Positions 1 through 37,107 of a stretch of DNA of 37,107 bases are shown in pieces. Source of the stretch: Acidobacteriota bacterium. GTDB lineage: Bacteria > Acidobacteriota > Polarisedimenticolia > Gp22-AA2. Within the stretch, counting starts at the first letter, position 1; each line of letters opens with the position of its first letter. Below the pieces are notes generated by a model. The model searched no databases and was not told the origin of the DNA. It worked only from the letters and a program-made list of their open reading frames with translations. A program made the translations under genes and the position numbers. The DNA is taken from positions 1 to 37,107 of the forward strand of contig QHXZ01000048.1 in the NCBI GenBank assembly GCA_003223165.1, written 5' to 3'.

Positions 1-2
1 TT

Positions 3-350
3 GATCTCCCGCCCGCGGGCCGCTGGCGCTCGGCCTACCGCAAGCTGCGCCGCAGGGGCGCCTTCGATTTCCCCGTCCTGGGGGTCGCGGCGTGCGCGCG
101 GCTGGAGAGGACGGTCGTCGCCGAGGCCCGTCTGTGGCTGGGCGCCGTCTCGATGGCCCCGGTCGAGGCGCGGGAGGCGCAGGCGGCGCTCGTCGGCCGC
201 CCGCTGACCGAGGAGACGATCGAGGAGGCCGCCCGCCTGGCCTACCCCCTCGCCAAGCCGGTCGACAACACCGACTTCGGCGTTCGCTGGCGCAAGGAGA
301 TGACCCTGCAATACGTGCGTGACGCCCTGCGCGCCTTGCGCCCCGCTTGA
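3..350 (+). CDS. Partial CDS (5' truncated by window): C-terminal part of FAD-binding subunit of a xanthine dehydrogenase/CoxM-like molybdopterin hydroxylase
   Basis: Frame 3 reads ...WRSAYRKLRRRGAFDFPVLGVAACARLE...NTDFGVRWRKEMTLQYVRDALRAL, resembling the CO dehydrogenase flavoprotein C-terminal domain; open at window start. Confidence 0.7.
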   Translation, partial: DLPPAGRWRSAYRKLRRRGAFDFPVLGVAACARLERTVVAEARLWLGAVSMAPVEAREAQAALVGRPLTEETIEEAARLAYPLAKPVDNTDFGVRWRKEMTLQYVRDALRALRPA

Positions 351-384
351 CCCGATCCGGCCGCTTCGCCTAGAGTCCCCGGCC

Positions 385-1806
385 ATGGCGAACGAGAGCA
401 GCGCCGCCCCCGGCCCCCGCAAGGCGACCGCCTTCCAGCTCGTCTTCATGACCTACGCGGTGATCTGCAGCGGGGCGTACGGACTCGAGCAGATGGTGTC
501 GGCCTCGGGTCCGGGAATAGCCATCGCCACCCTGTGCCTCCTCCCGTTCATCTGGGCGGTGCCGCTTGCGCTCGCCTGCGCCGAGCTCTCGGCGCGCTAT
601 CCGGTGGAGGGGGGATACTACCGCTGGGCCAGGATGGCGTTCGGGAACTTCGTCGGCTACCAGGCGGGGTGGCTCGTCTGGCTCGCGAACCTGGCCACCA
701 ACGCGGTCTTCGCGGTCCTCTTCGCCAACTACGCTCGCGAGTGGCTGCCGGGAATGTCCGGGACGCTCCACTGGTGCATCGCCGCGGGCCTGGTCTGGGT
801 GGCGACCTGGATGAACTATCGTGGCATCCGGATCGTCGGGAGCGCCTCGGTCCTCCTGACGATCCTGATCTTCCTGCCCTTCCTGGCGCTGACCCTCCTG
901 GGGCTCCTGCATTGGCGCTTCAACCCCTTCCTCCCGGTGGTGAGCCCGGAGAAGGGGTGGTTCGGGGCCTCCCTGGCCGGCCTTTCGATCGCCATCTGGC
1001 TCTTCTCCGGCTTCGAGAAGCTGACCACGAACGCCGCCGAGGTGGAGAACCCATCGCGCGCCTTCCCGATCGCCCTGGCGTTCTCCGTGCCGATGACCTC
1101 TCTGAGCTACATCATCCCTACGGTCGCGACCCTGGCCGCCCACGATCGCTGGAGTGAATGGGGGGAGTCGTATTTCTCGGTCGCCGCCCGTGCGATCGGC
1201 GGGCCCTGGCTGGGCGCCGGCATGGCGTTCGGCGGGCTGCTCAGCAATCTCAGCCTGCTGATGGTGACCATCCTCGGGCAATCGCGGCTGCCGATGGTCC
1301 TCGCCGAGGACGGTCTCTTCCCCGCCTCCTTCCGTAAGACCCACGCCAGGTACGGGACCCCGGTCGTCTCGCTGGTGGTCGGGGGGGTCATCCTGAGCTT
1401 CCTCGTCCGGATGAAGTTCGCGGACCTTGCCGGGCTCTTCTCTCTCGTGCAGGTCTGCGCCTACCTTCTTATCTATGCCTCCCTGATCCGGCTTCGGTCG
1501 CACCCCGCGCCGGCCCCCTTCCCCGAGGTGCGGCGGGCCTCGAGCGTCCTCGGCGAGACAGCCCGACGGGCCCCGTTCCGCATCCCGATGGGAACCGCCG
1601 GGCTGGTCGGGATGACGTTGCCGAGCATCGCCCTGTCGGCCTTCGTCATCATGGAGAAGATCTGGCCGAGCGGCGTCTTCGATGGCCGCCAGGCGCTCTA
1701 CGTCCTGCTGCTCTTCGCATCAGGGCCCGTCACCTACGCGGTTTTCCGCAGGGTCGCGGGTGGAGGCGCGCCGCCTCAAGGTCCCGCGCGCGCCGCCCGC
1801 TCCTGA
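385..1806 (+). CDS. APC-superfamily amino acid permease
   Basis: Multi-TM ORF; ATG at 385; G-S/A-GPG motif near TM1 ([10 protein letters not shown]), [16 protein letters not shown]. Confidence 0.88.
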
Positions 1807-1859
1807 GGGCGCTCCGTCCCGGATGGCAAAACTCCTTATGCAGGATCGCGGCAGGAATT

Positions 1860-1888
1860 CCGGCGGGAATTGAGGGCCGGCATTTTTT
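1860..1888 (+). terminator. Possible intrinsic terminator after APC permease
   Basis: CCGGC(1860-1864)/GCCGG(1876-1880), then CA and TTTTTT (1883-1888); only a 5-bp stem. Confidence 0.45.
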
Positions 1889-2033
1889 CCCCGAGGGTCT
1901 AGACAGGACGCCGCAGTTCGGGGAGAATACGGCCAATCCATGGGACATCCGGTATGCAGTCGAAACTTGTTCGGAAACCGCGTCGGCGGTAGCGGCGACC
2001 GGAGGGACCCATACATTCTGGAGGTTGAGTCGG

Positions 2034-2237
2034 ATGGCTAGGGGCAAAGTCAAGTGGTTCAACGACAGCAAGGGTTATGGCTTCATCACTCCGGACGACG
2101 GGAGCAAGGATGTGTTCGTCCACCACACGGCCATCCAGGCCTCGGGGTTCCGCTCCCTGTCGGAGGGTGACGCTGTCGAGTTCGAGATCGAGCAGGGCCA
2201 GAAGGGTCCGGCCGCCGCGAACGTCCGCAAAGTCTGA
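2034..2237 (+). CDS. Cold-shock domain protein (CspA family)
   Basis: [37 protein letters not shown]1/RNP2 motifs; GGAGG 9 nt upstream. Confidence 0.96.
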
Positions 2238-2267
2238 GTTCCTCCTTTATTCTGGTCGCATGACCGA

Positions 2268-2299
2268 CGGGCCGCTCCGCAAGGGGCGGCCCGATTTTT
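2268..2299 (+). terminator. Intrinsic terminator of csp (2034-2237)
   Basis: CGGGCCGC(2268-2275)/GCGGCCCG(2286-2293) followed by ATTTTT. Confidence 0.85.
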
Positions 2300-4458
2300 A
2301 TGGTGCCTTGAGAGCGCGATCGAAGTGCTCGAGGAGGCGCTCCTCCAGCCAGCGCCGGTCCTCCTCGCCGCGCGGCAGGTGCCGCTCGTCCGGAAAGATC
2401 AGGAGCTCGTAGCGCTTCTGCGCCGCGTTCAGGGCGTTCAGCAGCCTCGCGGTATGGCGGAAGTGGACGTTCTCGTCCGCCATCCCGTGGATGATCAGGA
2501 GCCGGCCGCGCAGCGCGGCCGCCAGGGGCAGGATGGAGCTCTCGCGGTAGCCGTCCGGGTTGTCCTGCGGCGTCCCCATGTAGCGTTCGGTGTAGAACGT
2601 GTCGTACCCGTCCCAGTCGGTGACCGGCGCGCCGGCGACGGCGGCCCGGAACAGGTCGGGGGCCTTCAGCAGGCAGCGCGCCGCCATGTAGCCGCCGTAT
2701 GACCAGCCGTAGATCCCGAGGCGCGATCCGTCCACGTAGGGAAGCCCCGCGAGGTACCGCGCCCCCGCGATCTGATCCTCGACCTCCACGGACCCCAGCC
2801 GCCTCGCCAGCGTCTCTTCGAACGCCCGCCCGCGCCGCGGCGTGCCGCGGTTGTCGAGCCGGAAGACGAGGTATCCCCGTTCGACCAGGGCCTGCGCGCG
2901 GAGGTCCTGCGTCAGCTCCCACGAGTCCTTCACGGTCTGGGCGGTCGGCCCGCCGTAGACGCGCACCAGGGCGGGATACCGGCGTCCCGGGGCGAGGCGC
3001 TCGGGCCTGTAGAGGGCGCCGTGGAGCGTCGCGCCGTCCGCCGCCTTGAGGGTGACGAAGACGGGAGGGCGAAGGCCGAGCGAGGCGACCTCGGGGTCCT
3101 GGTTGGCGTCGATCACGCGCATGGACGTCCACGACATAGCGGCCGTCGGGCGACACCGTCACCGCATGGAACCCGGGCTCGGGCGTGACCCGCTCGACGT
3201 CGCCGCCTTCGAGGGGCACGCGGTAGAGCTGGCGCTGCAGCGGGCCCTCCTTGGCGGCGGTGAAGAACGCCACGCCGCGGGCCTCGTCCACCCCCTCGAG
3301 CCGATCGACCATCCAGTCGCCCGAGGTCAGGGCGCGCACGAGCGGCCCGTCGGCCCCGCGCAGCTCGAGATGGCGGAAGCCGCTGCGCTCGGTCGACCAG
3401 AGGAAACGACCATCCTTCAGCGGCTTCAGGTCGTCATGCAGGTTGATCCAGCGCTCCGAGGTCTCCTCGAGCAGCGTCCGCGCCGGTCCTGCCGCGTCGA
3501 AGCGCAGGAGCGACAGCCGCTTCTGGTCGCGGCTCTCGACCTGGGCCAGGAGCGCCCCGTCCGTCGTCCAGTCCACCCTGGCCAGGTAGAAGTCGGAGCC
3601 TTCCGGAGCCAGGCGGAGCCACGTCGTCGCCCCGCCGCCGCGGCCGATCAGGCCCAGGCGCACGCGGGCGTTCGGGCCGCCGGAGAAGGGGTAGCGGTGC
3701 GGCTCGATGTCCCAGCGCGCCTGCCCCTGGTGGACGATCGGGTAGAGGGGAATGCCGGTCTCGTCCACCTCGGTGTAGGCCAGACGCGCACCATCGGGCG
3801 ACCACCAGAAGCCCGAGAATCGATCCATCTCCTCCTGGGCGATGTACTCGGCGACGCCGTGGCTCACCCCGTCGCGAGCGCCCTCGGTGAGCCGCGTCTC
3901 CACCCGCGTCGCGAGATCGAGGACGTAGAGATCGTCGTCGCGCACGAAAGCGAGGAAGCGGCCATCCGGGGAGGGCCGCGGATCGACTTCGACGGAGGGT
4001 GTGTCGGTGAGCCTCAACGGCTCCTGTCCCGGGCGGACGAGGTGCAGGTCGCCGCCGTAGACGAACACGGCCACATCGGCCTTTTCGGCCAGGGCGTACT
4101 GGGTGATGCCCTTGTCCTGGATGCGCTGGCGCTCGCGCCGCAGGACCTCCTCCCGGGACAGCGCCTCGCTCCCGGAGGCGGAAGAGGGCGGCCGGCCGAC
4201 CACTTCGCGGGCCCCGCCGGCCACCTCCTCGCGCACCAGGACGCGGGCGCCGGCCGCTCCCTCGATCGCCAGGTAGTAGAGATGGCGGCCATCGTGGGTG
4301 AAGTGGAAGGAGCCGGGGATCCGGCTCCCCGGGGAGGGGAAGCGCGCCACTCTCTCCAGGCTGATGCGGTAGGACGGGTGCGCCGCACCCGCCGGCCGAC
4401 CCATCGCTGCCCCCACTGCCGCCACGAGAGGGATCCCGACCCACAGCCATCGCGTCAT
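2298..4458 (-). CDS. S9 family peptidase, dipeptidyl-peptidase IV type; reading frame disrupted at ~3135
   Basis: N-terminal beta-propeller in one frame (...[17 protein letters not shown]) and catalytic domain in another ([21 protein letters not shown]...[12 protein letters not shown]...[10 protein letters not shown]...DERH). Confidence 0.88.
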
Positions 4459-4475
4459 GAGGCCTCCCTGGCAGC

Positions 4476-4492
4476 CGGAACGGACCGTTCCG
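4476..4492. promoter_or_regulatory. Operator-like palindrome in DPP4 leader
   Basis: CGGAACGG-A-CCGTTCCG, perfect 8-bp arms, just downstream of the predicted minus-strand -10. Confidence 0.5.
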
Positions 4493-4501
4493 AAACCGTA
4501 G

Positions 4502-4531
4502 CGTATAGGCCGGACGGCCCTGGAAAGTCAA
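4502..4531 (-). promoter_or_regulatory. Sigma70-like promoter of DPP4-type peptidase
   Basis: On minus strand TTGACT - 18 nt - TATACG. Confidence 0.6.
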
Positions 4532-4633
4532 CAGTTTGGGGACCGCTATTGACGAAACACGCTCCAGGAACCATGTTGGGGGCTGGGTGCCCGCGCATCC
4601 TCGATGCGCCGGGCAGTGCCACCGGGAGGCACC

Positions 4634-5506
4634 ATGGAACCCACGCGGCTCAACCTCTTTCGCCTTGCCATCGCCATCGGGATCTTCGGCTGCGCGATGA
4701 TCCTCCTGGCCCTCCCTCCCGCTGGCCGCGCGTCGGCCAGCGCACCGAGCGGCCTGGCATCCTACGTGACCGCCACCTTCCCCGTCGCCACCGAGGCGAC
4801 CTACGAGGTCCCCGGCCGCGGTACGCGCACCATCACTCTGGAGGGGATCGCCACGGTCCTCTTCGACCGTTACGTCCTGACCGTGGCCCACGCGGTGAGT
4901 CGCGCCCGCCTCGAGGAAGGGATCCGGTACTCCGAGCAGAGCGCCGGGATCCCGCACGCCGCCCGCTCGTTCCAGGAGAGCACCTACCTGCTCCTGCCGG
5001 CGGGACGCGCCCCTCTCGAGCCCCTGGTGCGCAACGAGGAAGTGGACGTGGCGCTCTTCGAGCTGCCGCGGGACGTCAGCACGCCGGCCCTTCCATGCGC
5101 CATCGGCGACAGCGACGCCCTGCGCCTTGGAGGCCCCGTCCTCCTGGTGGAACGCGACGTGGTGGCGGGGCCGCTGGTGCGGCCGGCGGCGGTCGCCGCC
5201 CTGCGCGGGTCGAAGAAGACGGCCACCCTCGCGCCATCGGGGCAGACCTTCATCTTGACCCTCGGCCTGGTGGCGGGCGAGAGCGGGTCCCCTCTGCTCC
5301 TGTCCGACGAGCGCTCGTGCGAGCTTGTCGGTCTGGCCCAGGGAACCTACGTCGGCCCGCGCCAGCTCGCCTGGGGGATCCGGGTGCGCGAGGCGATGGA
5401 GGCGCTGGCGGAGGCCGCAGGCCCCGGCCGCCTCCCCGGTTTCTTCGAGGCGGTCTGCCAGGCGGCGGTGCGCCCCGAGGCCTTCACGTTCTGCTCCGCC
5501 CGCTGA
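4634..5506 (+). CDS. Exported or membrane-anchored trypsin-like (S1) serine protease
   Basis: N-terminal hydrophobic segment; VLTVAHAV (His), VDVALFEL (Asp), GESGSPLL (Ser). Confidence 0.78.
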   Translation: MEPTRLNLFRLAIAIGIFGCAMILLALPPAGRASASAPSGLASYVTATFPVATEATYEVPGRGTRTITLEGIATVLFDRYVLTVAHAVSRARLEEGIRYSEQSAGIPHAARSFQESTYLLLPAGRAPLEPLVRNEEVDVALFELPRDVSTPALPCAIGDSDALRLGGPVLLVERDVVAGPLVRPAAVAALRGSKKTATLAPSGQTFILTLGLVAGESGSPLLLSDERSCELVGLAQGTYVGPRQLAWGIRVREAMEALAEAAGPGRLPGFFEAVCQAAVRPEAFTFCSAR

Positions 5507-5543
5507 TCCCGCCGCTCCCTCCCGCGACATCGTCCTTTCGATC

Positions 5544-5572
5544 TTGACAGAGCGCGCCGAGGGTCGTAGAAG
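5544..5572 (+). promoter_or_regulatory. Sigma70-like promoter upstream of GAF-PAS gene
   Basis: TTGACA - 17 nt - TAGAAG. Confidence 0.5.
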
Positions 5573-5630
5573 GTGTAGATATCCTTGCCGCGGCAGGGTC
5601 CGATCGTAAGGACCCCCGGGGGGCTCCGCG

Positions 5631-6643
5631 ATTAAGACCCGCTCGCACCGCCAGCCTGCCACCGACCAGACGCGCGCCGAAAGGCTGCGCCGCCAGAACA
5701 TCAGGCTCACCCGCCTCCTCGGGCTGGCGGCGGACATCGCCCGGCTCGAGGACGAGCACACCACCCTGCAGAACATCGTGGACACCGCGGTCCGGCTGGT
5801 CGGCGTCGACCAGGCTCACCTGGCGCTCATCGACCGCCTCGAGAAGACTCTTTACGGGGTGGCCAGCTCGGGGCACCATCACCCGGAGGCGCTCCACCTT
5901 CGCTGCTCCCTGTCCGCCTCGCCGGCGGCGCGCGATGCGCTCCGGAGCCGCAGGCCGGTCGCCATCGACAAGGCCCGGCGCGATCCTCGGGTCAACCGGG
6001 TCGCCCGCGGGCTGCTCGGGATCGAAGGCGCCGCCTACATGCCGCTCCTGAGCGGCGGCCAGAGCTTCGGCCTCCTCATCCTGGTGACGCTCCGTCCCCA
6101 CCGCTGGACCGCGGAGGAGATGATCCTGGCCAGGCACATCGCCAGCTTCGGGTCCGTCGCCCTGGGCAACCGGCGGTTGCTCACCCAGCTGGCCGAGACC
6201 GAGCGCCGCCTCCGGAGTCTCGTGGAGCACATCCCCGCGATCGTCTACACCTGCGAGGTCCATCCCCCCTACACCACGCTCTACGTGAGCCCGCAGACGG
6301 AGACGATGCTCGGCTACTCGCCCAGGGAGTGGACTCGAGGGACCGGGTTCTTCATGAAGATATCATCCACCCCGATGACCTGGGGAAGGTGATCGACCTG
6401 ACCGAGGAGAACGCCCGCACCAGGGGGTTCTCGACGACCGAGTACCGGCTGCTCGATCGCCAGGGGGAGGTGCGCTGGTTCCGCGACGAGGCGGTTCTCA
6501 TGCGCGATCCCGCCGGGGAACCGGTCGCATGGCACGGGGTCATGGTCGAGATCACCGGCCTCAAGAGGATGGAGCAGGAGACGATCGCCCGGCCGGCGAC
6601 GATGCCCGGGCGGCGCTCCTCGACGGATCCTCCGCCGGCCTGA
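5631..6643 (+). CDS. GAF-PAS sensor protein, frameshifted at 6360-6363; apparent ATT start; no output domain
   Basis: GAF-like region then PAS (LRSLVEHIPAIVYTCEVHPPYTTLYVSPQTETMLGYSPREW); the PAS continues in another frame as IIHPDDLGKVIDL...EYRLLDRQGEVRWFRDEAVLMRDPAG. Frame opens after TAA at 5607 with no ATG/GTG/TTG before 5778. Confidence 0.7.
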
Positions 6644-6721
6644 GGACCCCCTCCCGAGGCCTGAAATTCGCCCGACGCACGCTCTTGCACCGACCCCCGC
6701 CCTCATGTACCCTGCGCCGCC

Positions 6722-7516
6722 ATGGGCTTGATCTGGATCGCCATCCTCCTGGGGGTGGTGGAGGGGGTGACCGAGTTCATACCGGTGTCCTCCACGGGGC
6801 ACCTCATCGTGGCCGGCGAGCTCCTCGGCTTCACGGGGGGATCGGCGGACACCTTCAAGATCTTCATCCAGCTGGGCGCCATCCTCGCCGTGGTCCTGAT
6901 CGAGCGCCGCAGGCTGCTGGACCTGGCAAATCCCCGCGCCCGGGGCGGCCTTTCGGGCCTGCGCGGCTGCGGCCTCCTGGCCGTGACGACCCTGCCGATC
7001 CTGGCCACGGGGTACCTCCTCCACGATCGGATCGAGCAGCGCCTGTTCGGTCCGGCCACCGTGGCCCTCGCCTTCCTGGTGGGGGGCATCGGCATCCTGC
7101 TCGCGGAGCGCTTCCGGCCGCAGCCACGGACCGACAGCGTGGACGGGCTGACCTGGAGGCAGGCGCTGCTGATCGGGCTCTTCCAGTGCCTGGCGCTCTG
7201 GCCGGGCATCTCGCGCTCCGCGGCGACGATCATCGGAGGCCTGTTCGGCGGCCTCGAACGCCGCGCGGCGGCCCGCTACTCGTTCCTGGCGGCGATCCCC
7301 GCGGTGACGGCGGCCGCGGGCTACGACCTCCTCAAGAGCTGGCACCTGCTGCGCGCAACCGACCTGCTCCCGTTCGCCGTGGGGTTCGCTGTCGCCTTCC
7401 TCGTGGCCTGGGGGACGGTGAGGACCTTCCTGGCGTTGCTGGGCCGCCTGACGCTGCGTCCCTTCGCCTGGTACCGCATCGCCGCCGCCCCCCTCGTCTA
7501 CTGGCTGGTCAGGTGA
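6722..7516 (+). CDS. uppP: Undecaprenyl-diphosphatase (BacA/UppP)
   Basis: GVVEGVTEFIPVSSTGHLIV and ALWPGISRSAATIIGG signatures. Confidence 0.96.
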   Translation: MGLIWIAILLGVVEGVTEFIPVSSTGHLIVAGELLGFTGGSADTFKIFIQLGAILAVVLIERRRLLDLANPRARGGLSGLRGCGLLAVTTLPILATGYLLHDRIEQRLFGPATVALAFLVGGIGILLAERFRPQPRTDSVDGLTWRQALLIGLFQCLALWPGISRSAATIIGGLFGGLERRAAARYSFLAAIPAVTAAAGYDLLKSWHLLRATDLLPFAVGFAVAFLVAWGTVRTFLALLGRLTLRPFAWYRIAAAPLVYWLVR

Positions 7517-7517
7517 G

Positions 7518-9287
7518 ATGAGCTGGAAACGCTGGCTCCTGGGCACGCCGCTCGAGACCCAGAGGGCCAAGGAGGAGCGCCTCGGGAAGCCGACGGCCCT
7601 GGCGGTCTTCGCCTCGGACGCCCTTTCCTCGGTCGCGTACGCCACGGAGGAGATCCTGCGCGTCCTGGTGCTCGGGGGCGCAGCCTGCCTCGGGTACTCC
7701 CTGCCGATCTCGGGGATGATCGTCCTGCTCCTGGTCTTCCTTATCGCCTCCTACCGCCAGACCGTGCACGCCTACCCCGCAGGCGGCGGCTCCTACATCG
7801 TGGCGCGCGAGAACCTGGGGACGATGCCCGGGCTGGTGGCCGCGGCGGCCCTGCTCATCGACTACATCCTGACCGTCGCCGTGTCGACGGCGGCGGGCGT
7901 GGCGGCCGTCGTCTCAGCCCTGCCGGGCCTCGAGGCGCACCGGGTGGCGCTCGGCCTCCTGTTCATCGCCGTCATCATGGTGGGGAACTTGCGCGGTGTC
8001 AGGCAGTCGGGCGCCATCTTCGCGGTGCCGACCTATCTGTTCATCGGCGCCATGGGAACCCTGATCCTCGTCGGCATCGGGCGCGTGATCCACGGTCCTC
8101 CGATCGTCACGCTGGCGCCGGCGCTGCCGGAGGGCCTGTCGCACACGATGCGCCTCTTCCTGCTGATGCGCGCCTTTTCCGCCGGCTGTACCGCTCTCAC
8201 GGGGATCGAGGCGATCAGCAACGGGGTGATCCTGGGGTGCATCCTGGGGTTCTTCTTCCTCGGCAGCAGCTACCTGTCCCATGCCTACGGCATCGTGCCG
8301 GCTGCAGACCAGACGGTCATCTCCCAGCTCGGGCATGCCGTCCTCGGCTCGGGAGCGGCGTACTATCTCCTGCAGGCGGCGACCGCGGCCATCCTCATGG
8401 TGGCCGCCAACACGGCCTTCGCGGACTTCCCCCGCCTCTCGTCGATCCTGGCCAGCGACCGCTTCCTGCCGCGCCAGCTCGCCAACCTGGGCGATCGCCT
8501 CGTCTTCTCGAACGGCATCGCCGTGCTTTCGGGGTCGGCCGGGTTCCTGATCGTCCTCTTCGGCGGCGACACCCATCGGCTGATCCCGCTGTACGCGGTG
8601 GGCGTCTTCCTGGCGTTCACCCTGTCGCAGTCGGGGATGGTGATGCGCCATCTGCGCCGCCGGGAGGGGCGCTTCCGCCTGCACGCCGCCGTCAACGCGG
8701 CCGGGGCGACCGCCACCGGGGCGGCGCTGCTGGTGATCGCCGTCACCCGCTTCAAGCACGGCGCTTGGATCGTCATCCTGCTCATCCCGCTGTTCGTCAT
8801 CATGTTCCTGCGCACGCACCGCCACTACTTCTTCGTCCGCCGCCAGCTCTCCCTCCAGGAGATCGAGCCCGAGCGGCCCCTGCGCCACACGGCGATCGTG
8901 CCGATCTCCGCCGTCAACCGGTCGACCATCTATGCGCTGCGCTACGCCAAGTCGATCGCGCACGAGGTGGAAGCGGTCCACGTCAGCGTCGACCCCAAGC
9001 GCACCGAGCAGCTCAAGGAGCAGTGGAAGACCTGGGGGGGCGGGGTGCCGCTCAAGATCCTTGAATCGCCCTACCGGTCCTTGATCGGCCCCTTGGTCGA
9101 TCACATCGACGACCTGATGCACGGCAAGCGCCGCAACGAGATGGTCACCGTGGTGCTGCCCGAGTTCGTGACCGCCCACTGGTGGGAAGGCCTGTTCCAC
9201 AACCAGTCGGCCCTGCTGATCAAGGGGGCGTTGCTCTTCAAGCCCGGCGTCGTCGTCACCAGCGTTCCCTTCCACTTCAACCGCTGA
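7518..9287 (+). CDS. APC-family permease with cytoplasmic C-terminal domain; apparent internal in-frame deletion at ~8228
   Basis: FASDALSSVAYATEEIL, AYPAGGGSYIVARENLG, ANTAFADFPRLSSILASDRFLPRQLANLGDRLVFSNGI; start overlaps the end of uppP. Confidence 0.88.
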   Translation: MSWKRWLLGTPLETQRAKEERLGKPTALAVFASDALSSVAYATEEILRVLVLGGAACLGYSLPISGMIVLLLVFLIASYRQTVHAYPAGGGSYIVARENLGTMPGLVAAAALLIDYILTVAVSTAAGVAAVVSALPGLEAHRVALGLLFIAVIMVGNLRGVRQSGAIFAVPTYLFIGAMGTLILVGIGRVIHGPPIVTLAPALPEGLSHTMRLFLLMRAFSAGCTALTGIEAISNGVILGCILGFFFLGSSYLSHAYGIVPAADQTVISQLGHAVLGSGAAYYLLQAATAAILMVAANTAFADFPRLSSILASDRFLPRQLANLGDRLVFSNGIAVLSGSAGFLIVLFGGDTHRLIPLYAVGVFLAFTLSQSGMVMRHLRRREGRFRLHAAVNAAGATATGAALLVIAVTRFKHGAWIVILLIPLFVIMFLRTHRHYFFVRRQLSLQEIEPERPLRHTAIVPISAVNRSTIYALRYAKSIAHEVEAVHVSVDPKRTEQLKEQWKTWGGGVPLKILESPYRSLIGPLVDHIDDLMHGKRRNEMVTVVLPEFVTAHWWEGLFHNQSALLIKGALLFKPGVVVTSVPFHFNR

Positions 9288-9388
9288 AAGCGCCGGGCCC
9301 CCGGTTTCATGCTACGATGCGGCCTCGCGGGCCCGTTGTGCCGGGGCGCCGCCTCCCCGGTCCACGGTCCTGAGCAGGAGGGTCCAGC

Positions 9389-9865
9389 ATGAGCAGAGCG
9401 TCGTTCCACCGGGGCACGGCCGCGCTCGCTGTCCTGCTCCTCGTCCCCTTCGGGCCGGCCGCCGCGGGCCACGCGAAATGCGCCCGATCGGCCGAGGAGT
9501 GCGCGGCGGCGATGAAGGAGATGTATCAGACGAAGGGCTGGTCCGGGTTCGAATCGGAAGAGAGAGCGGACGGTTTCCTGCAGATCGTGGCGTTGATCCC
9601 GGAGAGCCCGGCGGACCGGGCGGGGATCAAGCCCGGCGACGTGATCCTGTCGATGAACGGCGTGACGCTGACCAAGGCCAACGCGTCGAAGATCGAGGAG
9701 ATGAAGCAGAACGGCCTGAGGATCGGGGACCGGGTCGCCTACGGCGTGATGCGGGGCAAGGAGGTCAACACGGTGAAGGTCGAGCTCGCGAAGATCCCCG
9801 ATGCCGTGCTCGCCGGCCTGATCGCGCGCCACGCGCGCGACGAGCACCAAGTGGCGCGGAACTGA
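9389..9865 (+). CDS. Secreted PDZ-domain protein
   Basis: Signal peptide, PDZ core IPESPADRAGIKPGDVILSMNGV; AGGAGG upstream. Confidence 0.85.
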   Translation: MSRASFHRGTAALAVLLLVPFGPAAAGHAKCARSAEECAAAMKEMYQTKGWSGFESEERADGFLQIVALIPESPADRAGIKPGDVILSMNGVTLTKANASKIEEMKQNGLRIGDRVAYGVMRGKEVNTVKVELAKIPDAVLAGLIARHARDEHQVARN

Positions 9866-9899
9866 TCGCCGTGCGGATGGGGGCGGGCGGGGGAGCGTC

Positions 9900-10259
9900 G
9901 TGACCGACACGATGGACAAGAGACGGCACCATCGTTTCCTGGCGCTGCTCGAGGTGCGCGTCCTGCCGGGGGAGGGCCTCCCCGCCGACCTGAAGGTGGT
10001 GACGGTGGACGTCGCGGTGGGCGGCGCCCGCTGCGCCTCCAACCGGCCTCTCGAGGCCGGGGTGCGCCTGCAGATCACGCTCACCCTCGTCGGAGGCGGC
10101 CTCGGCCAGGGGGCCGCGATCGACGCCGAGGCGTCGGTCCTGCGTTGCAGCACCAACGCCGCCGCCCCGGAGACCCGCCGCTACGAGCTGGCGCTGGCCT
10201 TCACCAGGATGGATTCCGACGATCGGTCCCGGCTCCAGGCCTACCTCAACAGGCTCTGA
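9900..10259 (+). CDS. PilZ-domain protein
   Basis: DKRRHHRF...VDVAVGGARCASN matches the RxxxR...D/NxSxxG-like PilZ pattern. Confidence 0.75.
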   Translation: MTDTMDKRRHHRFLALLEVRVLPGEGLPADLKVVTVDVAVGGARCASNRPLEAGVRLQITLTLVGGGLGQGAAIDAEASVLRCSTNAAAPETRRYELALAFTRMDSDDRSRLQAYLNRL

Positions 10260-10294
10260 GACCCCGCGCATCGCTCGGGAGCGGAACTCCCCGG

Positions 10295-10331
10295 AAAAAG
10301 AAAAACCCCGGAAGGCTTTCGCCTTCCGGGG
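10295..10331 (-). terminator. Intrinsic terminator of csp2
   Basis: Minus strand CCCCGGAAGGC-gaaa-GCCTTCCGGGG-TTTTTCTTTTT, 11-bp perfect stem with GAAA loop. Confidence 0.96.
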
Positions 10332-10383
10332 CCGTCGTGGTCAAGGCCGCGAAGGGAGCGGCGGAACCACGCGCGAGGTCGGG

Positions 10384-10584
10384 TCAGATGGCGCGGACGT
10401 TCGCGGCCTGCGGGCCCTTTGCGCCTTCCGTGATCTCGAACTCCACCGACTGACCCTCCTCCAGCGAGCGGTATCCGTTGCCCTGGATGGCCGAGAAGTG
10501 CACGAAGACGTCCTTGCCCCCCTCGATCTCGATGAACCCATACCCCTTGCTGTTGTTGAACCACTTCACGCGACCAGTAGACAC
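10384..10584 (-). CDS. Cold-shock domain protein (CspA family); alternative ATG start at 10620
   Basis: (V)[59 protein letters not shown] before GTG. Confidence 0.95.
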
Positions 10585-10672
10585 TTGCCTTTCCTCCTCC
10601 TCACCTTGGGTGAGGGACATGTCACCGGAACTCCTTGCTCCGGGGCAGGCCGTTGGTTCCTCGGCGGGGCGC

Positions 10673-10707
10673 AAAAAAAAGCCCCAGGGGTCGTGCGTCC
10701 CTGGGGC
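10673..10707 (-). terminator. Intrinsic terminator between rho and csp2
   Basis: Minus strand GCCCCAGGG-acgcacgac-CCCTGGGGC-TTTTTTTT, 9-bp perfect stem, U8. Confidence 0.95.
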
Positions 10708-10750
10708 GACTTCATGAGTCCAACCAAGAACTCCACTACCTGCGATGTGG

Positions 10751-10779
10751 ATTTTACAGGCACCGCTTCAGAAAGTCAA
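10751..10779 (-). promoter_or_regulatory. Strong sigma70-like promoter between rho and the terminator
   Basis: Minus strand TTGACT - 17 nt - TAAAAT; predicted TSS ~10744. Confidence 0.75.
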
Positions 10780-10805
10780 GGACGATTTGCGCGGGCGAAG
10801 AGACC

Positions 10806-12350
10806 TCAGACGTCGAGGGCCTTGAGGAACTCGGTGTTGTTGGGGTACTTGGCCAGCTTCTGCAGAAGCTTCGACATCGCATCGTGGGGTTTCATCTCGT
10901 ACAGCACCCGCCTCAGCCGGTGGATGCGAGGGAGGTCCTCCTTGGCGAAGAGCTTCTCCTCCTTGCGGGTCCCCGAGCGCGGGATGTCCACGGCGGGGTA
11001 GATGCGTTGCTCGAACATGGCGCGATCGAGCACCAGCTCCATGTTCCCCGTCCCCTTGAACTCCTGGAAGATGACGTCGTCCATGCGCGAGCCGGTGTCC
11101 ACCAGCGCCGTGGCGATGACCGTGAGGCTGCCACCCTCCTCGGCCTTGCGTGCCGCGCCGAACAGGCGGCGCGGCTGCTCCATGGTGCGCGCGTCGAGGC
11201 CGCCGGAGAGCGTCCGGCCGGTCCCGGGGGTGGCCGTGTTGTGCGCGCGCGCCAGGCGGGTCAGCGAGTCGAGCAGGATCACGGCGTCGCGTCCCACCTC
11301 GACCAGGCGCCGGGCGCGTTCCAGGACGATGCGCGCGATCGACACGTGCTGGCGCGCCATGTCGTCCGAGGAGGAGGCGATCACCTCGCCGCGCACACTG
11401 CGTTTCATGTCGGTCACCTCCTCGGGCCGCTCGTCCACCAGCAGCACGATGAGGTGGATCTCCGGGTGGTTGCGGGAGATGGCGGCGGCGATCTTCTGCA
11501 AGAGCGTGGTCTTGCCTGCGCGCGGCGGCGCCACGATCAGGCAACGCTGCCCCTTGCCGATCGGGGTCAGGAGGTCGATCACGCGGGTGGAGAGCTCGCC
11601 GGGATCGGTCTCCAGGTGGATCTGCTCGAACGGGTCGATCGAGGTCAATTCCGAGAAGTGGCGACGGTGAGTGAACTCCTGCGGGGGCATGCCGTTGATC
11701 GTGCGGACCTCCACCAGCCGCGGGCCGCCGGGGCCGCTGCCGCGCGGTGGCGCATGGCGGGGGGCGGCCAGTCCCTCGATCTCGCACCCCTCGATCCCCG
11801 AGCCGTTGCTGCGCTTCTCGGTCGGCCCCAGACGTGACAGGATCTCGCGCGGCACGAACACGTCGTCGGGTGAAGGGCGGTAGTTGCGTTGCGGCTGCCT
11901 CAGGAACCCGGTGCCCTCGCCCAGAACCTCGAGGACGCCGCGGGCCTCGAGCGTCGCGCCGGCCGGCGCCGGACCGGGTGATCCGGTCTCCTCCCCCACG
12001 CCGGAGGTCCCCGCGTGGTGCCCCCCGTGCCGCGCGTGACCCTGGCCGCCGCCCTGGTGTCCCGAGGCGTGACCCTGGCCGTGGCCCTGCCGGTGGCGCC
12101 ATGAGGAGCCGTGGCGCGGGTGGCGCCGGCGCCTCTGCCCCTGACCCTGCGCGCCGGCGTGCCCATGCCCGTGATCGGCGCGCGGAGCGTGCGGAGGAGA
12201 GCCGGTCCCTCCCGTCCCGGACGTGACGGCCGGCGGCTGCGCGGACTTCACCCCGTCTCCCGGCGGAGCCTGGTGGCGATGCGGATGTTCCGGGCGGCTG
12301 TGCCCGTGGTGGGCAGGCCGGCCGTGACCGTGATGGCGCCTGTCAGTCAA
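10806..12350 (-). CDS. rho: Transcription termination factor Rho with His/Gly-rich N-terminal extension (TTG start)
   Basis: IGKGQRCLIVAPPRAGKTTLLQKIA, VLLVDERPEEVTDMKRSVRGEV, DSLTRLARAHNT, EFKGTGNMEL...PAVDIPRSGTRKEE. Confidence 0.97.
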   Translation of the reverse strand: MTDRRHHGHGRPAHHGHSRPEHPHRHQAPPGDGVKSAQPPAVTSGTGGTGSPPHAPRADHGHGHAGAQGQGQRRRRHPRHGSSWRHRQGHGQGHASGHQGGGQGHARHGGHHAGTSGVGEETGSPGPAPAGATLEARGVLEVLGEGTGFLRQPQRNYRPSPDDVFVPREILSRLGPTEKRSNGSGIEGCEIEGLAAPRHAPPRGSGPGGPRLVEVRTINGMPPQEFTHRRHFSELTSIDPFEQIHLETDPGELSTRVIDLLTPIGKGQRCLIVAPPRAGKTTLLQKIAAAISRNHPEIHLIVLLVDERPEEVTDMKRSVRGEVIASSSDDMARQHVSIARIVLERARRLVEVGRDAVILLDSLTRLARAHNTATPGTGRTLSGGLDARTMEQPRRLFGAARKAEEGGSLTVIATALVDTGSRMDDVIFQEFKGTGNMELVLDRAMFEQRIYPAVDIPRSGTRKEEKLFAKEDLPRIHRLRRVLYEMKPHDAMSKLLQKLAKYPNNTEFLKALDV

Positions 12351-12490
12351 GGGTAAGGCCGTATCCCAAGGAGGGGCAGGAAAGACCCCGATGGCGTGAC
12401 TCCGTTAGGCTAGCGCGAAAAGGGCCGGCGGGTCAAGAGCGACCGGTCGCCGAGGGTCGCGGGTCGCTGGCCGGAACGGTTGCGGCCCGC

Positions 12491-12503
12491 TATATTCGTT
12501 CGC
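12491..12503 (+). promoter_or_regulatory. -10-like element giving leaderless geometry
   Basis: TATATT followed by 7 nt then ATG at 12504; the -35 is weak. Confidence 0.4.
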
Positions 12504-13508
12504 ATGAGCCGACGGGGCCAGGAAGCGGATACGCGGGCGGGCGTCACCCTGGGGGAGGACGAGGAGCAGGGGGAGGGGGCCGCGCCGGTCCCCGCCCGCC
12601 CGGCTCCGGTCCGGCCCGGACCGACGCTCCGGAGCCGTTTCCCGCGGCGGCTGCAGGTCCTCGCGGCGCTGGCGGCGCTGGCCGGCTGCGCCGCGCTCGG
12701 CATCGACGCCTTCCTGGTGGAACCGGGATGGATCGAAGTCGTACGGTCGATCGAGTTCGTCCCGTCGTTGCGGGCGAGCGCACCCGATCTGCTCCTGGTC
12801 CACCTGAGCGACACGCACATCCGCGACCTCGGCCCGCGGGAGCGACGCGCCATCCGGATCGTCAACGCCGCGCAGCCCGATCTCATCGTCATCACGGGGG
12901 ACATCGTGCACGGCGAGTCCGACCCGCTCGCGGTGGAGGCCTTCCTCGGCTCGCTGCGGGCCCGCTACGGGAAGTTCCTGGTCTGGGGCAACCACGATCA
13001 CTACAGGAAGACGGTGGAAGGCTGGGCCCCCGGCGCCGTGTCCCGCGCGGGCTTCGTCCTCCTGAACAACGCCAACCGGCGCGTGGACACGCCGGCGGGG
13101 CGGATCGACATCGCCGGGATCGACGATCCGGTCACCGGGCATGACAATCTCAAGACGGCCATGGTCGGGGTGTCGCGCCGCGACTTCTGCATCCTGCTGT
13201 CGCACAGTCCCGAGATCGTGCGCAGCATCGGCAACTGGGACATCGACATGGTCCTGGCCGGCCACACGCACGGAGGCCAGGTGCGCCTGCCGTGGCTCGG
13301 CGCGATCGTCGTCCCGTTCGGCACGCGTCCCTATGTCGAGGGCTGGTACGACGCTCCGGGCGACGTGCGGGTCCACGTCAACCAGGGTCTCGGCTGGTCG
13401 TACCTCCCGGTGCGCTTCCTGTGCCGCCCCCGCCTCGACCTGATCACCCTGCGCGGAGGCCTGCCGGCCGGCACGCGCCCCCGCGCCAGCATCGTCGGCC
13501 GAAGCTGA
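12504..13508 (+). CDS. Membrane-anchored calcineurin-like metallophosphoesterase
   Basis: HLSDTHI, ITGDIVHG, WGNHDHY, AGHTHGGQ. Confidence 0.92.
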   Translation: MSRRGQEADTRAGVTLGEDEEQGEGAAPVPARPAPVRPGPTLRSRFPRRLQVLAALAALAGCAALGIDAFLVEPGWIEVVRSIEFVPSLRASAPDLLLVHLSDTHIRDLGPRERRAIRIVNAAQPDLIVITGDIVHGESDPLAVEAFLGSLRARYGKFLVWGNHDHYRKTVEGWAPGAVSRAGFVLLNNANRRVDTPAGRIDIAGIDDPVTGHDNLKTAMVGVSRRDFCILLSHSPEIVRSIGNWDIDMVLAGHTHGGQVRLPWLGAIVVPFGTRPYVEGWYDAPGDVRVHVNQGLGWSYLPVRFLCRPRLDLITLRGGLPAGTRPRASIVGRS

Positions 13509-13533
13509 TCGCCACCGCCGGCCACGACCGCGC

Positions 13534-13564
13534 CGATCGGGCGTCGCGATCGGGCGTCACGATC
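13534..13564 (+). repeat. 13-nt direct repeats immediately upstream of a promoter
   Basis: CGATCGGGCGTCG / CGATCGGGCGTCA / CGATC at 13534, 13547, 13560, abutting the -35 at 13567. Confidence 0.75.
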
Positions 13565-13566
13565 TA

Positions 13567-13595
13567 TTGACACGTGATCGCCTCCATGTTATAGG
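13567..13595 (+). promoter_or_regulatory. Sigma70-like promoter of the Lys-rich microprotein locus
   Basis: TTGACA - 17 nt - TATAGG. Confidence 0.75.
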
Positions 13596-13878
13596 TTCGA
13601 GCGAAATCGCTTTCGATCGTCGATCGTGATCAGAGACACGCACAGCGTCGAAGTCGATCGATTCCGCAACGACGATCGGCAGCAGGCACTATTCATCCCG
13701 GGCACGACGTTCGTGGGCTCCCAGGGCCGGATGTCGGCGCAGCCCGGCGCGCAAGCAGTCAGCGAAGTCGACGGGCGCGAGCGCGCCCGTGACACAGCCC
13801 CCCGCTGGCAAGACGATCGTCGCAATGGAACGCGGGGAGCTCATCCCACCCGCAAGGCGGGAAAGGAGGTGAGGAGCC

Positions 13879-13932
13879 ATTCCCAAGAAAAAGAAGGCTG
13901 CCAAGAAGAAGGGGAAGAAGGGACGTAAGTAA
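13879..13932 (+). CDS. Candidate 17-aa lysine-rich microprotein, ATT start
   Basis: AGGAGGT SD at 13864-13870; ATT CCC AAG AAA AAG AAG GCT GCC AAG AAG AAG GGG AAG AAG GGA CGT AAG TAA = MPKKKKAAKKKGKKGRK. Confidence 0.5.
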   Translation: MPKKKKAAKKKGKKGRK

Positions 13933-13957
13933 GCTTCTTTTCTCCGTACTGCCTTGC

Positions 13958-13990
13958 GAGGGGTGACCGTCGTCACCCCTCATTTATTTT
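13958..13990 (+). terminator. Intrinsic terminator of the microprotein locus
   Basis: GAGGGGTGAC-cgtc-GTCACCCCTC-ATTTATTTT, 10-bp perfect stem. Confidence 0.93.
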
Positions 13991-14017
13991 GCGGGCCACC
14001 GCGCTGCGCCGCCGCCT

Positions 14018-14046
14018 TTGACAGCCGGCGCGGCGTTTGCCAGAAT
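14018..14046 (+). promoter_or_regulatory. Sigma70-like promoter of the zinc-ribbon-like small protein
   Basis: TTGACA - 17 nt - CAGAAT. Confidence 0.55.
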
Positions 14047-14070
14047 AGGCGCCCTCTCCGGAGGAGGACG

Positions 14071-14271
14071 ATGAACTCGTCGAGGACCTGGAAGACGGGA
14101 GAGCACTGCCGCATCTCCGGCACCTACAGGTGCCTGAACTGCCGCGCTGCGGGCGTCGAGACGATCCGCGAGTTCGAGGCGGGGAAGGTCATCCCGATGT
14201 GCGACGTGGGACCGGACAAGGACGCCACCTGGCGGCTCGTCCGCGCCGCGCCCGCCCGGGCCGCTACTTGA
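14071..14271 (+). CDS. Small (66 aa) zinc-ribbon-like protein
   Basis: GEHCRISGTYRCLNCRAAGVETIREFEAGKVIPMCD; GGAGGAGG SD just upstream. Confidence 0.75.
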   Translation: MNSSRTWKTGEHCRISGTYRCLNCRAAGVETIREFEAGKVIPMCDVGPDKDATWRLVRAAPARAAT

Positions 14272-15649
14272 TCGCGTCCGGGCGCGCCGCCCGCCGCTGC
14301 GCCTTCATTTTCCGCCTCGCCTCCGCCAGCTCCTTCAGCCTCTCCACCACGACCTTCTCGTAGCCGACCGCGCGCGGCTCGTAATAGCGCCTGCCGCGCA
14401 GCCTCTCGGGGAGGCAATCGAGATCGGTGGTGCCCTCCTCGAAATCGTGCGCGTACCGGTAGTCCCTCCCGTAGCCGAGGTCCTTCATCAGCCCGGTCGG
14501 CGCGTTGCGGATCGCGAGCGGCACGGGATCGGCGAGCCCGGCTTTCAGGTCTTCCTGGACGCGGCCGTAGGCGACGTACACGGCGTTGCTTTTCGGGGCC
14601 GCCGCCAGGTAGGCGGCCGCCTGGGCCAGCGCCAGCGCCCCCTCCGGCATGCCGAGGAAGTGGAACGCCTCCTTCGCGTCGAGGGCGATCGACAGGGCGT
14701 GCGGATCCGCGGTGCCGATGTCCTCGGAGGCGAAACGCACCATGCGACGCGCCACATAGAGCGGGTCCTCGCCGGACTCCAGCATCCTCGCCAGCCAGTA
14801 GATGGCGGCGTCGGGGTCGCTGTTCCGAAGCGACTTGTGCAGCGCGGAGATCAGGTTGTAGTGCTCCTCGGCGGCCTTGTCGTAGAGGAGCGGCGCGCGC
14901 TGCAGCGCCCGCGCGATCGCCTCCCTCGTCACCGGAGGCGGACCGTCCGCCGCGACGGATCGGGTCCCGGCCAGGATCTCCAGGACGTTCAGGGCCCGCC
15001 GCGCGTCGCCTCCGCACAAGGAGGCGAGGTAGAGCAGATCCTCGTCCTGGACTCTCAGGAGCGATGCCGACAGCCCGCGCGGCTCGGCGAGGGCGCGCTT
15101 GAGGATCGTCACGATCTCCGCGTCGCCGAGCGGGCGCAGGACGTAGACGGCGCAACGTGAGAGGAGGGCGGCGTTGACCTCGAAGGAGGGGTTCTCGGTC
15201 GTGGCGCCGACCAGCACGATGGTGCCCTTCTCGACATAGGGCAGGAAGGCGTCCTGCTGGGCGCGGTTGAAGCGGTGGATCTCATCGACGAAGAGGATCG
15301 TGCGCCGGCCCGCGGCCTTGCGGTAGGCCTCCGCCGCGCGCATCACGTCCTTGATCTCCTTGATGCCCGACAGGACGGCGCTGAAGGCGATGAACTGACC
15401 AAGCGTGAGGCGCGCGAAGAGCCGGGCGAGGGTGGTCTTGCCCGATCCGGGGGGACCCCACAGGATCATCGAGTGCGCGCGATCGCCCTCGATGGCCTCG
15501 CGCAGGGGGCGGCCCGGCCCGATCAGGTCATCCTGCCCGACGATCTCGTCGAGGGTCGTAGGGCGCATGCGGTCGGCCAGGGGTGCGTCGGCGGCGGAGA
15601 CGCTGTCGTCCGGCGGGTGAGAATCGGGATCGGGCCCGAAGAGATCCAT
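14264..15649 (-). CDS. rarA: Replication-associated recombination protein A (RarA/MgsA AAA+ ATPase)
   Basis: LADRMRPTTLDEIVGQDDL, WGPPGSGKTT, FVDEIHRFNRAQQDAFLP, GATTENPSFEVN, APKSNAVY. Confidence 0.96.
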   Translation of the reverse strand: MDLFGPDPDSHPPDDSVSAADAPLADRMRPTTLDEIVGQDDLIGPGRPLREAIEGDRAHSMILWGPPGSGKTTLARLFARLTLGQFIAFSAVLSGIKEIKDVMRAAEAYRKAAGRRTILFVDEIHRFNRAQQDAFLPYVEKGTIVLVGATTENPSFEVNAALLSRCAVYVLRPLGDAEIVTILKRALAEPRGLSASLLRVQDEDLLYLASLCGGDARRALNVLEILAGTRSVAADGPPPVTREAIARALQRAPLLYDKAAEEHYNLISALHKSLRNSDPDAAIYWLARMLESGEDPLYVARRMVRFASEDIGTADPHALSIALDAKEAFHFLGMPEGALALAQAAAYLAAAPKSNAVYVAYGRVQEDLKAGLADPVPLAIRNAPTGLMKDLGYGRDYRYAHDFEEGTTDLDCLPERLRGRRYYEPRAVGYEKVVVERLKELAEARRKMKAQRRAARPDAIK

Positions 15650-15656
15650 GGCGGCG

Positions 15657-15686
15657 ATGCTATGTCGCGCTCGAAACGGTTGTCAA
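15657..15686 (-). promoter_or_regulatory. Promoter giving leaderless rarA
   Basis: Minus strand TTGACA - 18 nt - TAGCAT - 7 nt - ATG. Confidence 0.7.
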
Positions 15687-15717
15687 CGGAACCGCGGCGG
15701 GATCGGACCCGTGCGAC

Positions 15718-16314
15718 CTAGCCGGCGTTCTTCTGCAGCGTGGGGCCCGTCACGGTGCGCTCGGCCACCGGATCGTCCGCGGGCGACTGGCCGAAACGGT
15801 GCAGCTGGCGCACCTTGGAGTTGGCGAGGGTCGTCACGACGGCGTCGTGCACCGCCAGGGCGGCGACCAGCGACTCCCGGGTGTGCTTCTCGAACGTCTT
15901 GAGCGCCCGGGCCAGCTCCTGATCGCTCATTTCGCGGTGATCGCGCTGGGTCGTCTCGTTCAAGGTGGCCACCGCCTCGCCGATCAGCTCCAGGGCCTCG
16001 GCCAGGACGCGTCGATCTTCGGACGTGAATGATTGCAGTTGGTAGGCGAGCTCGTAGATGTCGGCGGAGAGGCGCTCCATCCCGGTCGCGCCGTTCTCCC
16101 AATGGCGGCCGGTGAGGATCCACTCCACCGAGGTGCTGCCGATGCGCGCCAGCTCGAGGAGCCGCTTCACCTCGGGAAGAATGCCGTTCTCGTACTTGTG
16201 GACCGCGGGCTGGGTGGCCCCCAGGAGCTCGGCCATTTGCCACTGGCGCAGCCCCTTCGACTTGCGCAATGCCTTGATCCGATCTCCGATGACCGACTTG
16301 TCGAGTGGTTCCAC
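15718..16314 (-). CDS. XRE-family helix-turn-helix regulator (GTG start)
   Basis: IGDRIKALRKSKGLRQWQMAELLGATQPAVHKYENGILPEVKRLLELA. Confidence 0.85.
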   Translation of the reverse strand: MEPLDKSVIGDRIKALRKSKGLRQWQMAELLGATQPAVHKYENGILPEVKRLLELARIGSTSVEWILTGRHWENGATGMERLSADIYELAYQLQSFTSEDRRVLAEALELIGEAVATLNETTQRDHREMSDQELARALKTFEKHTRESLVAALAVHDAVVTTLANSKVRQLHRFGQSPADDPVAERTVTGPTLQKNAG

Positions 16315-16402
16315 GTTCCTCTCCACCTGCCCGCCAGAATGCGCGCCGGGAAAACCGTTCGGGGGATTCCCGGAAAGCCGCGACCTGTCTGAGGTTGGGC
16401 GA

Positions 16403-16431
16403 ATTATACGTCGAGGTCCAGGGGCCGGCAA
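16403..16431 (-). promoter_or_regulatory. Promoter of XRE regulator
   Basis: Minus strand TTGCCG - 17 nt - TATAAT. Confidence 0.65.
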
Positions 16432-16565
16432 TGGATTTGATGGGCCCGACGACATGAGCAGGGCCCGTCGGCCTCGCGGGGCCAGGGCCCACACGGGGCG
16501 TGGCATCCGGACGATTTTCTGCGCCCGGGCCACCGGGGTCAGCCAAGCGACCCGGAATCAAGGGC

Positions 16566-17708
16566 TTAGGGCGTGCTCACGGGCAGCCGCCGAGGCCCTC
16601 GGAGCGGGCGGCCGAGAAGGCTCAGTCCGAAGTACGCGCCGACGTCCGGCGTGTTGTGCTCGCGGTCAAGATTCTCGATCAGGGCCCAGTCGAGCGCCAG
16701 GTCCCGCGGCAGGCGGTGGCGCAGGCCCACGGCGACCTCCCAGGCGACGCGCCCCAGGTCGCTGCCGGCGCGGAACCGAAAGGGGCCACGAGTGCGCAAC
16801 GTCTGTACGATCAGGGCGGTGTTGCGGCCGGGGCTGAAGACGTACGTGCCGAAGAGGCTTCGAGAGTCACGCAGCGGCAGATCCGGGGCCAGCCGCCACG
16901 CGCCCACGAACGTGTAGGCGTAGCCGGCGTGAAGCGTCGATCGGCCGAGGGACTTGCTCAGCGAGATCGAGGCGGCATAGTCGGTCGAGCCGCTGCCCCG
17001 CAGATGCGCCGCCGACCCGGTGGGAAGCTTGAGCGATCCGCCTGCGGCGAGAGCGGGCCGCCCGGAACCCTCCCGCAGCAGAAACGCCCTCCCGTCCAGC
17101 GTGATGTCCCCCAGGCCCAATCCGCCCGGCGGATGATCGAAGAAGACCTCCTCCCCGTCACCCACGTAACCCGCGGAGAAACGGTCGCGGGCGAAGCCGG
17201 GGCGTCCGCCGTCGGGCAGATTGAGGTGCTCGTGGTAGGCGTCGATGATCGAGTCAAGGAACCCCCGGCCGTGCTCGATGAGCGGGATCTCGATCCCGGC
17301 TTCGAAGCGCTTCGCGAGGAGGGCCCGGGCCTCGATGACGGTCCGTAGAGTCTCCCCGTCGAGGACGAAGGCCGTCCGGCCCGGCGTGACCGAGGCGATC
17401 GCCTGCAAGAGAGGCAGCGTGACGCGCCCCCCGTAGGTCTGGAAGTCGTCCTGCCGGAGGAACCGTATGAGGTCGTCGGTCGCGGCCAGGGTGTTCTCGT
17501 ACGCCAGGCCGAAGGCGACGCGCACGCCGCGATCCGCGGGCGGCCGCGCGCTTGCGGGGACCGGGCTCAGGAAGAGCAAGCTGAAGGGGAGCTGGTTGCG
17601 GAGGGGGAACGGGTCGTCCAGTTCGGCCGCGGAGGCCCCTCCCGGCAGCCCCGCCCCGACCACGGTCGCAGCCAGGAGGAGGGCGGGAAGGAGGCGGCGA
17701 AGGCTCAG
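16566..17708 (-). CDS. DUF3187-like predicted outer-membrane protein; probable CTG start
   Basis: Signal-like LSLRRLLPALLLAATVVGAG; DPFPLRNQLPFSLLFLSP motif; ORF overlaps upstream stop as CTGA. Confidence 0.7.
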   Translation of the reverse strand: MSLRRLLPALLLAATVVGAGLPGGASAAELDDPFPLRNQLPFSLLFLSPVPASARPPADRGVRVAFGLAYENTLAATDDLIRFLRQDDFQTYGGRVTLPLLQAIASVTPGRTAFVLDGETLRTVIEARALLAKRFEAGIEIPLIEHGRGFLDSIIDAYHEHLNLPDGGRPGFARDRFSAGYVGDGEEVFFDHPPGGLGLGDITLDGRAFLLREGSGRPALAAGGSLKLPTGSAAHLRGSGSTDYAASISLSKSLGRSTLHAGYAYTFVGAWRLAPDLPLRDSRSLFGTYVFSPGRNTALIVQTLRTRGPFRFRAGSDLGRVAWEVAVGLRHRLPRDLALDWALIENLDREHNTPDVGAYFGLSLLGRPLRGPRRLPVSTP

Positions 17709-17962
17709 GTCCTCTTGCCTCTCTTCGGCGGCCTCTTCGTCGCCCGATCCAGGAAAGTCCGGAGCTGGCGCTGGACCTCCGGGGGCACCTCGTCGCACCG
17801 CAGGCTGCGCACGAGGGCGCGCGTTTGCTTCAGGTTCTCGAGGAAATCGACGCAGGGAGGGCAGAGGGCCATGTGGGTCTCGAACGCCCCGGCCTCGTCG
17901 CCCGGAAGGTCCCCCTCCAGGTATTCGCTCAGGAGATCGATGATTTCCTTGCAGCTCTTCAT
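17705..17962 (-). CDS. Soluble zinc-finger anti-sigma factor (zf-HC2)
   Basis: FETHMALCPPCVDFL (HxxxCxxC), ATGA overlap with the upstream sigma factor. Confidence 0.88.
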   Translation of the reverse strand: MKSCKEIIDLLSEYLEGDLPGDEAGAFETHMALCPPCVDFLENLKQTRALVRSLRCDEVPPEVQRQLRTFLDRATKRPPKRGKRT

Positions 17963-18615
17963 CGGCCTCTCGCCGCGCCTTTCCCGCTCTCCGAGAACCG
18001 TGCGCGGGGCTTGCGCGTTCCCCACCAGTACTTTTTGATGCGCTCGCGCAGGAAAAGTCTCGCCCGGTGCAGGCGCGATTTGACGGCGGGCACGCTCAGC
18101 TTGAGGACCGCGGCCACCTCCTCGTTGCTCAGACCTTCCTGGTCGCGCAGGATGAACACCGTCCTGTACCCGGGCTCGAGGGCCTGGATCGACTCCCGCA
18201 GGTAGTGCGACAGCTCCTTGTTCAGCAGGATGCCGGCGGCATCGGGGGACCAGTCGGGAAGGGCCATTACCCGGTGGCCGTCGCCGTCGAACTCGGGGAG
18301 GTGCTCGTCGATCGACACCGTCCGGTCGTGACGCTTGCGCCGGCGGATCGTCATCAGGGCGGCGTTGACCGCGATGCGGTAGATCCAGGTCGACAGGCTG
18401 GAGGCCTCCTTGAACGACCCGATCTTCTTGTAGACGCTGAGGAAGGTCTCCTGGAGGGCGTCCTGCGCGTCCGCGTCGTTGCGGGTGAGGCCGCGGACGA
18501 GGCTGTAGACCTTCTTCTCGTAGCGCCGGAGGACTTCCTCGAAGGCCGACTCGCGTCCGGCCTTGAGCTGCGATACGAGGGCCGTGTCGTCGGCAGCCTG
18601 CAGCGTGTCCGCCAT
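17959..18615 (-). CDS. ECF-type RNA polymerase sigma factor
   Basis: DAQDALQETFLSVYKKIGSFKEASSLSTWIYRIAVNAALMTIRRRKR; YRTVFILRDQEGLSNEEVAAVLKLSVPAVKSRLHRAR. Confidence 0.95.
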   Translation of the reverse strand: MADTLQAADDTALVSQLKAGRESAFEEVLRRYEKKVYSLVRGLTRNDADAQDALQETFLSVYKKIGSFKEASSLSTWIYRIAVNAALMTIRRRKRHDRTVSIDEHLPEFDGDGHRVMALPDWSPDAAGILLNKELSHYLRESIQALEPGYRTVFILRDQEGLSNEEVAAVLKLSVPAVKSRLHRARLFLRERIKKYWWGTRKPRARFSESGKGAARGR

Positions 18616-18677
18616 TCCGCTCCCCGCAGAGGACAAGGTTGCCGAGGATAGCACACAGGGATGCGCGCCGATTTCTC

Positions 18678-18707
18678 TTGACCGGCGCGCGCCTGTCCTC
18701 TTATAGA
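18678..18707 (+). promoter_or_regulatory. Promoter of antiporter, very short or no leader
   Basis: TTGACC - 18 nt - TATAGA - 10 nt - ATG(18718). Confidence 0.65.
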
Positions 18708-18717
18708 TGGCGGGGTC

Positions 18718-20034
18718 ATGCACCACATCCTGCAGCTCCTTCTGTTCCTGGCCCTCGTCACCGTGGCTGCGAAGGGGGCCGGCTGGCTCAGCACGCGATG
18801 CGGACAGCCGGCCGTCTTCGGCGAGATCTTCGCGGGGCTGCTTCTCGGCCCGAGCCTCCTGGGTCTTCTGCAGTGGCCGATCTTCGCGCCGCACCCGGAG
18901 GGGTTCGTCGCCTACCCGGACCTCTCCGGCGTGGTGCAGGACCTCGCCGAGATCGGCGTCATCCTCCTGATGTTCGTCGCCGGGATGGAGACCGACCTGC
19001 AGGAGATGCGCCGGGTGGGGAGGGTGGCCTTCTGGGCGGCCCTGGGCGGGGTCCTCCTGCCCCTCGCGGGCGGCGCCGCGGTCGCCCACCGGTTCGGCTA
19101 CGGCTGGAGCGAAGGCTTCTTCATGGGCGCCGTCCTGACCGCGACCAGCGTCAGCATCTCGGCCCAGACCCTGATGGAGCTGAGACGCCTGCGCTCGCGG
19201 GAGGGCAGCACGATCCTCGGCGCCGCCGTCATCGACGACGTCATGGGGATCATGGTGCTGTCGCTGGTGGTGGCCTTCGCCGCCGGCCCGACCGCGGAAG
19301 GCGGCGCGCCGGGCGCCGCGGAGACGGCCCAGGCCGCTCTCCCCGGCGGCATTTCGATCCTCTGGACCGTCGCGCGGATGCTCCTGTTCTTCGTGATCGC
19401 GTGGGGGCTCGGGCGGCGCCTCCTCCAGCCGATCACGGAGCGCCTCGGCCGCCTGAGGCTGAGCGAGCCGCTCATCGCCGTCGTGGTCGTGGTGGCGTTC
19501 CTGTACGCCTGGGCCGCGGAGTTTCTCGGGGGGGTCGCAGCCATCACCGGTTCGTACATGGCCGGTGTCCTGTTCGCCCAGACCCCGTTCAAGCAACGGA
19601 TCGAGCGCGGCATCCACCCTCTGACCTATGCCTTCTTCGTGCCGGTGTTCCTGATCAACATCGGCCTCCGGGCCGACATCAGGCAGCTCGGCGGCCGGAT
19701 CCCTCTCACGCTCTCGATCCTCCTGGTGGCGATCCTCGCCAAGGTCGCGGGCTGCGGACTCTTCGCCTGGCTGGCGGGCTTCACGCCCAAGGAGTCGTAC
19801 CGCGTCGGCGTCGGGATGATCTCGCGCGGGGAGGTGGGTCTCATCGTCGCCGGCTACGGGCTGGTCCACGGGATCATCGCCAACGACGTCTACTCGGCGA
19901 TGATCCTGATGGTGCTGGTGACCACGATGATCACGCCCGTGTGGCTGCGGGCCGTCTTCCCGCGCGGGGCCGACGAGGAAGGCCCCGGTCATGCCTTCGA
20001 GTCGGTCGCCCACCTCGAGCGCGACGAAATCTAG
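18718..20034 (+). CDS. CPA2-family cation/proton antiporter (KefB/NapA-like)
   Basis: GQPAVFGEIFAGLLLGPSLLG, TATSVSISAQTL, AAVIDDVMGIMVLSLV, MISRGEVGLIVAGYG. Confidence 0.92.
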   Translation: MHHILQLLLFLALVTVAAKGAGWLSTRCGQPAVFGEIFAGLLLGPSLLGLLQWPIFAPHPEGFVAYPDLSGVVQDLAEIGVILLMFVAGMETDLQEMRRVGRVAFWAALGGVLLPLAGGAAVAHRFGYGWSEGFFMGAVLTATSVSISAQTLMELRRLRSREGSTILGAAVIDDVMGIMVLSLVVAFAAGPTAEGGAPGAAETAQAALPGGISILWTVARMLLFFVIAWGLGRRLLQPITERLGRLRLSEPLIAVVVVVAFLYAWAAEFLGGVAAITGSYMAGVLFAQTPFKQRIERGIHPLTYAFFVPVFLINIGLRADIRQLGGRIPLTLSILLVAILAKVAGCGLFAWLAGFTPKESYRVGVGMISRGEVGLIVAGYGLVHGIIANDVYSAMILMVLVTTMITPVWLRAVFPRGADEEGPGHAFESVAHLERDEI

Positions 20035-20781
20035 GAGCCCCCCGCCAGGCGGGCGATCGCCTCCTCCTGCGCGCGCAGCGTCGGCTGCATCGAGACCACC
20101 CGCCCCTCGGTGTCGAGCAGCACCGAGTACGGGAGGCCGCTCTCGCGCAGGCCGTACAGGCGGCCGATGGGTCCCTTCCGCCCTCCGTCGTGGACCTGCC
20201 GTCCCGGGAGCCTCAGATTGTACACGTAGGCCTCGTAGGCCTTGCGATCGTCGTCGAGGCTCACGCCCACGATCTCCAGGCGGCCCGCGTACTGCTCGGC
20301 CAGGCGCCGCAGCACCACCGTCTCCGGGCGGCAGGGGGCGCACCAGGTGTCCACTCAGGTCGCGCGCCGTGAAATCCGGGGCCATGAGGCCCGTCCGCGC
20401 CTCGCCGGGGGCGGCGGGGGCCGGAGCGCCCGCGGGCGCGGACGACTTCGGCAAGGCCACGCGCAGGGTCCCGGCCCCCCGGCCGAGGATCAGGCGGGTC
20501 TCGTGGGCGCTCGAGCGCCCAAACAGGTCGAGCGCCCTCTCCGGGGAAAGGGGGCCGAGGTCGACGAGGCTCTGGTCGTCGATGACGAGAATCCGATCGC
20601 CCGCCAGCACGCCGGCGGTGGCGGCGGGGGACCCGGGCTCCACCGCCTCGACGACCAGGCGGCCGTCGTGAACCGCGAGCGTCATGCCGCCCGCACCGGC
20701 CGCCAGCGCACCGCAAGGGAGGAGCATCGCGAGCAAGGCGAGGAGCGCCGCCCGCGGCGCATCGTGATCCGCATGCCGCAT
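20031..20781 (-). CDS. PDZ domain plus TlpA-like thioredoxin fusion; frame disrupted at ~20353
   Basis: Signal peptide and PDZ (VEPGSPAATAGVLAGDRILVIDDQSLVDL), MAPDFTARDLSG, then in another frame DTWCAPCRPETVVLRRLAEQYAGRLEIVGVSLDDD. Confidence 0.82.
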
Positions 20782-20787
20782 GGTGAA

Positions 20788-20803
20788 CGCATGGTAACAT
20801 GCG
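20788..20803. promoter_or_regulatory. Operator-like palindrome between divergent genes
   Basis: CGCATG-gtaa-CATGCG. Confidence 0.4.
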
Positions 20804-20844
20804 CGACCCGTGGCGGGCATTCGAGGAAAGGGCGGTCGACCACG

Positions 20845-22809
20845 ATGATCGGTCAGCGCGACAGCGGCGTGGCCCCGCATCGGCGGCCGATCCTGCCTGT
20901 GGCGCTCGGCGCGTTCGCCGCCCTGGCGCTGGGCGCCTGCTCGAAACCGGAGACCCAGGAAGTGTGGCCGGTGATCCGCGAGCGCTACTTCATCGGATTC
21001 CTCAAGCGCAACCCCGTGACCTGCACCTACCTGGGCGGCGATGGATACAGCCCGGAGCTGGCCCTGGTCAACGGCACGCTTCCCGACGTCTCGCCGGGGG
21101 GGCGCGACGACGCGGCGGGCTTCTACGGCTCGGTCCTCGCGGACCTGGATCGTCTCGATACCGCCTCCCTGGCCGGGGAAGACCGTGTCGACGTCGAGGT
21201 GGTCCGGGCCCAGATCCGCTTCATGCTGCGCCTCCACGAGTCGCGCTACCACGCCCGGAGCGTCGACACCTATGCCGTGGCCCCCTTTCGCGGCGTGGAC
21301 TGGCAGATCCAGCAGATGACCGACCTCGGCGGCGGCCGCTACGGCACCGCCGAGGAGTGGGACGCGGTGGTGCGGCGCGTCGCCGCCGTCCCCGCCTTCC
21401 TGGACGCCGCACGGCGGAACCTTGGCTGGGGAGTCTCGAACAACATCTTTCCCGACCGGCGGATGGTGCAGTTCGACGGAATCGACGCGGCGCGCGACAA
21501 CGCGGCCTACTTCCGCACGACGCTGCCCGCCCTCGCCGGGCGCGGCCTCGAGGGACGCAAGGAGGGCGAGAGGATCGCCGTGGCGATCAAGGAGTCGGGG
21601 GAGAAGGCGGCCCTCGCCTTCGAGGCATTCGGCGCCTTCCTGGGTGAAAACTACCGCGACACCCCGAACGCGCCGATGTTCGCCTGCGGCCACGACGAGT
21701 ACGACTGGCGTCTGCGCAACAACCTGAGGCTCGACGCGAAGTGGACGGCCGCAACGCTGTACGAGTACGGCCGGCAGCAGGTGGAAGAGACGCAGGGCCT
21801 CCTGATAGACGCGGCACGCAAGGTGGCGGAGCGCCGCGGCCTGAGGCTCGGATGGGCGACGCGCGCGGCCTCGCTGCGGTCCGCGCGCCAGGTGATGGAC
21901 GATCTGTCGCGGGACGGCCCGAAGAGCGACGAGGAGATGTTCCGTCTCTACCGCTCCCGCGCGCAGGACCTGGTCGAGTACGCGCGGCGGCACGCGATGT
22001 TCGCCCTGCCGGCGGAGTACCGCCTCGAGATCGTGCCGACGCCGCCCGTCCTGGAGAGCACCATCGACGCCGCCTACTATCCCGCCCCGCCCTTCAAGAC
22101 CAGCGGCATCGGCCGCTTCTACCTCACCCCATCGCACGGCGACGTCGGCGTGCTCAAGGAGAACAACCGGCACGCGGTGGCCGATCTATGCGCCCATGAG
22201 GGGTTCCCGGGACACGATTGGCACTACCAGTTCATGCGCTCGAAGGCGCGCGCGATCGGCAACGTGCGCTGGCTCACGCCGGGCGAGGTCGAAGGTTCGT
22301 CCTCGATGTGGGCCGACAGCATGGCGACCGAAGGGTGGGCGCTCTATGCCGAGCAGCTGATGGGCGAGCCGCAGGAGGGCGCTCCCGAGGGTTTCTACAC
22401 CCCCGAGGAGCGCGTCTACCAGCTCAAGGGACAACTGCTCAGGGCGGCGCGGGTGCGGATCGACACGGGCCTGCACACCGGACGGATGACGTTCGATGAG
22501 GCGGTGGCCTACTTCACGGCCAACGTCGAGCTCCTCCCCGACGCCTGCGCGGCGCCCAAGCCGGACCCGGTCCGTGCCGCGGCCTGCAGCGGCGCGCGGC
22601 GCGCCATCTACCGCTACTCCAAGTGGCCGACCCAGGCCATCACCTACCACCTCGGCAAGGCCGAGATCCTCGACCTGCGAGAGCGCGTCCGCCGGATCCA
22701 GGGCGGGGCCTTCTCTCTGCGCGCGTTCCACGAGCGCTTCCTGGCGTCCGGAACGATCCCCACCGGCTACGTGCGCGACACCATCCTGGAGGAGGCGCGG
22801 CGGCGCTAG
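20845..22809 (+). CDS. DUF885-family lipoprotein (putative metallohydrolase)
   Basis: Lipobox-like ALGAC; AHEGFPGHDWHYQ; ATEGWALYAEQLM; KWPTQAITYHLGKAEI. Confidence 0.9.
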   Translation: MIGQRDSGVAPHRRPILPVALGAFAALALGACSKPETQEVWPVIRERYFIGFLKRNPVTCTYLGGDGYSPELALVNGTLPDVSPGGRDDAAGFYGSVLADLDRLDTASLAGEDRVDVEVVRAQIRFMLRLHESRYHARSVDTYAVAPFRGVDWQIQQMTDLGGGRYGTAEEWDAVVRRVAAVPAFLDAARRNLGWGVSNNIFPDRRMVQFDGIDAARDNAAYFRTTLPALAGRGLEGRKEGERIAVAIKESGEKAALAFEAFGAFLGENYRDTPNAPMFACGHDEYDWRLRNNLRLDAKWTAATLYEYGRQQVEETQGLLIDAARKVAERRGLRLGWATRAASLRSARQVMDDLSRDGPKSDEEMFRLYRSRAQDLVEYARRHAMFALPAEYRLEIVPTPPVLESTIDAAYYPAPPFKTSGIGRFYLTPSHGDVGVLKENNRHAVADLCAHEGFPGHDWHYQFMRSKARAIGNVRWLTPGEVEGSSSMWADSMATEGWALYAEQLMGEPQEGAPEGFYTPEERVYQLKGQLLRAARVRIDTGLHTGRMTFDEAVAYFTANVELLPDACAAPKPDPVRAAACSGARRAIYRYSKWPTQAITYHLGKAEILDLRERVRRIQGGAFSLRAFHERFLASGTIPTGYVRDTILEEARRR

Positions 22810-22838
22810 GAGCCTGTCCGGGGGTCGCGTGGGCGGGC

Positions 22839-22869
22839 CGCCCGCAGGCGGGCGCGCCGCGGCGCGCCC
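22839..22869. repeat. Two overlapping GC-rich inverted repeats between convergent genes
   Basis: CGCCCGC/GCGGGCG (22839-22854) and GGGCGCGCC-GC-GGCGCGCCC (22850-22869). Confidence 0.7.
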
Positions 22870-23604
22870 TCACACGCCGGCTTCGGGGGGGCGGCGCGGG
22901 GGCGGGGGCGGCGGGACCGGTTCGGGCCGGCGGCGCGATCCCGGCGACGTCGCGTCGCGCTCCGAGGCCGCGGCCGCGGGGGGAGCGAGTTCGGCCGATC
23001 CCGGCGGCGCCGCGCCGGCCCGCTCGAGGCCGATCTTGATGGATCGCAGACTCGGGTCGAACAGGCGGGCCTGCAGCCGCGCCCGGGACAGCAGGCGCAG
23101 CGCGCGCAGGCGCGTGCCGCGCAGCCGTGTCCGCAGGCGCCAGGAGATTTTGGTCGTCTGCGGGTCGACGGCTTCGAGCGTCAGCGATCCGAGGTGGCTC
23201 TTCAGCCCCCGATGGGTCCCGAGCGAGTCGCGCATCAGCCGCACAGCCAGCTCCCGGCCGGGGCGCGAGAGCACGACCTCCAGCTCGGCCCAGTAGGGCA
23301 CGCCGCCCCAGCGGCCGGCCGCGCGCCAGATCGAACCGGCCGCCTCTCCGTCGCCGCGCTGCAGCGCCCAGGTCTCGAGACCGCCACCGGAGTGCGCCCG
23401 GCCGTGGGCGGCGTAGAGGGTCGGCAGGGAGCGCACGACGCGCCAGGCCTCGCCGGCCGGGACGCGCACCAGGACCGAGCGGTGCAGGTCGAGACGGCCG
23501 CCGGCGATGACGAGAAGCAGGGCCCCCCCTGCCGCGATGAGGGCGAGGGCGCTCAGGACGATGAACAGCAACGGACCGTGGGCCGCGGCGGCCGGTGCGA
23601 TCAT
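22870..23604 (-). CDS. Membrane-anchored SRPBCC-like protein
   Basis: N-terminal TM helix then VRVPAGEAWRVVRSLPTLYAAHGRA...WELRTR-like START-fold pattern; Pro-rich C-terminus. Confidence 0.6.
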   Translation of the reverse strand: MIAPAAAAHGPLLFIVLSALALIAAGGALLLVIAGGRLDLHRSVLVRVPAGEAWRVVRSLPTLYAAHGRAHSGGGLETWALQRGDGEAAGSIWRAAGRWGGVPYWAELEVVLSRPGRELAVRLMRDSLGTHRGLKSHLGSLTLEAVDPQTTKISWRLRTRLRGTRLRALRLLSRARLQARLFDPSLRSIKIGLERAGAAPPGSAELAPPAAAASERDATSPGSRRRPEPVPPPPPPRRPPEAGV

Positions 23605-23782
23605 GCGTCCCTCCAAACCGGTGACCCGCCCATCCGGGCACGATGCGGCACGGATGGCGGCTGGGTCGTGGGGACTGGAACCGGTCACGAGCGGCGAGAG
23701 CGGAGCTAGCCTATCACACTCCACGCGGGCCGGGCGGCGCTATACTGTCGGTGCCGGCGGATTCCATAGAGAGGATCGAGTC

Positions 23783-24919
23783 ATGCCCGCCTCTCCCGCC
23801 CCGCTCGCCAGGGTCCTCTCGGACCTGACACGAGAAGGGGAACTGCACGAAAAGCTGCCGGACCGCGCGGTCCGCTGCCATGCCTGCGGCCACCGCTGCT
23901 TCATCCCCGAGGGCCGGCCGGGTATTTGCAGGGTCCGCTTCAACGAGGGCGGCATCCTCAAGGTCCCCTGGGGATACGTCGGGGCCCTGCAGTGCGACCC
24001 CGTGGAGAAGAAGCCGTTCTTCCACGCCCTGCCCGGGTCGCTGGCGCTGTCGTTCGGCATGCTCGGCTGCGACTTCCACTGCGGTTACTGCCAGAACTGG
24101 ATCACCTCCCAGGCGATCCGGGACCCCGCGGCGGTGGCCATGCCCGAAGAGGTGGCTCCCGAGGGGCTCGTGGCCCTCGCGCGCCGGCAACGCGCTTCGA
24201 TCGTCGCTTCCACCTACAACGAGCCGCTGATCACCTCCGAGTGGGCGGTGGCCGTCTTCCGGGTGGCGCAGGAGAGCGGATTCCTGTGCGCCTACATCAG
24301 CAACGGGAACGGCACCGAGCAGGTGCTGGACTTCATCCGGCCGTACGTCACGCTCTACAAGGTCGACCTGAAGTCGTTCCGTGACCGGAACTACCGGGCC
24401 CTCGGCGGCACGTTGAGAAACGTGCTGGACACGATCGGGATGCTCAGGAAGAAAGGCTTCTGGATGGAGATCGTGACGCTCACCATCCCCGGGTTCAACG
24501 ACTCCGACGAGGAGCTGACCGACATGGCGCGTTTCCTGGCCGGTGTTTCCCCGGACGTCCCCTGGCACGTGACCGCATTCCACAAGGATTACAAGATGAC
24601 CGATCCCGATCCGACTCCGGCGCGTACGCTTCTGCGTGCCGCGGAGATCGGGCGTCGTGAGGGGCTGCGCTACGTCTACGCGGGCAACCTTCCCGGCGAG
24701 GTCGGAGACTGGGAGAACACCCGCTGTCCGTCCTGTGGTGACCTGCTGATCGAGCGGCGGGGCTATCAGATCTTGCAAGATCGCCTGACGCCGCGCGGCG
24801 CCTGCCCCGGATGCGGCGCGGCCATCCCGGGGGTCTGGCCCGGCGGGGTGTTCAACCCCCCGCGCGACGCAGGACCTCCCGAAGGTTCTCGACGAAGCGA
24901 TCCGGCTCGTCAGGGCTGA
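23783..24919 (+). CDS. amrS: AmmeMemoRadiSam-type radical SAM protein (AmrS)
   Basis: CHACGHRCFIPEGRPGICRVRFNEGG; LGCDFHCGYCQNW (CxxxCxxC); TYNEPLI; FHKDYKM. Confidence 0.9.
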   Translation: MPASPAPLARVLSDLTREGELHEKLPDRAVRCHACGHRCFIPEGRPGICRVRFNEGGILKVPWGYVGALQCDPVEKKPFFHALPGSLALSFGMLGCDFHCGYCQNWITSQAIRDPAAVAMPEEVAPEGLVALARRQRASIVASTYNEPLITSEWAVAVFRVAQESGFLCAYISNGNGTEQVLDFIRPYVTLYKVDLKSFRDRNYRALGGTLRNVLDTIGMLRKKGFWMEIVTLTIPGFNDSDEELTDMARFLAGVSPDVPWHVTAFHKDYKMTDPDPTPARTLLRAAEIGRREGLRYVYAGNLPGEVGDWENTRCPSCGDLLIERRGYQILQDRLTPRGACPGCGAAIPGVWPGGVFNPPRDAGPPEGSRRSDPARQG

Positions 24920-25184
24920 TCACGAAGTTTCGCAGGAGACCGCTCTTGCGCCGCAGGGTCACGCTGTTCCAGAACCTGGGTCCGGACCAGCTCTCGTGCA
25001 GCAGCGCGCCCCGCCGATGGACCTCCTCGATGTCAACGAGCCTGATGCGCCTGGCGACGCATCCCAGGATGAGCACTTCCACGGCGGTCTCGGTGACCCT
25101 GTAGTCGAGGGTGCCGACCGTCGCCAGGAACGCGAAGAGCACCGCGGCGACCAGGAGCGCCTTCAGGACGACGAGGCCGCTCAC
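24852..25184 (-). CDS. Small membrane protein with PH-like region (GTG start)
   Basis: N-terminal TM helices; translationally overlaps the upstream protease gene by 4 nt. Confidence 0.6.
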   Translation of the reverse strand: MSGLVVLKALLVAAVLFAFLATVGTLDYRVTETAVEVLILGCVARRIRLVDIEEVHRRGALLHESWSGPRFWNSVTLRRKSGLLRNFVISPDEPDRFVENLREVLRRAGG

Positions 25185-26215
25185 GTCCCGCAGCGGGTCA
25201 CGCGCAGGCGGCGCGCCGGGAAGTCCAGGACCACCACGCAGCGCGACAGGACGTCGCTGCCCAGAATCCCCGAGACATCATGGGAGGTCGAGGCGAAGAG
25301 CGCGCGCCTGAGCTCCTCGAAGTCGTACGGCACCACCGGCACGTCGCGCACCTCGACGCCGCCGAAGGCGAGCGACGGGAGGATCCGGATCGGCACCGAG
25401 ATCGCCGTGCCGCTGCTGTCGACGATCTGCGTGGCCGCCCCGGTGGGGGAGGGCCGGGTCAGCGCCTCGTCCGACTGGGCGATGAAGGTGGCCCCGGCCG
25501 CGGTGTCGATCAGCATGGGGCGCGCCTCGCGACCGTCGAGCAGGACGTCGACCACGATCCGGTTCCCTTCGAGCCTCAGCGGCACCCCTGGGGGCTGCGG
25601 GGCGGCCTGCCCTTGCGGAGGCGCCGCCGGAGGAGCGAAGGTGATCTGCCGGGTCGGGTAGGACAGCGTGACGTGGAGCCCGCGCAGCAGGTCGACGCCG
25701 ACGAAGCCGTCGACCCGCGCCCCCGTCATCTTGGCCAGGAGCGCCGCGTCGGGGGCCGTCCAGATGCTGAAGTCGCGGGCCGACAGGCCCCCGAGCAGGA
25801 AGGATTCGACCCGGGCGCGGTACAGGTTGAAGCGCTCGCTGCCGACCATTCCCGTGGCGCGGGTCGGCGTGCGGTCGGTCAGCGGCAGCCCCAGCTCCCG
25901 GGCCTTCTTGTCGTCGAGCGTGAACCCGGAGGGATCGCCCGTGTCGAGCAGGAGCCGGACCTGGGCCCGCCCGTTGATCCGCCCGGTGAGGACGATCAGG
26001 CCCGAGGGTGAATCGAACGGGATCGTGCTGGCGCGCCCGAGGTGGAGCTGGATCGGGACGCCGGGCTCATCGCGCTCGGCCGTCGCGACGCCGGGGCCGG
26101 GCGCGGCCGGGCTGCTGACGGGCGGATCGGTCGCCGCCCGCCCGGCGCCGAGGCCGAGAAGGACGATCGCGGCGGCGAAGAGGGCGCGCGCCGGGCGGAG
26201 ACGCGGGGTTCGCAT
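25181..26215 (-). CDS. Secreted two-domain retropepsin-like aspartyl protease
   Basis: LLLDTGDPSG and PMLIDTAAGATF motifs; signal peptide. Confidence 0.82.
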   Translation of the reverse strand: MRTPRLRPARALFAAAIVLLGLGAGRAATDPPVSSPAAPGPGVATAERDEPGVPIQLHLGRASTIPFDSPSGLIVLTGRINGRAQVRLLLDTGDPSGFTLDDKKARELGLPLTDRTPTRATGMVGSERFNLYRARVESFLLGGLSARDFSIWTAPDAALLAKMTGARVDGFVGVDLLRGLHVTLSYPTRQITFAPPAAPPQGQAAPQPPGVPLRLEGNRIVVDVLLDGREARPMLIDTAAGATFIAQSDEALTRPSPTGAATQIVDSSGTAISVPIRILPSLAFGGVEVRDVPVVPYDFEELRRALFASTSHDVSGILGSDVLSRCVVVLDFPARRLRVTRCGT

Positions 26216-26233
26216 GGCGACCGGGACGAGCCT

Positions 26234-27424
26234 TCAGGAGACCAGGTTGTACAGCGTGTCTCGCTGGCGGGGCTGGTAGCCGGCCTCCCGGATGAGGCGC
26301 TCGATCTCCGACCGGGTCGTGCAGCCGTAAGCACCGGCCGCGCGCACGACGTTCTCCTCGATCATCGTGCTCCCCATGTCGTTGGCGCCGAACTTCAGGG
26401 CGATCTGCCCGATCTCCTTGCCCTGGGTCACCCAGGAGGACTGGATGTTCGGGATGTTGTCGAGGAACAGGCGGCTGATGGCCTGGGTCCTCAAGTAGTC
26501 CGCGCTCGACACCTCCCGGCCGCCCAGCGCGGTGTTCTCGGCCTTGTAGGTCCAGGAGATGAAGGCGGTGAACGCCGCGGCTCCTCCCGCGAGGCTCGTG
26601 TCCTGCAGGTTCCGGACGGCCGCCAGGTGCGCGACGCGATCGGCGTAGGTCTCGACGTGGCCGAACATCATCGTGGCGGTCGTCGGCAGGCCCTGGCGGT
26701 GCGCCTCCTCCATCACGGCCAGCCAGTCCCGGGACATCGTCTTGAGGGGGGAGATCGCCTGGCGCACCGCGTCCACGAGGATCTCCCCGCCACCGCCGGG
26801 GATGCTGTGAAGCCCCGCCGCCTTCAGCCGTCGCAGCACTTCGGCCAGCGGCCGCTTCGAGACCTTGACGACGTGCTGGATCTCCGGCGGCGAGAAGGCG
26901 TGGATGTGCAGGCGGGGGAAGCGCCGGCGGAAGGAGCGCAGGAGGTCTTCGTACCACTCGAGGGGCAGGTCGGGGTGATGGCCCCCCTGCATCAGGATGC
27001 CGGTCCCGCCGAGCGCCAGCGTCTCCTCGATCTTGGCGAAGAGCGATTCCCGGCTGTGCAGGTAACCCTCGGGATGGCCCGGGTCGCGGTAGAAGGCGCA
27101 GAACGAGCAGCGCACGACGCAGACGTTGGTGTAGTTGATGTTGCGATCGACGATGTAGGTGACGATCGGATCGGGGTGCAGGCGCCGCCGGACGAGGTCG
27201 GCGGCGATGCCGAGATCGAGGAGAGGGGCCTCCCGGAAGAGGGCCAGGGCCTGCTCCGGCCCGACGCGCCCGCCCGAGACGGCGCGTTCGAGGATCGCCT
27301 CGATCCGCGCGCTCGACCGGCGGGGCGAGCGCAGCGCCGCGTCATCGACCTTCTCCCAGGGGGCCCCGGGCTCCTGAAGGGGCGGCTCCTCCTGATGCCT
27401 GCCGGGATCCTGGATCTCGCTCAC
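26234..27424 (-). CDS. mqnC: Cyclic dehypoxanthinyl futalosine synthase
   Basis: NINYTNVCVVRCSFCAFYR radical SAM motif; AAGLHSIPGGGGEIL; DNIPNIQSSWVTQG. Confidence 0.92.
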   Translation of the reverse strand: MSEIQDPGRHQEEPPLQEPGAPWEKVDDAALRSPRRSSARIEAILERAVSGGRVGPEQALALFREAPLLDLGIAADLVRRRLHPDPIVTYIVDRNINYTNVCVVRCSFCAFYRDPGHPEGYLHSRESLFAKIEETLALGGTGILMQGGHHPDLPLEWYEDLLRSFRRRFPRLHIHAFSPPEIQHVVKVSKRPLAEVLRRLKAAGLHSIPGGGGEILVDAVRQAISPLKTMSRDWLAVMEEAHRQGLPTTATMMFGHVETYADRVAHLAAVRNLQDTSLAGGAAAFTAFISWTYKAENTALGGREVSSADYLRTQAISRLFLDNIPNIQSSWVTQGKEIGQIALKFGANDMGSTMIEENVVRAAGAYGCTTRSEIERLIREAGYQPRQRDTLYNLVS

Positions 27425-28257
27425 CGCGGCCCTCTCCCCGCCTGGGCCGGCTCGAGGTCCGCCGGAGCCGCGAACTGGATCGCGCGGCGCCCCGGGACGA
27501 GCCCCGACTCGCTCGCCTGCCGGTAAAAGAGGTCCAACCCGCGCGCCTCCTCCGACCCGAGGTGGTAATGGATGTTGACGCGCAGGTACTCCTCGATCGA
27601 GGCGGCCGGAAGGCGCAGCCGCGCCGCCGCCTCGCGCGCGATGAGGGGGAGATTGGCGGCGCCGATCTGGCGCGACTCGAGGAAGGGCCGCACGCCGTCC
27701 GGAAGGACGACTCCCCTCCGCACGGCCCAGAGGGCGAAGACGAAAGGCAGTCCAGTGATCTCGTGCCAGGCCGCGGCCAGGTCGAGGACGTGCAGGCCGG
27801 TGGTGTCCGCCGTCAGGGCCGCGTCCCCGATCAGGAGCGCCGCATCGTTGTCGCGCAGCATCTCGCGCAGCGTGGGGGCCCGCTCCACGAACGCCACGTC
27901 ACGCAGGTCGCGGTGCTCCAGGACCAGCCTCAGCAGCGCCGCCGAGGTGCGGGAATTCTCGTCGAGGGCCACGCGGCGCACCCTGTCGAGCGGCACGCGG
28001 GAGGCGAGGTAGACCGAGCGCGCCCGGCGCTTCGAGGCGATGCACAGGTACGGCAGCAGGGCGACGTCGTCGAGCCGCTGGTACTCGATCGACGGGATCA
28101 GTCCGGCGTCGGCGCGGCCGGCCGCCAGCAGGTCCGGAATGCGCGAGGGCGGGACCTGCAAGACCTCGAAGGTGTCACGGAAAGGTCCCCTGCGGAACCC
28201 CCACGTCAGGGGGTCGGCGTTCACGTACTGGACCGAGGCCAGCTTCAGACGGGTCAT
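27421..28257 (-). CDS. mqnA: Chorismate dehydratase
   Basis: KLASVQYVNADPLTWGF; DAGLIPSIEYQRL; VALDENSRTSAALLRL; LIGDAAL; ATGA overlap with mqnC. Confidence 0.92.
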   Translation of the reverse strand: MTRLKLASVQYVNADPLTWGFRRGPFRDTFEVLQVPPSRIPDLLAAGRADAGLIPSIEYQRLDDVALLPYLCIASKRRARSVYLASRVPLDRVRRVALDENSRTSAALLRLVLEHRDLRDVAFVERAPTLREMLRDNDAALLIGDAALTADTTGLHVLDLAAAWHEITGLPFVFALWAVRRGVVLPDGVRPFLESRQIGAANLPLIAREAAARLRLPAASIEEYLRVNIHYHLGSEEARGLDLFYRQASESGLVPGRRAIQFAAPADLEPAQAGRGPR

Positions 28258-28419
28258 CGGGATCGCGGGCTCCACGGTGGGACCGGGGCTTCCAAGGGGC
28301 GCCCATTTTACCAGAAGGCGCACGCGAGTCAACGCGCCTCCGGGCGGGGCGCTCGCGGCGTTGAACTCCAAAGTCTCGATCGCTTAGAGTGTCGGGACGA
28401 GGCCCTGAGGGAGAGGCGC

Positions 28420-28659
28420 TTGGAGAGACCCGTGCTGTGCATCGTCTATCTTCTTTACTGTGTGGAAGCGGGGGTGTTCCTCCTCCTGGTCCCCTGGTCG
28501 ATCCTCTGGTCGAACAGCTACTTCGCCCAGATGCCGGCCCTGCGGACCGTGCTGCTCAGCGGCTACCTGAGGGGCGGGATCTCGGCCCTCGGACTGCTGC
28601 ACCTGGTGGTCGCGGTGATCGACTTCCTCGCCTTCCGTCGCGCCCTGAGGGGCGCATGA
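28420..28659 (+). CDS. Small (79 aa) membrane protein (TTG start)
   Basis: Two hydrophobic helices; GAGGGAGAGG SD; overlaps thiE start. Confidence 0.65.
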   Translation: MERPVLCIVYLLYCVEAGVFLLLVPWSILWSNSYFAQMPALRTVLLSGYLRGGISALGLLHLVVAVIDFLAFRRALRGA

Positions 28660-29315
28660 GCCCGGTGGCCGCGGGGAGCCCCCCGGGGATTTGCTTCGTC
28701 ACCGACCGCAGCGCGACCGGCGGGCGGCCGCTCTTGGAGATCATCCGTGCGGCGCTGGCCGGCGGCGCCGATCGGATCCAGGTGCGGGAGAAGGACCTGC
28801 AGGGGAGGGCCCTCCTCGAGCTGGCACGCGCCGTCGTCGAGGCCGCGAAGACGGCGGGGGGACGGGCCCGCGTGGTGGTGAACGACCGGCTCGACGTGGC
28901 TCTTGCGGCCCGGGCGGCGGGCGTGCACCTGCCGGCCGAGGGCCTGCCGATCGAGCCGGTGCGGCGGCGGGCGGCCGGGCGGTTCCTGATCGGCCGCTCG
29001 GCGCATTCCCTGGCCGAGGCGCAGAGAGCGCGGAAGGACGGGGCGGACTACGTGATCCTCGGCCCGATCTTCCCGACACCGAGCAAGGCCGGTCTCGGCG
29101 AGCCGCTCGGCACGGAAACGCTGCGCAAGGCGGCCGTGACGCTCCCGATCCCGGTCTGGGCGATCGGCGGGATCGGGCCGGCGAACGCCGCCGCGCTGCG
29201 CGGCATCCCGATCGCAGGGGTGGCGGCCATCTCGGCGATCGCCGGCGCGCCGGACCCCGCCGCCGCCGTCCGTGCCCTGCGCGAGGCTCTGGCCCCCGGG
29301 CCCCCGGCAGCCTGA
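28656..29315 (+). CDS. thiE: Thiamine phosphate synthase
   Basis: DRIQVREKDLQGRALLELA; VVNDRLDVALAARAAGVHL; DYVILGPIFPTPSK; PVWAIGGI. Confidence 0.94.
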   Translation: MSPVAAGSPPGICFVTDRSATGGRPLLEIIRAALAGGADRIQVREKDLQGRALLELARAVVEAAKTAGGRARVVVNDRLDVALAARAAGVHLPAEGLPIEPVRRRAAGRFLIGRSAHSLAEAQRARKDGADYVILGPIFPTPSKAGLGEPLGTETLRKAAVTLPIPVWAIGGIGPANAAALRGIPIAGVAAISAIAGAPDPAAAVRALREALAPGPPAA

Positions 29316-29316
29316 G

Positions 29317-30396
29317 TCATCCGCGCGCGGTGGCCGCGGGCGCGCGCACCAGCTGGCCGCAGGCCGCCCCGATGTCCCGCCCCTTGCTCCAGCGGATCGA
29401 CGCGGGGATGCCGCGCGCCAGGAGCGCGTCCCGGAAGCGCCCGGCCCGCTCGCCGTCCGGCGCCCGGAAGCCCGGCACGCCCGCTTCGTTGTAAGGGATC
29501 AGGTTGACCTTCGCCCGCACGCCGCGCAGGAGCCGTGCCATGCGCGCCGCGTCCTGGGGCGTGTCGTTCTTTCCATCGAGCAGCAGGTACTCGAAGGTGA
29601 GCTTCTCGCGCGTTCCCAGAGGAAAGCTCCGGCAGGCCGCCATGAGCGACTCGAGCCCGTACTTGCGGTTGATCGGCATCAGCTCGCCGCGCAGCGCGTC
29701 CTGTGTGGCGGCCAGCGACACGGCGAGTCGCGGCCGGGGCGCTTCGCGCCCGAGGCGCTCGATCCCCGGCACCAGGCCCGCCGTCGACAGCGTGACCCGG
29801 CGGGGAGGCAGCCCGAAACCGCGCGGGTCGACCAGGATCCGGAACGCCTTCATCACCGCCGCGTAGTTGTTGAGCGGCTCCCCCATCCCCATGAAGACGA
29901 TGCGGCACCGGCCGGGCGCGAAGCCGACGTCCCGGGCCAGGACGGCGACCTGGCCGACGATCTCCCCCGGCGACAGGTCGCGCACCAGGCCCATGGTGCC
30001 GGTCAGGCAGAAGGAGCAGGCGAGCGGGCAGCCGATCTGGGACGAGAGGCACAAGGTGATGCGCCGGCCGTGGACCATGTAGACCGACTCGATCTCGCCT
30101 CCGTCGTCCAACGCCAGGACATACTTGCGCGAGCCGTCGGTCGACTGCCGCACCTCGCGGACCCGAGGCCAGGCCACGCGGAAGCGCAGGGAGAGGTCCC
30201 GGCGCAGGCCCGCCGGCAGGTCGGTCATGGCGTGAAAGTCGGTCTCCTGGCGGCCGTGCATCCAGTGATAGATCTGCGCGGCGTGGAACGGTCGTGGCGC
30301 GAGCGGGCCCAGGACCGCCATCAGCGAGTCGGTGTCGCGGCCGTAGAGATTGGGGAGGCGGGATCCCGGTTCGTCCGCCGCTGCGGAGATGTCCAT
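29317..30396 (-). CDS. rlmN: 23S rRNA (adenine2503-C2)-methyltransferase RlmN
   Basis: CLSSQIGCPLACSFCLTGTMGLVRDLSPGEIVGQ; FMGMGEPLNNY; RVTLSTAGLVP. Confidence 0.97.
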   Translation of the reverse strand: MDISAAADEPGSRLPNLYGRDTDSLMAVLGPLAPRPFHAAQIYHWMHGRQETDFHAMTDLPAGLRRDLSLRFRVAWPRVREVRQSTDGSRKYVLALDDGGEIESVYMVHGRRITLCLSSQIGCPLACSFCLTGTMGLVRDLSPGEIVGQVAVLARDVGFAPGRCRIVFMGMGEPLNNYAAVMKAFRILVDPRGFGLPPRRVTLSTAGLVPGIERLGREAPRPRLAVSLAATQDALRGELMPINRKYGLESLMAACRSFPLGTREKLTFEYLLLDGKNDTPQDAARMARLLRGVRAKVNLIPYNEAGVPGFRAPDGERAGRFRDALLARGIPASIRWSKGRDIGAACGQLVRAPAATARG

Positions 30397-30463
30397 CGCT
30401 CATCCTCTCGGGAGCCCATTGTAGCCCAGGAGCCCGACGGCCTCTTCGGGATGGACCCGGGCC

Positions 30464-31441
30464 TCAGGCGGCGGCGCGCCCGTAGTGGATGCGGGGGTCG
30501 AGGTAGAGGTAGGCCAGGTCCACGGCCAGGTTCACGAGCACGAAGACGACGGTCAGGAAGAGCACGCACCCTTCGACGACCGGCAGGTCCTTGAGAGCGA
30601 TGGCGCGTACGATCGTCTTGCCGAGGCCCGGCCAGGCGAAGACGTACTCGGTGGCGACCGCGCCGCCCAGGAGGGCCGCGAAGTCGAGGCCGACGAAGGT
30701 GACGACGGGAAGCAGGGCGTTCTTGAGAGCGTGGTAGACGAAGATGCGCAGCGCCGAGGCGCCCTTGGCGGCGGCCGTCCTGAGGTACTCGGCGCTGCCC
30801 GTTTCGATCAGGCTCGTGCGGGTGAGCCGCGCGATGGCCCCCAGCGAGACCAGCGACAGGGTGACCGCCGGGAGGACCAGGTGGTCCCACTCGGGCAGCC
30901 GGATCCCGAGGAAGGGGACGATCGCTCCGTCCATGCCGTAGCCGAGGACCGGCAGCCAGGCCAGGCGCGATGCGAACAGAAGCATCAGCATCAGCCCGAG
31001 CCAGAAGACCGGGGTCGAGGTGCCCAGCAGGGCCAGGATCAGGACCAGGTGATCCAGCAGGCGTCCGTGGTGCGCCGCGGCGAGCGCCCCCAGGACCAGG
31101 CCGCCGCCCGCCGCGATGAGCATGGCGGCCACGGCGAGGATGAAGGTGGCCGGAAAGCAGTCGCGGATGATCGCCGTCACCGGCCGGCGCTGGATGTAGG
31201 AGACCCCCAGGTCGCCCCGCAGGAGCTTCCCCAGGTAGCGCAGGTACTGGATCGGCGCGGGAGCGTCGAGCCCCCATTCAGCGCGAATCGAGTCGATCAC
31301 CTCGGAGTCGACCCCCTGCCCGCCTGCGATGAGCCGGGCGGGATCGCCGGGCAGCAGGAACAGGAGGGCCCAGACGAGGGTCGCGGCGGCCAGAAGGACG
31401 GGCGCCAGGCCGAGGAGCCGCCGCAGGACGTAGCTGGCCAT
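30464..31441 (-). CDS. ABC transporter permease, DppB type
   Basis: FLLPGDPARLI; EYLRTAAAKGASALRIFVYHALKNALLPVVT. Confidence 0.93.
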   Translation of the reverse strand: MASYVLRRLLGLAPVLLAAATLVWALLFLLPGDPARLIAGGQGVDSEVIDSIRAEWGLDAPAPIQYLRYLGKLLRGDLGVSYIQRRPVTAIIRDCFPATFILAVAAMLIAAGGGLVLGALAAAHHGRLLDHLVLILALLGTSTPVFWLGLMLMLLFASRLAWLPVLGYGMDGAIVPFLGIRLPEWDHLVLPAVTLSLVSLGAIARLTRTSLIETGSAEYLRTAAAKGASALRIFVYHALKNALLPVVTFVGLDFAALLGGAVATEYVFAWPGLGKTIVRAIALKDLPVVEGCVLFLTVVFVLVNLAVDLAYLYLDPRIHYGRAAA

Positions 31442-31444
31442 CGC

Positions 31445-33085
31445 TCAGGAGGGGCTCTTCTCGATCCGCAGCCTCTCGAGCGGGATCCGGAACTCGCCGA
31501 GGGGCGTCGGCACGACCCCCTTGACGTAGGGCTTGAAGAGCGTGGAGGACTGGTAGTAGTTGAGGAAGATCCAGACGGCGTCCTCCATGACGGCGACGCG
31601 CTCCGCCTGCCGGTAGAGGCCGGCGCGTTGCGCCTCGTCGGTGAGGGAGAGCGCCCGATCGAGCAGATCGTCCACACGCGGGTTGCGGTAGCGGATGTGG
31701 TTGCCGGCCGGCCCGAAATTGGACGAGTGCAAAAGCGGGCGCAGGATGGCGTCGGTATCGGGGTAGTCGAGGAACCAGCCGAAGCGGAACATCTGCGCCT
31801 GGCCGGGCGCTTCGGGCGTTCCCTCCACGGCCTTCAGGTAGGCGCTCCAGTCGACCTCCTTGATGCTGATCGGCGCGCCGATGTTCTTCAGGTCGGCCTG
31901 GATCGCCTCGGCGACGCGGCGGTTGTCCTCGCTGGTGTTGACCCAGAGCGCGATCGGCGGCAGGCCGCGCCCCTCCGGGTACCCCGCCTCGGCGAGCAGT
32001 TGTTTCGCCCTGGCCGGGTCGCAGGGATAGCCGGGCAGGTTCGGGTCGTAACCGGGCAGCCCCGGCGGGATGATGCCGTGCGCCGGCAGGTATCCGGGGA
32101 TCAGGACCTCCCAGAGGTACTTCTTGTCCACGGCGTAGTTGAAGGCCTGGCGCAGCTTGACGTTCCCCTTGAAGGGGGGCAGCGCCAGATTGAACCCGAT
32201 GTAGCCGGTGGCGAGGTAGGGGTAGTAAAGGATCTGCGATCCCAGCTCCTCCTGCAGCGCCTTGTCGTCCGGCGGCGGCACTTCGTCCAGGCTGTCGAGA
32301 CCCCCGGCGCGGTACTCCTGCGTGGCGCTGGCGCGGTTTTCGATGATGCGCGCCACCACGCGGTCCAGGGCGGGCCTGCCGCCGTAGTAGCCGTCGAAGG
32401 CGAGGAGCTCGATGAAGTTCGACTGCTCCCAGCGGGCCAGGCGGAACGGTCCGCAGCCCATCGGGGCTCGCAGGTAGGCCTTCGAAGGGTCCTCGTACAC
32501 TTCGCGCGGCACAATCGAGGCCGGAAGCAGGGACAGCAGGCCGAGGAAGGGCGCGAACGGCTTCTTGAGCCGCAGCACGACGGTCCTGTCGTCCATCACC
32601 TTGAGCCCTTCGATCGTGGCGCTCCTGCCCTCGGTGAAGTCCCTCGCTCCCACGATCGGATCGAGCGCCCAGCGCCACGGGGCGTTGGTCTCCTTGCGCA
32701 GCGTACGCATGAAGGAGTACTCGACGTCGCGCGCGCCGACGGGGCGGCCATTGTGGAAGGTCACGCCGTCGCGCAGGCGGAAGGAGTAGGTCAGGCGGTC
32801 CGGAGAGATCGTCCAGGATGCCGCGACCGCCGGGCGGACCAGGAGCGTCCCGGGATCGATCTCGACCAGGCCGCGGAACAGGTTGTTCAGGACGGCGCCC
32901 GAGAGGTTGTCGGTGGACAGCGCGGGGTCGAGGGTCGGCGGGTCCTCCCGCAGGCGGAACCGGAAGACCTGCTCGGCCTTGGTCACCCGCGCGGGCCCGG
33001 GGCCGCACGCCAGGCCCGGCGCGACCGCCGCGGCGAGCGCGAGGCCGAGGAGGAGCCGTCCCACCATCAGGGGTCGGAAGCGCAC
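31445..33085 (-). CDS. Peptide/nickel-type ABC substrate-binding lipoprotein
   Basis: Signal peptide with GLACG lipobox; REDPPTLDPALSTDNLSG; SBP family 5 pattern. Confidence 0.93.
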   Translation of the reverse strand: MRFRPLMVGRLLLGLALAAAVAPGLACGPGPARVTKAEQVFRFRLREDPPTLDPALSTDNLSGAVLNNLFRGLVEIDPGTLLVRPAVAASWTISPDRLTYSFRLRDGVTFHNGRPVGARDVEYSFMRTLRKETNAPWRWALDPIVGARDFTEGRSATIEGLKVMDDRTVVLRLKKPFAPFLGLLSLLPASIVPREVYEDPSKAYLRAPMGCGPFRLARWEQSNFIELLAFDGYYGGRPALDRVVARIIENRASATQEYRAGGLDSLDEVPPPDDKALQEELGSQILYYPYLATGYIGFNLALPPFKGNVKLRQAFNYAVDKKYLWEVLIPGYLPAHGIIPPGLPGYDPNLPGYPCDPARAKQLLAEAGYPEGRGLPPIALWVNTSEDNRRVAEAIQADLKNIGAPISIKEVDWSAYLKAVEGTPEAPGQAQMFRFGWFLDYPDTDAILRPLLHSSNFGPAGNHIRYRNPRVDDLLDRALSLTDEAQRAGLYRQAERVAVMEDAVWIFLNYYQSSTLFKPYVKGVVPTPLGEFRIPLERLRIEKSPS

Positions 33086-33127
33086 GGTGAACCATCCTTC
33101 GCGGCCCGATGTTCCGGGCGCGCGCGT

Positions 33128-34042
33128 TCAGGCGGCGATCACCCGCCGGCGCGGATCGAGCAGGTCCCTGATCCCGTCGCCCAGCAGGTTGAAGCCCAGC
33201 ACCACGACGAGGATCGCCATGCCGGGGGCGATGCAGACCCACGGCTTGGAGAGGATGTACGCCTGGCCCTCGGTCACCATCGTCCCCCAGGACGGCAGGG
33301 GCGGCCGCGCCCCGACGCCCAGGAAGGAGAGCCATGCCTCCATGAGGATGTTCCCGCCTATCCCGAGGGTCGCCGCGACGATCAGCGGGCCGAGGGCGTT
33401 CGGCAGCAGGTGCCGCATGACCACGCGCGCGCCATTGGCGCCGAGGGCCTGCGCGGCCTGGGCGAATTCCCGCGCCCGGATCCTCAGGACTTCGCCCCGC
33501 ACCAGGCGGGCGATCTTGGCCCAGCCGAGGAAACCGAGCACCAGGAACACCATCCCGATCGAGGGGTGCGGCAGGTGGCGCAGGAAGGGCGCCGTCTCGG
33601 GATCCGGGACGGCGGCGATGATCGCCAGCGCCAGAAGCGGCTCGGGGAAGGCGAAGACGAGCTCGGCGCAACGCATCAGGAGGGCGTCGGTGCGGCCCCC
33701 GAAGTACCCCGCGAACGCGCCGACGATCGTGCCGAGGACCAGGGCGATCGCCTCGGCGAGCAGCCCGGCCTCGAGCGAGATGCGCGTGCCGCTGATCAGC
33801 CGGCTGAGCAGATCGCGCCCCAGCGTATCGGTCCCCAGAAGATGGAGCGCATCGGGAGGCGTCGGCGGCGTGATCGAGCGCGGTGCCACCTGGTCGAAGG
33901 GGCCGTAGCCGACGAGCGAGACCAGCCAGGGGGCCAGCGCGGCGCACAGCACGAAGGCCGCGACGAGCAGCGCGCCGATCATCAGGGAGAGCCGCGCGCC
34001 CAGGAACGGCAGGCGCACGCGCGGGGGCGGAACGGGCGTCAC
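33128..34042 (-). CDS. ABC transporter permease, DppC type (GTG start)
   Basis: HLLGTDTLGRDLLSRLISGTRISL; REFAQAAQALGANGARVVMRHLLPNALGPLIV; EAWLSFLGVG. Confidence 0.93.
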   Translation of the reverse strand: MTPVPPPRVRLPFLGARLSLMIGALLVAAFVLCAALAPWLVSLVGYGPFDQVAPRSITPPTPPDALHLLGTDTLGRDLLSRLISGTRISLEAGLLAEAIALVLGTIVGAFAGYFGGRTDALLMRCAELVFAFPEPLLALAIIAAVPDPETAPFLRHLPHPSIGMVFLVLGFLGWAKIARLVRGEVLRIRAREFAQAAQALGANGARVVMRHLLPNALGPLIVAATLGIGGNILMEAWLSFLGVGARPPLPSWGTMVTEGQAYILSKPWVCIAPGMAILVVVLGFNLLGDGIRDLLDPRRRVIAA

Positions 34043-34049
34043 GCGCGGG

Positions 34050-34055
34050 ACTATA
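34050..34055 (-). promoter_or_regulatory. -10 element of the ABC operon, leaderless geometry
   Basis: Minus strand TATAGT - 7 nt - GTG start; -35 weak. Confidence 0.5.
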
Positions 34056-34072
34056 GCACAGCGCCGCGCGCC

Positions 34073-34101
34073 TTGATTCGGTGGGGTCCCTGTGCTAGTT
34101 T
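34073..34101 (+). promoter_or_regulatory. Promoter of TPR protein, near-leaderless
   Basis: TTGATT - 17 nt - TAGTTT - 10 nt - ATG. Confidence 0.5.
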
Positions 34102-34111
34102 GCGGGCTCGC

Positions 34112-34801
34112 ATGAACAAGGATCAAATCCAGTTCCTCGTGTCGGGCATCCTGTTCGGCTTCCTGGTCGGGTTCCTCATCGCCTACGCCGTGTACGAGCC
34201 GCGCGTGGTGCAGCAAGCGGCCCCCGTACCGGCCGCCGGGAACATGGGCATGTCCGGCGCCGGGGCGGCTCCCGTCGAGGCCGACGCCGCGGCTCCCGGC
34301 ACGACGGCGCCCGGGGCCGCGCCCTCCGGGGCGGCCGGCGGCGCGGCGGCCGAACAGACCATGGCGCGCGTCTTCGAAGAGGTCGCGGCGCTCAAGCAGG
34401 CCATCCAGAAGAACCCAAAGGACACGCAGGCGCTCCTTCGGCTCGCCAACATGTATCACGACGTCGGCAAATACAAGGAAGCGGTCGACTACTACAAGCA
34501 GGCGCTCGAGGTGCTGCCCGCCGATGTCGACGCGCGGACCGACATGGGAAGCTGCCTGCGCGAGCTGGGCATGGCCGACGAGGCGATCGCGCAGTTCCAG
34601 AAGTCGCTGTCGTACAACTCCCGGCACTGGCCCACCTGGTTCAACCTGAGCATCGTCTACCTGTTCGACAAGCGCGACCTCCCGGCCGCCAGCGCCGCCA
34701 TCGCCAAGGTCGAGGAGCTGAACCCCACGCTCAAGGAGCTGCCCCTGCTCAAGGACGCGCTCAAGAAAGCGAGCGAGGGGAGCAGCCGGAAGTCGTCCTA
34801 A
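34112..34801 (+). CDS. Membrane-anchored tetratricopeptide repeat protein
   Basis: N-terminal TM; Ala/Pro linker; TPR motifs (ALLRLANMYHDVGKYKEAVDYYKQALEVLP). Confidence 0.9.
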   Translation: MNKDQIQFLVSGILFGFLVGFLIAYAVYEPRVVQQAAPVPAAGNMGMSGAGAAPVEADAAAPGTTAPGAAPSGAAGGAAAEQTMARVFEEVAALKQAIQKNPKDTQALLRLANMYHDVGKYKEAVDYYKQALEVLPADVDARTDMGSCLRELGMADEAIAQFQKSLSYNSRHWPTWFNLSIVYLFDKRDLPAASAAIAKVEELNPTLKELPLLKDALKKASEGSSRKSS

Positions 34802-34896
34802 GGCGCTGCACGACAGGGATTTGCGCGCCGGCGCGCCCCCGGAATGCCGGTTGGGGGAGCGGCCGGATCCCCCCTATCCTCAAGAGCCCACGCGGT

Positions 34897-34924
34897 TTGA
34901 CTTCCATCCCCCGGAGCATAAATT
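34897..34924 (+). promoter_or_regulatory. Promoter upstream of large TPR protein
   Basis: TTGACT - 16 nt - TAAATT. Confidence 0.55.
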
Positions 34925-34966
34925 GAGACGGGTGCGCGGGGTCCGTGTGTCCCGCCAGGCGGTGTC

Positions 34967-37107
34967 GTGATCGACGACGAACTGCTCCAAGAACTCCTCG
35001 CCAAGGCCTCGACGCTTTACCACAACGGCGAGTACAAAGGCGCCATCGAGGCCTGGCGCGAGGCGCTCACGGTCGACCCGGCCAGCCAGAAGGCGAAGGA
35101 GGGGATCCGCATGGCGACCCTCCTCCTGGGTGACTGGGAGCCCCAGGCCCCCGGCCCGTCCGCCCCAGCGGAGCCGACGACCCCGGCCGACGGCGGACCG
35201 GAGCCGGGCGCCGAGACGCCGCCGGAAGAGATGGAGGCCCGCCTCGACCTCGGCATCGCCCGGGTCAAGCAGCTCCTGGCGCAGCGCAAGTACTCCGAAG
35301 CGATCGAGGGGGCGCAGGGCCTCCTGCCCCTGAGCCCCGATTCGGAGGAAGTCCAGAGACTCCTCGAGGAAGCGCAGCAGGCCTTCGAATCGTCCCCCTT
35401 CATCGAAGAGCACCTGACGCTGGCGCGGGAGCTGTTCGCGCAGGAGCGCTACGCCGAAGCCGAAACGGAATGCGAGAAGGTCTTCGTCCTCGACGCGGCC
35501 CATCCCGAGGCCCAGGCGCTGCTGGCGGAGATCCGCGCGCGGGCGCAGAAGAATCTCGCGCGCGCCGCCAGCCAGCTCGGCGGGATGACCGTGAAGCTCA
35601 CCGCCGCCGACATCGCGGCAGCCGGACCGAGGCCGGCGCCGGGCAAGGCGGCCGCCGCGCCCTCCAGGCCCGCGGCGCCGTCCCATCCGCCTCAGGCGGC
35701 GAAACCGGTCGCGGCGCCGTCGAAGCCCGAGGCGGGCTCGAAAGGGACGAGCTTCGGCGGCGAGGTGATGCTCGACGCGGATGACGCCCCCAGCGTCGCC
35801 ATGGGCGGGGCGGGCGCGCCCGCTGCCACGCCTCCCGACGAGACGGACGGCGAGGCGGCGGCCAGGCAGGAGGAAGTGGCGGCCCGCTCGCGTCTCGAGT
35901 CGGCCTTCGCGCAGGCCGGGGTGGCGGACGCGGAGGCCCTCCCCGAGGCGCAGCCGTTCGAGCTGGCCGAGGGCGGGATCGCGCCCACCCCCGCGGCGCC
36001 CCCGGCCGCCGCGGAACAGCAAGTCGTGGAGGCCAGGACGGTCGTCCCTCCCGCGGTCCGTGCCGTGCCGCGCGCTCCGGCGCCTGCCGAGGCGCAGGAG
36101 GCGAAGCCCGCGCCCTCGCCTCGTCCCGCCTCATCACCCCAGAGCGCGGGAAAACCGCGGCCCTCCGCGACGCCTCCCAAGGCCGCGGCGAAGGGACGGG
36201 CCCCCGTGGCGGCGCCCGCGGCGTCACCGCAGCCCGGACACGATCCCGCCAGCGCCACGCTGCCCGACGCGCCGGCCACGGATGGGACCGCCAACTGGGA
36301 GACCGAGCTGACCAAGCTCAACCTGAAGGTGGGCGAAAGGACCCTCCTCAAGGGGACGGGGACGAAGGCGGGCGCCCCGCCCGTGGAACCCGGCCCGGAG
36401 GAGGATCTGATGTCGCTCCTCGACACCGACCTCGGCGGGCCCGCGCCTGCCCCGCCGGGCGGGGCGAAGGAGCCGTCCTCGTCGGGCGCGGCGTCGATTC
36501 CCCTCGCGACCTCCGCTCCCGCACAGGACAAGGACACGAAGGGGAGCGTCGCGCGGCCGCGCCGCGAGCATGCGCCACGGGAGGCGCTCGGCGAGGACCA
36601 GGAACAGCCCGCACCGACGCCGCGCGCGCGCCCCTCGGCTCGGCCGAGGCCCGTGGAATCGCCGGGGGCCCGCACCGGCTCGGCGGGCCGCAAGTTTCTG
36701 GTCATGCTCCTTCTGCTCCTCCTCGCCGGCGGTGGGGCATGGTTCTTCTTCAGGCCCCAGGTGATCGCGGGCCTCGCCGCCATCCAGTCCATGCTGCCGA
36801 TCCGATCGGCGGGCGGCCCCGGCTCTCCGGATCACCCGGTCGCGCCGCCGGCCGGCTCGTCATCGGGACCCACGCTGGATCCGGGGCAGTCCGCCATCCC
36901 GACGCCGATCGGGGGCGGGAACCGGCAGGGAGGCCAGGCCGCCCCATCGCCCGAAGGGCAGAGCGCAGCGGCCGCAGGCGCGCCGGGCCCGGGCTCGCCG
37001 GCCGCCGGGGCGGCCGCGCCGGCGCCGCATCCCTCGAGCGCGGCGGCCAGGAACGCCGGGTCGGACGAGGCGATCCCGAACGGCGCGCCGATCAAGCCCG
37101 AGACGCA
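34967..37107 (+). CDS. Partial CDS (runs off window): large TPR protein with Ala/Pro-rich linkers and one internal TM helix
   Basis: GTG start VIDDELLQELLAKASTLYHNGEYKGAIEAWREAL; TM KFLVMLLLLLLAGGGAWFFF; no stop before 37107, so absent from the ORF track. Confidence 0.8.
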   Translation, partial: MIDDELLQELLAKASTLYHNGEYKGAIEAWREALTVDPASQKAKEGIRMATLLLGDWEPQAPGPSAPAEPTTPADGGPEPGAETPPEEMEARLDLGIARVKQLLAQRKYSEAIEGAQGLLPLSPDSEEVQRLLEEAQQAFESSPFIEEHLTLARELFAQERYAEAETECEKVFVLDAAHPEAQALLAEIRARAQKNLARAASQLGGMTVKLTAADIAAAGPRPAPGKAAAAPSRPAAPSHPPQAAKPVAAPSKPEAGSKGTSFGGEVMLDADDAPSVAMGGAGAPAATPPDETDGEAAARQEEVAARSRLESAFAQAGVADAEALPEAQPFELAEGGIAPTPAAPPAAAEQQVVEARTVVPPAVRAVPRAPAPAEAQEAKPAPSPRPASSPQSAGKPRPSATPPKAAAKGRAPVAAPAASPQPGHDPASATLPDAPATDGTANWETELTKLNLKVGERTLLKGTGTKAGAPPVEPGPEEDLMSLLDTDLGGPAPAPPGGAKEPSSSGAASIPLATSAPAQDKDTKGSVARPRREHAPREALGEDQEQPAPTPRARPSARPRPVESPGARTGSAGRKFLVMLLLLLLAGGGAWFFFRPQVIAGLAAIQSMLPIRSAGGPGSPDHPVAPPAGSSSGPTLDPGQSAIPTPIGGGNRQGGQAAPSPEGQSAAAAGAPGPGSPAAGAAAPAPHPSSAAARNAGSDEAIPNGAPIKPET

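Follow-up and report, generated by a model that had tools for sequence, protein, structure and literature searches.

In the window, as the whole analysed stretch of 37,107 nucleotides is called here, a short lysine-rich reading frame that begins with ATT lies between genes for a calcineurin-like metallophosphoesterase and a 66-aa Cys-containing, zinc-ribbon-like protein (Table 1). The latter belongs to no Pfam or NCBIfam family at the cut-off. The window comes from a draft genome of 3.06 Mb in 207 contigs (G000), and its close relatives are Acidobacteria MAGs.

The first-pass annotation had described an AUU-initiated Lys-rich frame with a strong Shine-Dalgarno sequence (SD) before it, a perfect 10-bp terminator behind it and a next gene with a promoter of its own. 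All of these are present in the window, and the frame is conserved in relatives. The proposal that the unit is transcribed separately is likewise supported by its own promoter, its terminator and the separate downstream promoter, so far as these can be recognized in the DNA. The 13-nt direct repeats and the TTGACA-17-TATAGG promoter, which had been said to abut, do exist, but a gap of 7 nt parts them. The leader, given as ~280 nt, measures about 260–280 nt in the window and not in relatives.

Table 1. Features of the microprotein locus and its neighbours in the window
Feature	Position	Strand	Basis and remarks
5′ neighbour: calcineurin-like metallophosphoesterase	12480..13508	+	Pfam PF00149, E 1.9e-13
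Two 13-nt direct repeats (92%), 5′ of the promoter	13534..13559	+	Repeat search; operator role not supported
Sigma-70-type promoter TTGACA-17-TATAGG	13567..13595	+	Sequence; -35 at 13567-13572, TATAGG at 13590-13595
5′ leader	13603..13860	+	Start placed by promoter spacing; unstructured, length not conserved
Extended Shine-Dalgarno GAAAGGAGGTGA	13861..13872	+	Pairs with the 16S 3′ end over 12 nt (by complementarity)
In-frame TGA overlapping the SD, 3 codons 5′ of the start	13870..13872	+	In 9/10 genomes carrying the gene
Microprotein ORF ATT...TAA	13879..13932	+	Coding signature and start conservation; AUU start, stop TAA, product (f)M-PKKKKAAKKKGKKGRK
Intrinsic terminator, perfect 10-bp stem GAGGGGTGAC/GTCACCCCTC, U-rich tail ATTTATTTT	13958..13981	+	Sequence
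Separate promoter of the downstream gene, TTGACA-17-CAGAAT	14018..14046	+	Promoter search: 1 found vs 0.1 in shuffles
3′ neighbour: 66-aa Cys-containing, zinc-ribbon-like protein	14071..14271	+	Synteny marker, 11/12 genomes of the order

Conservation of the unit and its transcription signals

When 100 relatives were searched with the DNA, the part from SD to terminator was matched in the same family and order. Using a start-codon-neutral pattern (an SD, 6–12 nt, and codons running into AAR AAR AAR), the locus was found in six genomes of the window's family f1 (G000, G001, G003, G004, G005 and G007) and in four of the sister family f2 (G008–G011); most genomes had no second match, and with the reversed pattern, used as a control, there were hardly any matches. 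The unit occupies the same locus, between the same two neighbours, in 10 of the 12 genomes of the order, and the 66-aa downstream gene is at the same place wherever the unit is carried. Since, in addition, an SD followed by a start and two lysine codons has a single match in the window and none in 100 shuffles of it, the unit is not a product of chance. In G002 (genome 63% complete) the neighbours are in place and the complete unit is missing from the syntenic site, so at least one genus can do without it. No unit and no neighbour could be found in G006.

In the window and three genomes of the sister family, the SD is complementary to the 16S tail over 12 nt. A perfect anti-SD complement of 8–12 nt is found in seven of ten genomes; in the remaining three the sequence is GGGGGTGA, with one G·U pair. 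In G008, a member of the same order, the tail GGATCACCTCCTTT was confirmed as far as CCTCCTTT, and hence for 11 of the 12 nt.

In G003, G005 and G007 the gene likewise lies behind a promoter, with the form TTGACA-N17/18-TATA[GC], and genes of the AUG type in G026 and G030 lie behind one with the form TTGACA-N17/18-TATATT. The distance from the -35 element to the start is 96–103 nt in G003 and G005, 187 nt in G007 and 312 nt in the window. Reading the upstream regions of relatives by eye revealed no such 13-nt repeats, and the regulated promoter that had been deduced from them is therefore not supported.

The terminator begins 24–28 nt past the stop codon in all ten genomes of the order carrying the unit. 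The stem GGGGTGA/TCACCCC is exact at the locus in nine of them and nearly unique in each genome, which suggests that constraint acts on the stem sequence as such. It is identical across the two families though the spacers differ, and the 3′ arm looks similar to the anti-SD tail of the 16S. Pairing of the SD with this arm was considered as a candidate and rejected, being only marginally better than for shuffled SDs (fractions of 0.02–0.64).

Such a stem, kept in sequence and not in pairing alone, together with the separate promoter, the strong terminator and the anti-SD-like arm, could belong to a structured or base-pairing regulatory RNA, in which the ORF would be incidental or would have a dual function. 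We regard this explanation as quite improbable. The leader folds no better than shuffles (z = -0.69) and varies in length, an Rfam scan of the window gave no match, and the duplex of SD and terminator arm beats shuffles, at about the 2–5% level, in a few genomes only. No conserved structure was found beyond the terminator, to which the fold of the whole unit (z = -3.3) appears mainly due. Moreover, the substitutions follow a coding frame. The structured RNA mentioned in the first-pass annotation is thus not borne out.

A run of Lys codons with a terminator behind it and a conserved gene beyond also recalls a leader-peptide attenuator, which would control the zinc-ribbon-like gene by readthrough. 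In G003 and G005 this gene does begin ~30–40 nt past the hairpin with no promoter visible by eye. However, it has its own promoter in the window, in G007, in G001 and even in G002, where the Lys unit is missing, which speaks against a regulated gene sharing the transcript behind the terminator; no antiterminator was noticed, and similar units elsewhere adjoin unrelated genes. Attenuation is, in our opinion, the least probable of the explanations considered.

Coding evidence and the start codon

The window peptide, fMet-PKKKKAAKKKGKKGRK, consists of 17 aa, carries a charge of +11 and is non-hydrophobic. The peptides of its family are IPKKKKAAKKKGKKGRK (window), IPKKKKAAKKKGGKKGRK, IPKKKKAAKKKGKKGKK, IPKKKKVANKKKGRKMKKGKR and IPKKKKGAKKKGGKMKKGKR, and those of the sister family follow the form IAAKKK[AG]KKTAKKKATKKKR. 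Pairwise in-frame comparison gave 44 synonymous vs 14 non-synonymous differences in f1 (first 11 codons) and 18 vs 3 in f2, with 0–2 synonymous differences in the two other frames. Lengths differ among relatives only by multiples of three, and third positions account for 13 of the 15 variable columns (7/8 and 6/7). Judging from this substitution pattern, the frame is a protein-coding gene under purifying selection. Of the grounds for rejection named in advance by the first-pass annotation, those open to sequence comparison, namely relatives devoid of the frame, SD or terminator, or non-coding substitutions, were checked and gave no refutation. An overlapping 100-aa ORF starting with GTG (13626-13928) was rejected, having almost no synonymous differences among relatives and running past its stop in G003. 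Comparison of the peptide with Pfam and NCBIfam gave no match, though a low-complexity query of 20 aa cannot score well, and a literature search on lysine-rich bacterial microproteins returned nothing relevant.

All six f1 genomes, representing three genera, start the frame with ATT, and all four f2 genomes, representing two, with ATA; the codon stands at a near-constant distance from the SD core. In f1 this column is invariant, while within the first 11 codons seven other third positions are variable. Because ATT and ATA each make up 2.4% of the Ile codons in the coding sequence of the window (ATC, 95.3%) and are fixed here nonetheless, the start is very unlikely to be an ordinary Ile codon. 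The in-frame codons 5′ of ATT in the window are TGA GGA GCC, without ATG, GTG, TTG or CTG, so ATT is the only usable start there.

Translation might instead begin at an in-frame GTG two codons upstream of ATH, the latter being an internal Ile; such a GTG, located after the TGA, is present in G005, G007, G008, G010 and G011. Three of these five genomes are from the AUA family, which makes the AUA assignment less secure than the AUU one. This reading is unlikely, however. Four of the six ATT genomes (G000, G001, G003 and G004) have no alternative start after the TGA that overlaps the SD, the GTG is separated from GGAGG by only 3 nt and falls inside the SD in G009, and internal Ile would be expected as ATC in 95% of cases. 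The GTG is part of the spacer, since the same spacer GGTGAGTGACC precedes plain AUG in unrelated bacteria (locus L085 and, nearly so, L078). From these comparisons the AUU start is near certain and the AUA start in the sister family likely. The core claim of the first-pass annotation is, on this comparative evidence, right but understated: the non-AUG start is a conserved trait of the whole order. That it is fixed order-wide, and that comparable genes outside the order use AUG, had been missed.

Near-cognate initiation and the proposed function

It is known that IF3 discriminates against near-cognate start codons and that infC, its own gene, is autoregulated in this way. To our knowledge, documented bacterial genes other than infC with AUU or AUA starts are very few: pcnB, ccpN, cvfC1 and citZ. 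In the window's family infC itself starts with ATC, with an in-frame stop 2–3 codons upstream in five of eight genomes (the G000:C5:421-630 region, L061, and loci L045, L046, L048 and L056). It offers an internal precedent for near-cognate starts, which had also escaped the first-pass annotation. In a genome of another family (G016), infC appears to use ATA.

The microprotein gene resembles infC in combining a near-cognate AUH start with a strong SD; the conserved AUU/AUA start and the strong or extended SD of near-cognate-start genes are both found at this locus. It differs in that the product is not IF3, so that any gating would be one-way and not autoregulatory. The rare start is also shared with pcnB (AUU in E. 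coli), ccpN, citZ (AUA), cvfC1 (AUU) and sigR (GTC). In contrast to these, the product here is a 17–21-aa, almost pure Lys peptide from a monocistronic unit. In Staphylococcus aureus, infC, cvfC1, ccpN and citZ have AUA or AUU starts with extended SDs at the first three, and the starts of ccpN and cvfC1 are conserved as well (PMC13009471). Reporters of cvfC1, ccpN and citZ reached ~10% of AUG activity in poor medium, and the AUU site of cvfC1 showed no medium dependence (PMC13009471). In Streptomyces, IF3 represses the non-canonical start of sigR (PMC5472188).

We propose that the locus encodes a stand-alone cationic microprotein, the translation of which is held low, probably under IF3 gating, by a near-cognate start for which an extended SD compensates, as in infC and ccpN. 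The probability of this reading is estimated as roughly 0.7. A housekeeping-type promoter would give a short monocistronic mRNA, ended by the hairpin 24–28 nt past the stop, and the extended SD would anchor 30S subunits on it. The AUU start (AUA in the sister family), a near-cognate codon of the kind known to be discriminated against by IF3, would keep translation low, and translation would probably rise when IF3 is in short supply relative to 30S subunits, as it does for infC. By analogy with known biology, initiation is probably low and IF3-sensitive.

The strongest alternative, to which we give somewhat less than even odds, is that AUU sets a constant low dose, as in pcnB, and that IF3 never varies enough to matter; the microprotein would then be real and unregulated. 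The ~10% expression from non-canonical starts in S. aureus and the AUU site of cvfC1, without medium dependence, agree with it (PMC13009471). On the other side, the same family keeps a non-AUG infC, normally an autoregulatory arrangement, although a constant dose is compatible with that too.

A charge of +11 on a non-hydrophobic 17-mer, a matter of composition only, leads us to speculate that the microprotein binds a polyanion, with rRNA/ribosomes or other RNA as the likeliest target and DNA or polyphosphate as alternatives. Lysine-rich histone H1-like bacterial proteins (Hc1/Hc2-type tails) have the same KKKAAKK composition, but the microprotein has 17–25 aa only, no domain and no match in Pfam/NCBIfam, where so short a query could hardly score. 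The tiny ribosomal proteins bTHX, bL37 and bS22 are likewise very small and very basic, without evident sequence resemblance to this Lys-Ala/Gly low-complexity peptide.

Gene finders limited to ATG, GTG and TTG cannot call AUU- or AUA-started genes. In this case a non-AUG start could be assigned throughout a bacterial order from comparative data alone, and the AUG relatives outside it supply a natural contrast that opens the contribution of the start codon to direct test.

Comparable genes outside the order

Elsewhere in the class and phylum, microprotein genes of this kind begin with AUG. Comparable Lys-rich ORFs, with AUG after the SD and then a hairpin, were found in families f3, f11, f12, f42, f48, f18, f36 and f56. 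Their peptides include MATKKKAAKKTAKKKAAKK (f11), MATKKKAAKKTAKKKVAKKKAMKKC (f12), MPMKKKTSKKKTTAKKSSKKK and MPAKKKAAKKSKKATKKK (f3), MPAKKKAAKKSTKKAKKGKK (f42) and MPAKKKAKKKAKKH (f18). These ORFs share one design, and their Lys-rich sequence makes deep homology between families unprovable. Among 34 matches in a collection of 84,980 species, short poly-K peptides with a non-AUG start occurred only in these Acidobacteria. Beyond this locus, a large group of genes for stand-alone poly-lysine microproteins behind strong SDs seems to have escaped annotation.

Apparently the same gene type occurs in other phyla. Mini-ORFs MPAKKKAPAKKAAAKKPAKKAAKKK and MAAKKKAAKKKKK, with SDs GGGAGGTGAG / AAAGGAGGTGAG and hairpin-like repeats downstream, are present at L083 and L105 (Verrucomicrobiota) and L078 (Limisphaerales), and in both Limisphaerales and Levybacteriota MAAKKKAAKKKKK follows a near-identical AAAGGAGGTGAGTGACC. 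Two Patescibacteria (Levybacteriota and Microgenomates) have Lys-rich mini-ORFs with the same SD directly upstream of secA, as identified by Pfam (L085, about 5980-5940, minus strand; L072, 1746-1778); the one at L072 also shares its frame with the last part of a methyltransferase-like ORF.

Tentatively, and with rather more doubt than confidence, poly-lysine microproteins of ~13–29 aa with strong or extended SDs may be seen as an overlooked, functionally constrained class of stand-alone genes acting on the ribosome or RNA across Acidobacteriota, Verrucomicrobiota and Patescibacteria, rewired from AUG to AUU/AUA in this order as an IF3-responsive output of initiation capacity.

In G024 (L034, 1-3030), an AUG-type poly-K gene lies between the genes of polyphosphate kinase and a Ppx/GppA phosphatase. 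This neighbourhood is suggestive of a possible link to polyphosphate; it was seen in one genome only and not in the others examined. At L153 and L154 (G150 and G107), the f18-type unit (MPAKKKAKKKAKKH / MPMKKKAKKKAKKH) is preceded by a conserved stretch, ttggtctccgggctctga.caagggagaaa.cgtt, which may be an RNA or regulatory motif.
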